A stretch of DNA of 64,000 nucleotides from Blastococcus sp. TML/M2B (GTDB taxonomy: Bacteria > Actinomycetota > Actinomycetes > Mycobacteriales > Geodermatophilaceae): assembly GCF_016612865.1 (NCBI RefSeq), contig NZ_JAENZZ010000001.1, positions 186,001-250,000 on the forward strand. The letters run 5' to 3'. A program made the translations under genes and the position numbers. The notes beneath the pieces are model-generated. The model saw nothing but the letters and a program-made list of their open reading frames with translations, ran no database searches and was not told the DNA's origin. Positions 1-64,000 of the stretch are shown in pieces (position 1 is the first letter of the stretch; each line of letters opens with the position of its first letter).

Positions 1-989
1 AGCAGGACGCCCACGACGGCGACCGGCAGCAGCCGCACGGCGATCCGCCGCAGCGGTGGGTGCAGGACGAGCAGCCCCGCGCCGACGACGACCGCCGACG
101 CCCAGGTGGAGAACTGCCCGGCGGCCAGCGCACCGGCCAGCAGGGGCAGCGCGGCGAGGACCGTCTCGCGCCGGCCCACCAGCCCCCGCGCGGCCAGCCC
201 GACCAGCAGCGCCAGCGCGATGACCACGTAGTCGCCGGTGGCGATCGAGGAGGCGAGCGTCGTCGTCCCGCGTTCGGTCAGCTCCACCGGGTCGAGGTTC
301 GGGTCCATCCAGTTCGTCTCCAGGACGGCGAGGACGGGCCGGAACTGCAGCGTCTGGAGGACCGCGATCACCCCGATGACGGCCGCCGTCCGGATCACCA
401 GCCGCGCCAGCCGGAGCAGCTGGTCGCCGGTCCGGATCGTGACCCGCACGAGGACGAGCAGGCCGACCAGCTTGACGACGGGGAGCAGGGCGGCGAGGTC
501 GCTCCCCGTCGGGACGGTGCCCCGCAGCAGCAGCCAGGCCACCGGCCAGAGCGTCGAGAAGAGCACGAAGACCAGGAGGGGGAGGTCCAGGGGGCCGAAC
601 CGGAACCGCACCTCGTCGCCCCGGACGAAGCGCAGGTAGGCGCCCAGCACGGCGCCGGCGACCAGGAGCGCGAAGAGCGCCTCGTTCGGCCGCAGAAGCG
701 GGATCAGGCTGCCGCGCTCGATGCCGGCGACGAACGGCAGGGTGGCGACGTACACGTGGACGGCGGCCACCGGCCGCACGGCCACGCCGACGAGCAGGGC
801 CAGCGCCGCACCGGCCGCGACGGCCTCGAGCGGGCCGACGACCGCGCCGGCCGCGGTGACGGCCACGACCGCGCCGGCGGCCGGCGCGACCAGGGCGACC
901 GGGGAGCGACCGGGTGAGCGACCCGGCGACCGACCCGACGGCGGCCGGTGCGCGGTCGCGCCGGGAGGCGGCGTGCCGACGGCGGTCAC
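1..989 (-). CDS. O-antigen ligase/polymerase-like membrane protein (3' end outside window)
   Basis: This is a polytopic membrane protein of the O-antigen ligase / Wzy type, which would polymerise or transfer lipid-linked sugar repeats outside the membrane. The visible 329 residues start at a GTG whose first bases overlap the TGA of the MurJ-like gene (GTGA overlap). A Pro/Arg-rich N-terminus is followed by about seven hydrophobic segments, for example around FGPLDLPLLVFVLFSTLWPV and the segment after RETVLAALPLLAG. The reading frame runs off the left edge without a stop, so the catalytic periplasmic loop cannot be judged. It is the last visible gene of a coupled minus-strand operon with a flippase and a Wzz-like protein, which supports a polymerase/ligase role; the exact reaction is inference. 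Confidence 0.7.
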   Translation of the reverse strand, partial: MTAVGTPPPGATAHRPPSGRSPGRSPGRSPVALVAPAAGAVVAVTAAGAVVGPLEAVAAGAALALLVGVAVRPVAAVHVYVATLPFVAGIERGSLIPLLRPNEALFALLVAGAVLGAYLRFVRGDEVRFRFGPLDLPLLVFVLFSTLWPVAWLLLRGTVPTGSDLAALLPVVKLVGLLVLVRVTIRTGDQLLRLARLVIRTAAVIGVIAVLQTLQFRPVLAVLETNWMDPNLDPVELTERGTTTLASSIATGDYVVIALALLVGLAARGLVGRRETVLAALPLLAGALAAGQFSTWASAVVVGAGLLVLHPPLRRIAVRLLPVAVVGVL

Positions 990-2596
990 GACGCCGCCCG
1001 CCGTCGGTTCAGCTCGGCCAGGCACACGGCGAAGACCGCCGTGGCGAGCAGCCCCGAGGCGCCGAGGACGGCCACGTCGCGGAGCGCCTCGCCGTCGTCC
1101 TGGCTGAGCAGCCGGCCGCCGGCGAGCACGGGCAGCATGGGCACCGCGGCGAGCACGACCGCCGCGAGGCCGCGGGCGTCGACCGCCGCCGCCGGACGCA
1201 CGAGGCGCCGCACGCGCGCGATCACCGTGGCGGCGGCCCCGGTGTCGGCGATCAGCACGGTCAGGGCCAGACCGAGCAGCCGGGGCGGCCCGGCGGGGAG
1301 GGTGAGCGCGGCACCGGCGCACACCGCGGTGAGCGCGAACGCCACGCACCCGGCGAGCTGCGGACCCCGGACGTCGAGGGAGGCGTACAGGGCCTGCCGC
1401 CCGATCTCGTGCATCCCGGCGGCCAGCTGGGCGACGGCGAGGACGGCGATGCAGGCCGCCAGCGCGCCGATGAGCGCGTTGTCCCACAGGTCGCCGGCGG
1501 CCAGCGTGCCCGCGACCGGGCGGGCGAACGCGACCAGGACGAGCAGCGCCGGCAGGCCGGCGACCACGCCGTACCGGATCGCCTGCCGCCAGGACGCGGC
1601 GTACCCGGACCGGTCACCGGCCGTGGCGGCGGCGGACATCCCGGGCATCACCGCGGTCGTGACCGCCCGGGCGCCCAGGGCCAGCGGCACCGCGTAGACG
1701 GCGAAGGCCATCTGGAACACCAGCGCGCCGCCCGGCATGCTCGCCGCGCAGACCACCAGGAGGAAGAAGGCCCCGGCCGGCAGCGCCGCGACGAGCACGG
1801 AGCCGCGCAGCCGCACGAGGACGGCCCGGATCTCGGGGTCCTCGCGCCAGCCCCGGGCCGGCCGCAGGGAGAGGCCGACCCGGTGGGCGCCGATCACCTG
1901 GAGGCCGGCGTGGGCGGCCACGGCGAGCGTGGCACCGGTGCCCATCAGCAGCACGACCCCGGAGGGGACGTCCCCGACCTCCGCCCCGCGCTGGTGGAGC
2001 AGGGCGACGGCGACCATCGTGGCCATCAGCCCGACGTTCTCGATCGCCGGGGCCGCGGCGGCGAGGGCGAAGCGCTGCCGCGCCTGCTGCGCGGCGGCCC
2101 CCAGCGCGGCCACGGTGTACAGCACCACCTGCGGCGTGACCAGCAGCAGCAGGACGGTGGCGATCACCTGCGCCCGTCCCCGGTCGGGGGCGGGCACGCC
2201 CAGGGTCAGCACGTACCCGAGCACCAGCGAGACCGGCACGAGCGCCAGCGCGATGGCGCCCGCGACGGTGACGAGCAACCCGCTGAGCCGGCGGACGTGG
2301 GCGGCGCACGCCTCGGGGCCCCGGTCGAGCGCCCGCACGACGGCCGGGACGACGACCAGGGCCAGGACCGGCCCGGCCACGACCGAGTAGGCCAGGTTGG
2401 GGACGCCGTTGGTGGTCAGGAACGTGTTGGCGAGGAATGTGGGGCCCAGCACGGCGCCGATCACCACGACCCGGAGCAGCCCGGTGGCGCGGCTGATCAG
2501 GGTCCAGGCGGCGACGGTGGCCGAGTTGCGCGCCACCGAGCGCGGCGACGCCCCCGGTGCGCCGCCCGTGCTGCGGGCCTCCTCCGCGGTGGTCAT
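986..2596 (-). CDS. MurJ/MviN-like polysaccharide flippase
   Basis: This 536-residue protein has the 12-14 hydrophobic segments of the MOP exporter superfamily. The N-terminus (SRATGLLRVVVIGAVLGPTF, then the motif NGVPNLAYSVV) matches the start of MviN/MurJ proteins, which flip lipid-linked sugars across the membrane. A conserved-looking block near residues 190-215 (GAAAQQARQRFALAAAAP, then IENVG) also fits. I chose the ATG at 2596 because it overlaps the TGA of the Wzz-like gene (ATGA); the open frame extends much further upstream, but that part lies over the neighbour. In this operon it most likely exports the polysaccharide repeat unit rather than lipid II, although a lipid II role cannot be excluded. 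Confidence 0.8.
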   Translation of the reverse strand: MTTAEEARSTGGAPGASPRSVARNSATVAAWTLISRATGLLRVVVIGAVLGPTFLANTFLTTNGVPNLAYSVVAGPVLALVVVPAVVRALDRGPEACAAHVRRLSGLLVTVAGAIALALVPVSLVLGYVLTLGVPAPDRGRAQVIATVLLLLVTPQVVLYTVAALGAAAQQARQRFALAAAAPAIENVGLMATMVAVALLHQRGAEVGDVPSGVVLLMGTGATLAVAAHAGLQVIGAHRVGLSLRPARGWREDPEIRAVLVRLRGSVLVAALPAGAFFLLVVCAASMPGGALVFQMAFAVYAVPLALGARAVTTAVMPGMSAAATAGDRSGYAASWRQAIRYGVVAGLPALLVLVAFARPVAGTLAAGDLWDNALIGALAACIAVLAVAQLAAGMHEIGRQALYASLDVRGPQLAGCVAFALTAVCAGAALTLPAGPPRLLGLALTVLIADTGAAATVIARVRRLVRPAAAVDARGLAAVVLAAVPMLPVLAGGRLLSQDDGEALRDVAVLGASGLLATAVFAVCLAELNRRRAAS

Positions 2597-3519
2597 GCCC
2601 GCTCGGTGTCCGGGCGGGTCATCCTGCGCGCCAGCCCGGCGACCAGGAGGGCGGCCACGAGGAGGCCGGTCACCGCGCCGGCCGCCGCGGCGACGGCCGG
2701 CCGGGGGCTCACCGGATCGCTGTCCACGTACGGCCCGGTGAGGACCGACGCCGCGGGGCCGGCGAGGTCGGCCAGCGCCAGCTCGTCCAGCCGCGTGCGC
2801 AGCCACTGCTCCCGGTCGGTCAGGGGCGCGAGGACGCCCTGCCGGTCCGCGACCCCCGGGGGAACGGCGGCGATCCGCTGGAGCACGTCGGTGAGCTGCA
2901 GGTTCAGGTAGTCCCGCACGTCGGCGCGGGTGTCGTTGGGGGCGACGTCGAGGTAGCTCGCGAGGACCGAGCCGAGCATGCCCTCCGCCCGGTCCGGGTC
3001 GGGGTCGGTCAGCTCGACGGAGATGACCTCGCTCTCGTCCACCACGCTCGCGCTGAGGGCGGCCGCGAGGTCCTCCACGGAGACGTCCCACTCGTCGGCC
3101 ACCGGGGTGAGGACGGCGCGGCTCTCCAGGGCCACCAGCTGGGTGCTGATGTTGCGGTCCTCGCGGAGGAAGCCGGTCGGCTGCTCCCGGGTCAGCGCGT
3201 AGAGGACCTCGGCCCGGGCGGCGTACTGCTCGGGCATCCGCGCGGCGACGAGGAAGCCGGTGACCGCGCCGAGGACGACCACTGCCAGGGCGAGCATCCC
3301 CAGCCGGGTCCACTGGCCGGCCGAGAGCTTCCGGCGGGCCGCCGGCTCGGGGGGAGCCGGCCGCCGCTGCGCCGAGCCGCCCCCGAGCGCGGACGACGCG
3401 GCGAGCAGCGGGGAGCCCCCACCGAACGCGGGCAGCCGGCCGACCAGCGCCGTCCGCCGGCCGTCGCCGTTGCTCCCGCCGCCCGCGGGGATCGGGTCGT
3501 CCGCACCGTGCTTGGTCAC
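2593..3519 (-). CDS. Wzz-like polysaccharide chain-length protein
   Basis: This 308-residue protein has the layout of Wzz-type co-polymerases: a polar N-terminus of about 85 residues, a first transmembrane helix (LGMLALAVVVLGAVTGFLVA), an extracellular alpha/beta domain of about 150 residues, and a second helix near the C-terminus (AVAAAAGAVTGLLVAALLVA). It lacks a C-terminal tyrosine-kinase domain, unlike the two other Wzz proteins in this window. The GTG start at 3519 overlaps the stop of the aminotransferase gene (GTGA). It should set the length of the polymer assembled by the neighbouring Wzy-like protein. Confidence 0.75.
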   Translation of the reverse strand: MTKHGADDPIPAGGGSNGDGRRTALVGRLPAFGGGSPLLAASSALGGGSAQRRPAPPEPAARRKLSAGQWTRLGMLALAVVVLGAVTGFLVAARMPEQYAARAEVLYALTREQPTGFLREDRNISTQLVALESRAVLTPVADEWDVSVEDLAAALSASVVDESEVISVELTDPDPDRAEGMLGSVLASYLDVAPNDTRADVRDYLNLQLTDVLQRIAAVPPGVADRQGVLAPLTDREQWLRTRLDELALADLAGPAASVLTGPYVDSDPVSPRPAVAAAAGAVTGLLVAALLVAGLARRMTRPDTERA

Positions 3520-4697
3520 CGGACCCCGCCCGGGACGGCGGCGAGGTCGCCCACGCCGGAGAGGACGTCGCACACCCGGTCCACCTGCGCGACGCTCATG
3601 GTCGGGAACATCGGGAGGGACAGGATCCGCCCGGCGGCCCGCTCCGCGACCGGGAGCGGCCCGTCCGCGAACTCGGCGAAAGCCGGCTGCAGGTGGCACG
3701 GCACCGGGTAGTGCAGCCCCCACCCGATCCCGGCGTCGTCCAGCGCGGCCGTGACCGCGGGGCGGTCGGCCACCTGCACGACGGCGAGGTGGTGCACCGA
3801 CTCGGCCCGCGGGTGCTGCTCCAGGAGCAACCCCTCCGGCAGCCGGTCGCGGTACCGCCGCCAGGCCGCCCGCCGCCGCTCGTTGTCCGCGTCCAGCCGG
3901 GCCAGCCGGACGCTCAGCGCGGCCCCCTGCAGGCTGTCCAGCCGGCTGTTGCGCCCGCGCAGCTCGTGCAGGTGCCGGCCGCCGTCGGACCGGCCGTGGT
4001 TGGCCAGCTGCCGGATCCGCCCCAGCAGCGCCGCGTCGTTGGACACGACCGCGCCGCCGTCACCCAGGGCGCCGAGGTTCTTGCCCGGGTAGAAGCTGAA
4101 CGCCGCCGCCGTCCCGACGCTGCCGGCCGGCCGGCCGCCGAACCGGGCCCCGTGCGCCTGGGCGGCGTCCTCGATCAGCGCCAGCCCGTGCCGCTCCGCG
4201 ATCCGGACCAGCCGGTCGACGTCGGCCATCTGGCCGAACAGGTGCACCGCCATCACCGCCGCCGTCCGCGGCCCCACGGCGGCGGCCACCGCGTCGGGAT
4301 CCACCTCGAGGGTCCCGGGGTCCACGTCGACGAAGCGGGGCCGCGCGCCCACCGCGCACACCGCCTCCGCCGTCGCGACAAAGGTGTTCGCGGGCACGAC
4401 CACCTCGTCGCCGCGCCCGATGCCCAGGGCCTGCAGGATCAGCTCCAGGGCGTCGGTGCCGTTGGCCACGCCTACGCAGCCGGTGCGCGCGCAGTAGTAG
4501 GCGAACTCCTGCTCGAAGACGGTCACCTCGGGACCGCCGACGAACCGGCCGTGGGCGAGCACCCGCTCCCAGTGCCGGTCGAGCTCCTCCCGCACCAGGG
4601 CCGCGCCCGCCGGCAGGTCGAGGAACGGGACGGGCGCGGGGACCGCGGCCAGGTGCAGTGCCCGTGCCGCCCGGGGCTTCTCACCGGCGACCGACAT
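3516..4697 (-). CDS. DegT/DnrJ/EryC1/StrS aminotransferase
   Basis: This 393-residue PLP enzyme belongs to the sugar aminotransferase family that aminates keto-sugar nucleotides. Family landmarks are visible: FVGGPEVTVFEQEFA near the N-terminus, GTDALELILQALG, the cofactor-contacting VVPANTFVATAEAV, ALIEDAAQAHGA, and the Schiff-base lysine in FSFYPGKNLGALGDGG. The ATG start lies 17 bases inside the end of the oxidoreductase gene. Pairing with the adjacent Gfo/Idh oxidoreductase resembles oxidation-then-amination pairs (WbpB/WbpE type) that make 3-amino sugars; the particular sugar is not deducible here. Confidence 0.88.
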   Translation of the reverse strand: MSVAGEKPRAARALHLAAVPAPVPFLDLPAGAALVREELDRHWERVLAHGRFVGGPEVTVFEQEFAYYCARTGCVGVANGTDALELILQALGIGRGDEVVVPANTFVATAEAVCAVGARPRFVDVDPGTLEVDPDAVAAAVGPRTAAVMAVHLFGQMADVDRLVRIAERHGLALIEDAAQAHGARFGGRPAGSVGTAAAFSFYPGKNLGALGDGGAVVSNDAALLGRIRQLANHGRSDGGRHLHELRGRNSRLDSLQGAALSVRLARLDADNERRRAAWRRYRDRLPEGLLLEQHPRAESVHHLAVVQVADRPAVTAALDDAGIGWGLHYPVPCHLQPAFAEFADGPLPVAERAAGRILSLPMFPTMSVAQVDRVCDVLSGVGDLAAVPGGVR

Positions 4698-5801
4698 GAC
4701 CGCTCCCCTCCGGGGTCGTCCGGCCGGTGGACGCGGCCGCGCCGGCGACGACGTCCAGACCGGCGACCCCCGACAGCTCGTCGGTCGCCGCGAGCACGCG
4801 GACGATCTCCAGACCCCGCTCGCCGGGCGTCGCCGGGACGGCGCCGGCGCGGACGCACTCGAGGAAGTGCTGGTCCTGCACCAGGAGCGGCTCCTGGAAC
4901 GGCACGTACGGGGAGACGATGTCGCCCGTGCGGTAGGTGACCGGCAGGGCGTGCGCCTGGGTGGCGGCGTCGATCTCCTCGACGTCCACCCCGATGTCGT
5001 AGATCCGGATCCGCTCGTTGTCCGACAGGTCGTCGTAGACGGCCATCTTGTGCTGGCCCACCACGGTCATCTGCCGGACCTTCTTCGGGGTCAGCCAGCT
5101 GACGTGCACGTAGGCGCGGGTCTGCGAGACCGGGAAGTCGAAGCGCAGGTAGGCGACGTCGGCGTGCTGCCGGCTGATGTGGCTGTGCGCCCACACCGTG
5201 GTGCAGGACGGCACCTCGTCGAGGATGAAGGAGACGATCGAGATGTCGTGCGGGGCGAGGTCCCAGATGACGTTGACGTCGCTCTGGTACCGCCCGAGGC
5301 TCAGCCGGGCGGTGTCGACGTACAGGATCTTGCCCAGCTCGCCGGACCGGACCAGGTCGCGCAGCTTCCAGACCGCGGCGTTGTACTCGAAGGTGTGCCC
5401 GACCATGAGGCGGGCGCCCTGCCGGGCCGCGGTCTTCACGAGCAGCTCCGCGTCCTCGACGGAGGTGGCCATCGGCTTCTCCACCAGGACGTGCTTGCCG
5501 GCCTCCAGCGCGCGCAGCGCGAGCGCCGCGTGCGTGGCGGGCGGCGTGGCGATGACGACGGCGTCGACGGTGTCCAGCACCTCGTCGAGGGAGGCCGCGC
5601 GCTTGGCGGTGGGGTAGTGGGCGGCCGCTTCGGCCAGCCGGGCGGGTCCGCCGTCCACGATGACGACGTCGACGCCGGGCGTGCTGCTGAGCACGCGGAC
5701 GTGCTTGGAGCCCCAGTAGCCGTAGCCGACGACGGCGATGCGATCGCGCCGTCGACCTCGGCGAGGGGAAGGCACGGACAACGGGTGCGCTGCTGAACTC
5801 A

Positions 5802-5802
<1 letters not shown>
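4681..5802 (-). CDS. Gfo/Idh/MocA family oxidoreductase
   Basis: This 373-residue NAD(P)-dependent sugar oxidoreductase has the Rossmann start IAVVGYGYWGSKHVRVL, the family motif HVLVEKPMATSVEDAE with its catalytic-site lysine-proline, and GHTFEYNAAVWKLRDLV and WDLAPHDISIV in the substrate-binding half. It probably oxidises a nucleotide sugar to the keto form used by the overlapping aminotransferase. The ATG at 5802 has a modest purine-rich leader (AGGACACC), and its A is also the last base of the upstream Pro-rich reading frame (TGATG). A homopolymer correction in that upstream gene would move its stop to about 5960, leaving an independent leader of about 160 bases here. Confidence 0.88.
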
Positions 5803-7787
<1,985 letters not shown>

Positions 7788-8085
7788 GTCCCGCTCCTCC
7801 CGAAGGCCGGGCTCCGGCCGGAGGTCACGTCGGCGACGCGGACATCCGGCACCCGGGCTGCCCGGAACCTCCGCCCCCCGCTACGTCCTGGCAACCCCCT
7901 GTGCGACCGGACAGCGGCGAGGCGCGACACGCTCGGCCCTGTCTCACCCACGGTGATCGTGCGGGGCGTAACACGTTCCAAAATGGCCGGTCGAGAGGGT
8001 TCCCGCGTCGCCGGCGGGTGCGAAGCGTCACCCAGCGTCCACCTTGTTGGCCGTCGCAGCGTCCCGGTGGTCGATACTCGGGAGC
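7788..8085. other. Divergent intergenic region
   Basis: About 300 bases separate the minus-strand Pro-rich gene from the plus-strand PAP2-like gene. It should contain promoters for both operons. I could not pick convincing -35/-10 pairs; GATACT at 8073-8078, just ahead of the PAP2 start, is a possible -10 element. No further gene is evident. Confidence 0.4.
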
Positions 8086-8664
8086 ATGGGGTGGGACACG
8101 GCGGTGCTGGAGACGATCGACGCCCATCGCGTCGACTGGCTCGACGACGTCGCGCGACGGCTCATGGACATCGGACAGCCCAAGGGGACCTATGTCCTCG
8201 CGTTCGTGCTGGCCCTGGGCTTCGCGCTGGTGTTCCGCGCCTGGGGGGCCGTCGTCGCCGCCCTGGTGTCGTCGGTGGTCGCCACCGGTGTCGCGGAGTG
8301 GGCCAAGGAGGTCATCGGCCGGGCCCGGCCTCCCGCCGGTCTGGCGCTCGTGCCGACGGACGGAACGGCCATGCCGTCGTCGATCGGGGCCCTCACCGCG
8401 GGTGCGGCCGTGCCGCTGATCCTGTGGGGGCTGCGCCGCGCCGACCTCGTCGGGCGGCTGCTCGCCGCCGTCCTCACGGCCGGCACCGTGCTGATCGGCC
8501 TCAGCATGGTCTACCTCGGTGCGCACTGGCTCAGCGACGTGCTCGCCGGCTGGGCGCTGGGCGGGGCGATCGGCTTCGTCGCCTTCCGGCTCGCCGCCTG
8601 GCGGCCGGCCCGGCGCGGGATCCGGCCGTCCGCGGCGACCGGAACGGACCGGCGGGATCCGTAA
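8086..8664 (+). CDS. PAP2-superfamily membrane protein with degenerate active site
   Basis: This 192-residue protein has five or six hydrophobic segments and the PAP2 phosphatase layout. Motif 1 is present (KEVIGRARP). Motif 2, normally PSGH, reads PSSI, so its histidine is absent. Motif 3 reads SMVYLGAHWLSD: the histidine and aspartate are kept but the arginine after serine is methionine. Family members dephosphorylate polyprenyl pyrophosphates or phosphatidic acid; with these changes activity is doubtful, or the protein may have another role. I chose the ATG at 8086 for its GGGAG ribosome site; an upstream start at 8044 is less likely. It begins a plus-strand group with the acetyltransferase and FAD genes. 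Confidence 0.75.
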   Translation: MGWDTAVLETIDAHRVDWLDDVARRLMDIGQPKGTYVLAFVLALGFALVFRAWGAVVAALVSSVVATGVAEWAKEVIGRARPPAGLALVPTDGTAMPSSIGALTAGAAVPLILWGLRRADLVGRLLAAVLTAGTVLIGLSMVYLGAHWLSDVLAGWALGGAIGFVAFRLAAWRPARRGIRPSAATGTDRRDP

Positions 8665-8784
8665 CGCGGGATTGGCGCGCGCGGAACGGGTCCCCGGTCC
8701 GCACATGCGACCTAGACTTCGCCCGCCGACGCCCCGATCCGGCCTGGAGCGGGGGAGCTCGGCGGCAGCGCCGGAGGAGGCCGC

Positions 8785-9492
8785 GTGACGTTCCGCGAAC
8801 AGGCGGTGTTCGACGTCTACGGCTGCGGTGGGCACGCGCAGGTCGTGATCGACGTCCTCCGTGCGCGGGGCCTCGACGTGCGGCGGCAGTTCAACGACGT
8901 CCCGGCCAACCAGCACCCGGCGAGCCGGAACGTGCACCCGGGCATCCGCATCGTCGGCCCGGACGCCTTTCCGGAGCTGGACGTGCCGCTGGTCCTTGCC
9001 GTCGGCATCAACGGTGAGCGCGCCGAGCTGGCGCAGGTGCTGCAGGCCACGTACGGCACGGCGGTGCACCCGTCGGCGCTGATCGCGCCGACCGCCCGGA
9101 TCGGTGAGGGCACGGTCGTCCTGCACGGGGCGATCGTGCAGCCGAACGCGACCCTCGGCCGGCACGTGCTGATCAACACGGGTGCGAGCGTCGACCACGA
9201 CTGCGTCGTCGAGGACTACGCCCACATCAGCCCGCAGGCGGCGCTGAGCGGGCACGTGACCGTCGGGGAGGGCACGCACATCGGGGTCGGCGCCGTGGTG
9301 ATCCCGAAGGTCCGGATCGGCCGCTGGTGCAAGATCGGCGCCGGCACCGTGGTCATCGAGGACCTGCCGGACCACGTGACGGCCGTGGGCAACCCGGCCC
9401 GGATCGTGCCCGACCGGAGTGGTGAGCGGCCCCCCGACCCGGACTTCGTCCGGTCCGGCGGCCGCCTGGCGAGTGGGCTGGGGGCCCGATGA
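8785..9492 (+). CDS. NeuD/PglD-family sugar O/N-acetyltransferase
   Basis: This 235-residue protein has the two-part build of the NeuD/PglD family. An N-terminal Rossmann-like domain contains the motif YGCGGHAQVVIDVL, and a C-terminal left-handed beta-helix is built of hexapeptide repeats (for example IGEGTVVLHGAIVQPNATLG and the catalytic-type histidines in VDHDC and ALSGHVTVGEGTHIG), ending in the family's VGNPARIV. Such enzymes acetylate amino or hydroxyl groups of nucleotide sugars with acetyl-CoA. GTG at 8785 follows GGAGGAGG. With the nearby 4,6-dehydratase and aminotransferase it fits the last step of a UDP-diacetylbacillosamine-like route. Confidence 0.85.
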   Translation: MTFREQAVFDVYGCGGHAQVVIDVLRARGLDVRRQFNDVPANQHPASRNVHPGIRIVGPDAFPELDVPLVLAVGINGERAELAQVLQATYGTAVHPSALIAPTARIGEGTVVLHGAIVQPNATLGRHVLINTGASVDHDCVVEDYAHISPQAALSGHVTVGEGTHIGVGAVVIPKVRIGRWCKIGAGTVVIEDLPDHVTAVGNPARIVPDRSGERPPDPDFVRSGGRLASGLGAR

Positions 9493-11150
9493 CGCAGGAC
9501 ACGCTGGACCGGCCGGTCGCCGACGACGCCGAGGATCTCGACGCGGTGGACCTGGCCTTCGTGGGCGCGGGCGCCTCCACGGCCTACGTGCTCATCGCGC
9601 TGCTCGCGGCGCTCGGCGAGAGCCCGCCGGAGGCCCCGGTGCGGATCGCCGTCGTGGAGCGGGCGCCCGACGCCTTCTCCGGCGTCGCCTACGGCAGCCG
9701 GGCCGCGCGCACCTCCCTGCTGATCACCCCGCTGCGCGACTTCCTCCCCCCGGGGGAGCTGCGGCGGTTCACCGGGTGGCTGGCGGAGAACAAGCACCGG
9801 GCCTTCGACGAGTTCCTCGCCGTGGACGGCGAGGTGTCGTCGCGGTGGTGGGCCCGCCACCGCGACGCCGTCGCGCGGGACGACTTCGACGACCTCTACC
9901 TGCCGCGCTACGTCTTCGGCACCTACCTCATGGAGCGCGCGTACGCCGCCATCGCCGCCGCGGAGGCGGCCGGGGTGGCCGCCACCGAGGTGATCCGGGA
10001 CGACGTCCTCGCCGCGCGTCCCGACGGTCCCGGGTACCGGCTCACCTGCGGCGGGGGGGAGATCCGCGCGCGGAACGTCGTGCTGGCGCTCGGCTGCTCC
10101 CCGGTCATGCCCCGCCTGCCCGGCGACGACGGCGCGACCGCCGCCGCCCTCGAGGACGACCCCTTCGGGCACGGGATGGACGTCGCGATGGCCCGGGTCG
10201 AGCAGGCGATCACCCGGCCCGGCATCGAGGACCGCCCGCCGCACGTCGTCCTCATCGGCGGCAACGCCGGCACCATGGACATGCTCTACCAGCTGCGCGA
10301 CTCGCCCGTCGTGGCCGAGCGCGCGGCCCGCATCACCGTGCTCTCCCCGCGCGGCGAGCTGCCGGAGCGGATCCGGGAGGCGCAGGGCCCGGTCGACTTC
10401 CGGCCGGAGCGCCTGCACGCGCTGAGTGACGCGGAGCCGGTGCGCGCGGCCGCCGTGTTCGAGGCGGCTCTGGAGGACCTCGCCCGCGGGAGGGCGGCCG
10501 GCCTCTCGGTCTGCGACACGCTCCGCCCCATCTCCGACGGCGTGGTCCGCGTGCTCCCGCGCCTGTCGCACGAGGAGGCGCTGGAGTTCGCGGGGCACTG
10601 GGGCGTCGAGCTCGGCCGGCACCAGCGCCGGGCGGGCTGGGAGTACCACGAGGTGGTCGAGGAGCTCGCCACGGCGGGCAGGCTGCAGGTCGTCGCCGGC
10701 AGCTTCACCGGCGTGCGCGGGGCCGGACGCGACGGGGTGCTGGTGGGGGTGCGGCGGGACGGCGTGGAGACCGTCCTCGACGACCCCGCCGACGCCGTCA
10801 TCAACTGCGGCGGCCCGGTCAAGCACGTGGCCGACGCGACGCCGTCGCTCGTCGCCGGCCTGATCGAGAGCGGGGTGTGCCGGCCCACCCGCCACGGCAG
10901 CGGCATCGTCGTCGACGAGACCCTGGCGGCCGCCCCCGGGATGTTCGTCATGGGCCCGCTGCTGGCCGGCAACGTGGTCAACGGCGGCCCGGTGTGGCAC
11001 ATGGAGCACTGCGGGCGGATCAGCAGCTTCGGCTCCGTGCTGGGCCGGGAGCTCGCCGGCACGCTGCTGGCGCCGCAGCGCCCGGCCGCGGTGGAGGGCT
11101 TCCCGCCACCCGAGCGGTTGGCCGCGGCGCAGGCGGTCTCCGCGTCCTAG
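9489..11150 (+). CDS. FAD/NAD(P)-binding protein
   Basis: This 553-residue flavoprotein begins with a dinucleotide-binding motif (LAFVGAGASTAYVLIALLAA). It has a second nucleotide-binding region near residue 255 (VVLIGGNAGTMDML), and a late FAD-type motif (GMFVMGPLLAGNVVNGG). The arrangement resembles the FAD-NAD(P)-binding family that includes ornithine-monooxygenase-like proteins and unassigned amine or sugar oxidases. Its substrate is unknown. It overlaps the acetyltransferase gene by ATGA, so it is probably co-translated and may oxidise a sugar or lipid intermediate of this locus; that role is inference. Confidence 0.7.
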   Translation: MTQDTLDRPVADDAEDLDAVDLAFVGAGASTAYVLIALLAALGESPPEAPVRIAVVERAPDAFSGVAYGSRAARTSLLITPLRDFLPPGELRRFTGWLAENKHRAFDEFLAVDGEVSSRWWARHRDAVARDDFDDLYLPRYVFGTYLMERAYAAIAAAEAAGVAATEVIRDDVLAARPDGPGYRLTCGGGEIRARNVVLALGCSPVMPRLPGDDGATAAALEDDPFGHGMDVAMARVEQAITRPGIEDRPPHVVLIGGNAGTMDMLYQLRDSPVVAERAARITVLSPRGELPERIREAQGPVDFRPERLHALSDAEPVRAAAVFEAALEDLARGRAAGLSVCDTLRPISDGVVRVLPRLSHEEALEFAGHWGVELGRHQRRAGWEYHEVVEELATAGRLQVVAGSFTGVRGAGRDGVLVGVRRDGVETVLDDPADAVINCGGPVKHVADATPSLVAGLIESGVCRPTRHGSGIVVDETLAAAPGMFVMGPLLAGNVVNGGPVWHMEHCGRISSFGSVLGRELAGTLLAPQRPAAVEGFPPPERLAAAQAVSAS

Positions 11151-11164
11151 GCGCGGCCACGCGA

Positions 11165-11204
11165 CCTCCCGACCCCGGCGCGCCCAGCGGCGGAGGTCGG
11201 GAGG
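11165..11204. terminator. Bidirectional terminator between convergent genes
   Basis: CCTCCCGACC at 11165-11174 pairs perfectly with GGTCGGGAGG at 11195-11204 across a 20-base loop. It lies in the 62 bases between the convergent FAD-protein and sugar-transferase genes. No clear T-run follows, as is common in high-GC actinobacteria. Confidence 0.65.
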
Positions 11205-11212
11205 GCCGGTGG

Positions 11213-11857
11213 TCAGGCGGCGGCGTCGTTCCGGTCGGAGCCCGTGAACAGGTGCATCGTCGCCGCGTCCGGGGCGGAGATGCCGTGCCGGCGGAGCACC
11301 GTGCCGAGGGTGGCCAGCAGGATGCGGAGGTCCATCGCCGGCCCGAGGCCGTCGACGTACTCGACGTCGGCGGCGAACTTCTCCTCCCAGCTCAGCGCGT
11401 TCCGGCCGCGCACCTGGGCCAGGCCCGTGACACCGGGCCGCACCTCGTGCCGTCGCGCCTGCTCGGGGGTGTACCGGTCCAGGTACTCCATCAGGAGCGG
11501 CCGGGGGCCCACGAGACTCATGTCGCCGCGCAGGACGTTCCACAGCGTCGGCAGCTCGTCGAGGCTGGTGCTGCGCAACCAGCGGCCGAAGGGGGTCAGC
11601 CGCTCGCCGTCGGTGTCCACCCCGTCGGCCTCGGTCAGGATGCGCATCGTCCGGAACTTCACCAGCTCGAACGGTGCACCGTCGCGTCCGGGGCGCAGCT
11701 GCCGGAACAGCACCGGGCTGCCCAGGTCGCGGCGCACCGCCACGGCCACCGCCCCGATCACGGGTGCGGCGACGACCAGGGCGGCCCCGGCCACGACGAC
11801 GTCGACGGCACGCTTGACCGGCGGGTACAGCGACCGCCGGGCCGACCGGCGGCTCAC
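11213..11857 (-). CDS. Polyprenyl-phosphate sugar-1-phosphate transferase
   Basis: This 214-residue protein is a bacterial sugar transferase (PglC/WcaJ C-terminal domain type) that primes glycan assembly by moving a sugar phosphate onto undecaprenyl phosphate. After a basic start there is one membrane-inserted hydrophobic hairpin (DVVVAGAALVVAAPVIGAVA), then the diagnostic blocks VKFRTMRI, STSLDELPTLWNVLRGDMSL, VGPRPLLMEYLDRY and RPGVTGLAQVRGRN. The GTG start overlaps the stop of the aminotransferase gene (GTGA). As the final gene of the dehydratase-aminotransferase operon it probably transfers the amino sugar made by these enzymes. Confidence 0.9.
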   Translation of the reverse strand: MSRRSARRSLYPPVKRAVDVVVAGAALVVAAPVIGAVAVAVRRDLGSPVLFRQLRPGRDGAPFELVKFRTMRILTEADGVDTDGERLTPFGRWLRSTSLDELPTLWNVLRGDMSLVGPRPLLMEYLDRYTPEQARRHEVRPGVTGLAQVRGRNALSWEEKFAADVEYVDGLGPAMDLRILLATLGTVLRRHGISAPDAATMHLFTGSDRNDAAA

Positions 11858-13002
11858 CGGAGCCCCAGGAACGCGCCCAGCGCGCCGGTGACGGCGTTCA
11901 CCTGGTCGCCGGTCAGGGCCGACCCGCTGGGCAGGGTCAGCCCGGTGGCGAACAGCCGGTCCGCCGACCCGTCGAGGAAGCTGCGCGCCCCGGCGAAGAC
12001 CGGCTGCCGGTGCATGGGCTTCCACAGCGGCCGGGACTCGATGTCCGCGGCGTCCAGCGCGGCGCGCAGGTCCTCCGCCGACCACCCCGCGACCGCCGGG
12101 TCGACGAGGACGGCGGTGAGCCAGCAGTTGTCCGCCGCGTCCCCCTCGCGCTGGAAGATCCGCGCGCCGGGCACGTCGGTGAAGATCGCCGCGTAGCGCT
12201 CGCGCAGCGCCCGGCGGCGGCCGATCATCCCGTCCAGGCGTTCCAGCTGCGCCAGGCCGAGCGCGGCCAGGACGTTGCTCAGCCGGTAGTTGTAGCCGAT
12301 CTCGGTGTGCTCGTAGTGCACCGCGGGCTGCCGTGCCTGGGTGCTCAGGTAGCGCACGCGGGCGGCCATCTCGCCGTCGTCGGTGAGCAGCATGCCGCCA
12401 CCGCTGGTTGTCATGATCTTGTTGCCGTTGAACGACAGCGCCGCGACCGCGCCGAACGAGCCGGCCGGCGCGGAGCCGTGGAACGCGCCCAGCGCCTCCG
12501 CGGCGTCGGAGACGATCGGCACGTCGTACCGGGCGCAGACCTCCGCGAGCGCGGTGTAGTCCGCGCAGCGGCCCAGCAGGTCGACCGGCACGACGGCGGC
12601 GACCGGCGTGCCCTCGGCGCGCAGCGCGCGCAGGGCGTCGTCGAGCAGGGCGGGGCTCATCAGCCCGTTCTCGGGATCGCAGTCGACGAACACCGGCTCG
12701 GCACCGCAGTAGGCCACCGCGTTCGCCGTCGCGGCGAAGGTCAACGTGGGGACGACGACCGCCGTCCCGGGGCGTGCGCCGAGCTCGAGCAGCCCCAGGT
12801 GCAGCGCGGCCGTGCCGGAGGAGAGCGCGACCGCGTGCGCCCGTCCGCAGCGTTCGGCGATCCGCTGCTCGAAGGCGTCGACCATCGGGCCGAGCGGGGC
12901 GATCCACCCCGAGGCGATGGCCTCGGCGACCAGTTCCTGCTCGCGGTCGCCGACGTCCGGCGACGACAGCAGGATCCGCGTCCGGGCGGGAGCTGCGCTC
13001 AC
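11854..13002 (-). CDS. DegT-family aminotransferase (PglE/LegC-like)
   Basis: This 382-residue PLP-dependent aminotransferase starts with LLSSPDVGDREQELVAEAI, contains LSSGTAALHLGLLELGA and VVVPTLTFAATANAV, and carries the Schiff-base lysine in LSFNGNKIMTTSGGG. This NGNK version is typical of the PglE/LegC/PseC-type subgroup that aminates C4 of UDP-4-keto-6-deoxy sugars. The GTG start overlaps the dehydratase stop. Next to a CapD/PglF-like 4,6-dehydratase and with a PglD-like acetyltransferase 2.4 kb away, it probably makes a UDP-2-acetamido-4-amino-trideoxyhexose. Confidence 0.88.
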   Translation of the reverse strand: MSAAPARTRILLSSPDVGDREQELVAEAIASGWIAPLGPMVDAFEQRIAERCGRAHAVALSSGTAALHLGLLELGARPGTAVVVPTLTFAATANAVAYCGAEPVFVDCDPENGLMSPALLDDALRALRAEGTPVAAVVPVDLLGRCADYTALAEVCARYDVPIVSDAAEALGAFHGSAPAGSFGAVAALSFNGNKIMTTSGGGMLLTDDGEMAARVRYLSTQARQPAVHYEHTEIGYNYRLSNVLAALGLAQLERLDGMIGRRRALRERYAAIFTDVPGARIFQREGDAADNCWLTAVLVDPAVAGWSAEDLRAALDAADIESRPLWKPMHRQPVFAGARSFLDGSADRLFATGLTLPSGSALTGDQVNAVTGALGAFLGLR

Positions 13003-14870
13003 AGGGCCACCCGTCCCGTGCGGCCCAGCTGGTCCTCCGCCGCGGCGCGCGCGACCCGCGGCTGGGGTGCGGTGGGGACGCCCGGGTCCTGCGGGTCCTC
13101 GAGGGTGATGTCCGCGAACCGGTAGGTGCGGTCGAGCCGGTCCACCGCGGGGTGCTCCAGCGGCGGGACAGGCACGTGGCTGATCATCGGGTGCATCGGG
13201 CGGCTGTCCTGCTCCCCGGTGCCGAAGAGGTCCTCGTGCAGCTTCTCGCCCGGCCGCAGGCCGGTGACGTGGATCGGGATGTGCCGGCCCTCCAGGCCGA
13301 TGAGGTGGGCGGCGACGTCGCCGATCCGCACGGGCTGCCCCATGTCCAGGACGAGGGCCTCGCCGTTGCGGCCGATCGCGCCGGCCTGGATGACCAGCTG
13401 GACCGCCTCGGGGATGGTCATGAAGTAGCGGGTCACGTCGGGGTGGGTGATGGTGACCGGCCCGCCCCGCGCGATCTGCGCGGCGAAGGTCTCCAGCACC
13501 GAGCCGCGGCTGCCGAGCACGTTGCCGAACCGCACCGACAGGAACCGGCCGCTGTTGTGCTGGGCGTAGGTCGCGGTGAGCCGCTCCGCCATCCGCTTGG
13601 TGCGGCCCAGCACGTTCTGCGGGTCGGCGGCCTTGTCGGTGGAGACGTTGATGAAGTGCGTGACCCCGACCGACGTCGCGGCGGCCAGGACGTTCCGGGT
13701 GCCCAGGACGTTGGTCTTCCAGCCCTCGTCCGGGTACTGCTCGAGCATGTTCACGTGCTTGAGGGCGGCGGCGTGGAAGACGACCTCGGGCCGCCGGGCG
13801 GCGAACAGCCGCTCGAGGGCCTCGGCGTCGCGGATGTCGGCGAGGATCGCCTGCGGCTCGTGCAGCTTGGCCTCGCCGAACATCGTCAGCTGCAGCGCGT
13901 GCAGCGCCGACTCGTCCCGGTCGAGCATCATCAGCTCGCCCGGCCCGAACTGGTCGATCTGGCGGCACAGCTCGGCGCCGATGGAGCCGCCCGCGCCCGT
14001 GACGAGCACCCGCTTGCCGCGCAGGTAGTGGGCGATCTCGGTGAGGTTCGTGTCGATCTGCCGCCTGCCGAGCAGGTCGGCGACGTTGATGTCGCGGACG
14101 TCGCGGATGCCCACCCGGCGGCTGAGCAGGTCGGTGACCCGGGGGAGCACCTTCACCGAGAGCCCGGCGTCGTTCGCCCGCTGGGAGAGGTCGCGGACCA
14201 GCGCCGAGTCGGCCGAGGGGATGGCCACGACGACGGTCTCGGCCTCGGTGGCGGCCGCGGCGGCGGAGATCCGCTCGCGGCCGCCCATCATCCGGACGCC
14301 CCGGATGCGCAGGTGCCGCTTGCGCGGGTCGTCGTCCAGCAGGCCGACGGGCAGGTAGGGGCTGGCGGGGTCGGCGAGCATCGACCGGATCAGCTGCTCG
14401 CCGGCGATCCCGGCCCCGAACACCAGCGTGCGCTGGCCGGTGCGGGGCCGGATGGCGCCCTCGCGCTGGCTGCGGATGGCCAGCCGGAAGCCGATCATCA
14501 TGACGAAGGAGAGGACCGCGCCGATCACCGGCACGCTGAGGGGCATCAGCCGCGGCGTGCCGCTCAGGGCGACGACCCCGAGGATCGCCAGCGCGGTGAG
14601 GCCGACGGCGGCGCCCAGGCTCTTGACCTCCTCGGCGGTGCCCACCGCGTACCGCCCCTGGTGCAGCCGCAGGCCGGCCGAGGCCAGGGGGAAGAGGAAC
14701 ACGGCCAGCGCCATGCCCGCCACGAGGCCCGGGGTGTTCATGCGGTCCACCGAGCCCTCGTACCGGGCGGTCATGGCCAGCACGAGGCCGGCCTGCAGCG
14801 ACACCAGGTCGCCGCCGAGCATGGCGTAGCGGATGAGCTTCCACCGCACGTTGCGGTCCGTGGCAGTCAT
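12999..14870 (-). CDS. CapD/PglF-type nucleotide-sugar 4,6-dehydratase
   Basis: This 623-residue protein has four N-terminal membrane helices (within residues 15-130), then a CoA-binding-like Rossmann region (TLVFGAGIAGEQLIRSML), and a C-terminal short-chain dehydrogenase domain starting RVLVTGAGGSIGAELCRQI. The dehydratase active site is visible as VFHAAALKHVNMLE and FINVSTDKAADPQNVLGRTK; the latter has the STDK in place of the usual SxxxYxxxK, as in PglF/FlaA1-like enzymes. It converts UDP-GlcNAc to the 4-keto-6-deoxy sugar. The ATG at 14870 lies 4 bases after the Wzz-kinase stop, giving an operon with the aminotransferase and sugar transferase downstream. Confidence 0.9.
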   Translation of the reverse strand: MTATDRNVRWKLIRYAMLGGDLVSLQAGLVLAMTARYEGSVDRMNTPGLVAGMALAVFLFPLASAGLRLHQGRYAVGTAEEVKSLGAAVGLTALAILGVVALSGTPRLMPLSVPVIGAVLSFVMMIGFRLAIRSQREGAIRPRTGQRTLVFGAGIAGEQLIRSMLADPASPYLPVGLLDDDPRKRHLRIRGVRMMGGRERISAAAAATEAETVVVAIPSADSALVRDLSQRANDAGLSVKVLPRVTDLLSRRVGIRDVRDINVADLLGRRQIDTNLTEIAHYLRGKRVLVTGAGGSIGAELCRQIDQFGPGELMMLDRDESALHALQLTMFGEAKLHEPQAILADIRDAEALERLFAARRPEVVFHAAALKHVNMLEQYPDEGWKTNVLGTRNVLAAATSVGVTHFINVSTDKAADPQNVLGRTKRMAERLTATYAQHNSGRFLSVRFGNVLGSRGSVLETFAAQIARGGPVTITHPDVTRYFMTIPEAVQLVIQAGAIGRNGEALVLDMGQPVRIGDVAAHLIGLEGRHIPIHVTGLRPGEKLHEDLFGTGEQDSRPMHPMISHVPVPPLEHPAVDRLDRTYRFADITLEDPQDPGVPTAPQPRVARAAAEDQLGRTGRVAL

Positions 14871-14874
14871 GTCG

Positions 14875-16314
14875 TCACTCCGCGGTGTGGTCGGGGTTGC
14901 CCGCAGCCGAGCCGGCCTCGGGTTCGGTGTGCGCTGCGGTGGTCGCGTTCGCCCGTCGCCGCGCGTCGGCCTTGTAGGGGCGGGAGCCGGGGGTCGCGTC
15001 GCCCCCGTTCCGCGGGATGCGGTTGAGCACGACGCCCAGCGACGGGACGTGCACCCGTGCCACGGACGCGGCCGCCTCGGCGAGGTGCTCGCGCTTCGTC
15101 CGCCCGTGGCGCGCGACGAGCAGGCAGCTGTCGGCGAGCGCGCTCAGCACCGCGCCGTCGACGACCGGCAGCAGCGGCGGAGCGTCGATGATCACGAAGT
15201 CCCAGTGGTTGCGCAGCACGTCCAGCACGGTCTTCATCCGCGGTGAGCCGAGCGCGGCCTCCGGGTCCGGCGGCATCGGCCCGGCGCCGAGGACCGTCAG
15301 CCGACCCTCCACGCCGGTCTGGACGACGTCCTGCAGCTGCGCGGCGCCACTGAGGACGTCGGTCAGCCCGGGCCCGTCGGGGAGGCCGAGGTAGCGGCTG
15401 ACCCGGGGGCGCCGCAGGTCGCCGTCGACCAGGATCACCCGGTGGCCGGCGGTGGCCAGGGAGAGGGACAGGTTGACCGCGACCGTGCTGGCGCCCTCGC
15501 CCAGCAGCGGCCCGGAGACGACGACGACCTTCGGCGGCGACTCGACGGCGAGGTGGCGGAGGTTGAGCCGCAGGGCGCGGAACGCCTCGGAGAGCGGGCG
15601 CTGCCCGTCCAGCTGGTCCAGGACCGCCTGCTTGCCGAGGGAGCGGTCCGAGAACAGCCGGCCCACGACGTGCGCCCCGGCGGCCGCCTCGACGTCGTCG
15701 TCCGTGCGGACGGTGCGGTCGGTGCGGCTGCGGACCACGGCGAGGGCCAGACCGAGCAGCAGGCCGAGGGCGGCGCCGCGCCAGAGGTTGCCGACCAGGT
15801 CCGGGCCGGCCGGATCGGGCTCGAAGGTGGGGGCCTTGATCGTCGTCACCTCCACCGTGGAGGCGGTGGCACCTGCCGGGGTCTCCAGCTCGGCCACCCG
15901 CTGCTTGAACTGCTCGCCGAGCGACCTCGCGATGGCCTGGGCGCCCTGCGGGGTGCTGTCGGTCACCCGGACGTCCAGGACGATGCTCTCGGGGAGCACG
16001 GCGACCGAGATCCGGCCGGCCAGCTCCTCCGGGGTCTCGTCGAGGCCCAGCTCGTCGACGACCTTGCTGGTCAGGTCGGGGCTGGTGAGCACCTGCGGGT
16101 AGGAGTTGATCCGCTCCTGCGTGAACAGGTTGCCCTCGTAGGCGTCGGAGCTGGCGGTGGGCCCGGCCGCCTTCGCCCACAGCTGGGTGGACGAGGTGTA
16201 GGTCTTCTCCGCGGTCCAGCTCAGCAGCCCCGCGACGACGAGCCCGGCGAGGACGCCGGCGAGCACCAGCCGGCCGTAGCGGCGGATCAGACCCGTCATG
16301 TCGATGGTGCCCAC
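14875..16314 (-). CDS. Wzz/BY-kinase fusion with altered P-loop
   Basis: This 479-residue protein joins a Wzz domain (first helix LVLAGVLAGLVVAGLLSW, second helix LWRGAALGLLLGLALAVV) to a cytoplasmic bacterial tyrosine-kinase/CpsD-like ATPase. Walker A' (VILVDGDLRRPRV) and Walker B (DFVIIDAPPLLPVVDG) are intact. The P-loop reads LGEGASTVAVNL, with alanine where a lysine is expected. No tyrosine cluster ends the protein. It would control polymer length. I chose GTG 16314 because GGGGAA precedes it; ATG 16299 is possible, and the open frame continues upstream without support. It leads the minus-strand dehydratase operon. Confidence 0.85.
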   Translation of the reverse strand: MGTIDMTGLIRRYGRLVLAGVLAGLVVAGLLSWTAEKTYTSSTQLWAKAAGPTASSDAYEGNLFTQERINSYPQVLTSPDLTSKVVDELGLDETPEELAGRISVAVLPESIVLDVRVTDSTPQGAQAIARSLGEQFKQRVAELETPAGATASTVEVTTIKAPTFEPDPAGPDLVGNLWRGAALGLLLGLALAVVRSRTDRTVRTDDDVEAAAGAHVVGRLFSDRSLGKQAVLDQLDGQRPLSEAFRALRLNLRHLAVESPPKVVVVSGPLLGEGASTVAVNLSLSLATAGHRVILVDGDLRRPRVSRYLGLPDGPGLTDVLSGAAQLQDVVQTGVEGRLTVLGAGPMPPDPEAALGSPRMKTVLDVLRNHWDFVIIDAPPLLPVVDGAVLSALADSCLLVARHGRTKREHLAEAAASVARVHVPSLGVVLNRIPRNGGDATPGSRPYKADARRRANATTAAHTEPEAGSAAGNPDHTAE

Positions 16315-16773
16315 GCAGTTCCCCGTTCGAGGTGGAGGCGCCCGCTCCGGTGCGTCACGGCGGCCTCGTGTCGATGATGGGGCGGACGCTAGTGCCGCTG
16401 TCGCCCCAAGTGGTCGGTTCGGTGCACGGCAGTTACGGAGCGGAGCGGCCGGATCGGCCGTCGGAACGGAGAAACAGCAGGTCAGACAGCTGAAACTGCG
16501 CGCGGTGAGATCCGGTAACGGACGGTGCACATCTGGCTTGTCGTCGCGGAGCGTGGTCGGAGGGCGGCGGTAGGTGACCGCACGATCTGGTCACCGACCG
16601 TGAGCAGCGACGGCCCCGGCTTCCGCGGCCGTCACCCGCGCGACCCGGTCGGAGGAAATGCCCTGCTACGTGGCGTGACCCCTTCTGCCCCCGCCCGGAC
16701 GGCGCTAGCCTCCGGCGCGTGACCCTCCTCGGCCCCGCCGGCGCGCTCGCTGCTCCGTCCTGCGGACGCTGAA
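16315..16773. other. Long divergent intergenic region
   Basis: These 459 bases lie between the Wzz-kinase operon (minus) and the FemAB/GNAT gene (plus). Base use is less extreme than in the flanking genes and I see no supported gene. It must hold the promoters for both directions. The clearest structure is the inverted repeat at 16568-16600, listed separately. Confidence 0.5.
16568..16600. promoter_or_regulatory. Inverted repeat, possible operator
   Basis: CGGTAGGTGACC at 16568-16579 and GGTCACCGACCG at 16589-16600 are reverse complements except for one base, with a 9-base spacer. The dyad lies about 250 bases upstream of the Wzz-kinase gene and 175 bases upstream of the FemAB gene. It could bind a dimeric regulator or form a hairpin; the protein is unknown. 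Confidence 0.4.
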
Positions 16774-17847
16774 GTGCCCGGAGTGGAGCTGAGCGCCGGC
16801 CGTCCGTCCGTGGCGGCCCCCGTCGTGTCCACGCCGGGCGTGCGCGTGGTCCGGGCGGCCGACTGGGACGCCGCGGTGACCGAGGCCGGCGGCCTCGACA
16901 CCTACACCCGCGCCGCCTACTACCGGGCCTCCGCCCTCCTGGAGGTGCCCGGCACGGTGCCGGTCCTGCTGCGGTTCCGGCACCGCGACGCCGTTCTCGT
17001 CCTCCCGCTCCTGCTCCGCCCCCTGCCGGACGGCAGCGGCTGGGACGCGGTGAGCGCCTACGGCTACGGCGGCCCCCTGGCCCGCGACGGGGCGGCGGTC
17101 GCCGCCTTCGGTCCCGCCCTCGACGAGTGGGCGCGCGTCAACGGGGTGGTGTGCACCTTCCTCCGGCTGCACCCGCCGCTGGGGAACACCGCGCTGGTCC
17201 CGCCGACGGCCGAGGTCGTGACCGCCGGGTGCACGGTCGCCTGGGACCTGACCCCGGGGCGCGACCTGTTCGCCGGCATGCACGCCCACCACCGCCGGGC
17301 CGCGCGCAAGGCCGACCGGGCGGGCCTCGAGGTGACCGTGACCCCGCGGCCCTTCTCGCTCAGCGCCTTCCGCGACCTCTACGTCACCACCATGGAGCGC
17401 CAGCACGCGGATCCGTTCTTCTACTTCCCAGCCGCGTACTGGAAGGCGCTGGTCGCCGAGCAGCAGACCCTGCACCCGGTGCTGGTGGAGGGCCGGGTCG
17501 ACGGAGAGCTCATCGCCGCCCTGCTCTGCTTCGTCGAAGGTCCGCGGCTGCACTACCACCTGGGGGCGTCGGCCGACGCCGCCCGCTCCATCGGCGCGTC
17601 CAACCGCTGCTTCCTCGCGGCTGCGGAGTGGGGACGCGAGCAGGGCGTGGAGGTCTTCCACCTCGGCGGCGGGCTCGGCGGGTCGATGACCTCGTCCCTG
17701 TTCACCTTCAAGCACCGGTTCGACCCCGCGAGCGAACCCTTGCCCTTCTCCGTCGCGAAGCTCGTGCACGACCGCGACCGGTACCGGGAGCTCGCCGGCA
17801 CGGACGAGACGGCCGGCTACTTCCCGCCCTGGCGCCGCTCCGCCTGA
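16774..17847 (+). CDS. FemAB/GNAT-type acyltransferase
   Basis: This 357-residue soluble protein has the double-GNAT layout of FemAB-like and CelD/BcsL proteins often found in exopolysaccharide loci. Visible family blocks are HRRAARKADRAGLEVTV (similar to the RRxxRKAxxxG motif), FRDLYVTTMERQHADPFFYF, and the C-terminal acetyl-transfer core GELIAALLCFVEGPRLHYHL followed by GASNRCFLAAAEWG. Relatives attach amino acids or acyl groups to cell-wall or sugar acceptors; the substrate here is unknown. It stands alone on the plus strand, ending 4 bases before the convergent glycosyltransferase stop. Confidence 0.72.
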   Translation: MPGVELSAGRPSVAAPVVSTPGVRVVRAADWDAAVTEAGGLDTYTRAAYYRASALLEVPGTVPVLLRFRHRDAVLVLPLLLRPLPDGSGWDAVSAYGYGGPLARDGAAVAAFGPALDEWARVNGVVCTFLRLHPPLGNTALVPPTAEVVTAGCTVAWDLTPGRDLFAGMHAHHRRAARKADRAGLEVTVTPRPFSLSAFRDLYVTTMERQHADPFFYFPAAYWKALVAEQQTLHPVLVEGRVDGELIAALLCFVEGPRLHYHLGASADAARSIGASNRCFLAAAEWGREQGVEVFHLGGGLGGSMTSSLFTFKHRFDPASEPLPFSVAKLVHDRDRYRELAGTDETAGYFPPWRRSA

Positions 17848-17851
17848 CCGG

Positions 17852-18959
17852 TCAGGCGGACTGCTGCCCGGGGGACGTGCGACCGTCGCTGTCCAGGGCG
17901 GGCCGGCCGAGGACGTCCAGGACCGCGGTGGCGATGCCGTCGGCGGCCGCGTCGACGCCCAGCGACTCCCGGACGTCGGGCACCGATCGGACGGCGCCGG
18001 AGGAGACGTCCGCGGCGACCAGTCCGGCCAGCGCCGCCACGTCGCCGTCCGGGGCCAGTCGCACCAGCGGGGCGTCGCGCAGGCCCTTCACGTCGAACCC
18101 GTAGGACCAGCGGCCCACCGCCGCCGCCTCCAGGGCGACGCGCGGCAGCCCCTCCCACTCGGCGGTGTGCAGCAGGGCGGTCGCCGAGGCCAGGGCCGGT
18201 GCCACCGCGGCGCGCCCTTCGGCGGTGATGACGGAGCCGAGACCGGCGGCGTCGATCCGTGAGCGGACCTCCTCGTGCAGCGGCCCGTCGCCCAGCATGC
18301 GCAGCCGCACGGGGCAGCCGAGCTCGACCAGCCGCTCGACCACGTCCACGGCCAGGTGCGGGCGCTTCCGCGGCGTGAAGTCCCCGACCCACAGCAGGTC
18401 GTGGCCGTCCGCCGGCACGGGTGCGGCGGGGTACTCCTCCAGCGGCACGCCGACACCGGACCGCAGCCGGTGGACGTGCGGCGCGTGGTGCCGCCTCGAA
18501 CCAGGCGTGGTCGTCGCGGTTGATCGTGATGACGCCCGCGGTGCGCCGGAGCAGCGCCCGCTCGATCAGCTGCCACGGCCGGGCGCCCGGGGCGTGCTCG
18601 TCCCCCCAGTGCAGCCCGTGGCAGAAGTACACGACCGGTGCGCGCAGGCCGGCGAGCCGCACGATCGCCGACGCCGTCGCCGTGTTGGTGATGACGACGT
18701 CGTGCTGCTGCGCCCGGGACCACGCGCGCAGCGACCGGACCGCGGTCACCACGCCGAGCGAGGGGCGCTGCGAGAAGCCCTCCAGATGCGTCCAGGACGC
18801 GATGTCGGAGTGGGTGCCGCTCGCCGACGTCACGACGAAGCCCCGCTCCTCCAGCCGTGCGGCGATCGCCGGGAAGAAGGCGTCCAGGGTGCGCCCGACG
18901 CTCGTCACCAGGCCGATCCGGACCGGTCCGTCCACGACTGCCTCCGCTCCGTCGGTCAT
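17852..18959 (-). CDS. Family-4-type glycosyltransferase, frame broken by +1
   Basis: The reconstructed protein is about 369 residues. The N-terminal half (RIGLVTSVGRTLDAFFPAIA; VVITNTATASAIVRLAG; FCHGLHWGDEHAPGARPWQL) and the C-terminal half (LLWVGDFTPRKRPHLAVDVV; VRLRMLGDGPLHEEV; ALLHTAEWEGLPRVALEAAA) lie in different frames. Dropping one base of the GG at 18487-18488 joins them into one GT-B protein of capsular GT4 type. The E-x7-E-like region is EGLPRVALEAAA. The ATG at 18959 overlaps the Wzy stop (ATGA). It would add a sugar to the repeat unit polymerised by its neighbour. Confidence 0.75.
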
Positions 18960-20296
18960 GCGCCCACCCGCCCCCGTGCCGCCCACGGCGGCGCGGTGAG
19001 GACCCCGGCCCGGCGGGTGGGCCCGCGAGTCGGCCGGAGGATCGCCGCGATCGCCACGAGGCCGACGGCGGCGGGGATGAGGATGTCGAGGTCGAGCAGC
19101 CGCATGTGGATCGGTGTCGCGGTCAGGACCGCGGCCATCACGCTCATGCCCCAGGCCGAGCCCGGGTGGCCGCGGCGCGGCCACACGCTCAGCAGGTGCA
19201 CGAGCAGGCCGGTGAGCAGCGAGAGCCCGAGGACCCCGGCCAGGCCGAAGTCGAAGTAGGCGTCCCCGAAGGACGTGTAGGTGTTGAACGACACCGGCAT
19301 GTCGACGTAGCCGGCGAACGGCTCGGGCGAGGGCAGGTCGAAGCCCATGAGCTGGCCGATCCGGACGACGGCGTACATGGAGCGGCCGAACTCGCCGTAG
19401 GGGCCGTGGTCCCCCAGCGGTTCGGTGAGCCCGACGCTGAAGGCGCTGATCCCGCCGAGCAGGTAGAGCAGCGGCTCGACCAGGGCCTGGGGGACCCAGC
19501 CGGCGACGCGCAGGGTGTCGGGCATCTCCGTGCCGTCCCGCTGCTGGCCGACGAAGCCGAAGTAGACCACCGCCAGGACGACCGCCCCGACGGCGATGGC
19601 GAGCGCCCGCCACCGGCCCGGCGTGCGCGCCCGCCGGCGGACGGGCAGGCCCGGGCTCCGCGCGAGCAGGACCTGGAAGAAGGCGGCCGTCACGACCACG
19701 GTCAGCGTGGCGGTGCGCGAGGGGGACTGCATGGTCACGATCACCGCGACGGGCAGCAGGAGGTACCACAACCGGCTGGAGCACAGCCCGCCGATGACGG
19801 CGAACGCCCCGAGCAGCGGCGCCAGCGCCAGCGCCATGCCCACCGTCCCGCCGGCGCTCACGTTCCCGTAGAGCTCGGCCCAGCGGACCAGCTTGGGGTC
19901 CGCCTCGCTGAACGGCTGGCCCAGGGCCGCCGAGATGGCGCTGCGGTACTGCAGGCTGGCCCAGGTGACGGCGGCCAGGACGACCACCGTGGCGACGGCG
20001 AGCGCCCCGGTGTGCAGGGTCATCGGGACCACCGGCCGGTCCTCGGGGGCCGGTCCGCGTCCGCGCCGTCGGTGGTCGAGGACCAGCGGGGTGATCGTGA
20101 GGACGGCCAGCCCCAGCACGATGGCCACCGAGACCCGCAGGTCCGGGTCCACGAGGTTCATCGGCCGGATCACGACGAGCACGGCGGTGCCCGTCCACAG
20201 CGCCAGCGTCACGGTGAGCGGGTGCACCATGCCGAACCGCGCGTAGCAGGGCACGAGCAGGAGCACGCACCCGATCAGGAGCACCGCGCTGGACAT
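18956..20296 (-). CDS. Wzy-like O-antigen/exopolysaccharide polymerase
   Basis: This 446-residue protein has about 11-12 hydrophobic segments and a large extracytoplasmic loop late in the chain (about residues 275-335, including PDTLRVAGWVPQALVEPLLY and MPVSFNTYTSFGDAYFDFG). This matches the O-antigen polymerase layout. The start is an ATG at 20296, 7 bases from the preceding glycosyltransferase stop. Neighbouring flippase, Wzz-kinase and glycosyltransferases complete a Wzx/Wzy-dependent set separate from the one at the left edge of the window. Confidence 0.78.
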   Translation of the reverse strand: MSSAVLLIGCVLLLVPCYARFGMVHPLTVTLALWTGTAVLVVIRPMNLVDPDLRVSVAIVLGLAVLTITPLVLDHRRRGRGPAPEDRPVVPMTLHTGALAVATVVVLAAVTWASLQYRSAISAALGQPFSEADPKLVRWAELYGNVSAGGTVGMALALAPLLGAFAVIGGLCSSRLWYLLLPVAVIVTMQSPSRTATLTVVVTAAFFQVLLARSPGLPVRRRARTPGRWRALAIAVGAVVLAVVYFGFVGQQRDGTEMPDTLRVAGWVPQALVEPLLYLLGGISAFSVGLTEPLGDHGPYGEFGRSMYAVVRIGQLMGFDLPSPEPFAGYVDMPVSFNTYTSFGDAYFDFGLAGVLGLSLLTGLLVHLLSVWPRRGHPGSAWGMSVMAAVLTATPIHMRLLDLDILIPAAVGLVAIAAILRPTRGPTRRAGVLTAPPWAARGRVGA

Positions 20297-20303
20297 GACC
20301 CTC

Positions 20304-21197
20304 CTACGACCGTTCCGAGAGCACCCGGACGGAGCCGGGGCGGGCCAGTTCGCGAACGGTGAGCCGGAGCGCGCGCCACCGCACGGGCCAGCCCTCCGGC
20401 TGCCGCGTCAGGGTCCGGACCAGCACCTCGGCGAGCCCGATGAGGACCGCGCCGAGGGCGCCGGCCACCCCCCAGCGCTTGGCGAAGTACCGGGCGCGCG
20501 AGACGCGGAAGACGCAGAAGGACGGTCCGGCCACCGTGCGCGAGCTGGCCCCGTGGGCGTGCGTGCCGTAGGGCCGGGTGTCGAGCAGGACCTGGCCTGC
20601 GGCACGGGCCCGGTCGCACAGGTCGACGTCCTCGAAGTACAGCTCGAACCGCTCGTCGAAGCCGCCGAGGGCGTCGAGGAAGGGCCGGGGAGCCATGAGG
20701 AACGCGCCGTCCACCTGCTCGACGGGGATGACGGAGGTGCCGGCCCGCAGGGGGACGACCGAGGACTCGGCGCCGAGGACGGCGCGCTTCAGCTCGCGGA
20801 GCGGCGTGACGGCGCGGCGGGCGTTGGCCAGCTCCGCTTCCCCGGGGACGAAGGTGAGACCGCCGCCGACGACGGCCGTCCGCTCCGCGGCGCAGCGGGC
20901 GACGAGCTCGCCGACGCCCCGGTCGAGGAGCACGTCGGGGTTGAGGAAGGTGACGACCGGGTCGGTGGTCGCCCGGTAGCCCAGGTTGCACGCCGTCGCG
21001 AAGCCCAGGTTGGCGCCCGGGTCGATGTAGCGCACCCGGTCGCCGAAGCGGGCCACGACCTCGGCCGTGGCGGGGTCGCTGCTGTTGTCGACCACCACGA
21101 CGTCGCCGACGCACGGGTCGGCGACCACCGGCGGCAGCCCCTGCTCGAGGTAGGCCGCCGACCGGTAGGCCACGAGCACCATCGCCGTCCGCGTCAC
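20304..21197 (-). CDS. Family 2 glycosyltransferase (rhamnosyltransferase-like)
   Basis: This 297-residue enzyme has a GT-A fold of the WbbL/rhamnosyltransferase type. It starts with AMVLVAYRSAAYLEQGLPPV, has VVDNSSDPATAEVV, a nucleotide-binding LGFATACNLGYRATTDPVVT, the DXD-like FLNPDVLL, and the acceptor-side GGFDERFELYFEDVDLCDRA whose ED is the likely catalytic base. The GTG start overlaps the flippase stop. It would add a sugar, possibly rhamnose, to the lipid-linked repeat; the donor cannot be read from the sequence. Confidence 0.87.
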   Translation of the reverse strand: MTRTAMVLVAYRSAAYLEQGLPPVVADPCVGDVVVVDNSSDPATAEVVARFGDRVRYIDPGANLGFATACNLGYRATTDPVVTFLNPDVLLDRGVGELVARCAAERTAVVGGGLTFVPGEAELANARRAVTPLRELKRAVLGAESSVVPLRAGTSVIPVEQVDGAFLMAPRPFLDALGGFDERFELYFEDVDLCDRARAAGQVLLDTRPYGTHAHGASSRTVAGPSFCVFRVSRARYFAKRWGVAGALGAVLIGLAEVLVRTLTRQPEGWPVRWRALRLTVRELARPGSVRVLSERS

Positions 21198-22531
21198 CGC
21201 ACGTCTCCCCGGAGGGCCGACCGCAGGCTGCTGCGGAGGAAGACCGCCGTCACGGTGTAGGCGATCGTCGACATGACCGCGGCGCCCGGGGTGCCGCCGA
21301 GCGCGGCCGCGGGCACGTAGCCGATCGACAGCGCGACGGCGAGCGCACCGAACATCCACACCCGCGAGCTGGCGCCGAGCGCCTGGAGCGCGCTCAACGC
21401 GATGCGCGAGTAGCCCGCGACGAAGACGCCGGGCAGCACGATGAGCACCAGCGGGACCAGCCCGTCGTAGTCGGCCAGCGGCCCGAGCGCGAGGACGACG
21501 GCCGCGCCGGCGATCGCGACGGCGGCGAGCAGTCCGAGCCCGGCGTTGAGCCGGACGGAGCGGTCGAGCTCGTCGCGCCAGCGGGGGCCGTCCAGCCGGG
21601 CGCGACTGGCGAACACGGAGAGGGCGAACACCTCGGGGACGATCAGCGCGAGCTCGGTCAGGGAGAGCGCGAGCCCGTAGATGCCGGCGTCGGTCGCGCC
21701 GAGCAGCACGCCCACGACGAGGACGTCGGCACGGAGCATGACCATCTGGCCGATGCTGCCGATGTTGTTCGCCGTGGCCGACCGGAGGAACCCGCGCCAC
21801 GGGCTGCCGCTCCAGCGCCAGGGGCCGGTGGCCTGCAGGTGGCGGTGGAGGAGCACCGACGTGAGGCCCACGCTGAGGACCACCGACGCGTACCAGGCGG
21901 CGAAGACCGGCAGCGGGGAGCGGGTCGCCAGCAGCATCGCCCCGGCGCCCAGCAGGTACAGCAGGCTCTGCACCACGATGGTGACCTGGTACTCGCGGTT
22001 GCGGGCCAGGCCCTGCAGCACCCGGCCGGTGAACAGCTGCGTCACCACGATCGCGCCGCCGACCAGGGCCCAGCCCGTCGTCCCGACCGTGGAGGGGACG
22101 TCGTCCCGAGCTGCGCCGCCGACGAGCACCAGCACCAGCCCGACCGCGGTCATGCTCCCGGCCAGCACCCACATGAGCCGCAGCCCGTGCCGCAGGCCGG
22201 TGCGGTCCTTGGCGCGCAGCGCCTCGACCACGGGCACGTGCAGGCTGCCGTAGGCCAGCGCGCCGAAGAGCAGGGCGCCGGTCATCAGGAAGGTGAGGAC
22301 ACCGCGCAGCTCCGGCCCGAGGAGGGCCGCGGAGACGAGGGTGAGCCCGAAGCTGACCGCGAGCGGCGCCATCTGGGCGACGAGGAGGTCGAAGAACCCG
22401 CCGGAGCGGAGCAGCGCGAGCGGTCCCTGGAGCAGCCGGCCCACGCGGGACGACGGCGGGGCCACCTCCGGCGCGTCGGGCTGCGCTGCCTCCACCTCGG
22501 CCACCGTGGCCGGTCCTGGCTCGTTGCTCAC
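21194..22531 (-). CDS. Wzx-like polysaccharide flippase
   Basis: This 445-residue protein has about 12 hydrophobic segments and the polysaccharide-transporter pattern: a first pair of helices (LLVAQMAPLAVSFGLTLVSA, then LLGPELRGVLTFL), a middle motif SATANNIGSIGQMVMLRADV with charged residues typical of Wzx, and YGLALSLTELALIVPEVFAL. It would flip undecaprenyl-linked repeats to the outside. The GTG start at 22531 overlaps the Wzz-kinase stop (GTGA). Confidence 0.83.
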   Translation of the reverse strand: MSNEPGPATVAEVEAAQPDAPEVAPPSSRVGRLLQGPLALLRSGGFFDLLVAQMAPLAVSFGLTLVSAALLGPELRGVLTFLMTGALLFGALAYGSLHVPVVEALRAKDRTGLRHGLRLMWVLAGSMTAVGLVLVLVGGAARDDVPSTVGTTGWALVGGAIVVTQLFTGRVLQGLARNREYQVTIVVQSLLYLLGAGAMLLATRSPLPVFAAWYASVVLSVGLTSVLLHRHLQATGPWRWSGSPWRGFLRSATANNIGSIGQMVMLRADVLVVGVLLGATDAGIYGLALSLTELALIVPEVFALSVFASRARLDGPRWRDELDRSVRLNAGLGLLAAVAIAGAAVVLALGPLADYDGLVPLVLIVLPGVFVAGYSRIALSALQALGASSRVWMFGALAVALSIGYVPAAALGGTPGAAVMSTIAYTVTAVFLRSSLRSALRGDVR

Positions 22532-23963
22532 GAGACCCCTGGCTCTGCCGCCGACGGGGCTCCCACCGGCCCGGGGGCCGGCGCCGGCTCGTCGGTCGGG
22601 GAACCGCCACCGGCGACGATGCGCCGGCCGACCGGGGGGAGCATCGATCGCCTGTCCTCGTCGACCGGGTAGTCGTACCGGAGCCCCAGCGCCCGCGCCC
22701 TCCGCGCCGGGACCCCGTCGAGCACGACGCCGAGCAGCCGCGCGCCGTGCTCGGAGAGCGTGGCGGCCGCGTCGGCGAGTTCCCGCTGTCCGGTGCGCCG
22801 GTAGGGGGCGACGAGGAGGCAGCCGTCCGCGGCGGCGCCGAGCACGGCCGCATCGGGCACCGGGTTCAGCGCCGGGCTGTCGACGACGACCACGTCGTGG
22901 GATCTCGTGAGGGTGCGCAGCGTCCCGGCCAGGGCCGGCGACGCGTGCACCGCACTGGCGTCCAGGGTGTCGACGGTGCCGGCGGGGATGACGTACCGGG
23001 CGGTCCTCCTCGCCGACGCGCAGCACCTCCTCCAGCGTGGCCTTCCCGGCCAGCAGGTCGGTGAGGCCCGGGTCCCCGGGGCCCTCCGGGACGGCGGTGC
23101 CGACCGGGAGGGGACGGGCGTCGAGGAGGGCGACCCGCAGGCCGGCGCGGGCGATCGCCTCGGCCAACCCGGCCGCGACGTCCGGCCGCGGGCCGTCGGG
23201 CCCGGTGGCGGCGACGACGACGACCCGGGGCGGTGGACCGTCGCCACCGCCGAGGAGACGGGTGCGCAGCCTGCTGAAGGCCGCCGTGTCGGGGACGCCG
23301 CTCAGCGTCGCGAGCAGCTCGGTGCCCGACCAGTCGCGCACGTCGTCGCTGTGCGTGACGGTGCGGGTCGATCGCGGGGGCAGCGCGACGAGCAGGAGGC
23401 CGGCCAGGAGTCCGGCCAGGGCGCCGAAGGAGAGGTTGCGGGTCGCGTCCGGCGAGATCGGCTCGGTGGGACGCGGCGCCGAGCGGATCGTCGTGGAAGG
23501 ACACCGGCGCGCCCACCCGCCCGCGGGAGGACTCCACCGCCGTCGCCTCGGCGGTGAACTCCTCACCGACGGCGTCGGCGAGCTGCTGAGCCCGGGCCGC
23601 GGAGGGGTCGGTGACGGTCACCTCGATGATGCCCGTCTCGGGCACCGAGCGGGCGGACACCCGCTCGGTGAGCTCGGCCATGGGCAGGTCCAGGCCCAGG
23701 CCGTCGGCGGCGGCGCGGAGCACGTCCTCGCTCTCGGCGAGGGTCGCGTAGGACAGCGCGCGCTGCTGCGCGAAGAGCCCGGCCGCGTAGGCGTCGGCGG
23801 CCGCGGCCGAGCCGGTCTGCCCCACGAACACCTGCGTGGAGGACCGGTAGAGCGGCGTCGTCTGCCAGGTGACGACGCCCGCGGCGACCAGGCCCAGGAC
23901 GATCCCGAGCGCGGGCAGCCACCAGCGGGAGCGCGCTGCACCCAGCGCGTCCTGTCCGGTCAC
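22528..23963 (-). CDS. Wzz/BY-kinase-like fusion, degenerate ATPase, two +1 shifts
   Basis: Three frame segments make up one protein of about 477 residues. The N-terminal Wzz part (helix WWLPALGIVLGLVAAGVV, then YRSSTQVFVGQTGSAAAADA) joins the second helix (NLSFGALAGLLAGLLLVALP) after removing one A of the AA at 23497-23498. The CpsD-like end joins after removing one base of GGG at 22998-23000. The P-loop position reads AATGPDGPRPDVAAGLA, with no GKS/T; Walker A' is reduced to VALLDARPLP; Walker B is VVVVDSPALNPVPDA. Start GTG 23963. It leads the second polysaccharide operon on this strand. Confidence 0.75.
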
Positions 23964-24263
23964 GATGCCCCCGCTCGACGTGGCGATCTCCTGCCCGGCC
24001 GTCGACCAGGTAGCCCCGCGGCACCCGGCCCAGGCCGTGGAGGGCCACAAGTTACCTCTGCCCACCGGCCCCGTCAGCCCCTTCCGTCGCGCTGAGTCAC
24101 CATCCGCCCAGGCGCTGGGTCGGAAATGGGTCCGCACGGTCCGGTTCCGGCACGCTGGAGAGCCCGATACCTCCCGATGGGCGATGCGCACGGGTATGTT
24201 CCGGCGCCGACCCGGTCGACGAGGTCCGCCGGGAGCGCAGCCATAGCCGCGGAGGGAGCGCAG

Positions 24264-25415
24264 ATGAGGGTCCGGACCCCCGGCCGGTGGGGAGCCGTGC
24301 TGGTCGCCGCGGTGGTGACGGCCGGCCTGGCCGGGTGCGGGGGGAGCTCCGTCGCGGCCGAGCCGAGCGGGGTCCTCGCGGTGGTGGTCGGCGGGCACGC
24401 GGGTGCGCCCGCCCCGGTCCTGACCGGCGCGGCCGCTGCCGCCCGTGATCTGGCGGTCGCCCAGCAGTCGATGCTGTCGGTGGTGGTCGCCGACGGTGCG
24501 CCCACCCCGGTGGGCGAGCCGGTGCGGCTGGCCGGTGGCAGCGCGGAGCAGCGCGCGGAGAACCGGCAGCGGGTCGACGACGCGGTCTCCGGCGTCCGGG
24601 CCCAGGCTCCCGAGTCCGACCTGCTCACCGCGCTGGGCGTCGCGGCCCGCAGCGTGCCGCCCGGTCCCGGCCTCCGCACCCTCGTGGTCCTCGACCCGGG
24701 GCTGTCCACCGCCGGGCCGATGGACCTCACCCGGCCCGGCCTGCTCGACGCGGAGCCCAAGGAGGTCGCCGACTCGCTCGCGGACGCCGGACTGCTGCCC
24801 GCCCTCGACGGGTTCTCCGTGGTGTTCCAGGGCCTGGGCCAGGCGGTCCTGCCCCAGGCGCCCCCGGACGAGGCCCGCCGGACCCAGGTCGAGCAGCTCT
24901 GGACCACGATCGCCCTCCGCTCCGGCGCGGTCGCGGTCGAGCTCGACGACGTCCGGGACCCCGCACCGCTCGAGGGCCCGCTGCCGGCCGTCCGGTCCGT
25001 CGACGTCGGTCCCGGGGTGTCCTGCTCGCCGCAGCAGCTGGTCCTCCGCGGCGGGGACGTGGGCTTCCGCCCGGGCGAGATCGAGTTCCTGGACCGCGCG
25101 CGGGTGATCGAGGTCCTGGGCCCGTTCGCCCGGCAGATGCAGGAGCGGCAGATCATCGGCGAGGTGTTCGGCTTCCACCCCGCCGTCGGCGATCCCGAGC
25201 GCGTCGTCACGCTGAGCCATGAGCGGGCGCAGCAGGTGGCCAACGTGCTGATCGAGCTCGGTGTGGACGTCGACAACCTGCGGGTGCTGGGCTTCGGGAG
25301 CTCCTCCGAGGACTACGTCCCCGACCGGGACGCGGCAGGGAGGCTCGACCCGGCCGCGGCCGCGCTGAACCGGGTGGTGACCATCGACTTCACCGCGGAC
25401 GTGGACTGCGGGTGA
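24264..25415 (+). CDS. OmpA-domain lipoprotein
   Basis: This 383-residue protein has a lipoprotein signal peptide (VLVAAVVTAGLAGC, cysteine near residue 25), a middle domain of about 220 residues that resembles VWA-like or secreted-factor folds (LRTLVVLDPGLSTAGPMDL), and a C-terminal OmpA-like peptidoglycan-binding domain. Landmarks there are IGEVFGFHPAVGDP, LSHERAQQVANVLIELGVDV, LRVLGFGSSSED and LNRVVTIDF. The ATG at 24264 follows GGAGGGAG. OmpA-like domains in Gram-positives tether proteins to peptidoglycan. It is transcribed away from the Wzz-kinase operon and stands 90 bases before a glycosyltransferase. Confidence 0.82.
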   Translation: MRVRTPGRWGAVLVAAVVTAGLAGCGGSSVAAEPSGVLAVVVGGHAGAPAPVLTGAAAAARDLAVAQQSMLSVVVADGAPTPVGEPVRLAGGSAEQRAENRQRVDDAVSGVRAQAPESDLLTALGVAARSVPPGPGLRTLVVLDPGLSTAGPMDLTRPGLLDAEPKEVADSLADAGLLPALDGFSVVFQGLGQAVLPQAPPDEARRTQVEQLWTTIALRSGAVAVELDDVRDPAPLEGPLPAVRSVDVGPGVSCSPQQLVLRGGDVGFRPGEIEFLDRARVIEVLGPFARQMQERQIIGEVFGFHPAVGDPERVVTLSHERAQQVANVLIELGVDVDNLRVLGFGSSSEDYVPDRDAAGRLDPAAAALNRVVTIDFTADVDCG

Positions 25416-25505
25416 GCGGGGCGCACCTGCCGTTCCTCCTCGCCGGTCGGGTGAACGGCGGCCGGACCGCGTCCTGCTGCGCCGTTCCGCACCTACAGTG
25501 ACTCC

Positions 25506-26612
25506 ATGACCGGCCGCCGGCTCGTGGTGGGGACCTCCTACGGCCCTGCCGGGGCGAGCACGCGGGTGCGGGTGCTCGACTGGCTGCGGTTCCTGGACCT
25601 CGACGCCGAGGTGCACGACTACCTCGGCGCTGCGAACGTCCGGCCCGGGACGCTGCTGCGCGACCCGCTCGCCGTGCTCCGGGCCGAGCGGCACCTCCGT
25701 TCGCTGCGCTCCGCGGCGCCCCCGGACCGGGTGCTCATCTCCCGCTCGATGGGGCCGTTCACCCGGGGGCGCATCGAGGCCGGGCTCATGCAGCGGGCGG
25801 GCTGGGGGGTGTACGACTTCGACGACGCCCTCCACGACGACCGGCGCGGCGGCGTCCACCGCGTGTTCGGCGAGGCGGCCGGCTGGTCGACGGCGGTCCG
25901 CGGGGCGGATCTCGTCGTCGCGGGCAACGACCTCCTGGCCGAGGCCGCTTCCCGGCTGAACCCGAACGTGACGGTGATCCCCAGCTGCGTGGACCCCGAC
26001 GACTACCCGGTCAAGGAGGACTACGCCGTCGGGGAGGTGCCCCGGCTGCTGTGGCTCGGATCGCCGTCCACGGAGCCCTACCTGGACGAGGTGGCGCCGG
26101 CGCTGCTGCAGGTCCACCGCGCGACCGGCGCCCGGCTGACCGTCATCAGCGCGGGCAGCCGGCCGCTCGGCGAGCTGGAGGCCATGACCGACCGGGTGAC
26201 GTGGGACGGCCCGCGCACCGACCGGCTCATCGCCGCCGCGGACTGCGGTCTCATGCCGCTGCCCGACACCGCCTGGTCGCGGGGCAAATGCGCCTACAAG
26301 CTCCTGCAGTACGGGGCGGCGGGCCTGCCGTCGGTGGCCTCGCCGGTGGGGGTGAACGCCCGGGTCCTCGAGCAGCTGCACGGCCTACCCGCCACCGACA
26401 CCGGCTCCTGGGTGGATGCGGTGCTCGCGCTGCTCTCCGAACCGGAGGCGGCCCGCCGCGCCCGCGGCGACGCGGCCCGCAGAGCGGTGGCGGAGCACTA
26501 CAGCTTCGCGGCCTGGCAGGACGACTTCCTGCGAGCGCTCCACCTCCCGGCCGCCCCGGAGCCCCCTCGCCCGACCGACCGCGCCGGCGCCGCGGGGGAG
26601 GTCGAGCCCTGA
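25506..26612 (+). CDS. GT4-like glycosyltransferase
   Basis: This 368-residue protein has a GT-B fold. The N-terminal half holds SYGPAGASTRVRVLDWLRFL and YDFDDALHDD. The C-terminal half holds PRLLWLGSPSTEPYLDEV, LTVISAGSRP, ADCGLMPLPDTAWSRGKCAY and KLLQYGAAGLPSVASPVGVN, typical of a GT4 subgroup lacking the usual E-x7-E. The ATG at 25506 has a TACAGT element at 25494-25499, only 7-12 bases upstream, so the transcript may be almost leaderless. Its stop overlaps the beta-helix gene, suggesting that the two act together. Confidence 0.82.
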   Translation: MTGRRLVVGTSYGPAGASTRVRVLDWLRFLDLDAEVHDYLGAANVRPGTLLRDPLAVLRAERHLRSLRSAAPPDRVLISRSMGPFTRGRIEAGLMQRAGWGVYDFDDALHDDRRGGVHRVFGEAAGWSTAVRGADLVVAGNDLLAEAASRLNPNVTVIPSCVDPDDYPVKEDYAVGEVPRLLWLGSPSTEPYLDEVAPALLQVHRATGARLTVISAGSRPLGELEAMTDRVTWDGPRTDRLIAAADCGLMPLPDTAWSRGKCAYKLLQYGAAGLPSVASPVGVNARVLEQLHGLPATDTGSWVDAVLALLSEPEAARRARGDAARRAVAEHYSFAAWQDDFLRALHLPAAPEPPRPTDRAGAAGEVEP

Positions 26613-28262
26613 ACGCCGAGAGCGACAGCCCGCCGGCCGAGGCGCCGGTGGCCGAGGACCGGCCGGAGCCCCCGGCCCCACCGGGCTCGGTGCCGCGCCG
26701 GCGGTGGCGCACGCTCTGGGCGCTCGGCCTCGCTCTGGTCGCCGGGCTCGGGATCATCTGGGCCGTCGTCGCCACGGGCGGCGACGGGGCACCGGCCGGC
26801 CCGGGGCAGGAGGCCCCGCCGGCGGCCGAGGGCGGGGGCGTTCCGCCGGGCGCCGTCGACGTCCGGGACTTCGGCGCGACCGGGGACGGCGTCACCGACG
26901 ACGCCCCGGCGATCCGGCAGGCCCTGGAGAGCGCCGACGCGGTGCACCTGAGCGCCGGCACCTACCTGCTCGGGAGCTACGCGACCCCGCGGACGACGGT
27001 GATCGATGCCGATTTCGTGTTCCGGCTGCGCGACGGCCAGACGGTCACCGCCGACCCGGGTGCGGTCCTCCGCATGGCCGACGGCGTGATCGCCGACTCG
27101 TCCGCGGAGTGGGGCGGGAACGTGTTCCTCGCGGAGGGCACCCGGGACGTGACCCTCTCGGGCTTCACCCTCGACCTCAACGGCCCCGGCAACCTGGTCC
27201 CGGCGGGGCGGACGATCACCGCCTACGGGCTGTACACCTTCGGCGCCGACCAGGTCACCGTGCAGGACGTGACCATGGTCGACACCCCCGGCCAGAACTA
27301 CGTCGTGGCCCAGGGCGGCGGCTCGGGCTTCGAGGTCCGGGACTCGACCTTCCGCAACGGCGGCACCTCGATCCCGGGCAACGAGGACCAGATCGACTTC
27401 TCCGCGCTCTACTTCACCGGTACCGACGTCGTGGTCGACGGCATCACGGTCGAGCACGACCAGCAGCCCTTCACCTACAGCGGGGGCGTCGAGCTGCACG
27501 GGCCCCGGCAGTCGCTGACGAACAGCCGCATCAGCGACAGCTGGCCGGCCGTCTACATCGGCCCCGACGTGTACAGCGACCTCGCGTTGCAGGACGGCAT
27601 CACCGTCGAGGCCAACCAGTTCCTCGACGTCGGGCGCGGGGTGGTGTTCAACGCCGGCGGGACCGGCGCGATCGACGACGTGAGCATCACCGGCAACCTC
27701 TTCCGGCTGGCCGACTTCGCCGGGTTCGAGGGGGAGCCGACCCGCGGGATCGACCAGGACATGCCCCCGGACGGCAGGTGGACCTACCACCACATCATCA
27801 CCGGCCTGACGATCGGTGAGAACCGCTTCCAGGCCGACGGGAGCCGGTCCGACGCGATCGTGCGGCTGTCCCAGGTGCACTCCGCCACCATCGAGGGCAA
27901 CCGGTTCGACGACATAGCCGGCACCGTGATCGCGCTGAACAGCTCGCCGTGGGACACGAAGAACGTGCTCATCGCGGACAACGACATCGGGTGGGCGCAG
28001 CGCCGAGGGCGCGCCGGCGATCGCCCTCTCGCTCGACGGCAGCTCGACCTCACCGCCGAAGGATGCGTTCGACGCCCGCGACATCGTGGTCTCCGGCAAC
28101 CGCCTCGACCTGCACTGGCCCCAGTCGCGGGCCTGCGCCGTGCACGCCAACTGGAGCGACGGCGCCACGGTCAGCGGCATCTCCCTGCGCGGCAACGACT
28201 TCGACGACGCCGAGCGGGTCACCTGCGGTCCCCGCGGAGGAGAGCTGTCCGTCCAGCCGTGA
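26609..28262 (+). CDS. Membrane-anchored right-handed beta-helix protein, +1 shift near the end
   Basis: After a basic stretch (PRRRWR) there is one transmembrane helix (TLWALGLALVAGLGIIWAVV), a linker, then a pectate-lyase-like motif (DVRDFGATGDGVTDDAPAIR) and about 400 residues of beta-helix coils (NGGTS, PAVYIGPDV, WTYHHIITGL). The C-terminal 85 residues sit in another frame; dropping one G of 27993-27995 gives a continuous SAEGAPAIALSLDGS that matches the relative at 38603-40373 (STGAPAIALGLDG). The start is either CTG at 26609, which overlaps the upstream TGA and has GGGGGAGG seven bases ahead, or GTG at 26648. A polysaccharide lyase/epimerase or surface role is inferred. Confidence 0.78.
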
Positions 28263-28362
28263 CGCCCGACGTGCAGGGGTCCGCTCACGCTCTGTAGCGT
28301 CGGGGTGCCACCCCGTGCTGCATCAGGCCGGGGCCAGGCACGGCGGGAACGGGGACGCACGG

Positions 28363-28581
28363 ATGAGCACGGTGCACGTCGTCGCGCTGGCCTGGCCCAT
28401 CCTCCTCGTGGGCGCCGGCCTCGTGATCGGCCGTGTGCTGCGCCGCGCCGACCGCGCGGAGGAACCGCGCGGGGAGGAGACGCCCGGGGACGAGACACCC
28501 GGAGAGGGGACGCCCGGAGCGGGCGCGGAGGCGCGCACGCCCCAGGACCCGGTCGCTCCCGACGTCCCCGCCGAACGCTGA
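28363..28581 (+). CDS. Small single-helix membrane protein
   Basis: This 72-residue protein begins with a helix (VVALAWPILLVGAGLVIG) followed by a basic RVLRRADRAEE and an acidic, Glu/Gly/Thr-Pro tail with GEETPGDETPGEGTPG repeats. Its first 30 residues resemble the start of the next gene (28736-29113), so the two are probably duplicates. The ATG has a weak purine leader (GGGGAC). Function is unknown; the location suggests an accessory of the polysaccharide locus. Confidence 0.55.
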   Translation: MSTVHVVALAWPILLVGAGLVIGRVLRRADRAEEPRGEETPGDETPGEGTPGAGAEARTPQDPVAPDVPAER

Positions 28582-28735
28582 CTCTCGGTCCGCGCCACGT
28601 CGCTGCCCGAAGTCGACGCAGCCGCCCGTGCCGGTCCGGGTTGTCGCCCGCCGACGTGGGGTAGACGATGTCCGGAGCCGTCGCCGGCTGGCCCGCGGGT
28701 AGGGCTACGGGTACGTCGCGGACGAAGAAGGACCC

Positions 28736-29113
28736 ATGGTCCAGATGCTGATGGTCGGGCTCGTGTGGCTCGCGCTGACGGCCGCCCTGTGCCTGGTCAT
28801 CGGCCGTGCGCTGCGCGCGGGCGACCTGGCCGAGGAACGGGGCGCCCGGGCCAGGCTGGTGGCGCTCTCCCGGGCGGATCTGGCCACGCGGTCACCCGGC
28901 GGGCTCGGGGAGGTCGGCCCCTTCGCACCCGAACCGGGGAGCCCGCTCGTGGACGACGAGGAGCTCGACCGCTGGGGTGAGCTCTGGCGCTGGGAGGACG
29001 AGCTCCGGCGCGGTGTCGACCAGTGGTGCGCCGACGCGGACGCCGACGCGGACCGGGGCACGGATCCCCGGGACGAGGGGCCACGGCGGCCCGGCCCCGA
29101 CCAGCCCGCCTGA
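28736..29113 (+). CDS. Small membrane protein, relative of the preceding gene
   Basis: This 125-residue protein has an N-terminal helix (MLMVGLVWLALTAALCLVIG) followed by RALRAGDLAEERGARARL and an acidic, tryptophan-containing cytoplasmic tail (DRWGELWRWEDELRRGVDQW, then ADADADADRG). The helix and the RALRxxDxAEE block match the 72-residue protein upstream. The start ATG at 28736 is preceded by GAAGAAGGA. No known domain is recognised. Confidence 0.6.
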   Translation: MVQMLMVGLVWLALTAALCLVIGRALRAGDLAEERGARARLVALSRADLATRSPGGLGEVGPFAPEPGSPLVDDEELDRWGELWRWEDELRRGVDQWCADADADADRGTDPRDEGPRRPGPDQPA

Positions 29114-29141
29114 CCGGGGCGACGCAGCCGGCGGGCGCGGG

Positions 29142-29714
29142 CTAGGCGGTTCCCGGCCGCGCGGAGCCGTTCCGCAGCCAGCGCCACAGGATGGTCAGGT
29201 CCGACCGCAGGGACCAGCTGCCGAGGTAGCGCTCCAGCTCGCGCGACGCCTCCTCGGTCGACCGGGGCGCCCCGCGGTGATCCCAGGGAGCGGTGAGACC
29301 GGGTCGCATGCTCGGGCCGCAGCTGGGCCACTCTCCCGAGCGCACCCCGGGTGCCGGTGGCCGCGGACCGATGAAGGACAGATCCCCCCGGAGCACGTTG
29401 ATCAGCTGCGGCAGCCCCTCGACCGCGTAGCGCCGGAGGACCGCGCCGACGCGCGTGACCTGTCCGTCCTGCCGCCCGCCGGAGGTCGTGGTCCGGAACC
29501 GGAGCAGCGAGAACTCCCGCCCCCACCTGCCCAGCCGGCGCTCGCGGCGCAGCACGGGGCCGGCGTCCTCGGCCCAGATGGCCAGCGCGATGAGCCCCAG
29601 CCACGGCAGGGCGAGGACGAGCAGGACGGCGGCGCCCGTCCGGTCCACCGCTGCCTTGATGCGGTGGTGCGGGGTCGTCGGGTGGTCGTATCGGCTGGCA
29701 GGCGCTAGTGACAT
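29142..29714 (-). CDS. Short bacterial sugar transferase
   Basis: This 190-residue protein is a second member of the polyprenyl-phosphate sugar-phosphate transferase family. It has the membrane hairpin (AAVLLVLALPWLGLIALAI), FSLLRFRTTTSGG in place of KFRTM, EGLPQLINVLRGDLSFIGPR and RPGLTAPWDHRGAP. Relative to the sugar transferase at 11213 it is shorter and several conserved residues differ, so activity is less certain. ATG 29714 has AGGAGG at the right distance; a longer 223-residue version is possible. Confidence 0.78.
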   Translation of the reverse strand: MSLAPASRYDHPTTPHHRIKAAVDRTGAAVLLVLALPWLGLIALAIWAEDAGPVLRRERRLGRWGREFSLLRFRTTTSGGRQDGQVTRVGAVLRRYAVEGLPQLINVLRGDLSFIGPRPPAPGVRSGEWPSCGPSMRPGLTAPWDHRGAPRSTEEASRELERYLGSWSLRSDLTILWRWLRNGSARPGTA

Positions 29715-29942
29715 GGCTGCGGCCTCCTGTGCGGATCGCGCCGGGCTGAGCGAAGCGTGCTGGGTGGAGGGCGGACGGCGCGGGATCACTGCCGTCGCGG
29801 CGTGGCGGTGCATGGGCGACGGGGTACCGGGTGCCAGGGCTTCGGGTGCCAGGGCGTGGCAGAGCCGGACCCGGTACGGGCGACCTCGGGGCCGTCCCGT
29901 CGAACGGCGCCGGGCATGCGTCGGGGCGCCGTGGACCTCAGG

Positions 29943-31414
29943 TTAGTCGGGCCGGACGTCCCGGTCCTCGTCCGCGGGGAGGACGGAGCCGAGGTCCACG
30001 GGCAGGCCCGTCCGGAGCTGCAGGACCGTCACCTCGGTCGTGGTCGCGATCAGCGCGGCCGGCTCGGCACCGGGGTCCGCGCGCGTCGGTCCCGCGGGGC
30101 CGCACCCGGCGCCCGACGACGTCGAGGCGGGGGCAGGGGGCAGCGCCGGAGGAGGTGCGGCGGGCGACGGTGCCGGTGGAGCGGGGAGCGGGAGGGCGGG
30201 TGCGGCGACGGCCGGATGCGCCGCGCCGGTGGCCGGTCGCGCGTCGGCGCCCCCGGCCGGTGAGGACGTGCCGCTGCTCGGCACGGCCTGGCGACGTTCG
30301 CCGGCCGGGCCGCGGTAGCTCGAGGAGACGTCTGCCTGAGCGCCGAGGCACGGCGGGCCGGACACGTGCCCGGAGGCGTCCGCGGTGGTGGGGAGAGCGG
30401 GCGCCTGCGCGTTCGTGAGCCCGACCAGCGGAGCCGGAACCGGGGCCGGGGTGACCGCCGGGAGCGCTGCCGAACCCGTTCCGGCCGGCAAGGCGGCGGG
30501 GGTCGGCTGCGAGGAGGAGCTCTCGGTCGGCGGCGCGCACCCCGGCGGCGCAGCGACGGGCTCCGCCGGGTCGGGGGCGGTGGCTGCTCCGAGGACCGGC
30601 GCCGTGGCCGTGGTGGTGGTCGTGGTCGTGGTCGCCGTGGTCGGGGCGGGGACGGTGCTCGAACCGGTGGTCGACGCGGTTGCGGCGGACGTCGGCCCGC
30701 CCGCCGGGCACCTGCCCGTCACCGCTCCGGTGCCGGTGGTGGCGGTGCCGGTGCCGGTCGCGGTGGTCGTGGCTGTGGCGGCGGTCGTGGTCGTCGTCGG
30801 GGCCGGGGCCGGCCCCGGCGCCGGCGCCGTGGACGGGCTGGTGGCCGGGACGCTGGTCACCGGCACCGAACCGCTCGCGGGGGTCGACGACGGCTGCGCG
30901 GGCGGAGGCTCGGACGCCGCGACCGGCGCCGGTTCAGGCGCGGGCTCGGCCACGGGCTCGGCCGCGGGCTCGGCCACGGGCTCGTCGGACCCGGCGAGCT
31001 CGTGGGGATCGGTGCCGGTTCCGGGTCCGACGGCTCCTCGGCCGGCTCGCTCGTCGCCGGGAGCGCCTCGTCCGGCGGCTGCGTTGCGGACTCGGGGACC
31101 GGCGCGAGCAGTGCGGGCGCCGGCGGAGCGGTGTGGGGCGTGTGCCGGGGCGGGAGCGAGTGGTCCTCGTCGGTTCCGGCGTGGCCGGGATCCGCGGACT
31201 GGGCCGCGCCGACCGTCGCACCTGCGGGCTCGACGCCGGGGGGATCCGCGGAGTCGGCCAGGGCCGGCCGGCCGGCCAGCGCCAGCAGCGCCCAGATCCC
31301 CACGGCGAGGAGTCCGAGGAGCAGGAGGCGGTGCCGGGGAACCGCGCGGCCGCCACCGGCGTGGGGGAACCCGTCGGGTTCCCTCACGCTGTGCCCCGCG
31401 ACCACGGTGCTCAC
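29943..31414 (-). CDS. Secreted/anchored Pro/Ala/Thr-rich protein, frame disrupted
   Basis: The start (GTG 31414) encodes a cytoplasmic stub, a hydrophobic helix (RLLLLGLLAVGIWALLALAG, then RPALADS) that could be a signal peptide, and a Pro/Glu-rich segment. Near 31000 the frame changes into a 340-residue Pro/Ala/Thr-rich tract with long Thr runs and a final conserved-looking tail (VLQLRTGLPVDLGSVLPADE, then DRDVRPD). Two one-base excesses, in CCCC and GGG runs just before the switch, would restore the frame. The build resembles the Pro-rich protein at 5802-7787. Function is unknown; a surface stalk is plausible. Confidence 0.55.
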
Positions 31415-31553
31415 CGTGCTGGCTTACGGGCCGGGCCGGGGGTGCGTCAACCGTTCGGCGCGGAGTCGTTCCGCTGGTGGCGTGGGCATCACTGTTGGTG
31501 AGCGCCCCGTGCCGCCAGCCACGCCGCGCACCGCGTCGTCCCGTCGGCCCTGC

Positions 31554-32306
31554 TCATGGCCTCGGGGACTCCGGGGCGAGCCGGAACACCGTCCACCCCG
31601 GTGCGCGCGAGTGCGGGACCAGGCGGGGGAACTCCTCGAAGGTGCCCTCGTGCACGGGGTTGATGTAGGCGAAGAAGAGCGGGGCGGCGTCCTCGCGCTG
31701 CTCCTCGCAGAGGCGGGCCAGCAGCAGCTTGAGCGTGGTCGCGCCGAACGAGTTGAACAGGGCGATGACGAGGGGCCCCTCCGGGGGTGTGAAGCCGGCC
31801 GCGTCCCCCGGCACGACGTCGACGACCTGGCCGGCGGAGTGCCGGCCGCGCCGCCCGGCCCGCCAGCGGCGGACGTTCTCGGCACCCTCGGCCGCCAGGT
31901 CCGGGTCGAGCTCGATGCCGAGCACGCGCCCGAAGCCGAGCTCGGCGGCGAGGAGGACCGCCCGCCCACGTCCCGCTCCCAGGTCCACGAACGTCGCGGC
32001 GGCCGGGTCCACGGGGATGGTGGCCACCAGACGGCGCAGCGGGGACAGCCCGATCGGCTGGTAGTAGTTGCCGTCGCCGCCCACGGACAGCCGGGAGAGC
32101 GCGCTCTCGTTGCGCACGAAGCCGCGGGTCCGCACCCCGCGGCGCACGTCGAAGACGTACTCGGCCGCGAGCGCGAGGGGCGCACGGGCGAACTCCTTGG
32201 TGAGCCGGGCGGCCTCGACGGGGATGCCGCGCAGCCCGTTCCGCCGCGCGGCCGCCAGTCGTTGTCCAGCGCGGGAGAGCTTCCACGTCACCGTCGAGAG
32301 AGCCAC
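31554..32306 (-). CDS. Class I SAM-dependent methyltransferase
   Basis: This 250-residue protein has the SAM-binding motif FVDLGAGRGRAVLLAAELGF, the acidic partner VLGIELDPDLAAEGAENV, and a later VVPGDAAGF / PLVIALFNSFG region equivalent to motif IV. The N-terminal 80 residues carry basic patches. GTG 32306 has AGGAGG four bases ahead. Methylation of a sugar or lipid is possible given the neighbours, but no specific substrate can be assigned. Confidence 0.8.
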   Translation of the reverse strand: MALSTVTWKLSRAGQRLAAARRNGLRGIPVEAARLTKEFARAPLALAAEYVFDVRRGVRTRGFVRNESALSRLSVGGDGNYYQPIGLSPLRRLVATIPVDPAAATFVDLGAGRGRAVLLAAELGFGRVLGIELDPDLAAEGAENVRRWRAGRRGRHSAGQVVDVVPGDAAGFTPPEGPLVIALFNSFGATTLKLLLARLCEEQREDAAPLFFAYINPVHEGTFEEFPRLVPHSRAPGWTVFRLAPESPRP

Positions 32307-32469
32307 CTGTCCTCCTTGCGAGCGAGCCGGGGTCGGATCCGGCGCAGCACAGCGGACGGGGGCGCGGCAGGGCAATCGGAGTGCGCACGGAGGGTTCCGG
32401 TTCGGCGTGGCACGCCGATCTCCTCACCCGTGCGTGATCAGGACGTGGCCGTGGGTGAAGCCGGAGCCG

Positions 32470-33516
32470 TCACGCCGTCCAGGCCAGCAACGCGTCGGCG
32501 TCCTTGGTGTTGATCACCCGGTCGGGCGCGACGCCGCACTCGATCGCGCGCTCGACGCCGTTGGACTGCCAGTCCAGCTGGCCCGGCGCGTGCGCGTCGG
32601 TGTCGATCGCGAACTCGCAGCCGAGCTCGGCGGCCAGGGTGAGCAGCCGCCGGGGCGGGTCCAGCCGCTCCGGACGGGAGTTGATCTCGACGGCGGTGCC
32701 GAACTCGACGCAGGCGGCGAAGACGGCCTCGGCGTCGAACGTGCTCTCCGGGCGCGGCTTCTGCTCGCCGTTGCGCTGCCGGCGGCCGATGACCAGCCGC
32801 CCGGTGCAGTGCCCGAGGACGTCGGTGTGGGGGTTGGCGACGGCGGTGAGCATCCGCCCGGTCATCTGGGCGCTCGCCGCGCGGAGGTCGGAGTGCACGC
32901 TGGCGACGACGACGTCCAGCCGGCCGAGCAACTCGTCGGTCTGGTCCAGGCTGCCATCGGCGTTGATGTCGCACTCGATGCCGGTGAGGATGCGGAAGGG
33001 CGCGAGCTCGTCGTTGAGCGCGGCGACCTCGTCGAGCTGCTTCTCCAGCCGCGCCGGGGTGAGGCCGTTGGCGACGGTCAGCCGGGGGGAGTGGTCGGTC
33101 AGCGCCATGTACTCGTGGCCCAGCGCGATCGCGGCCTCGGCCATCTCGCGGATCGGGCTGCCGCCGTCGGACCAGTCCGAGTGCAGGTGCAGGTCGCCCT
33201 TGAGAGCGGCGCGGAACTCTGCGACGTCGTCGGCCAGCGGGACGAGCTCGGCCAGGTCCTGCTCGAGCTTCGCCAGGTACTCGGGCACCTGCCCCTTGTG
33301 CGCCTGCACGACGACGGCGGCGGTCTTGGGGCCCACGCCCTTGAGGTCCTTGAGCGTGCCGGTGCGGATCTTCAGGTCCAGCTGCTCCTCGCCGAGGCCG
33401 TCGACGACGGCGGCCGCGGTGCGGAACGCCTGCACCCGGTAGCTGGGCTCGCGGGCGCGCTCCAGGAGGAAGGCGATCCTCCGGAGCGCGGCCGCGGGCG
33501 GGAGCGGGCTGGTCAG
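32470..33516 (-). CDS. PHP-domain phosphoesterase (PolX C-terminal type)
   Basis: This 348-residue protein joins an N-terminal helix-hairpin-helix region (RIAFLLERAREPSYRVQAF; LKDLKGVGPKTAAVVVQAHK) to a PHP metal-dependent phosphoesterase domain. The metal ligands are visible in KGDLHLHSDWSDGGSP, ALTDHSPRL, GIECDIN, ASVHSDLR, ANPHTDVLGH, VEINSRPERL and IDTDAHAPGQL. It resembles DNA polymerase X lacking its polymerase core, a form common in actinobacteria and linked to DNA repair. No ATG, GTG or TTG is available at the proper place; the best start is CTG at 33516, which overlaps the DoxX stop (CTGA). Confidence 0.85.
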   Translation of the reverse strand: MTSPLPPAAALRRIAFLLERAREPSYRVQAFRTAAAVVDGLGEEQLDLKIRTGTLKDLKGVGPKTAAVVVQAHKGQVPEYLAKLEQDLAELVPLADDVAEFRAALKGDLHLHSDWSDGGSPIREMAEAAIALGHEYMALTDHSPRLTVANGLTPARLEKQLDEVAALNDELAPFRILTGIECDINADGSLDQTDELLGRLDVVVASVHSDLRAASAQMTGRMLTAVANPHTDVLGHCTGRLVIGRRQRNGEQKPRPESTFDAEAVFAACVEFGTAVEINSRPERLDPPRRLLTLAAELGCEFAIDTDAHAPGQLDWQSNGVERAIECGVAPDRVINTKDADALLAWTA

Positions 33517-34061
33517 CGCCGCGCCTTCTTCAGCTTCTTCTCGGCCTTCTTCTGCGCCTTGGCGGCGCGCTTGGAGGCCTTCTCGAACCCGTGCTCGGTG
33601 GCAGCGGCGGCGGCCCGGGCGCTCCTGCGGGCGCGGTAGCCGACCGACGGCCTGCCCTCGGTGTCGACGGCGGCCAGCAGCAGCCCGCCGAGGATGCCGG
33701 CGTTCTTCAGGAAGTTCGAGATCTGCCCGAAGCGCTCGGTCGGGTCGTCGTGCTCCCAGAAGCGGTGCCCGGCCAGCGTCGTCGGCACGATCGAGGCCGA
33801 CAGCACCAGCGCGGTCAGCCGCGGCATCTTGTTGAGCGCGAACAGCGAGCCGGCGGCCACCTTGACGGCGGCGTCGACCTTCACCCACTGCTCGACGTCC
33901 TTGGGCACCTCGACCGGGAGCTGCTTGTCGGCGGCGTCCGCGAGCTTCTCGACCACGGGGCGGGCGCCCGGCACGCGGTCCTGCGGCTTGCGCAGGGTGC
34001 TGATGCCGCCGTACACGAACGGGGCGGCGAGCAGGGGCCGGGCGATCCGGCGGACCAGCAT
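33513..34061 (-). CDS. DoxX-family membrane protein
   Basis: This 182-residue protein starts with RRIARPLLAAPFVYGGISTL and has four hydrophobic helices typical of DoxX/TQO small-subunit relatives, with GHRFWEHDDPTERFGQISNF (the conserved actinobacterial block) and NAGILGGLLLAAVDTEGRPS. The last 35 residues are a lysine/alanine-rich tail (KASKRAAKAQKKAEKKLKKA). Members of the family are linked to redox or stress functions; the precise role is unknown. ATG at 34061 follows AGAGGT. Confidence 0.85.
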   Translation of the reverse strand: MLVRRIARPLLAAPFVYGGISTLRKPQDRVPGARPVVEKLADAADKQLPVEVPKDVEQWVKVDAAVKVAAGSLFALNKMPRLTALVLSASIVPTTLAGHRFWEHDDPTERFGQISNFLKNAGILGGLLLAAVDTEGRPSVGYRARRSARAAAAATEHGFEKASKRAAKAQKKAEKKLKKARR

Positions 34062-34205
34062 GGTGACCTCTTTCCCTCTGTACCTCGGTGGGTCGTCGGG
34101 TCGTGCACTGCCCGGTGCGCGGCCCGGGCAATCCCCGCACCCGACCGTAGTGATCACCGGCGCGGCGCGCCCTTCGACGCGGGGCGCACCCCGTCCGTCC
34201 CCGTC

Positions 34206-34261
34206 GAGATCGCCGATCTCGCACGGAAGGGGCCCTCGTGGCGTGCGAGATCGCCGATCTC
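34206..34261. terminator. Long inverted repeat, likely terminator
   Basis: GAGATCGCCGATCTCGCAC at 34206-34224 pairs with GTGCGAGATCGCCGATCTC at 34243-34261 with one central mismatch. Each arm is itself a near-palindrome (GAGATCGCCGATCTC). It lies just past the stop of the PAP2-kinase gene and upstream of DoxX, both on the minus strand, so it can end the PAP2-kinase transcript. Confidence 0.6.
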
Positions 34262-34275
34262 GCCGGGGGTGGGGG

Positions 34276-35709
34276 TCAGGAGCCGCGGCAGCAGTAGACG
34301 GTCAGGGTCGCGCGCTTGCGGAAGCGGAACTCGGTGGCCGGGGCGCCCATCTCGCCGTCGTAGGCCACCCGCTGCGGGCCGGAGCGCGAGACCACCGTCA
34401 GCTCGCGCGCCTGGAACCCGCCGTAGCTGCGGCTGCGCTCGCTGACGCCCAGCAGCGTGGACAGCACCGCGCGGGTGCGGCCGAAGCGCAGGTCCGCGCG
34501 CAGGTACTGGACGTCGAGGACGCCGTCCTCGAGCCGCGGGCGCCAGGCCGGTGCCAGCCCGCGCGGGGTGTAGGCGCCGTTGCCGACGAAGAGGATCCAC
34601 ACCCGCAGCCGCCGTCCGTCGACGTCGAGCTCGACGGGCGTCCCCGTGCGCAGCACCTGGGCGGCGGCCACGCTGAGCGCCAGCCACTTGCCGAGCGTCC
34701 CGGACAGCCGATCGCGGCGGCGCACCATCTCCGGGTAGGCGCCGATGCTCGAGGTGTTGAGGAACGGCGTCCCGTTCACCTCGGCGACGTCGACGCTCAC
34801 CCCCTCCCCGGCCAGCACCGCGTCGATGGCGTCCTGCGGGGCCAGCAGGCCGACGTCGCGGGCGAAGTGGTTGAGGGTGCCGGCGGGGATGACCGCCAGC
34901 GGGAGGCCGTGCTCCAGCGCCACCGCGGCGGCCGCGGCGACGCTGCCGTCGCCGCCCGCGACGCCGAGGGCGCGGGCGCCCTCGCGGGCCGCCGTCCGCA
35001 GCAGCTCGTCGACGCCGGCCTCCTCGGTCGTCTCGAACACCTGCGCGCGGGGGAGCAGGCGGGCGATGTCCGCGGCGGGGTCGTAGTCGTCCGGGCCCGA
35101 GCGCGGGTTGACCGCGACGGCGAGCCCCTCGCCCCCGGGGAGGGCCGGTGCGTGCGACGCCGGTCGCACCCGGGCCGGCTCGGTCGGCCGCACCCGCCAC
35201 CAGTGCTGCGTCGCCGCGGCGACTCCCGCGCCGACGGCGAACCCGGCGACGACGTCCCCCGGGTAGTGCACCCCCACGTGCACGCGGGAGTAGCCGACGG
35301 CCAGCCCCAGCGGCGCGAGCGCGGCGCCCACCGGCAGCGACTCCATCGCCATGCCGGTGACGAAGGCCGCCGCCGACGCGGAGTGCCCGCTCGGGAAGGA
35401 CGACGAGGTCGGCGAGCGGCGCAGCAGCCGCTCGGCGCGCAGGACGATCAGGTCGGGCCGGCGGCGCCGGAACAGCGTCTTGAGGACGGCGTTGACCACC
35501 GTGCTGGAGATCGCCAGCGAGCCGAGTCCGCGCAGGGCACCCCGGCGCAGCGAGCCGCGGCGGAGCGCGAGCAGCCCGCCGATGGCCAGCCAGAGCCGGC
35601 CGTGGTCGGCCGCGTGCGTGAGCCGCCGCAGCCAGCGGTCGGCGGGGGAGTGGGGCAGCCCGCCGACCAGCGCGTGCAGGCGGGCGTCCAGGTCGCGCGC
35701 GGTAGGCAC
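34276..35709 (-). CDS. Bifunctional PAP2 phosphatase / diacylglycerol-kinase-like protein
   Basis: This 477-residue protein fuses two lipid-phosphate domains. The N-terminal PAP2 domain (residues 1-170) has all motifs: KTLFRRRRP, FPSGHSAS, and SRVHVGVHYPGDV. The C-terminal half is a DAGK/LCB5 lipid-kinase catalytic domain with AVAVNPRSGPDDYDPAADI, LGVAGGDGSVAAAAAVAL and PLAVIPAGTLNHFARDVGL, where GGDGS and GTLNHFA are the nucleotide-binding and family signatures. It probably interconverts phosphorylated lipids such as undecaprenol or diacylglycerol. Start GTG 35709. Confidence 0.9.
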   Translation of the reverse strand: MPTARDLDARLHALVGGLPHSPADRWLRRLTHAADHGRLWLAIGGLLALRRGSLRRGALRGLGSLAISSTVVNAVLKTLFRRRRPDLIVLRAERLLRRSPTSSSFPSGHSASAAAFVTGMAMESLPVGAALAPLGLAVGYSRVHVGVHYPGDVVAGFAVGAGVAAATQHWWRVRPTEPARVRPASHAPALPGGEGLAVAVNPRSGPDDYDPAADIARLLPRAQVFETTEEAGVDELLRTAAREGARALGVAGGDGSVAAAAAVALEHGLPLAVIPAGTLNHFARDVGLLAPQDAIDAVLAGEGVSVDVAEVNGTPFLNTSSIGAYPEMVRRRDRLSGTLGKWLALSVAAAQVLRTGTPVELDVDGRRLRVWILFVGNGAYTPRGLAPAWRPRLEDGVLDVQYLRADLRFGRTRAVLSTLLGVSERSRSYGGFQARELTVVSRSGPQRVAYDGEMGAPATEFRFRKRATLTVYCCRGS

Positions 35710-35875
35710 GCCCGGACGCTAGTTCAGCCGTGCCCCGGGCGCGTCATCCGCTCTGCGCGGTGCGGCCCCCGTGACCCCGCTGGGATCAGGGAACCTGATC
35801 GTGGCGTGTCCTCCCTCGTGGTGTGCGGTGAGGGAGGACGCCCGGCGGGGAGGGAGGACGAGCTCCGGAGGGAGC

Positions 35876-36127
35876 TCAGCGGCTGCGCGCCAGCCGGTTG
35901 GGGAGCGGCGCGAGGCGGCGGGGCTCCACCGACCCGCGGTACTCGTACTCCAGCGCGCCGCGCGGGCCGAAGACCTCGACCGGCCCGATGACGCGGAGGG
36001 TCGACCAGTCGGCGCCGGCGTACTCGCCGTCGGCGGCGATCTGGCGGTTCAGCTCGGCGCGCAGCACCGAGGTCGCTCCGGCGAGGTGCGCGTAGGGCAT
36101 CGCCGTCGTGGTCGTGAACCTGCTCAT
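35876..36127 (-). CDS. Small conserved-looking hypothetical protein
   Basis: This 83-residue protein has mixed composition unlike the shadow frames around it: RFTTTTAMPYAHLAGATSVL, AELNRQIAADGEYAGADWST, LRVIGPVEVFGPRGALEYEY and a basic end. No domain is recognised with certainty. It stands alone between the PAP2-kinase gene and the CGNR regulator. A longer overlapping frame at 35724-36173 is Arg/Pro-rich and was rejected. Confidence 0.5.
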   Translation of the reverse strand: MSRFTTTTAMPYAHLAGATSVLRAELNRQIAADGEYAGADWSTLRVIGPVEVFGPRGALEYEYRGSVEPRRLAPLPNRLARSR

Positions 36128-36284
36128 GCCCCGGGAATTCGGCGTCGTCCGGCACTGGCTGTACCGACTCCACCGACGTTCACCCGTTCGGGTGACAGCG
36201 GGGCGCTGACCAGCGGTTTCCTGCGCAGTTCGGACGGCGGCACGGCCGGAAAGGTTCCGGAATCGGACCGGCCGCGACCGCGGG

Positions 36285-36818
36285 TCAGTCGGTCTTCTGG
36301 CGGGCCCGGTAGGCGGCGACCGTGGAGCGGCTCGCGCAGGTGTTGGAGCAGTAGCGCCGGCTGGCGTTGCGCGAGGTGTCGACGTAGACGTCGTCGCAGT
36401 TCTCGGCCGCGCAGACGCCCAGGCGCCGCCACCCGTGCTGCACGACCACCTGCGACAGGCCCATCGCCACCGTGGTCGTCAGCTGCTCGAGCGCCGGGGC
36501 GTCGGGGCGCGCGTAGTGCAGGTGCAGCTCGCCGTCGTGGTCGGTGGCGTACGGCCGTGGTCGCGCCATCGCCAGCAGCTCGTTGAGCCGTCCGAGGACG
36601 TCGTCCTGCGTCTCGGCCAGCGCGACGGCGCGCACGAGAGCGGCGGCCGAGGCGGCCTTCTGCGTCTCGCCGGGCGAGAGCTCGAGCGCCGTGCCCGGGG
36701 TGAACCACTCGTCGTGGGAGCCCAGGAAGGCAGGCGCCCACTCCGGGTCGCTGCGGTCGGTGTTGGCCAGCTCGATCGCCAGCTCGACCGCCGTCGACCC
36801 GTAGGTGTCGTAATCCAT
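36285..36818 (-). CDS. CGNR zinc-finger transcriptional regulator
   Basis: This 177-residue protein has the N-terminal ABATE-type helical region (GSTAVELAIELANTDRSD; FLGSHDEWF) and a C-terminal CGNR-type zinc finger. The zinc ligands are in VCAAENCDDVYVDTSRNASR and RYCSNTCASRSTVAAYRARQ; the R-R-Y-C-S block is the family signature. Such proteins regulate adjacent genes. Here it is divergent from an MFS exporter, with an inverted repeat in the shared 85-base promoter region, a layout that suggests autoregulation and control of the exporter. Confidence 0.88.
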   Translation of the reverse strand: MDYDTYGSTAVELAIELANTDRSDPEWAPAFLGSHDEWFTPGTALELSPGETQKAASAAALVRAVALAETQDDVLGRLNELLAMARPRPYATDHDGELHLHYARPDAPALEQLTTTVAMGLSQVVVQHGWRRLGVCAAENCDDVYVDTSRNASRRYCSNTCASRSTVAAYRARQKTD

Positions 36819-36853
36819 GTGGCTCCCTACCGATCCGTGCTACCGTCGCTGCT

Positions 36854-36885
36854 CGTAGGCGGTCAACGAGCATTGACCCCCTACG
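36854..36885. promoter_or_regulatory. Inverted repeat in CGNR-MFS divergent promoter
   Basis: CGTAGGCGGTCAA (36854-36866) and TTGACCCCCTACG (36873-36885) are reverse complements with a single mismatch, separated by CGAGCA. The dyad fills the centre of the 85-base gap between the CGNR regulator (minus) and the MFS transporter (plus). Size, symmetry and place fit an operator for the CGNR protein. TTGACC in the right arm might also act as a -35 element for the transporter. Confidence 0.6.
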
Positions 36886-36903
36886 GATTCCTCTCCCCTG
36901 CAA

Positions 36904-38133
36904 GTGAAAACGAGCTTCCCCGTGCGCGCGTACCTCCCTGTCTGGCGGCTGCCGTCGGCCCCCGTGCTGCTGATCGCCGGTTTCGCCGGCCGGCTGCCCT
37001 CGGCCATGGTCCCGCTGGCGTTGCTGCTCATGGTGCAGCAGCAGACCGGCTCCTACGCCGTGGCCGGGCTCGCGGCCGCGACCCTCGGCGTCGCCTCCGC
37101 CGTCATGGCCCCGATCCTCGGCCGGCTCGCCGACCGCCGCGGTCCCCGGCCCGTGCTGCTCGCCCAGGCCGCCGCCTACCCGCTGCTCCTCGCGCTGCTC
37201 ATCGCCGTCGTCCTCGGTGGCGCTCCCGACGCGGCCGTCGTCGCGGCCTCCGCCGGTGCCGGCGCGGCCACCCCGCTGGTGTCGGGCACGGTGCGCGCGC
37301 TGTGGTCCCGGGTCGACCCGCGCGTCCGCCCGACGGCCTACGCGCTGGACGCCACCGCGACCGAGCTCGTCTTCGTCGTCGGCCCCTCGCTGGTCGCCGC
37401 GCTCGCCGTCCTCACCTCGCCGGCGCTGGCCGTCGGCGTCGCGGGCGTGCTCGCCGTCGCCGGCTCCCTGGGCATCGCGACCTCCGCGGCCACCCGCGCC
37501 TACGTGCCCTCACCGGGGACGGCGTCGGGCATGTTCTCGACCGTGCGGACGCCGGGCATGCCCCGCCTGCTGATCAGCGGCGCGGCCCTGATGCTCGGCT
37601 TCGGCGCGCTCGAGGTGGCCGTCCCGGCGTTCGCCGACGGGATCGGTGCCCCCGGCATGTCCGGCCTGCTGCTGGCGCTGTGGGCGCTCGGCTCGACGAT
37701 CGGCGGTCTGTGGTTCGGCGCCCGCGTGCTCAGCATGTCGCTGCCCCGCCAGTACCGGCTGCTGCTGCTCGGCGTCACGATCGGGCTGGCGCCGCTGGCG
37801 TGGATCTCCAGCCCCTGGGCGCTGGGGGTGCTGCTCTTCCTGGGCGGGACGGCGATCGCCCCCACGCTCACCGTGCAGAACACCCTGGTCGGCTCGATGG
37901 CCCCGGCGCACGCCACCACCGAGGCGTTCACCTGGCTCTCGACCATCACCGTCGGCGCCTCCGCGGTCGGTGCCGCGGTCGGCGGGGCGCTGATCGAGGG
38001 CCGGTTCGGGGTCAGCGGCAGCCTGGCGCTCGCCACCCTGGGCGCGGCGACCGCCGTCGCCATCACGCTGGTGCCCGGCCGCCGGCCCGCCGTCAACGCG
38101 GCCGACGCCGTCCGCACCCCCGTCGCCGCCTGA
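36904..38133 (+). CDS. MFS transporter
   Basis: This 409-residue protein has 12 hydrophobic segments. The loop 2-3 signature of drug-type MFS carriers is seen as ILGRLADRRGPRPVLLAQAA. Other landmarks are LDATATELVFVVGPSLVAAL and LISGAALMLGFGALEVAVPA. It is probably an efflux pump whose expression responds to the adjacent CGNR regulator. GTG at 36904 is chosen; it begins only 18 bases after the inverted repeat, so the leader is short. The substrate is unknown. Confidence 0.87.
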   Translation: MKTSFPVRAYLPVWRLPSAPVLLIAGFAGRLPSAMVPLALLLMVQQQTGSYAVAGLAAATLGVASAVMAPILGRLADRRGPRPVLLAQAAAYPLLLALLIAVVLGGAPDAAVVAASAGAGAATPLVSGTVRALWSRVDPRVRPTAYALDATATELVFVVGPSLVAALAVLTSPALAVGVAGVLAVAGSLGIATSAATRAYVPSPGTASGMFSTVRTPGMPRLLISGAALMLGFGALEVAVPAFADGIGAPGMSGLLLALWALGSTIGGLWFGARVLSMSLPRQYRLLLLGVTIGLAPLAWISSPWALGVLLFLGGTAIAPTLTVQNTLVGSMAPAHATTEAFTWLSTITVGASAVGAAVGGALIEGRFGVSGSLALATLGAATAVAITLVPGRRPAVNAADAVRTPVAA

Positions 38134-38152
38134 TCCGGCACCTCCCGTGCGC

Positions 38153-38209
38153 CGAGTTCGACGAACTCGTGGCCATCGGCCGCTGATCGCCACGAGTTCG
38201 TCGCACTCG
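38153..38209. terminator. Long inverted repeat after the MFS gene
   Basis: The 21-base arms 38153-38173 (starting CGAGTTCGACGAACTCG) and 38189-38209 are reverse complements except for one base, around a 15-base loop. Each arm also contains an internal near-palindrome. Its position, 20 bases after the MFS stop and 100 bases before tRNA-Ser, suits a terminator; its build resembles the element at 34206-34261. Confidence 0.6.
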
Positions 38210-38309
38210 TCGCGCGGGCGGGAGGGGTGGCCGACCACCCCGGGCTACGACTCCCCTCCGGGGCGCTGGTAGTCTTCCCGTCGGCGGTTACGAGGGAACT
38301 CGGACCCCG

Positions 38310-38398
38310 GGAGGCTTCGCCTAGTCCGGTCTATGGCGCCGCACTGCTAATGCGGTTTGGGTTAATCCCCATCCCGGGTTCAAATCCCGGAGCCTCCG
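38310..38398 (+). tRNA. tRNA-Ser(GCT)
   Basis: The acceptor arms GGAGGCT (38310-38316) and AGCCTCC (38391-38397) pair. The anticodon stem CGCA/TGCG closes a loop CTGCTAA with anticodon GCT. A long variable arm (class II) and the T-arm CCGGGTTCAAATCCCGG are present. The discriminator is G. The 89-base length is typical of serine tRNAs; the CCA end is not encoded. Confidence 0.96.
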
Positions 38399-38418
38399 CG
38401 CACGACAACTGAACACCG

Positions 38419-38491
38419 GCACCCGTAGCTCAACGGATAGAGCATCTGACTACGGATCAGAAGGTTAGGGGTTCGAATCCCTTCGGGTGCA
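38419..38491 (+). tRNA. tRNA-Arg(ACG)
   Basis: The acceptor arms GCACCCG and CGGGTGC, D-arm with AGCTCAACGGATAGAGC, anticodon stem TCTGA/TCAGA with loop CTACGGA (anticodon ACG) and T-arm GGGGTTCGAATCCCT (with a further stem pair) form a complete 73-base tRNA. The A34 of this tRNA is the substrate of TadA, encoded at 62848-63312 in the same window. Confidence 0.97.
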
Positions 38492-38509
38492 CGTCTGGTT
38501 GAGACACCG

Positions 38510-38545
38510 AACGGCGCGCCACCCCGACGGGGGTGGCGCGCCGTT
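38510..38545 (+). terminator. Strong hairpin terminator after the tRNAs
   Basis: AACGGCGCGCCACCCC (38510-38525) pairs perfectly with GGGGTGGCGCGCCGTT (38530-38545) around the 4-base loop GACG, followed by TTCGTG. This 16-base-pair stem 18 bases after tRNA-Arg is a convincing intrinsic terminator. Confidence 0.85.
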
Positions 38546-38602
38546 TCGTGTGCAGGGCCCGAGGGGTCCAGCCCGCGGGGTCGAGCCCCGCGGGCCCGCC
38601 CG

Positions 38603-40373
38603 TCACGGGGCGAAGGCGAGGCTCCCCATCGTCGGGCCGCACATCGGCAGACCGATGCCTGCGAAGCCGTTGCCCGTCACGCTGGACGACGTGATCACGC
38701 CGTCGGAGTAGACGCCGCACGCCGATCCCTCGGCCTGGGTCCGGGTGATCCGGTTGCGGGTCACCACGATGCCGTCGGCCCGGTAGCCGTCGAGGCCGAG
38801 CGCGATGGCCGGGGCGCCGGTGCTGCCCAGCCAGGTCGCGCTGTTGTCCGAGAAGGTCACGTTCCGGGTGTCCCACGGCGATCCGCCCAGCTGGAACACG
38901 GTGCCAGACATCTGGTGGAACCGGTTCTGCTGGATGGTGCCGCTGTGGATCTGCGACAGCCGGATGCCGAAGTCGCTCTGCCCGTCGGCGTCGTGGAAGT
39001 CGTTGTCGCGGATGTCCAGCCCGGTGATGATGTGGTGGTAGGTCCAGTTGCCGTCCGGCGGGGCGTCCTGGTCGACGCCGCGCCCCGCGCCCAGGCCGGG
39101 GAAGGACGTCATCGTCACCGTGTTGCGGGCGAACTCGACGCCGGCGATCGCCCCGGTGCCGAGCGCGTGGAAGGTCACCGCGCGCCCCACCTCGAGGAAC
39201 TGGTTCCCGGTGACGACCGTGTCCTCCATGACCTCGAGCTCGGAGGCGACGTCGGGGCCGATGTAGACGGCGGGGAAGCTGCGCTCGATGACGCTGTTGG
39301 TCACCGCGTTGCGGGTCCCGTGCAGCTCGATGCCCCCGCTGTAGAACCAGGGCAGCCGGTCGTGGGTGATGCGGACCCGGTCGACCACCACGTTCGAGCC
39401 GGTGAAGTACATCGCCGAGTAGTCGACCTGCTCCCGGTTGGCCGCCAGTGACGTGCCCCCGTTGACGAAGGTCGAGCCCTCCACGCGGAAGCCGTCGCCG
39501 CGGCCCTGCATGACGATGTAGTTCTGGCCGGGCGTGTTCTGCATCGTCACGTCGCGCACGGTGACGCGGTCGGCGCCGTAGGTGTAGACGCCGTAGCCGG
39601 TGATCGTGCGGCCCGCGGGCACGAGGTTGTTCGCGCCGTTGAAGTCCCAGGTGCCGCCGGAGATGGTGACGTCCGACGCGCCGTCGATCATGAACAGGTT
39701 GCCGCCCCAGAGGGTCGGGGAGCCCGGGATGATGCCGTCGGCGAAGGTGAGGACGGCGCCGGGGTCGGCCGTGACGGTCTGCCCGCTGCGCAGCGAGAAC
39801 ATGAAGTCGGCGTGCAACCGGGTCTGCCGCGGGCTCTCGAAGGTCTCCAGCAGGTACTCCCCGGCCGGGATGTGGACGTGCTGGTTGGCGGCGAGCGCGG
39901 CGCGGATGGCCGGCGCGGCGTCGGTGCGCCCGTCCGCCCGCGCGCCGTAGGAGGCGACGCTCACGCCGGCGGGCGCCGGTGCCGGCGCAGCCGCCGGGCC
40001 GGGGGGCCGGGGCGCTGCTCGACGGGACGGCCGGCGGTGCGCTCGCCTCGGTGGGAGGCGGGGTCGCGGCGGTGGTCTGGGTGGCGGCCACGCTGCCGGC
40101 ACGGGGCGCGTGCGGATGCGCGCCGCGGGTGCCGTTCCAGGTGCGGTGCCGTGCGGCGTCCGTCACGGCCGTTCCGGTGTCCTCCGCGCTCGGCGACGAC
40201 GAGATCTGGAACGCCGCCGCGCCGATCAGCGCGAGGGCCGCCACCAGCAGGCAGTTCAGCCGGGTCCGGTGCCGGCGGGCGCGGGTCCGGCGCGCGTCCG
40301 CGCGCCAGGCCGGGTCGCCCGTCGCGGGGGTCGTGGACGGGCGGGTGGGGCGGGCGGGGGCTGCTGTCGTCAC
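38603..40373 (-). CDS. Second membrane-anchored beta-helix protein, +1 shift in linker
   Basis: The reconstructed protein is about 589 residues and parallels the one at 26609-28262. It has a basic start (RRTRARRHRTR), a helix (LNCLLVAALALIGAAAFQIS), a Ser/Pro/Ala linker, the motif VSVASYGARADGRTDAAPAI and about 450 residues of right-handed beta-helix. Shared blocks with the paralogue include GQTVTADPGAVL, NLVPAGRTIT, TPGQNY, NGGTS, PAVYIGPDV and WTYHHIITGL. The linker is frameshifted; removing one base from the six-G run at 40002-40007 joins the halves. GTG 40373 is the start. Function may be polysaccharide binding, lysis or epimerisation; catalytic residues cannot be assigned. Confidence 0.78.
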
Positions 40374-41119
40374 GAGCCGTGGGTCCTCTCCATGCGGAGA
40401 CGCCGTCCTCCGAGCCGTCGCCGCGCTGCTGCAGGCGGAACCGGATGCCGTGGATGTGGTCCGGACGGTTCGGGGACGCCGCGTCGTCCGCGGCGATGCG
40501 GCGGTGAGGTCCGCGCCGGACCCCTCCTGCCCTCTGTGGTTCGCGGCAGACGGTAGCCACGCGGTACTGATGAGTCACGAAAAAGTCGACATGTCGACTC
40601 TTCCCGCCCCATGGGTCACAGCCGTCACATCGAGGGCGCCTTCGCGGGCGCGCCGACGCCGGGATCCCGCGCAGGAGAACTCCCCGCGGGGCGTGCGCCG
40701 GCCGCGGGGAGAGCTGAGGGGCGGGGGGCCGGTCCTGACGGTCTGGCCGCGTTGGTCGGTCCACCCAGCGATGGGTGGCCACTCATTGCCGGCTCCCCCG
40801 CCCGCACCAACTGTGAGCCAGGCCACAGCGCGGCGTCAACCCCGCCGGGGAGATCGCCCGGCCCCGGGCGTGTCCCTGCTGGTCACGGCCCCCGGGGCGC
40901 AGAGATCTACCGCGGGGTTGCCGTCCGTGACGCAACTCGCCGGAGCGCGGGCAGGACACACCGGAGGACACGCCGCCCGCGCCCATCGAATCCGGTGACT
41001 CCCTGGCGACGATCCGTGACCTCGTTCATCATCGGGGGGACGACGCACGAAGCGGGGGCAGGGCGATCGAGACCATCCGGCACGGTGCCGCACGACCGGC
41101 GCCCTCTGCGCTCGCCACC
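40374..41119. other. Long intergenic region with palindromes
   Basis: About 745 bases between the divergent beta-helix and surface-protein genes, with no supported gene. It holds the perfect palindrome at 40584-40599 and a small hairpin, CCACCCA (40761-40767) and TGGGTGG (40772-40778), closed by the GNRA-type loop GCGA. It is unusually long for this gene-dense window and may include a structured leader for the plus-strand gene. Confidence 0.45.
40584..40599. promoter_or_regulatory. Perfect 16-base palindrome, possible operator
   Basis: AGTCGACATGTCGACT reads the same on both strands, in an AT-richer patch (GAAAA before, CTTC after). It lies 211 bases upstream of the beta-helix gene start and within the long divergent intergenic region, so it may bind a dimeric regulator of either flanking gene. 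Confidence 0.45.
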
Positions 41120-42118
41120 GTGCTCGCCGGGCTCGTGCTGGGCCTCACCGCGATCGGCGTCCTGGCCGCGCCCCCCGCCGCAGCGATCGACGACCCCGCC
41201 GTCCCGGACGCACGCGTGACCGGCGCACCCAGCTGCCGGCCCGGCGGTCTCGTCGTCGAGGTGGTCGGCGGGACCGCCCCCTACGCCGTCCGTCTGGCGA
41301 CCACCCGCGCGCCCGCCGGCGAGGACGAGGGCGTGGTGCAGCCCGGCGAGACCGTCGTGCTGCGGACCGGCGACGTCGCCCCGGGCGAGACCATCGACGG
41401 CCGGCTCGAGTACACGGCGCAGGACGGCTCCGGGCCGGACGTCGTCGACGAGCTCGCCGGCGCCACCTTCACCCGCCCCACCGCCGAGGCCTGCGAGCAG
41501 GCGACCGAGAGCCCCGACCCGGAGCCCGGCGACGAGCCGCCGACGCCGGCCGAGCCCACCACGCCGGCCGAGCCGGCTCCCGCGCCGCCGACGACGACCG
41601 GCCCCAGGCCGCCTCCCTCGTCGTCCCCGGAACCGACCCCGTCGCCGTCGGCCCCCTCGTCGAGCGCGCCTGCCCCCTCGGCCCCGTCCACCCCGGCGCC
41701 GACGACGGCGCCCCGCCCGCCGGCGCCTCCGGCTGAGGCCCGCGAGGGTGCCGCGCCGGTCGAGCGCGGCAGCACGCTCCGGGTGCGCGTGGACGGCTAC
41801 CAGCCGGGCGAGCTCGTGACCTTCACGCTGCACGGCAGCGACGAGGTGCTCGGCTCGGCCACCGCCGACGACGACGGCGCGGTCGTCACCCAGGTGCTCA
41901 TCCCGGCGTGGACGGCGGCGGGCCCGGTCTCGCTGGACGCCGTCGGCACCACGTCCTCCGCCGTCGCCGGCGTCCCGCTCGACGTGACCGCCACCGCGGT
42001 GACCGAGCCGGCGGAGGCGGGGCCGCCGCTGGTCCCGCTTCTCGCCGCGGCCGCTGCGCTCGCGGTCGCCGGCGGCGCGCTGGTGTCCATGACGAAGCCG
42101 CGACCCGGGCGCGGCTGA
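41120..42118 (+). CDS. Secreted surface protein with Pro-rich spacer and C-terminal helix
   Basis: The 332-residue reading has a signal sequence (LAGLVLGLTAIGVLAAPPAA), a small N-terminal domain (SCRPGGLVVEVVGGTAPYAV), a Pro/Thr/Ser spacer (about residues 130-205), a second beta-rich domain (VERGSTLRVRVDGYQPGELV, TFTLHGSDEVLGSATAD), and a C-terminal helix (LVPLLAAAAALAVAGGALVS) with a basic end, an LPxTG-free membrane anchor. The GTG at 41120 leaves no positive n-region; the in-frame leader upstream (ETIRHGAARPAP) would supply one but lacks a normal start codon, so the true start is uncertain. Probably a surface or adhesive protein. Confidence 0.65.
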   Translation: MLAGLVLGLTAIGVLAAPPAAAIDDPAVPDARVTGAPSCRPGGLVVEVVGGTAPYAVRLATTRAPAGEDEGVVQPGETVVLRTGDVAPGETIDGRLEYTAQDGSGPDVVDELAGATFTRPTAEACEQATESPDPEPGDEPPTPAEPTTPAEPAPAPPTTTGPRPPPSSSPEPTPSPSAPSSSAPAPSAPSTPAPTTAPRPPAPPAEAREGAAPVERGSTLRVRVDGYQPGELVTFTLHGSDEVLGSATADDDGAVVTQVLIPAWTAAGPVSLDAVGTTSSAVAGVPLDVTATAVTEPAEAGPPLVPLLAAAAALAVAGGALVSMTKPRPGRG

Positions 42119-42175
42119 GTCCCGACCCGCCCGGCGCGCGGTTTCGGCCGGAGAGGAACGGGGGACGACGCCCGC

Positions 42176-42668
42176 GTGAGCCTCTCCGAGGACGCGCGGA
42201 TCCCCCCGGCTCCGGCCGTTCCCCCCGGGACCGCACCCCGCCCCGCCGGGACGTGGCTCCGTGTCGTGGAGGTGCACGACCGCATCACCCGGCGGGTCGA
42301 CTCCGCTCTGCACCGCCGGCACGGCCTCTCGCTGACCGGCTTCGAGGCGCTGCGCCGGATCGCCGACGCCCCGGGGGAGCGCGCGTCGATGGGCGAGGTG
42401 GCCGAGGCGCTCGGGCTCTCCCGGCCGGGCGTGACCAGCACGGTGAGCCGGCTGGTGGCCGACGGGCTGGTGCGGCGCGAGCGCGTGGACGCCGACCGGG
42501 CGGGTGCTGCACGCCCGCCTCACCGACGCCGGGCGCCGGCGGGTCGCCGAGGCGGCGATCACCCACGACGAGCTGGTCGCGCAGCTGCTCACCCCGCTCG
42601 GTGACGACGCCGCCGTCGTCACCGACGCCCTGGCGCGGGTCTCCGCCGCCGCCCGTTCCCGGCGCTGA
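42176..42668 (+). CDS. MarR-family regulator, +1 shift
   Basis: The reconstructed protein is about 163 residues. The winged helix is clear: GLSLTGFEALRRIADAPGER, then MGEVAEALGLSRPGVTSTVS and RLVADGLVRRERVDADR. After that the frame changes; removing one G of the GGG at 42498-42500 or 42502-42504 gives the typical wing continuation DRRVLHARLTDAGRRRVAEA. It ends at the TGA at 42668. Located just upstream of and on the same strand as tctCBA, it probably controls that operon in response to an aromatic or organic acid. Confidence 0.82.
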
Positions 42669-42762
42669 CCCGACGCCCACGACCGGGAACGGAACCGTCC
42701 GGACCGTTGCAGCTTCGTTGCCAACTGGGCGGGCCCGGCCCGACGACCTGTGTTTGCATGGC

Positions 42763-42778
42763 TGTGGTCCCGATCACA
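42763..42778. promoter_or_regulatory. CRP/GlxR-like site upstream of tctC
   Basis: TGTGGTCCCGATCACA matches the CRP-family consensus TGTGA-N6-TCACA with one change (TGTGG). It lies 159 bases ahead of the tctC start in the 268-base gap after the MarR gene. Actinobacterial GlxR/Crp proteins use this consensus, so cAMP-dependent control of the transporter operon is plausible. Confidence 0.5.
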
Positions 42779-42936
42779 ACGACGTGGAGGAGGCGGCCGT
42801 GCGGTCGCCCTCAGGACGGCCCGCCCGAGGAGTTCGCCGGCGGTGACGCCGGCCGGTGCACTCGCCCGCGACCAGCGGGCCACGAGCCGATCCTCGGCTG
42901 AACTGCCGTCCGCCAGCTCACCGACCGGAGGAAACC

Positions 42937-43927
42937 GTGCGCTCCACCCGAACGACCGCTCCCGCCCTGACCGCCGCGACTCTGCTGCTGCTCGCTGCCT
43001 GCGGGGACGACGAGGGGGGATCCTCCGGCGGGGGTGATGCCGCCTCGTACCCCGACGACGACATCACCCTCTACGTCCCCTACGCGCCCGCCGGCCCGAC
43101 CGACCTCGCCGCACGCACCATCGCGAGCTGCATGGAGGACGAGTTCGGCCAGACCGTCATCGTGGAGAACCGCGAGGGCGCTTCGGGTTCGATCGGCATG
43201 CAGGCCATGCTGGCCGGCGACCCGGACGGCTACACGCTCTCCCTGATCGCCGTCCCGGCGACGGCGACCAACCCGTTGCAGGGCGACGACGTCGGCTACA
43301 CCAACGACGACTACGTCCCGATCGCCGCGGTCACCCAGATCCCCTCGGCCCTCGTCGTCGGCCCGGACTCCGAGTACGCGGACGCCGAAGCGTTCTTCGA
43401 GGCGGCCCGGGAGAACCCCGGCGACCTCAACGTCGGGGTCCCCGGGACGACCACCTCGCAGGCGATGGAGCTCAAGCGGATGGCCGAGGAGTACGACACC
43501 CGAGCTCACCCTCGTGCCGTTCACGGGCAACGCGGAGATGACGACGGCGCTCGCCGGTGGCAACGTCGATGCGATCTTCATCAACAGCTCGCAGGACGTG
43601 CTGGAGAACATCGACGCCGGCAAGTTCGTGCCGCTGGCCGTCAGCACGCCCGAGCCGGTCGACTACATCGACGCCCCGCCGCTGGCCGAGGTCGGCTTCC
43701 CGGAGCTGACCAACAGCGTCTCGGTGTTCGGCCTGGCCGCCCCGGCCGAGACGCCCGACGAGATCGTCGGCACGCTCGAGGACACCGTCAGCACCTGCCT
43801 CGAGAAGCCCGACGTCGTCGAGCAACTGGGGGAGCAGTACGTGCCGGACGAGTTCATCGGCACCGACGCCTTCCGGGAGCGCATCGACGAGATCGTCGAC
43901 GTCTACGGCCCGATCCTCGGGGACTGA
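42937..43927 (+). CDS. tctC: TctC/Bug-family substrate-binding lipoprotein, +1 shift
   Basis: The reconstructed protein is about 329 residues. It has a lipoprotein signal (LTAATLLLLAAC), then the Bug-fold features ITLYVPYAPAGPTDLAARTI, FGQTVIVENREGASGSIGMQ and GDPDGYTLSLIAV. Removing one C of CCC at 43499-43501 joins YDT to ELTLVPFTGNAEMTTALAGG and the rest of the domain. GTG 42937 has an excellent GGAGGAAACC leader. It captures an organic acid outside the membrane and delivers it to TctAB encoded downstream. Confidence 0.88.
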
Positions 43928-43958
43928 CCGAGCGGTTCCGCCCATCGACGGGAGTTCG

Positions 43959-44402
43959 ATGTCCAGGCACCTGTTCCGGCTCGCGCCGCTCGTCCTGCTG
44001 CTGCTCGGCATCGCCGCGATGCTGATGGCCCGGGACTTGACCCTGGGGGAGTTCCGCTCGCCCGGGCCCGGCCTCTGGCCGTTCCTCTGCGCGACCCTGC
44101 TCGCGCTGACAGCGCTGGTCCTGCTCGTCGTCGACGACCCGGAGGACTACGAGCCGTGGACCCGCGGAACGGTCGGCATCGGCCTGGGGCTGGTCAGCCT
44201 CGCGGTGTTCATCGTGTTGTTCCAGGAGATCGGCTTCCTCGTCCCGGCGGTGCTCATGCTGCTGGTCTGGTTGCGGCTGTTCGCCCGGGAGCCGTGGAGG
44301 TGGGCGCTGCCGCTGGCGGTGATCGGCGCGGTGGTCTTCCACCTGGTGTTCGTCGAGGCCCTCGGCGTGCCCTTCCCCGACGACATCGTGCTGGGAGGCT
44401 GA
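43959..44402 (+). CDS. tctB: TctB small membrane subunit
   Basis: This 147-residue protein has four hydrophobic helices (LFRLAPLVLLLLGIAAMLMA; LWPFLCATLLALTALVLLVV; GIGLGLVSLAVFIVLFQEIG; WRWALPLAVIGAVVFHLVFV) and the FRSPGPGLWP motif of TctB proteins. It forms the small membrane subunit of the tripartite tricarboxylate transporter. It is 31 bases after tctC and one base before tctA. Confidence 0.9.
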   Translation: MSRHLFRLAPLVLLLLGIAAMLMARDLTLGEFRSPGPGLWPFLCATLLALTALVLLVVDDPEDYEPWTRGTVGIGLGLVSLAVFIVLFQEIGFLVPAVLMLLVWLRLFAREPWRWALPLAVIGAVVFHLVFVEALGVPFPDDIVLGG

Positions 44403-44403
44403 C

Positions 44404-46071
44404 GTGGGCATCCTGGACGGCCTCGGCGAGGGCTTCTCCGTCGCGCTCGACCCGATCAACATCCTGTACGTCTTCCTGGGCGTGCTGATCGGCACCGTCA
44501 TCGGCGTCCTCCCCGGCCTCGGGCCGACGGCGACGATCGCGCTGCTGCTGCCGCTGACCTACGAGATCGAGCCGGCGACGGCGGTGATCATGTTGGCCGG
44601 CATCTACTACGGCTCCATGTACGGCGGCACCATCACGTCGGTGCTGCTGCGGCTGCCCGGCGAGGCGGCATCGGTGGTCACGGTGTTCGACGGGCACCAG
44701 ATGGCGATGCAGGGCCGGGCGGGGCCGGCGCTGGGCATCGCGGCGGTGGGCTCGTTCATCGGCGGCACCGTCTCGGTGATCGGGCTGATCCTGCTCGCGC
44801 CGCCGCTGGCCGACCTGGCGGTCGAGTTCGGCCCTCCGGAGTACGTGGCGCTCACCGCGTTCGGCATCCTGCTGGTCACCTACCTGGGGACCAAGCACCC
44901 GGTGAAGGCCCTGTGCATGGCAGCGCTGGGCCTGCTGCTGGCCACCATCGGCCAGGACGCGATCACCGGCACCACGCGGTTCACCTTCGACCAGGTGGAG
45001 CTCTTCGACGGACTGGACTTCGTCGCGGTGGCCATGGGCCTGTTCGGTGTGGGGGAGATCCTCTACAACCTCGAGCAGACCGAGAAGGCCGAGCAGATCA
45101 AGACGCGGATCAAGAACATCTGGCCCTCTCGTCGGGACTTCCGCGACTCCTCCGGCGCCATCGGGCGCGGTTCGGTGCTCGGCTTCGTGCTGGGCGTGCT
45201 GCCGGGCGGTGGCGGGGTCATCTCCTCGCTGGCCTCCTACGCGCTGGAGAAGCGCCGCGCCAAGGACCCGACACGGTTCGGCAAGGGCGCCATCGAGGGC
45301 GTCGCGGGGCCGGAGACGGCGAACAACGCGTCCTCCACCTCGGCGTTCGTGCCGCTGCTGACCCTGGGCATCCCGGCGAACGTCGTGCTGGCGCTGATCT
45401 ACGGCGCGCTGCTCATCCAGGGCATCACCCCCGGCCCGCAGCTGATCGACCAGAACCCGGACATCTTCTGGGGCGTCATCGCCTCGATGTTCATCGGCAA
45501 CCTGATGCTGTTGGCGCTCAACGTGCCGCTGGTGGGCGTCTTCGTGCAGCTGCTGCGCGTGCGGGCGGGCATCCTCGCCGCCTTCGCGCTGCTGATCACG
45601 ATGGCCGGAGTCTTCTCGGTCAACAACGACCCGTTCGACATGTGGGTCGTGCTGGTGTTCGGCGTCGTCGGCTGGCTGATGAAGAAGACCGGGTTCGAGC
45701 CCGGGCCGCTCGTGCTGGCGTTCGTGCTCGGCTCGATCCTCGAGCGGGCGTTCCGCCAGTCGATGCTGCTCTCCGGAGGGGAGTTCGACATCTTCATCAC
45801 CCGGCCGCTCTCGGGCACGATCTTCGCGCTCATGGCGGCGGTGGTCATCTACAGCACGGTGCGCGGGATCCGGCGGCAGCGCCGGGGCCGGCCGGCGGCG
45901 CTGTACGCCGACCAGCTCGAGTCCGCGGCGCCGGGTCAGGACACCCCGGGCGCCGAGTCCGAGGGGACCTCGTGGACCCCTGAGTCGGACCACGACGACG
46001 CGACGCGGGAGGTCGGCCCCGGCGAGCGGGACGGCGGTGGCAGCACACGGGTCGACATCGACCGCCCCTGA
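44404..46071 (+). CDS. tctA: TctA large membrane subunit
   Basis: This 555-residue protein carries the TctA signatures: [40 protein letters not shown], and in the second half [20 protein letters not shown] and [20 protein letters not shown]. The duplicated gly-rich motifs are the transport core. About 11 helices are visible. The last 60 residues form a polar Asp/Glu-rich tail that is longer than usual. It is the large permease subunit that, with TctB and TctC, imports a tri- or dicarboxylate or aromatic acid by ion symport. Confidence 0.94.
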
Positions 46072-46136
46072 GCCGCGACCGCTGGGCACCTGGGGCAGAG
46101 TGGGGAGGCCGGAGGACACCAGCGGACGGGGAGCCA

Positions 46137-46802
46137 GTGATCGACAAGCGGGTCGGGTCGCTGACCGAGGCGGTCGCCGGGATCGCCGACGGCGCGACGG
46201 TGCTCGTCGGCGGGTTCGGCAACTCCGGGATCCCGGTGGAGCTGGTGCACGCCCTGCTCAACGAGGGCGCCCGCGACCTGACGCTGGTGACCAACAACGC
46301 CGGCAGCGGGGAGACCGACGTCGCCGCCCTGCTGCGCGAGCGCCGGGTGCGCAAGATCATCTGCTCCTACCCGAGGTCCAGCGGCTCGGTGTGGTTCGAG
46401 GAGCGCTACCGCGCGGGCGAGATCGAGCTGGAGCTCGTCCCGCAGGGGACGCTCAGCGAGCGGATGCGCGCCGCCGGCGCCGGCCTGGGCGGCTTCTTCA
46501 CCCCCGCGGGCGCGGACTCGCTGCTCGCCGAGGGCAAGGAGGTGCGGGTCATCAACGGCCGGCGGCACGTCTTCGAGGAGCCGCTGCACGGGGACGTCGC
46601 GCTGATCAAGGCGCGCAAGGCGGATCGCTGGGGCAACCTCGTCTACTCGACGGCGGCCAGGAACTTCGGCCCGACGATGGCCACCGCGGCGGCGCTGACC
46701 GTCGTCCAGGTGCGCGAGTTCGTCGAGCTCGGCGACCTCGACCCGGAGTGCGTCGTGACCCCCGGCATCTTCGTCGACCGCGTCGTGGAGGTCCCCGCAT
46801 GA
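46137..46802 (+). CDS. 3-oxoacid CoA-transferase subunit A
   Basis: This 221-residue protein has the family I CoA-transferase alpha-subunit features: AVAGIADGATVLVGGFGNSG, DLTLVTNNAGSGETDV, and LGGFFTPAGADSLLAEGKEV. It pairs with subunit B, whose ATG overlaps its stop (ATGA). Closest types are 3-oxoadipate:succinyl-CoA (PcaI) and acetoacetate:succinyl-CoA (ScoA) transferases. Position after tctCBA suggests activation of the imported acid as a CoA thioester; which acid is unknown. Confidence 0.9.
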   Translation: MIDKRVGSLTEAVAGIADGATVLVGGFGNSGIPVELVHALLNEGARDLTLVTNNAGSGETDVAALLRERRVRKIICSYPRSSGSVWFEERYRAGEIELELVPQGTLSERMRAAGAGLGGFFTPAGADSLLAEGKEVRVINGRRHVFEEPLHGDVALIKARKADRWGNLVYSTAARNFGPTMATAAALTVVQVREFVELGDLDPECVVTPGIFVDRVVEVPA

Positions 46803-47470
46803 GCCGGCTCGCGCTCACCGACATGGCCCGGCGCGTGGCCCGCGACATCCCCAGCGGCGCCTACGTCAACCTCGGCATCGGCATGCCCACGCTGGTGGGC
46901 CAGGTCGTCTCGCCCGAGAAGGAGATCGTCTACCACTCGGAGAACGGCATCCTCGGGATGGGGCCGGCGCCCGCGCCCGGTGAAGGCGACCCCGAGCTGA
47001 TCAACGCCGGCAAGCAGCCGGTCACCCTGGTGCCCGGCGGCTCGTTCTTCCACCACACCGACTCGTTCATGATGATGCGCGGTGGGCACATCGACGTCAC
47101 CGTGCTCGGCGGGTTCCAGGTCTCGGAGAAGGGCGACCTGGCCAACTGGGCGACCGACGACGTCGGCCACCCGCCGGCGGTCGGCGGCGCCATGGACCTC
47201 GCCGTCGGCGCCAAGCGGGTGCTGGTGCTGATGACGCACACCACCAAGGACGGCCGGCCCAAGATCCTGCCGCTGTGCACGTACCCGCTCACCGCGGCGG
47301 CCGTGGTCGACCGGATCTACACCGACCTGGCGGTCATCGACGTCGTGCCCGGGGGGCTGCTCGTGCGCGAGGTGGTCGAGGGCCTGGGCCGTGACGAGCT
47401 CCAGGAGCGCACCGGCGCCCGGCTCTCCTTCGCCGACGACGTCGTCCCGCTGGTACCCGGCGCGGTCTGA
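46799..47470 (+). CDS. 3-oxoacid CoA-transferase subunit B
   Basis: This 223-residue beta subunit has IPSGAYVNLGIGMPTLVGQV, the catalytic glutamate in SENGILGMGP, and LINAGKQPVTLVPGGSFFHH, with the ending LVREVVEGLGRDELQERTGA of PcaJ/ScoB proteins. The enzyme forms a covalent glutamyl-CoA intermediate. It closes the MarR-TctCBA-CoA-transferase group; 86 bases follow to the heptose operon. Confidence 0.92.
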   Translation: MSRLALTDMARRVARDIPSGAYVNLGIGMPTLVGQVVSPEKEIVYHSENGILGMGPAPAPGEGDPELINAGKQPVTLVPGGSFFHHTDSFMMMRGGHIDVTVLGGFQVSEKGDLANWATDDVGHPPAVGGAMDLAVGAKRVLVLMTHTTKDGRPKILPLCTYPLTAAAVVDRIYTDLAVIDVVPGGLLVREVVEGLGRDELQERTGARLSFADDVVPLVPGAV

Positions 47471-47556
47471 CGGGGGCGGCGTGCGCACCGCCGAGAACCG
47501 GAACGCTTCGAGCCCGTAGTGTTTCTGCGCTGACCGGTCCGGGCACCGCCCCGGTC

Positions 47557-49053
47557 ATGCTCGCGGAGTGCACCGTGGTCGTGCCCACGGTCGGGCGGCC
47601 CTCGCTCGACGTGCTCCTGGACGCGCTCGCCACCGCCTCCGGCCCGCGCCCGGCCGAGCTGGTGCTGGTCGACGACCGCCCCGCCGGACCGCCGCTGGCG
47701 CCCGAGCGCCCCGGCCTCCCGCCGGTCCGCGTGGTCCGCACCGGGGGCGGGGGCCCCGCCCGCGCCCGCAACCTCGGCTGGCGCACCGCGCGCACCCCGT
47801 GGATCGCGTTCCTCGACGACGACGTCGTCCCCGATCCCGACTGGTACGCCGCGCTGGACCGCGATCTCGCCGAGCTGCCGGCCGACGTCGCCGGCAGCCA
47901 GGGCCGGGTGCGCGTCCCGCTGCCGGAGGACCGCCCGCCCACCGACTGGGAGCGCGGCACCGCCGGCCTGGCCACGAGCTCCTGGATCACCGCCGACCTG
48001 GCCTACCGCCGGGCCGCGCTCTCCGCTGTCGGCGGCTTCGACGAGCGCTTCCCCCGCGCCTTCCGCGAGGACTCCGACCTGGCGCTGCGGATCACGGCCA
48101 CCGGCGCGCGCCTGGTCCGCGGGGAGCGGTGGATCACCCACCCGGTGCGCCCCACCGACCGCTGGGTGAGCGCCCGCGTGCAGGCCGGCAACGCCGACGA
48201 CGTCCTCATGCGGCGGCTGCACGGGCCGGGCTGGCGCGCTCCGCACCGGGCGAACGCCCCGCTCGGCCGCCGCCCCCAGCACACCGCCGTCACCGCCGCC
48301 GCGGTCGCCGCCGCGGGCCTCGCGCTCAGCGGCCGGCCCCGGGCCGCCCTCGCCGCGGCCGGCGCCTGGGCCGCCGGCACCGCGGAGTTCGCCTGGCGCC
48401 GCATCGCGCCCGGGCCGCGCACCCGCGATGAGGTGCGCACGATGCTCGCCACCAGCGCCGTCATCCCGCCCCTGGCGACGTGGCACTGGCTGCGGGGCGT
48501 CGTGCGGCACGTCGGCGTCCGGCCGTGGCGCGGGCTGCCCGACCTCGTGCTCTTCGACCGCGACGGCACGCTGGTCCGCGACTACCCCTACAACGGGGAC
48601 CCGGCGCTGGTGAGGCCGGTGGACGGCGCGAAGGCGGCGCTGGACGCGCTGCGCGCCCGCGGCGTGCGGGTCGGGGTGGTCAGCAACCAGTCCGGCGTGG
48701 CCCGCGGGATCATCATCCGGGCGCAGGTCGACGCCTGCATGGCGCGGCTCGCGGAGCTGCTCGGCCCGTTCGACACGCTGCAGGTCTGCCCGCACGGCCC
48801 GGACGACGGCTGCACCTGCCGCAAGCCCGCGCCCGGCATGGTGAAGACCGCCTGCGCCGAGCTCGACGTCGACCCCGCGCGGTGCGTGGTCATCGGCGAC
48901 ATCGCCGCCGACGTCGACGCCGCGGCCGCCGCCGGCGCCACCGGGATCATGGTGCCGACGCCGGTCACCCGGAAGGCCGAGGTCGCCGCGGCCGCGCACG
49001 TCGCGCCGACGCTGACCGCCGCGGTCGACGACGTCCTGGGCGGCCGGTGGTGA
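47557..49053 (+). CDS. GT2 glycosyltransferase fused to GmhB-like HAD phosphatase
   Basis: This 498-residue protein joins two enzymes. Residues 1-about 310 are a GT-A glycosyltransferase (TVVVPTVGRPSLDVLLDALA; WIAFLDDDVVPDPDW; GFDERFPRAFREDSDLALR). From residue about 330 there is a HAD-IIIA phosphatase of GmhB type: DLVLFDRDGTLVRDYPYNGD, GVVSNQSGVARGIIIRAQVD, the zinc loop CPHGPDDGCTCRKPAPGMV and VIGDIAADVDAAAAAGATG. GmhB removes the 7-phosphate of heptose bisphosphate. The fusion begins a fully overlapping operon with GmhA and HldE. Joining of transferase and phosphatase suggests the two act in the same heptose route. Confidence 0.88.
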   Translation: MLAECTVVVPTVGRPSLDVLLDALATASGPRPAELVLVDDRPAGPPLAPERPGLPPVRVVRTGGGGPARARNLGWRTARTPWIAFLDDDVVPDPDWYAALDRDLAELPADVAGSQGRVRVPLPEDRPPTDWERGTAGLATSSWITADLAYRRAALSAVGGFDERFPRAFREDSDLALRITATGARLVRGERWITHPVRPTDRWVSARVQAGNADDVLMRRLHGPGWRAPHRANAPLGRRPQHTAVTAAAVAAAGLALSGRPRAALAAAGAWAAGTAEFAWRRIAPGPRTRDEVRTMLATSAVIPPLATWHWLRGVVRHVGVRPWRGLPDLVLFDRDGTLVRDYPYNGDPALVRPVDGAKAALDALRARGVRVGVVSNQSGVARGIIIRAQVDACMARLAELLGPFDTLQVCPHGPDDGCTCRKPAPGMVKTACAELDVDPARCVVIGDIAADVDAAAAAGATGIMVPTPVTRKAEVAAAAHVAPTLTAAVDDVLGGRW

Positions 49054-50133
49054 CCGCCCGCCCGGTACCGGGACCCCGGACGGTGCTGGTCGCCCGGCTG
49101 GACAACGCCGGCGACGTCCTCCTGCAGGGCCCGCTGGTGCGTGCCGTCGCGCACGGCGCCGAGCGCGTGGTGTTCCTCGCCGGGCCGGCCGGGGCCGCCG
49201 CCGCCGAGCTGCTGCCCGGCGTCGACGAGGTCTGGACGTGGGCCTGCCCGTGGATCCTCGGCGACCCGCCCCCGGTGGACGCCGACGACCTCGCCGCCCT
49301 CACCGAGCGGATCCGGGGACTCGCACCCGACGAGGCGGTCGTCTCCACCTCGTTCCACCAGTCGCCGCTGCCCCTGGCCTTGCTGCTGCGCACCGCCGGC
49401 GTGCGACGCATCTCCGCGATCAGCGTCGACTACCCGGGCTCGCTGCTCGACGTCCGGCACGCCGTCGACGACGACCTGCCCGAGCCCGAGCGGGCCCTCT
49501 CGCTGGCCCGCGCCGCCGGGTTCGAGCTGCCGCCCGGCGACGACGGCCGGCTGGCGCTGCGCCGCCCGCTGACCCTTCCGCGAGATCTGCACACTCGCGG
49601 CATCCGCAGCGCGGAAAGCCACGAGTGCGCAGATCTCGTGGACCTGGCGCCGGGGTACGTCGTCCTGCACCCGGGGGCGTCGGTACCCGCCCGGGCCTGG
49701 CCGCCGGAGCGCTGCGCGGAGGCGGTTGAGGCGCTCGCGGACGCCGGGCACCGGGTCGTGGTCACCGGCGGGCCCGGCGAGCGCGCGCTGACCGCGCGCG
49801 TCGCCGGCACCCGCGGGCTGGATCTCGGCGGTGCGACGACGCTGGCGGAGATGGCCGCGCTGCTCGACGGGGCGGCCGCGGTCGTCGTCGGCAACACCGG
49901 CCCGGCGCACCTGGCCGCCGCCGTCGGGACGCCGGTGGTCTCGCTGTTCGCCCCCGTCGTCCCCGCGAGCCGGTGGGCGCCCTACGGCGTGCCCCACCGT
50001 GCTGCTCGGCGACCAGTCCGCCCCCTGCCGCGGCACCCGCGCCCGCGTCTGCCCCGTGCCCGGCCACCCCTGCCTGACCTCCGTGACCGCCGACGACGTC
50101 GTCGCGGCCGTCGGGAAGCTGGTGGACGCATGA
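49050..50133 (+). CDS. GT9 heptosyltransferase-like enzyme, +1 shift and internal palindrome
   Basis: The reconstructed protein is about 360 residues: TVLVARLDNAGDVLLQGPLV at the start, SVPARAWPPERCAEAVEAL, VVVTGGPGERALTARVAG and AAVVVGNTGPAHLAAAVGTP as donor-binding blocks, and the last 50 residues (LLGDQSAPCRGTRARVCPVP, then GHPC) in another frame. Removing one C of CCCC at 49992-49995 restores YGVPTVLLGD. Near residue 175 an inverted repeat (49581-49638) encodes about 20 residues that look foreign to the family. GTG 49050 overlaps the upstream stop. It would transfer heptose or a related sugar. Confidence 0.82.
49581..49638. repeat. Inverted repeat inside the heptosyltransferase gene
   Basis: CGAGATCTGCACACTCG (49581-49597) and CGAGTGCGCAGATCTCG (49622-49638) are reverse complements except one base, with a 24-base loop. 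In frame it encodes RDLHTRGIRSAESHECADLV between two conserved parts of the GT9 domain. It looks like an inserted palindromic element that kept the frame, related in style to the arms at 34206-34261. Confidence 0.6.
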
Positions 50134-51110
50134 AGGTGCTGGTCTGGCACGTGCACGGCTCGTGGACGACGGCCTTCGTCCAGGGCGGCCACGAGTACCT
50201 GCTCCCGGTGGTCGAGGGGCGCGGGCCGGACGGGCTCGGCCGCGCCCGCACCTGGGACTGGCCGGCCTCGGCGCGGGAGGTGACGCCCGAGCAGCTGCGG
50301 GCCGAGCAGCCCGACGTCGTCGTCCTGCAGCGGGTGCGCGACCTGGAGCTGGTCCGCGAGTGGCTGGGCCGCGAGCCCGGCCGCGACCTGCCGGCGGTCT
50401 TCCTCGAGCACAACGCCCCCGGCCTGGACGACGGAGCCGCACCCGTTCCCCACACCCTGCACCCGGTGGCCGGGCGGTCGGACATCCCGATCGCGCACGT
50501 CACGCACTTCAACCGGCTCTTCTACGACAACGGCCGGGCGCCGACGACGGTGATCGAGCACGGCATCGTCGACCCCGGCGAGCGCTGGACCGGCGAGCTC
50601 GCCCGCGCGGCCGTCGTCACCAACGAACCGGTGCGCCGCGGCCGGACCGTCGGCGCCGACCTGCTGCCGGGGCTGGCCGCGGTCGCGCCGGTCGACGTCT
50701 TCGGCATGGGGTTGGCCGGGCTGCACGAGCGGTACGGGCTGGACCCCGCGCGGGTGGCGCTGTTCGACGACCCGCCGCAGGCCGCCATGCACGCCGAGCT
50801 GGCCCGCCGCCGCGTCTACGTGCACCCGGTGCGCTGGACCTCCCTCGGGCTCTCGCTGCTCGAGGCGATGCACCTGGGCATGCCGGTGGTGGCGCTCGCC
50901 ACGACCGAGGTGGTCGAGGCGGTGCCGGCCGGGGCGGGGCTGATCAGCACCCGGCCCGAGCGGCTGTGGGAGGGCGTGCGCACCTTCCTGCACGACGACG
51001 ACGCCGCCCGGCTCGCCGGCAAGGCGGCCCGCGCCGCGGCGCTGGAGCGCTACGGGCTCGGCCGCTTCCTGCGCGACTGGGACGAGCTCCTGGCGGAGGT
51101 GACCCGGTGA
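50130..51110 (+). CDS. GT4-type glycosyltransferase
   Basis: This 326-residue protein starts KVLVWHVHGSWTTAFVQGGH, has EQPDVVVLQRVRDLELVREW, FLEHNAPGLDDGAAPVPHTL and a C-terminal GT-B half with VDVFGMGLAGLHERYGLDPA, RRRVYVHPVRWTSLGLSLLE and AMHLGMPVVALATTEVVEAV, where the E of SLLEAM belongs to the GT4 donor site. The ATG overlaps the previous stop (ATGA). It adds another sugar in the heptose-containing glycan. Confidence 0.85.
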   Translation: MKVLVWHVHGSWTTAFVQGGHEYLLPVVEGRGPDGLGRARTWDWPASAREVTPEQLRAEQPDVVVLQRVRDLELVREWLGREPGRDLPAVFLEHNAPGLDDGAAPVPHTLHPVAGRSDIPIAHVTHFNRLFYDNGRAPTTVIEHGIVDPGERWTGELARAAVVTNEPVRRGRTVGADLLPGLAAVAPVDVFGMGLAGLHERYGLDPARVALFDDPPQAAMHAELARRRVYVHPVRWTSLGLSLLEAMHLGMPVVALATTEVVEAVPAGAGLISTRPERLWEGVRTFLHDDDAARLAGKAARAAALERYGLGRFLRDWDELLAEVTR

Positions 51111-52309
51111 ACATCCACCTGGTGAGCGAGCACGCCAGCCCGCTGGCGGCCATCGGCGGCGTCGACGCCGGCGGGCAGAACGTGCACGTGGCCGCGCTCG
51201 CGGCCGGCCTGGCCCAGCGCGGGCACGACGTCACGGTGCACACCCGCCGGGACGACGCGGCGCTGCCCGAGCGCGTCGTCCTGCAGGACGGCTACGAGGT
51301 GGTGCACGTGCCCGCCGGGCCGGCCCGTGAGCTGCCCAAGGACGACCTGCTGCGGCACATGCCCGAGTTCGCCGCGAACCTGCGGCGCACGTGGGCCGCG
51401 CACCCGCCGGACCTCGTGCACGCGCACTTCTGGATGAGCGGCCTGGCATCCGTCGCCGCGGCCGGTGCCCTCCCGGTCGTGCAGACCTTCCACGCCCTCG
51501 GCTCGGTCAAGCGCCGCCACCAGGGCGACGCCGACACGTCGCCGCCGAACCGGATCGCGCTCGAGCGCTCGCTGTGCGGCACGGTCGACCACGTCGTCGC
51601 GACCTGCACCGACGAGGTGTTCGAGCTGCGCCGGCTCGGGCTGAGCGCCGACCGCGTCTCGGTCGTGCCCTGCGGCGTGGACACCGCCGTCTTCACCCCC
51701 GACGGCCCCGTCGCGCCCCGCACCGGCCGCCGGCGGCTGCTCGTCCTCGGGCGGCTGGTCGAGCGCAAGGGGCAGGACGACGCGGTGCGGGCGCTGCGGG
51801 CGGTGCCCGACGCCGAGCTGGTCGTCGTGGGCGGCCCGCCGCCCGACCGGGTCGACGCCGACCCCGAGGTGCGCCGGCTGCGGGCGATCGCCGCCGAGGC
51901 CGGGGTGGCCGACCGGCTGGTGTTCGCCGGTTCCGTGGCGCGCGCCGACGTCCCCGCGTGGGTGCGCTCGGCCGACGTGGTCCTCGCCGTCCCCTGGTAC
52001 GAGCCGTTCGGCATCACGCCGCTGGAGGCGATGGCCTGCGGCCGTGCGGTCGTGGCCACCGCCGTCGGCGGGCTGCAGGACAGCGTCGTCGACGGCGTGA
52101 CCGGTGACCTCGTGCCCCCGCGGGACCCGGAGCGGCTCGGCGCGGTGCTCGCCGCGCTGCTCGCCGACGACGCCCGCCGCACCGCCTACGGCGCCGCCGG
52201 GGTGGCGCGGGCCCGCGACCGCTACCGGTGGAGCCGCGTCGCGGCCGACACCGAGTCCGTCTACCGGCAGGTGCGCACCGGCCGCCGTCTCGTGGAGGTC
52301 CTCCGATGA
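51107..52309 (+). CDS. GT4 glycosyltransferase (sucrose-synthase/MshA-like subgroup)
   Basis: This 400-residue enzyme begins NIHLVSEHASPLAAIGGVDA and has GGQNVHVAALAAGLAQRGHD. Its donor half has RRLLVLGRLVERKGQDDAVR, ELVVVGGPPPDRVDADPEVR and the E-x7-E motif in YEPFGITPLEAMACGRAVVA. The first-half GGVDAGGQNVHV resembles MshA and sucrose-phosphate synthase. GTG 51107 overlaps the upstream stop. Its donor and acceptor are unknown; the operon suggests a heptose-rich glycan. Confidence 0.88.
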   Translation: MNIHLVSEHASPLAAIGGVDAGGQNVHVAALAAGLAQRGHDVTVHTRRDDAALPERVVLQDGYEVVHVPAGPARELPKDDLLRHMPEFAANLRRTWAAHPPDLVHAHFWMSGLASVAAAGALPVVQTFHALGSVKRRHQGDADTSPPNRIALERSLCGTVDHVVATCTDEVFELRRLGLSADRVSVVPCGVDTAVFTPDGPVAPRTGRRRLLVLGRLVERKGQDDAVRALRAVPDAELVVVGGPPPDRVDADPEVRRLRAIAAEAGVADRLVFAGSVARADVPAWVRSADVVLAVPWYEPFGITPLEAMACGRAVVATAVGGLQDSVVDGVTGDLVPPRDPERLGAVLAALLADDARRTAYGAAGVARARDRYRWSRVAADTESVYRQVRTGRRLVEVLR

Positions 52310-52986
52310 GCCGCCCGCACTCCTTCTTCGAGAACGTGGCCGCCGAGGTCCCCGACCCGGCGACCTGCACCCACCTCACCGGCGCCGACCACGTCGCCTC
52401 GCTGACCGCCGCGCTCGGCTCGCTGCACGGTCAGCTCGACGTCCTCGACGACTGGGGGCGGCTGCTCGCCGGCGTGCTGTGCGGGGAGGGCCGCGGCCGG
52501 CTGCTGGCCGCCGGCAACGGGGGCAGCGCCGCCCAGGCGCAGCACCTCACCGCCGAGCTGGTCGGGCGGTACCGGGCCGACCGGCCGCCCTTCTCGGCGA
52601 TCTGCCTGACCGCGGAGACCTCGTCGCTGACCGCGATCGCCAACGACTACCCGGCCGACGAGCTCTTCGCCCGCCAGGTGGAGGCGCACGGCCGGCCCGG
52701 CGACGTGCTGGTGCTGCTCTCGACGTCGGGCCGCTCGCCGAACGCCGTCGCGGCCGCCCGCCGCGCCCGCGCGTGCGGCATCACGACCCTGGCCATGACC
52801 GGTCCGGGCCCGAACCCCCTGGCCGCCGCGGCCGACGACGCGATCTGCATCGACAGCCCGTGGACGGCGACGGTGCAGGAGTGCCACCTCGTCGCGCTGC
52901 ACCTGGTCTGCGCCGCCTTCGACGCGGCCGTGCTGGCCGAGCCCTCCCGCGTGCCGGCGGGCCCGGCGCTGGGCCCGGTCCGGTGA
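52306..52986 (+). CDS. gmhA: Sedoheptulose-7-phosphate isomerase GmhA
   Basis: This 226-residue SIS-domain protein has the GmhA blocks GRGRLLAAGNGGSAAQAQHL, TAELVGRYRADRPPFSAICL, TAIANDYPADELFARQVEAH, GDVLVLLSTSGRSPNAVAAA and the active-site end QECHLVALHLVCAAFDAAV. It converts sedoheptulose 7-phosphate to D-glycero-D-manno-heptose 7-phosphate, the first step of heptose activation. ATG 52306 overlaps the GT4 stop and its own stop overlaps HldE. Confidence 0.94.
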   Translation: MSRPHSFFENVAAEVPDPATCTHLTGADHVASLTAALGSLHGQLDVLDDWGRLLAGVLCGEGRGRLLAAGNGGSAAQAQHLTAELVGRYRADRPPFSAICLTAETSSLTAIANDYPADELFARQVEAHGRPGDVLVLLSTSGRSPNAVAAARRARACGITTLAMTGPGPNPLAAAADDAICIDSPWTATVQECHLVALHLVCAAFDAAVLAEPSRVPAGPALGPVR

Positions 52987-54362
52987 GCGGGCGCACGGGC
53001 TCGGCCGGCCGGCCGCTGGTCGTCGTCGGCGACGCGCTGCTCGACGTCGACCTGGTCGGCAGCGCCTCGCGGCTCACCCCCGACGCGCCGGTGCCGGTGG
53101 TCGAGGACGTCGAGCGCCGCGAGCGCCCCGGCGGGGCCGCGTTGGCCGCGGTGATCGCCGCGGCCGCGACCTCCCGCGAGGTGGTGCTGGTCGCCCCGCT
53201 GGACTCCGACGAGGGCGCCGGCCGGCTGCGGGCGCTGCTCGACGGGCGGGTGCGGCTGATCGCGATCCCGGCCGGCGGGGGCACCGCGGTCAAGCAGCGC
53301 ATCCGGGTGGGTGACCACTCCGTCGCCCGGCTCGACAGCGGCGCCCCCGTGGCCGAGCTGGGCGCGCTGCCGGCCGAGGCCGCCGACGCCATCCGCGACG
53401 CCGCCGCCGTGCTCCTCGCCGACTACGGCCGGGGGACGACGGCCGCCGCCGACGTGCGCGCCGCGCTGGCCGCCGCCCGCGGGCCGGTCGTGTGGGACCC
53501 GCACCCGCGCGGCGCCGACCCGGTGCGCGGCGTCCGGCTGGTCACACCCAACGGCGCCGAGGCCGCCCGCGTCGTGCCCGACGTGCCCGGCGAGGGGCTG
53601 GCCGCCGTCGGCGCGCGGGCCGAGGTGCTGATCGGGCGCTGGGGGGTCGGGGCGGTCGCGGTGACCATGGGTGCCCGCGGGGCGCTGCTCTCCTACGGCC
53701 CGGGGGCGCCGATGGTCGTGCCCGCGGTGCCGGTGACCGGCGGCGACCCCTGCGGCGCCGGCGACTCGTTCGCTGCGGCGGCCGCGCTGGCGCTCGCCGA
53801 CGGCGCCGTCACCGGGGAGGCCGTCGCGTCGGCCGTCGCGTTCGCCTCCGCGTTCGTGGGCCGCGGCGGCGCCACGGCGTGGGACCGGGAGACGCCCGAC
53901 GTCGTCGTCGCCCGACCTGGAGCCGAGGGCGTCATCGCGCGGGTGCGGGCGGCCGGCGGCACCGTCGTCGCCACGGGGGGCTGCTTCGACCTGCTGCACC
54001 CCGGGCACGTCGCCACGCTGCGCGCCGCGCGCGGGCTGGGCGACTGCCTGGTGGTCTGCATCAACTCCGACGACTCCGTCCGCCGGCTCAAGGGCCCGTC
54101 GCGACCGCTCACCAGCGCGCCCGACCGGGCCCGCGTGCTCGAGGCGCTGGAGTTCGTCGACGCCGTCGTCGTGTTCGAGGAGGACACCCCCTCGGCCGTG
54201 CTCGAGCGGCTGCGCCCGGACGTGTGGGCCAAGGGCGGCGACTACGCCGGCGCCGACCTGCCCGAGGCGGCGGTGCTGCGCAGCTGGGGCGGGCAGGCCG
54301 TCGTCCTGCCCTACCTCGACGGGCACTCGACCACCGCCCTGGTCGAGCGCTCCCGCGTCTGA
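52983..54362 (+). CDS. hldE: Bifunctional heptose kinase/adenylyltransferase HldE
   Basis: This 459-residue protein has the two HldE domains. The PfkB kinase half (residues 1-about 310) holds VVVGDALLDVDLVGSASRL, RPGGAALAAVIAAAA, TPNGAEAARVV and the signature GGDPCGAGDSFAAAAALALA. The nucleotidyltransferase half (from about 320) holds TGGCFDLLHPGHVATLRAA, with the HPGH site, and VVCINSDDSVRRLKGPSRPL. It phosphorylates heptose 7-phosphate at C1 and later adds AMP, giving ADP-heptose with the GmhB step in between. No HldD epimerase is seen nearby. Confidence 0.95.
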   Translation: MSGRTGSAGRPLVVVGDALLDVDLVGSASRLTPDAPVPVVEDVERRERPGGAALAAVIAAAATSREVVLVAPLDSDEGAGRLRALLDGRVRLIAIPAGGGTAVKQRIRVGDHSVARLDSGAPVAELGALPAEAADAIRDAAAVLLADYGRGTTAAADVRAALAAARGPVVWDPHPRGADPVRGVRLVTPNGAEAARVVPDVPGEGLAAVGARAEVLIGRWGVGAVAVTMGARGALLSYGPGAPMVVPAVPVTGGDPCGAGDSFAAAAALALADGAVTGEAVASAVAFASAFVGRGGATAWDRETPDVVVARPGAEGVIARVRAAGGTVVATGGCFDLLHPGHVATLRAARGLGDCLVVCINSDDSVRRLKGPSRPLTSAPDRARVLEALEFVDAVVVFEEDTPSAVLERLRPDVWAKGGDYAGADLPEAAVLRSWGGQAVVLPYLDGHSTTALVERSRV

Positions 54363-55354
54363 TGGACCACCCCGCCCCAGGGACTTCCTGTACAGAAAGT
54401 CCCGACCCCGTGGGACTTTCTGTACAGAAAGTCCCGACGGCGGTGGTGCTGCGGCCGCTCGGGCTGGGGGACCTGCTCACCGCGGTGCCCGCGATCCGCG
54501 CCGTTCGGGCCGCGGTCCCCGGGCACCGGCTGGTCCTGGCGACGACGGAGGCGCTGCGCCCGCTCGCCGGGCTGATCGACGCCGTCGACGAGGTGCTGCC
54601 CGCCCGCGAGCTCGAGCCGCTGGACTGGACCGGCCCACCGCCCGTGCTCGCCGTCGACCTGCACGGCAAGGGCCCCGCCTCGCACGTCGTCGTCGCCGCC
54701 CTGCACCCGGAGCGGCTGCTGACCTTCGACAGCCCCGGCTACCCCGGGCCGACGTGGTACCCCGACGAGCACGAGGTCCGGCGCTGGTGCCGGCTGGTCG
54801 CCGAGGGGCTGGGCGTCGCGGCCGACCCCGACGCGCTCGACCTCGCCGTCCCCCGGGTGCCGCGGGCGGTGCGGGACGTCGCGGTCGTGCACCCCGGCGC
54901 CGCCTACCCGAGCCGGCGCTGGCCGGCCGACCGGTTCGCGGCCGTCGCCCGCCATCTGGCGGCCGCGGGGCACGACGTGCGGATCACCGGCGGCCCCGAC
55001 GAGGTCGAGCTGGCCCGCGCGGTCGCCGAGGCCGCCGGGCTCGGCCCGGACGCCGTGCTGGCCGGGCGGACGACGTCGCTGGAGCTCGCCGCCGTCGTCG
55101 CCGCGGCGCGGGTCGTGGTCTGCGGCGACACCGGGGTGGCGCACCTCGCGACCGCCTACCGCCGTCCCTCGGTGGTGCTGTTCGGCCCGGTGTCACCCGC
55201 GCTGTGGGGCCCGCCGGACCGCTCGCAGCACGTGGTGCTCTGGCACGGCGGCGTCCACGGCGGCAGCGGCGACCCGTGGGGCAGCGAGCTCGACCCCGCG
55301 CTGGCGGAGATCACCGTCGACGAGGTGGTGAACGCCGTGCAGTCCCTCCCGTGA
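54362..55354 (+). CDS. GT9 heptosyltransferase-like enzyme with repeat-derived N-terminus
   Basis: This 330-residue GT9 protein has VVLRPLGLGDLLTAVPAIRA, PPPVLAVDLHGKGPASHVVV, VVHPGAAYPSRRWPADRFAA, VRITGGPDEVELARAVAEAA and VVVCGDTGVAHLATAYRRPS. Its stated ATG overlaps the HldE stop (TGATG), but the first 25 residues are encoded by two palindromic elements (54380-54435), reading GTSCTESP and GLSVQKVP. A GTG at about 54443, just before VLRPLG, is an alternative start. It is the last gene of the heptose operon and is followed by three further copies of the palindrome. Confidence 0.85.
   Translation: MDHPAPGTSCTESPDPVGLSVQKVPTAVVLRPLGLGDLLTAVPAIRAVRAAVPGHRLVLATTEALRPLAGLIDAVDEVLPARELEPLDWTGPPPVLAVDLHGKGPASHVVVAALHPERLLTFDSPGYPGPTWYPDEHEVRRWCRLVAEGLGVAADPDALDLAVPRVPRAVRDVAVVHPGAAYPSRRWPADRFAAVARHLAAAGHDVRITGGPDEVELARAVAEAAGLGPDAVLAGRTTSLELAAVVAAARVVVCGDTGVAHLATAYRRPSVVLFGPVSPALWGPPDRSQHVVLWHGGVHGGSGDPWGSELDPALAEITVDEVVNAVQSLP
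54380..54435. repeat. Two palindromic elements at the GT9 start
   Basis: The perfect 24-base palindrome made of GGGACTTTCTGT and its reverse complement lies at 54412-54435. A copy with one change lies at 54380-54403. They sit between HldE and the conserved start of the GT9 domain and are in frame with that gene. Three relatives lie downstream of the same gene. Confidence 0.88.
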
Positions 55355-55374
55355 GGACGTGGACTGCTCCCCAG

Positions 55375-55464
55375 GGGACTTTCGGTACCGAAAGTCCGCT
55401 CGTCCCCGGGACTTTCTGTACCGAAAGTCCGCGCTTGATCGGGACTTTCGGTACAGAAAGTCCC
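55375..55464. repeat. Three palindromic elements after the GT9 gene
   Basis: Copies at 55375-55397 (GGACTTTCGGT and its reverse complement, perfect), 55408-55430 (mixed halves) and 55441-55464 (mixed halves) share the GGGACTTTC-KGTACM-GAAAGTCC pattern with those at 54380-54435. They lie in the 109 bases between the convergent GT9 and VWA genes, where they may also act as a terminator. The last copy ends at the VWA stop codon. Confidence 0.88.
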
Positions 55465-57107
55465 TAGCCGCGCTGGCGGAGGGCGTCGAAGAGCACCGTC
55501 TGCAGGTCGTTCTCGTCGAGGGCGGAGTAGGCGTCACCGCCGGTCGCCTCGCCGATGGACTGCAGGGCGCTCAGGTCGGCGTCCGGGCCGAGGGCGATGC
55601 CGATGACCTTCACCGGGCGGCCGGGGTCGGCCTCGGAGGCGAGGGTCTGCAGCAGCCCGTCCAGGCCGATGCTGCCGTCGTCCTCGTCGGTGCCGTCGGT
55701 GATGATCACGACGGTGTTGACCGCGGTCGGGTCGTAGTCGACGCGGGCCTTGCGGACGGCGGCCAGCACCGTGTCGTAGAGCCCGGTGCCGCCGGGGGAG
55801 AGGCGGGTCGGGAACGAGTCCGCCTGCTCCTGGAGGATCTCCCGCTGCGTACGGCCGTCGATCTCGGTGTCGAGCACGCGGGTGGGCACCAGTTCCTGCC
55901 AGTCGGTGCCGCCGTCGAGCTCGCGGGCGAACACCCACAGGCCCAGCGCCGAGCGCCCCGGGATGAGCGCCAGCGCGCTCTTGGCGGCGTCGCGGGCCAG
56001 CGTGGCGCGGGTGCCGCCGCCGCCCACGTTCGCCTCCATCGACGCCGAGACGTCGACGACGGCCAGCAGCCGGGAGGGCGCGGCCAGCGCGGCCAGCCGG
56101 GAGAGCAGTGCCTGCACCTCGTCGGGGTCCAGCGGCACCTCCTCCGGGGCCTCCTCGCGGATGCCGCTCTCCTCACCGGCCGCGGGGGGTGCGGTGCCGT
56201 CGGCGTCCCGGAACCCGGCCTCGCCGGCGGCGGTCCGCGCGTCGGCCGAGGTCAGGACGGCGACGACGGAGTCGACGGCCCGGCTCTGGTCGCCGCTGGG
56301 CGAGCCGACCCGGACGACGGGGTAGTCGAGCACCGGCGAGCCGCCCTCGGGGTAGACCGCGGTGAGGGCGGAACCGGCGTCGGTCGCCCGCGCGGCGTAG
56401 ACCGCCTGCTCGGTGACGGGCACCAGCGGGGCGTCCGCGCTGCCCCCGGCGGCGGCGTCCAGGGCGCTGGAGGCGCCCCCGGCGCCGCGGTCGGCGGCCA
56501 GCACGGCCTGGACGACGGCGGTGTCGCCCGCGTCGGCGTCGCCGGCGGAGGTCATGAGCGCGGAGAGGGCGGCCAGCGCCTCGCCGCTGGAGGCGATGTC
56601 GGGCATGGCGACCGGCTGGTCGCCGGTGAGCGCCTCGGCCCACGTCGGCGGCGCGTCGGCCCAGCCCTGCGCGTCGACGACGGCGGTGCTGGTGCCGAGG
56701 ACGACCGGCGAGGTGGCCAGCGACGAGTCGGGGGAGAGCTCGGCGTCCCCGGCGCGGGGGAACCAGATCGAGGAGTCGGGCACCCAGACGTCGGGCAGCG
56801 CGTCGTCGTCCAGGGCGCTCAGGTCACCAGCGGTCTGCAGCGGGCTCTGGGCGGTCACGTCGGCGGTGACGCAGCCGTCGGCACCCAGCGCATCGGGATC
56901 GGAGAGGAGCCCGTCGACGAGGTCGGCGATCTCGGGGGTCACCGTGACGGCGACCGTGGAGCGCGTCGCGCAGCTCTCGTCGTCGCCCCCGGCCAGCCAC
57001 CACACGAGTCCGCCGGCGAGGAGGAGGACGACCACGGCCCCCGCGGCGGCGACCCACAGCGTGGGGAACGGGCGGCGGTTCTCGGTCGGGTCAGCGTGGC
57101 GGCCCAT
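55464..57107 (-). CDS. Substrate-binding plus VWA-domain membrane protein
   Basis: This 547-residue protein has an N-terminal helix (LWVAAAGAVVVLLLAGGLVW), then a domain of about 280 residues resembling type 2 periplasmic binding proteins (TVAVTVTPEIADLVDGLLSD; LPDVWVPDSSIWFPRAGDAE; VTEQAVYAARATDAG), and a C-terminal von Willebrand A domain with an intact MIDAS: DVSASMEANVGG, the later threonine in GGTGLYDTVLAAVRKAR, and IITDGTDEDDG. This binding-protein/VWA pairing occurs in actinobacteria, with unknown ligand. It is transcribed against the heptose operon and preceded by the epimerase gene. Confidence 0.85.
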   Translation of the reverse strand: MGRHADPTENRRPFPTLWVAAAGAVVVLLLAGGLVWWLAGGDDESCATRSTVAVTVTPEIADLVDGLLSDPDALGADGCVTADVTAQSPLQTAGDLSALDDDALPDVWVPDSSIWFPRAGDAELSPDSSLATSPVVLGTSTAVVDAQGWADAPPTWAEALTGDQPVAMPDIASSGEALAALSALMTSAGDADAGDTAVVQAVLAADRGAGGASSALDAAAGGSADAPLVPVTEQAVYAARATDAGSALTAVYPEGGSPVLDYPVVRVGSPSGDQSRAVDSVVAVLTSADARTAAGEAGFRDADGTAPPAAGEESGIREEAPEEVPLDPDEVQALLSRLAALAAPSRLLAVVDVSASMEANVGGGGTRATLARDAAKSALALIPGRSALGLWVFARELDGGTDWQELVPTRVLDTEIDGRTQREILQEQADSFPTRLSPGGTGLYDTVLAAVRKARVDYDPTAVNTVVIITDGTDEDDGSIGLDGLLQTLASEADPGRPVKVIGIALGPDADLSALQSIGEATGGDAYSALDENDLQTVLFDALRQRG

Positions 57108-57205
57108 GCTCGCTCTCTGTCATCGACTCGGTGACGGGCGCGGCCCCCCGGCCCGCGGTGGCCAGCCTAGTGGGAAGCCGCCGCACCGCCGCCCGGCCCG
57201 CCGGA

Positions 57206-58192
57206 TCAACCGGCGCGCACCTCGTCCCGGGCCAGCTGCTCGGCGAACCAGGCCACGGTCCGGCGCAGCCCGACCTCGCTCGGCACCGAGGGCCGCCACC
57301 CCAGCAGCTGCTCGGCGCGGGTGGTGTCGGGGCGGCGGACCTTCGGGTCGTCGACGGGCAGGTCGATGAACTCGACGGGTGAGTCCGAGCCGGTGAGCTC
57401 GACGATCCACTCGGCCAGCCGCAGCATCGACAGCTCGTCGGGGTTGCCGATGTTGACCGGGCCGGGGTGCTCGGAGAAGGCCATGGCGAGGATGCCCGTG
57501 ACGGTGTCGTCGACGTAGCAGATGGAGCGGGTCTGCGAGCCGTCGCCGGCGACGGTGAGGGGGCGGCCGGCGAGCGCCTGGCCGACGAAGGCGGGGATGG
57601 CCCGGCCGTCGTCGGCGCGCATCCGCGGTCCGTAGGTGTTGAAGATGCGGACGATCCCGGTGTCGGTCCCGCGGGAGCTGCGGTAGGCCGTCGTCAGGGC
57701 CTCGCTGAACCGCTTCGCCTCGTCGTACACGCCGCGCGGGCCGACCGGGTTGACGTTGCCCCAGTACTCCTCGGGCTGGGGGTGCACCAGCGGGTCGCCG
57801 TAGACCTCCGACGTCGAGGCCAGGACGTACCGGGCGCCCTTCTCGCGGGCCAGGCCGAGCGTGTGCAGCGTGCCGAGGCTGCCGACCTTGAGCGTCTCGA
57901 TCGGCATCCTCAGGTAGTCCAGCGGGCTGGCCGGCGAGGCGAAGTGCAGGACGAGGTCGACCGGGCCGGGCACGTGCACGTAGTCGGTGACGTCGCAGCG
58001 CACCAGCCGGAAGCCGGGGCGCTCCAGGAGGTGCACGACGTTCTCGGGCGAGCCGGTGAGGAAGTTGTCGAGGCACACGACCTCGACGCCGCGGTCGAGC
58101 AGGTGCTCGCAGAGGTGCGAGCCGAGGAATCCGGCGCCGCCGGTCACCACCGCGCGCCGGTTGTCCCGCGCCGCCCGCACCGGCTCCGCCAT
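57206..58192 (-). CDS. NAD-dependent epimerase, UDP-glucuronate decarboxylase-like
   Basis: This 328-residue short-chain dehydrogenase starts [20 protein letters not shown] and has [60 protein letters not shown] and the active-site YDEAKRFSE (Y-x3-K). The PASPxDY and HPQxExYWGNVNPxGPR blocks are those of UDP-glucuronate decarboxylase (UDP-xylose synthase). It would provide UDP-xylose or a related sugar for the glycosyltransferases nearby. It is not an HldD-type heptose epimerase by these motifs. Confidence 0.88.
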
Positions 58193-58469
58193 GCCCGCTC
58201 CCTCGGTCGCCGCGGCGCCCGGCGAGGCGCTCGCGCAGGCCGGACTCCTACCCGGCCGGCGTGGAGTGACACGCGTCGTCCGCGACGGCGTCGGGAGGGT
58301 ACCCGGCGTCGAGAGCGCCGCCGGGGACGGCGACGATTAGGTCACGAGTACGTCCGAAAGCGCCGGGCCTGTCGTGCGTCGGGTCACAATGGGCTCACCG
58401 CACAGTCATGGTGGCGACGTGTTGTGCTGTACGTCACGTCGGAACCGTCCGGTCGGAAAAGGAGCTCGA

Positions 58470-59687
58470 GTGCAGGCGTTCGACACCGAGGTCACGTCGT
58501 GTCTGGTCGACCTGGCCCCGATGCTGCTCGAGCAGCTGGACTCGATGACCGACCGGATGATGGACGTGCTCTCGCGCACCGAGCCGTCCTACCGCGAGCT
58601 CATCGAGGCGTCCGGCGAGGAGCTGCGCGGCTCGACCCGCGACAACCTCGAGCACGGCCTGCTCGCGCTCGTCGGCGCCCCCGTCGCCGACCGGCCGGCG
58701 CTGCACGCGGCCCGCGAGATCGGCCGCCGCCGCGCCGCGCAGGGCATCCCGCTGGAGGCGGCGCTGCGCGCCTACCGGCTCGGCGGGCAGGTGACCTGGG
58801 AGGCGCTGCTCACGGTCTCGGCCCAGGCCGGCGGCCGGCACGACACGCTGCTGCTGCAGGTGGCCGGCACCGTCTGGCGCACCAACGACATCGAGTGCGC
58901 GGAGCTCGCCGAGGGCTACCGCGAGGAGCAGCGCCGGCTGGCCGGGGTGGACGAGGAGACCCGCCGCCGCGTGCTCGACGGGCTGCTCGACGGCCGCGGC
59001 GACGACCCCGCGTTCGTGCGCACCGCCGCCGACCTGCTGTCCATGCCGCTCGACGGCCGGCTGATGGCGGTCGTCGCGCTGCCCGCCGAGGACGACGAGC
59101 CGGGGCTCGACGGCGTCGGGCCCGAGCTGCTGCGCCACGGCGTCCGCTCGGTGTGGGGCACCCGGTCGGGCGCGCAGGTCGGCGTGATCGCCCTCGGCGC
59201 GCTCGGCGCCAACGAGGTCCGGGCCCGGTTGCAGGCGCTGACCACCGGCCCGGTCGGGGTCTCCGCGCCGGTCGACGGCGCCGCGATGGTGAGCTCGGCC
59301 TACCGGCTGGCCGAGACGGCCGCCCGCACGCTGCCGCGCGGCACCCGCCGCGTCGTCACCATCGACGAGCGGCTGCCCGAGGCGCTGCTGAGCAACTCAC
59401 CGGAGATCAGCTCGCGGCTGGTCGGGCAGACGCTGGGCGGGCTGCTCGCGCTGCCGCAGGACGAGCGCGACGTGCTGCTGGACACGCTCGCCGCGTTCCT
59501 CGCCTCGGACGGCTCGCCGACCCGGGCGGCCGACGAGCTGTACTGCCACCGGAACACGGTCATGCATCGGCTGCGGCGGATCGAGCAGGTCACCGGCCGC
59601 ACCGTCGCCGACCCGCGCGCGCGCCTGCAGTGGCAGCTCGCCCTGCTGGGCGCGCAGCACGGGCGGCCGGCCGCTCGGTCGGCCTAG
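58470..59687 (+). CDS. PucR/CdaR-family transcriptional regulator
   Basis: This 405-residue protein has an N-terminal helical sensing region (EQLDSMTDRMMDVLSRTEPS; IPLEAALRAYRLGGQVTWEA), a central CdaR GGDEF-like domain, and the C-terminal PucR helix-turn-helix (LDTLAAFLASDGSPTRAADE, LYCHRNTVMHRLRRIEQVTG). The GTG at 58470 has AAAAGGAGCT ahead of it; an upstream start at 58374 lacks support. The effector is unknown. It follows a 277-base intergenic region with no neighbour on the same strand, so its target is not evident. Confidence 0.88.
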   Translation: MQAFDTEVTSCLVDLAPMLLEQLDSMTDRMMDVLSRTEPSYRELIEASGEELRGSTRDNLEHGLLALVGAPVADRPALHAAREIGRRRAAQGIPLEAALRAYRLGGQVTWEALLTVSAQAGGRHDTLLLQVAGTVWRTNDIECAELAEGYREEQRRLAGVDEETRRRVLDGLLDGRGDDPAFVRTAADLLSMPLDGRLMAVVALPAEDDEPGLDGVGPELLRHGVRSVWGTRSGAQVGVIALGALGANEVRARLQALTTGPVGVSAPVDGAAMVSSAYRLAETAARTLPRGTRRVVTIDERLPEALLSNSPEISSRLVGQTLGGLLALPQDERDVLLDTLAAFLASDGSPTRAADELYCHRNTVMHRLRRIEQVTGRTVADPRARLQWQLALLGAQHGRPAARSA

Positions 59688-59700
59688 CCCGCCCGGGGGC

Positions 59701-59934
59701 TCACTGCAGGTAGTTCTCCACCTGCGGCTCGGGGCGGAGCTCCGCCTCGTCGGGGTTCTCGTCGTACTGGCGCTTGGCCCGGCGCTGCCGGAGCAGGTCC
59801 CACAGCTGGTCCAGGTCGGCCTCGAGCTTGGTCATCCGGGCCCGCGTCTCGTCGGTGTGCTCGGTGCTGTCCCGGAGCCGGTGCTCCTCGTCGACGAGCG
59901 CGTGGATGCGGCTGAGGATGTCGGTCTCGTCCAT
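59701..59934 (-). CDS. DUF2630 family protein
   Basis: This 77-residue protein begins ILSRIHALVDEEHRLRDS and continues TKLEADLDQLWDLLRQRRAK and EAELRPEPQVENYLQ. This is the DUF2630 pattern common in actinobacteria. It is helical and charged, with a coiled-coil-like middle; function is unknown. It lies between the convergent PucR gene and the co-directional prephenate dehydrogenase gene. Confidence 0.9.
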   Translation of the reverse strand: MDETDILSRIHALVDEEHRLRDSTEHTDETRARMTKLEADLDQLWDLLRQRRAKRQYDENPDEAELRPEPQVENYLQ

Positions 59935-59971
59935 GCCCGGGTGCCTGCCCCTCCACGGCGGACCGAAACGG

Positions 59972-60922
59972 TCAGGCGGGCACCCAGCCCTCGAGGAACG
60001 CCGCCAGCCGCCCGGTGACCGCGCCCCCGGCCCGGCCCAGCGCCAGCAGCGCGGCCCGCTCGAGCGGCATCCGCACCGACCGGCGCCCGGTCTCCCGGGT
60101 GACGACGGCGTGCCCGGCGGCCACCAGCTCCGGCCACGGGCGGGCGAGCTCGGCGCGCACCCGGTCCAGCGCCGCCCCGGTCGGGCCGGCGTTGCCCTCG
60201 ACCATCGCGGTGACGAACGCCGGGTCGCTGCCGATGACCCGGGTGCCGGAGCCGAAGCTGCCGGCGGCCAGCGCGAGGGCGAGCGGGCCGGCCTCCGCGG
60301 CCGCGGTGGCCAGGGCGGCGGCGAGCAGGTGCGGCACGTGGCTGATCGCGGCGACCGCGGCGTCGTGCTCGGCGGCCGTCGCGGGCACGACCTCCGCGCC
60401 GACGGCGAGCGCGACCTCGGCCACCCGCAGCCACCGCGCGAGGTCGGTGTCCGGCTCCAGGCACAGCGCCCAGCGCCGGCCGGCGAAGAGCGCGGGGTCG
60501 ACGGCGGTGTGGCCGGAGCGCTCGGTGCCGCACATGGGGTGCCCGCCCACGAACCGTCGTCCGAGCGCCGGGGTGAGCGCTTCGAGCACGGGGGTCTTCA
60601 CCGAGCCGAGGTCGGTGACGGTGGCGTCTGGGTCGACGGCGAGCCCGTCCAGCGCCGTCGCCATGGCGGGCAGCGGCACCGCCAGGACGACGACACCGGA
60701 GACCTGCTGGGAGATCGTCACCCCGCGGGCGGCCGCGGCGTCGCGCGCGGCGGGGTCGACGTCCCAGCCGGAGACGGCGCGACCGGCGGCGACCAGCGCC
60801 GCGGCCAGCGAGCCGCCCAGCTGCCCCAGCCCCACCACGGAGACCGGCGGTGCGGGCATCGTGGGCACCGGGAACGACGGCGTCCCGGGCGGAGCGGTCC
60901 CGGAACCTGCGGCATCGGCCAT
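59972..60922 (-). CDS. tyrA: Prephenate dehydrogenase
   Basis: This 316-residue enzyme of tyrosine synthesis has the NAD-binding start VSVVGLGQLGGSLAAALVAA, DLGSVKTPVLEAL, the substrate-binding block FVGGHPMCGTERSGHTAVDP, and AAISHVPHLLAAALATAAAE with the catalytic-type histidine. It oxidatively decarboxylates prephenate (or arogenate). The first 20 residues are Pro-rich; an internal ATG at 60862 would give a shorter protein starting just before the NAD motif. Its start is 11 bases from the divergent O-methyltransferase. Confidence 0.9.
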   Translation of the reverse strand: MADAAGSGTAPPGTPSFPVPTMPAPPVSVVGLGQLGGSLAAALVAAGRAVSGWDVDPAARDAAAARGVTISQQVSGVVVLAVPLPAMATALDGLAVDPDATVTDLGSVKTPVLEALTPALGRRFVGGHPMCGTERSGHTAVDPALFAGRRWALCLEPDTDLARWLRVAEVALAVGAEVVPATAAEHDAAVAAISHVPHLLAAALATAAAEAGPLALALAAGSFGSGTRVIGSDPAFVTAMVEGNAGPTGAALDRVRAELARPWPELVAAGHAVVTRETGRRSVRMPLERAALLALGRAGGAVTGRLAAFLEGWVPA

Positions 60923-60933
60923 GATCAGAGGCT

Positions 60934-61597
60934 ATGACCCCCAGGTCGTTCCTCCTCACGCCACGGCTCGCCGACTACGTGCGCGCCTCCTCGGACCCCC
61001 TCGACGACGTCGCGGCCGATCTCGTGCGCGAGACCGCGGAGCTCGCCGGCCGCGGCGAGGTGTCGGCGACGATGCAGATCGCCCCCGAGCAGGGCGTGCT
61101 CATGCAACTGCTGACGACGGCGCTCGGCGCGCGCACCGCGATCGAGATCGGCACGTTCACCGGGCTCTCCGCGCTGTGCATCGCCCGCGGGCTGCCGGCC
61201 GGCGGAATGCTGCTCTGCCTCGACCGCGATCCCGAGGTCACGGCGGTGGCGCGCCGGTACTGGGAGCGCGCCGGGGTGGCCGACCGGATCGAGCTGCGGC
61301 TGGGCGACGCGCTGCCCGCGCTGCGGTCGCTGCCCGCCGAGCCGGCCTTCGACCTGGCGTTCGTCGACGCCGACAAGACCGGCTACGCCGCCTACGTCGA
61401 GGAGCTGCACCCGCGGCTGCACCCGAACGGCGTCGTGCTGCTGGACAACACGCTGCGCGGCGGCCGGGTGCTGGAGCCGCAGGACGAGGAACGACGGCGC
61501 GCTCGCCGCGCTCAACGCCGCCCTGGCCGCGGACCCGCGCTGGGAGACCGCGCTGCTGCCGCTGGCCGACGGCCTGACCCTGCTGCGCAAGCGGTGA
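60934..61597 (+). CDS. SAM-dependent O-methyltransferase, +1 shift
   Basis: The reconstructed protein is about 220 residues of the caffeoyl-CoA/catechol O-methyltransferase family: TAIEIGTFTGLSALCIARGL, LLCLDRDPEVTAVARRYWER, AFDLAFVDADKTGYAAYVEE (metal and catalytic aspartate in DADK) and NGVVLLDNTLRGGRVLEPQD. Removing one A of AA at 61490-61491 restores DEDDGALAALNAALAADPRW and the end LPLADGLTLLRKR. The GTG of the next gene overlaps its TGA. Substrate unknown. Confidence 0.87.
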
Positions 61598-62103
61598 GCG
61601 CGCTCGAGGGCGGGCCGACGGCCTCGGGCAGCTTCGCCGTGCGGGTCGCGCGGGAGGGCGCCCGCTGGCGGGTGGAGCTGCTGGCCGACGACGCCGGCGA
61701 CGAGCTGCCGGTGCTGGAGCGCGCGCTGGGCGAGTTCGACCGCGCCGCCTGGCCGCCGCCGTTCGTCGTCGTGGTCGACTCGCGGCTGTACTTCGTCGTC
61801 CTGCGGCACGGACCCGAGGGCATGGTCCGCGCGCTCATCTCCGACGCGACGATGCTCGAATGGGTGCTCGCCGCCGAGGTGGTGGAGCGGTACGGGATCG
61901 GCGTCGACACCGACGGCGCCTTCGACGACGACGAGAGCGGCTGGCCCGGTGGCGACATGGACGTGTTCGCCGACGACGGGCTGCCCGCGGAGGAGCTGAG
62001 GACGATCGTGACAGCGGATGACCTGTGGGCCGAGGAGATGGTGGAACGGATCGCCGCCCGCCTCGGGTTCGCCGACGAGCTGGCCGCGGCGGTGACCGCG
62101 TGA
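61594..62103 (+). CDS. tRNA adenosine deaminase-associated protein
   Basis: This 169-residue acidic protein has VARVEAREGxRW-like blocks (RVAREGARWRVELLADD), FVVVVDSRLYFVVLRHGPEG, and MVRALISDATMLEWVLAAEV; the C-terminus is AEEMVERIAARLGFADELAA. It belongs to the actinobacterial family named for adjacency to TadA, which is here two genes downstream. GTG 61594 overlaps the O-methyltransferase stop. Function is not established. Confidence 0.88.
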   Translation: MSALEGGPTASGSFAVRVAREGARWRVELLADDAGDELPVLERALGEFDRAAWPPPFVVVVDSRLYFVVLRHGPEGMVRALISDATMLEWVLAAEVVERYGIGVDTDGAFDDDESGWPGGDMDVFADDGLPAEELRTIVTADDLWAEEMVERIAARLGFADELAAAVTA

Positions 62104-62765
62104 GCGCTCCGGCGGCCGGCACCGTCTCGGCGGTGGTCTTCGACCTCGGCGGGGTGATCACCGAGAGCCCGATGATCGCCTTCGCCGCCTACGAGCGGGA
62201 GGCGGGTCTCCCGGACGGGCTGATCCGGCAGCTGAACTCCACCGACCCCGACACCAACGCCTGGGCGCGCTTCGAGCGCAACGAGCTCGACGTGGCCGGG
62301 TTCTCCGCGGCGTTCGAGGCCGAGGCGGCGGCTCTGGGGCACACGCTGGACGCGAGCCGCGTGCTGGCCGCGCTGCGGGGCGAGGTGCGGCCCGCCATGG
62401 TCGAGGCGATCCGCCGGCTGCGCGCGGCGGGCCTGCCGCTGGGCATGGTGTCGAACAACGTCTCGCCGATGGAGCGCGGCGGCCGGATGGACGACATCCT
62501 GGACCTGTTCGACGTCATCGTGGAGTCCTCGATCGAGGGCATCCGCAAGCCCGAGCCGGAGATCTACGTCCGGGCGCTGGACCGGCTCTCCGACGCCGTG
62601 GGCCGGCGGATCGAGGCGACCGACTGCGCCTACCTCGACGACCTGGGCATCAACCTCAAGCCCGCGCGGGCGCTGGGCTTCTCCACCATCAAGGTCGTCG
62701 ACCCGGCCGTCGCGATCGCCGAGCTGTCCGCGCTGGTCGGTTTCCCGCTGGACGAGGCCGCGTGA
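62100..62765 (+). CDS. HAD-superfamily hydrolase
   Basis: This 221-residue HAD phosphatase has motif I VVFDLGGVITESPM (nucleophile D; the second aspartate of DxD is glycine, as in epoxide-hydrolase/dehalogenase-like members), motif II MVSNNVS, motif III lysine in IEGIRKPEPEIY, and motif IV YLDDLGINLKPARALG. It resembles the N-terminal-phosphatase-like family of soluble epoxide hydrolases. Substrate unknown. GTG 62100 overlaps the preceding stop. Confidence 0.87.
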   Translation: MSAPAAGTVSAVVFDLGGVITESPMIAFAAYEREAGLPDGLIRQLNSTDPDTNAWARFERNELDVAGFSAAFEAEAAALGHTLDASRVLAALRGEVRPAMVEAIRRLRAAGLPLGMVSNNVSPMERGGRMDDILDLFDVIVESSIEGIRKPEPEIYVRALDRLSDAVGRRIEATDCAYLDDLGINLKPARALGFSTIKVVDPAVAIAELSALVGFPLDEAA

Positions 62766-62790
62766 GCCGACCGGCACATCCGTTCCCGGG

Positions 62791-62832
62791 ACAGTTGGGT
62801 TCTGCCCGCGGTGGTGGGCAGAACCCAACTGT
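62791..62832. repeat. Perfect hairpin between HAD and tadA genes
   Basis: ACAGTTGGGTTCTGCCC (62791-62807) pairs perfectly with GGGCAGAACCCAACTGT (62816-62832) around an 8-base loop. It ends 15 bases before the tadA GTG. It could terminate the upstream transcript, mask the tadA ribosome site, or be a dispersed palindromic element. Confidence 0.75.
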
Positions 62833-62847
62833 GCGCGGAGCGCATGC

Positions 62848-63312
62848 GTGACGCTCGACCTCGACGCGGCCATGGGCCGGGCTCTCGAGCTCGCGGCCGC
62901 CGCGCAGGAGTGGGGCGACACCCCGATCGGGGCCGTCGTCCTGGGGCCGGACGGCGTGGTGCTGGCCGAGGCGGCCAACGAGCGGGAGAAGACCGGCGAC
63001 CCGACGGCGCACGCGGAGGTGCTGGCGCTGCGGGCGGCCGCGCGGGTGCACGGCGACGGCTGGCGGCTGACCGGCTGCACGCTCGTGGTCACCCTCGAGC
63101 CCTGCACGATGTGCGCCGGCGCCAGCGTGCTCTCCCGCGTCGACCGCGTGGTCTACGCCGCCGACGACCCCAAGGCGGGCGCGGCAGGGTCGCTCTGGGA
63201 CGTCGTCCGGGACCGGCGGCTCAACCACCGGCCGGTGGTCACCGCGGGCATCCGGGCCGAGGAGTCCGCCACGCTGCTACGTGCGTTCTTCCGCGCGCAG
63301 AGGGGCCTGTAG
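62848..63312 (+). CDS. tadA: tRNA-specific adenosine-34 deaminase TadA
   Basis: This 154-residue zinc deaminase has the catalytic HAE in PTAHAEVLALRAAARVHG and the zinc-binding PCTMCAGA in VTLEPCTMCAGASVLSRVD, with the TadA block YAADDPKAGAAGSLWDVVRD. It converts A34 to inosine in tRNA-Arg(ACG), a copy of which lies at 38419-38491. GTG 62848 is used; the ribosome site GCGCGGAGCG is weak and lies next to a hairpin. The gene ends 10 bases before tRNA-Ser(CGA). Confidence 0.93.
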   Translation: MTLDLDAAMGRALELAAAAQEWGDTPIGAVVLGPDGVVLAEAANEREKTGDPTAHAEVLALRAAARVHGDGWRLTGCTLVVTLEPCTMCAGASVLSRVDRVVYAADDPKAGAAGSLWDVVRDRRLNHRPVVTAGIRAEESATLLRAFFRAQRGL

Positions 63313-63322
63313 TCTCTTCGGC

Positions 63323-63408
63323 GGTGGCGTGTCCGAGCGGCCGAAGGAGCACGCCTCGAAAGCGTGTGAGGTTCACAGCCTCCGTGGGTTCAAATCCCAC
63401 CGCCACCG
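63323..63408 (+). tRNA. tRNA-Ser(CGA)
   Basis: Acceptor arms GGTGGCG (63323-63329) and CGCCACC (63401-63407) pair. The anticodon stem CACGC/GCGTG closes the loop CTCGAAA, anticodon CGA. A long variable arm (TGAGGTTCACAGCCTC region) and T-arm GTGGGTTCAAATCCCAC mark a class II serine tRNA of 86 bases with G discriminator. Confidence 0.96.
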
Positions 63409-63413
63409 CAGTC

Positions 63414-63449
63414 CGACGGCGGCGTCTCCTCACGGGGGCGCCGCCGTCG
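63414..63449. terminator. Terminator after tRNA-Ser(CGA)
   Basis: CGACGGCGGCG (63414-63424) pairs perfectly with CGCCGCCGTCG (63439-63449) across a 14-base loop. It follows the tRNA by five bases and faces the convergent partial gene, so it probably ends transcription of the tRNA. Confidence 0.7.
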
Positions 63450-63504
63450 CCGCTTTCCGGGGCCGGTCGGGGCCGGGCCGGGGCCGCTCGGGGCCGATGA
63501 CGCC

Positions 63505-64000
63505 CTACCGGGCCTCGTCCCGGTCCAGCAGCAGCCGGCCGTCCGCGCCGGCCACGAAGCGCAGCTCGTGCTGCTCGGTCTCGCGGGAGCCGTCGGGCCG
63601 CACGTAGGTGATGTCGACCGTCGCGCGGTCGTCGCCGTCGGCCTGCACGTCGCTGATCTGCACGGCCGAGAAGTCGTCCCAGAAGCCGGCGAACCGCTCC
63701 AGCGGGAACTCCTCCTGGAACGACGGGCTGGTGAGCCGGTGCGCCGCCGCCAGGTCGCCGGGGACGAGGGCGAAGAAGGCCCGCGTCGCCGCGGCCGGGT
63801 CGCCCGCGGTGGGCGCCCCCTCGTCGGCGGGCTGGTCGCCGCCGCCGGCGGCGCCTCCGGTCGTGCCGTCGCCGTCCGCCGATCCGGTGGACGGCGCCTC
63901 GGAGGACGGCGCCTCGGAGGACGGCGCGGCCGAGGACGTCGCCTCGGAGGACGGCGCGGCGGACGACGACGGCGTGCTTCCCGCCTGCGGGTCGCCGTCG
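63505..64000 (-). CDS. C-terminus of Ser/Ala-rich secreted-type protein (5' end outside window)
   Basis: The visible 164 residues begin with a Ser/Ala/Glu/Pro linker containing tandem SSEAP repeats and a Gly-rich part. A folded domain of about 105 residues follows: AATRAFFALVPGDLAAAHRL, FQEEFPLERFAGFWDDFSAV, QADGDDRATVDITYVRPDGS and a final RFVAGADGRLLLDRDEAR. This end resembles the NTF2-like extracellular sensor tails of actinobacterial Ser/Thr kinases or secreted proteins. The start is beyond the right edge, so the identity of the main protein is unknown. Confidence 0.65.
   Translation of the reverse strand, partial: DGDPQAGSTPSSSAAPSSEATSSAAPSSEAPSSEAPSTGSADGDGTTGGAAGGGDQPADEGAPTAGDPAAATRAFFALVPGDLAAAHRLTSPSFQEEFPLERFAGFWDDFSAVQISDVQADGDDRATVDITYVRPDGSRETEQHELRFVAGADGRLLLDRDEAR

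Follow-up and report, generated by a model that had tools for sequence, protein, structure and literature searches.

The 64,000-nucleotide stretch of Blastococcus sp. TML/M2B DNA analysed here (the window) carries five very similar palindromes around a single GT9 (PF01075) gene, which raises the question of whether these sequences brought the gene with them, form a purely local array, or belong to something more widespread. Our analysis indicates that they are probably copies of a REP-like family of about sixty members that occupies gene 3' ends, likely as hairpins behind stop codons, and that is predicted to multiply by means other than a RAYT transposase.

A search of the window with GGACTTTCNGTACNGAAAGTCC, allowing up to three mismatches, returns five matches that start at 54381, 54413, 55376, 55409 and 55442, and the same search of 100 dinucleotide shuffles of the window returns none (chance expectation 0). 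All five palindromes claimed to surround the GT9 gene are therefore present, between 54381 and 55463, as are the two that had been called perfect. We refer to 22 bp palindromes that match GGACTTTCNGTACNGAAAGTCC as the K family; none of the five is assigned a strand. The first (54381..54402, GGACTTCCTGTACAGAAAGTCC) has one arm mismatch; the second (54413..54434) and third (55376..55397) are perfect over 22 bp, with cores TGTACA and GGTACC, respectively; the fourth (55409..55430) and fifth (55442..55463) are perfect apart from their asymmetric cores, TGTACC and GGTACA, and the fifth is the exact reverse complement of the fourth. They make up two arrays, an upstream pair with a start-to-start spacing of 32 bp and a downstream triplet with spacings of 33 and 33 bp, and the spacers between copies are 10-11 bp long and unlike one another. 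The pair begins 18 nt past the stop codon (54360-54362) of a plus-strand gene with PfkB kinase and cytidylyltransferase-like domains (52983..54362), which we take to be HldE-like. The triplet begins 21 bp past the stop codon of the GT9 gene (55352-55354) and lies between the convergent 3' ends of that gene and a minus-strand gene (55464..57107), whose stop codon is directly abutted by the end of the fifth palindrome; the best von Willebrand A (VWA) match of the latter gene (E 0.0012) is under the Pfam cut-off.

The plus-strand GT9 gene can be read from an ATG at 54362 that overlaps the upstream stop codon (54362..55354), and a codon-usage gene caller chose an alternative start at 54443. When it is read from 54362, the frame is open through the upstream pair, as the original prediction had it, and the residues of the pair become an in-frame N-terminal extension that, if translated, would have the predicted sequence MDHPAPGTSCTESPDPVGLSVQKVPTAVV... 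The GT9 frame is open across this junction in 21 of 22 species, a property that is common anyway in such G+C-rich DNA. In 17/22 species the GT9 frame has a start (-3 or 0) that overlaps the stop codon of the upstream gene; among the species with a junction longer than 17 nt this holds for 12 of 17, where about one third would be expected by chance (relatedness uncorrected). An N-terminal extension of a predicted protein can be repeat-derived, which calls for caution.

The K family is dispersed over the 4.1-Mb genome of this strain (G000), in which we count 65 copies at up to three mismatches and none with a reversed control pattern; a pattern with a looser centre gives 70 matches, with 1 control match. 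One array is counted twice among the 65, since contigs C1, which contains the window, and C3 both carry it at an end, with the same flanks. This six-copy array, with near-identical flanks, is seen at L013:654-740 (the start of C1) and L030:2835-3021 (C3 near 7 kb), and the double is an overlap or duplication at assembly contig ends. In the sampled stretches and the window together, the copies make up 22 distinct arrays, the 23rd being the C1/C3 double; a further pair lies at C2:720488. The K palindromes flank many genes besides GT9. The suggestion of a mobile repeat family stands to the extent that this is a dispersed, repeated family, and the notion of a purely local array, with no copies elsewhere and the same five in all relatives, is contradicted by the genome-wide count. 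The usual period of K arrays is 33 bp, and 82 adjacent spacings fall into groups of 23-26 (n=12), 31-35 (n=63), 41-43 (n=4) and 54 bp (n=3), with none between the groups. The groups, exemplified by window positions 55376-55463, are about ten bases apart. Read outward, the outer flanks of K arrays are G-rich (about 42-60% G), such that the arrays lie between C-rich and G-rich stretches.

Where K arrays lie relative to genes was assessed for 90 arrays, with gene ends taken from our own codon-usage caller and not from annotation, in loci picked for holding repeats. Eighty-three of the 90 are between genes (40 tandem, 38 convergent and 5 divergent pairs), 3 are inside genes and 4 are unplaced. Seventy-eight arrays adjoin a gene 3' end: 71 of them begin 0-20 bp after the stop codon, 4 run into the gene end as called and 3 are 75-103 bp away; between tandem genes the array is nearer the 3' end in 35 of 40 cases. 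Convergent gaps hold 38 of the 83 intergenic arrays, compared with 6,177 of the 54,032 intergenic bp in the same loci, where the background gene pairs are 95 convergent, 320 tandem and 95 divergent (6,177, 27,803 and 20,052 bp, respectively; these lengths include the arrays themselves). K arrays are thus enriched between convergent genes. The three arrays inside long ORFs are in L033, L061 and L053: those at L033:2474-2529 and L061:2493-2547 lie in the linker of a two-unit ABC transporter at an orthologous place in two species, and the third (L053:2588-2609) is inside a chelatase/VWA protein.

We compared 22 congeners (G001-G022), 13 genomes of the same family and 24 of the same order. At up to one mismatch K is present in 7 of the 22 congeners and absent from the other 15 and from the 37 more distant genomes. 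When any core is allowed, the counts are 58 in G000, 54 in G022, 38 in G019, 18 in G001, 7 in G009, 4 in G004, 2 in G006 and 1 in G008, and 0 in 15 other genomes. Among the matches listed, the cores in G022 are mostly GGTGCA/TGCACC, with a few GGCGCC or TGCGCC, and those in G019 are mostly GGCGCC. Among the loci compared, at least 17 of the 22 arrays of our strain have an orthologous counterpart array in a relative, with 4 of those 17 links resting on one flank only. In these counterparts the palindromes are still recognisable, copy number and spacers differ, and the core is largely species-specific. G010 (L084; hldE/GT9 and slot c) has a sister palindrome, AGCTTTCGGTACCGAAAGCT, that shares the K centre and not its ends. 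On a tree of the 22 species built from the kinase/cytidylyltransferase gene, the palindrome family labels, assigned from copy counts (so that G006 with 2 and G008 with 1 are not labelled K; G004 is absent), need 9 changes compared with 12.4 for shuffled labels, and 1 of 200 shuffles is as low; this result is a clustering of palindrome families and not a mechanism.

Three other multicopy families share the 3'-end placement habit of K. The S family, GCTTTTCCGCGGAAAAGC, has 68 copies in G001, 62 in G009, 22 in G004, 14 in G018, 5 in G007 and 1 in G010, and 0 in all others of 60 genomes, G000 included; its arrays are 14 convergent, 13 tandem, 1 divergent and 2 unplaced, and 23 of 27 lie within 20 bp of a stop codon. 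The T family, GGCATAGNNNNCTATGCC, has 65 copies in G008, 63 in G016, 47 in G021 and 37 in G020, the low counts in other genomes being about at control level; 14 of its arrays are convergent and 13 tandem, and 23 of 27 are within 20 bp of a stop codon, 4 of them overlapping. The M family (GGGCC..TGGCCA..GGCCC) gives forward/reverse counts of 26-28 in G003, 25 in G013, 20-24 in G018, 15-16 in G019, 14 in G009 and 6-7 in G002; its arrays are 5 convergent, 11 tandem and 1 unplaced, with 14 of 16 within 20 bp of a stop codon (4 of them overlapping). T also reaches 42 copies in a genome of another genus (G029) and M 30-32 in one of another (G033); among the genomes searched, T and M, and not K and S, reach high copy numbers in further genera of the same family.

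These families replace one another at the same junctions in relatives. At the kinase-GT9 junction K is found in G000, G022 and G019, S or an S-like palindrome in G018 and G001, T in G008 and G020, and M in G013; the remaining species have other sequences there, or 8-14 nt only (G002, G003, G016, G017 and G021), and in G002, G003 and G017 the junction is empty (8 nt). At the GT9-VWA junction K is found in G000 and G022, S in G009 and G018, and T in G008 and G016, with others elsewhere. Slot c of L016 holds K in G000, G001, G004 and G019, K-like variants in G010 and G020, and M or M-like palindromes in G002, G003, G009, G013, G018 and G021; it has only 10-16 nt in G005, G014, G015, G016, G017 and G022, and there are four others. 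Folds with z below -2 occur in 10 of 17 filled slots AB, 12 of 19 CD and 8 of 16 c. Slots a and b are counter-examples, in which relatives mostly have no palindrome: z is below -2 in 1 of 8 species at slot a (G000 alone) and in 3 of 10 at slot b (G000, G001 and G022).

The arrays are also strong folders in silico. The triplet has a fold z of -7.93 against shuffles, and the upstream pair forms a single long hairpin in which the outer flanks are also paired (z -9.06). T doublets, spaced at 42 bp, covary in the manner of a single long hairpin: across 24 elements 96.1% of positions are Watson-Crick pairs compared with 92.6% when shuffled (0 of 1000 shuffles as good), and the core of a single half is not palindromic. 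Single K palindromes are extended by locus-specific complementary flanks (1.73 versus 0.75 contiguous pairs; 0 of 2000 shuffles). In multi-copy K arrays the complementarity of the outer flanks does not exceed that of shuffled partners, S flanks show no complementarity signal, and arm covariation in M is weak and not significant (74 of 1000 shuffles as good). On the sense strand we found no preference for G-U pairs over A-C mismatches (34 versus 32), which counts against an RNA reading, since selection on RNA pairing predicts more G-U. The K pairs comprise 25 direct and 19 inverted, the rest being ties or perfect palindromes; K is thus not a clean REPIN doublet, since it is direct as often as inverted. 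Two sub-threshold Rfam matches to mir-3199 at 54371-54444, on both strands, were set aside as look-alikes of the long hairpin only.

How do these repeats relate to known systems? According to PMC3733652, REPs elsewhere lie less than 20 bp from the 3' ends of convergent and unidirectional ORFs, and CGTC REPs are reported to have no dedicated transposase. The arrays resemble the GTAG/CGTC REPs as described there in being short palindromes in tens of copies, at convergent and unidirectional ORFs and less than 20 bp from 3' ends, in also lying inside ORFs, N-termini included, and in occurring as singletons, dimers and clusters. They differ in that K has no GTAG or fixed CGTC tag and consists of 22-bp near-perfect palindromes with a usual period of 33 bp, and in that K is actinobacterial, while the word "actinobacteria" is absent from the main text of PMC3733652. 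GTAG is found in the first 10 nt outside K arrays in 0 of 180 outer flanks, and CGTC in 10 of 180 compared with 5.8 when shuffled, which is no fixed tag; GACG shows a weak excess (20 of 180 versus 9.9) that may point to a remote link of K to CGTC-type REPs. REPIN doublets form hairpins (PMC3116915), and T resembles them in its inverted doublets with a fixed 42 bp and covarying arms, as the families here do in being species-level and persisting vertically. The difference from REPINs that have a RAYT is that K is direct about as often as inverted and that no Y1_Tnp domain (PF01797, RAYT-type) is found in any of 23 genomes at E<=0.001, with 5 of 14 control genomes positive; the REP-associated transposase contemplated by the original prediction was accordingly not found in these 23. 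Like Rickettsia palindromic elements, which are in-frame palindromes in proteins (as related in PMC3733652), the repeats can be read in frame, in the GT9 N-terminus, the ABC transporter linker and the chelatase/VWA protein, but unlike those elements K is mostly extragenic, behind stop codons. A literature search, judged from its search results, returned no published description of these repeats. The arrays are best read as REP/REPIN-like repeats without a RAYT and without a GTAG tag, among which T works like a REPIN, and not as members of a RAYT system.

If this reading is correct, the arrays likely act as hairpins at mRNA 3' ends. The RNA of an array would fold, just past the translated region, into one hairpin or several, and these would shield or mark the 3' ends of mRNAs from either strand and keep convergent transcription units apart. 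In E. coli, REPs near stop codons reportedly affect translation. The family is predicted to spread by machinery other than a RAYT; copying, by hairpin-doublet transposition or by gene conversion between slots, would keep the copies alike within a genome, and we propose that the core differs between species because of this copying. That we saw neither an exact empty site nor a target duplication weighs against such movement. Repeats within genes or at operon junctions would persist when the reading frame is kept.

Several features could also be expected if the arrays were bound by a sequence-specific protein (a nucleoid protein, a topoisomerase or a road-block factor between convergent genes, for instance) that recognises helically phased DNA palindromes as cooperative dimers, protein binding being an idea that the original prediction also raised: the dyads are near-perfect and their sequence conserved, the K spacings fall into the discrete groups given above, there is no RNA wobble bias, and the core differs between species in a concerted manner. 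We nevertheless consider this explanation unlikely. Unrelated palindromes occupy the same junctions in relatives, the preferred spacing differs from family to family (23 in S, 42 in T and 33 in K), and the T doublets covary as a long hairpin, with no palindromic core in either half taken singly. Moreover, when the distinct spacing values alone are considered, phasing is modest (resultant 0.51-0.64, 12 values), and neighbouring spacers proved 75% alike across 12 comparisons, so that the spacing groups may reflect tandem duplication and not helical phasing.

It is still less probable, in our estimation, that the arrays are bidirectional intrinsic terminators without a U-tract that arose for termination and were homogenised within each genome. 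They do resemble intrinsic or tandem hairpin terminators in placing a strongly folding hairpin, symmetric on the two strands, immediately after the stop codon, and in lying between convergent genes; they differ in the lack of a U-tract and in that an identical sequence is repeated. Four or more T in 8 were found in only 1 of 119 sense-side flanks, and a terminator scan of 54200-55700 gave 0. In addition, the upstream pair is at an operon-like junction with GT9 next and its start overlapping, where a terminator would be harmful, as it would be for the three K arrays inside long ORFs, and the hypothesis would not account for the presence of identical 22-mers in dozens of places.

The idea that the arrays are DNA-uptake-type signals accumulated through transformation, with incidental 3' hairpins, takes its appeal from the presence of one motif in high copy per genome and from its 3'-end position, both of which also characterise the uptake sequences of Neisseria and Haemophilus; we reject it as very improbable, because no lone half-site GGACTTTC occurs outside the arrays in 181,019 bp of sequence from this strain, against 1.3 expected. 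Least credible is the composite insertion of the original prediction, in which the palindromes would be the ends of a mobile unit that carried GT9: there are arrays on both sides of the gene (in the window sense only) and the same two places are occupied by arrays in G022, but GT9 and its upstream neighbour stand together in 22 of 22 species, with or without repeats, including those with an empty junction (G002, G003 and G017), which rules it out, and other arrays flank unrelated genes singly. Since the gene order is kept throughout, GT9 is resident at this locus and what varies is the repeats, and the apparent clustering around it is two separate 3'-end or junction arrays at neighbouring genes.

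The window palindromes are thus most reasonably viewed as members of the REP-like family at gene 3' ends. A broader proposal, which we regard as possible but somewhat doubtful, is that Blastococcus and neighbouring genera harbour a stop-codon-addressed palindrome system without a RAYT, in which copying machinery would place and homogenise palindromes 0-20 bp from stop codons, K, S, T and M would compete for slots, the hairpin would be kept while its sequence is exchanged, and repeats would be translated where they are in frame. REP-like repeats are usually credited to RAYTs, and here there are abundant families with the same 3'-end habit for which no Y1 transposase was found in the 23 genomes; in sister species, moreover, the same junction can hold one family in place of another. 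These findings make it testable what else multiplies such repeats, and whether it is the hairpin or its sequence that is kept by the cell.
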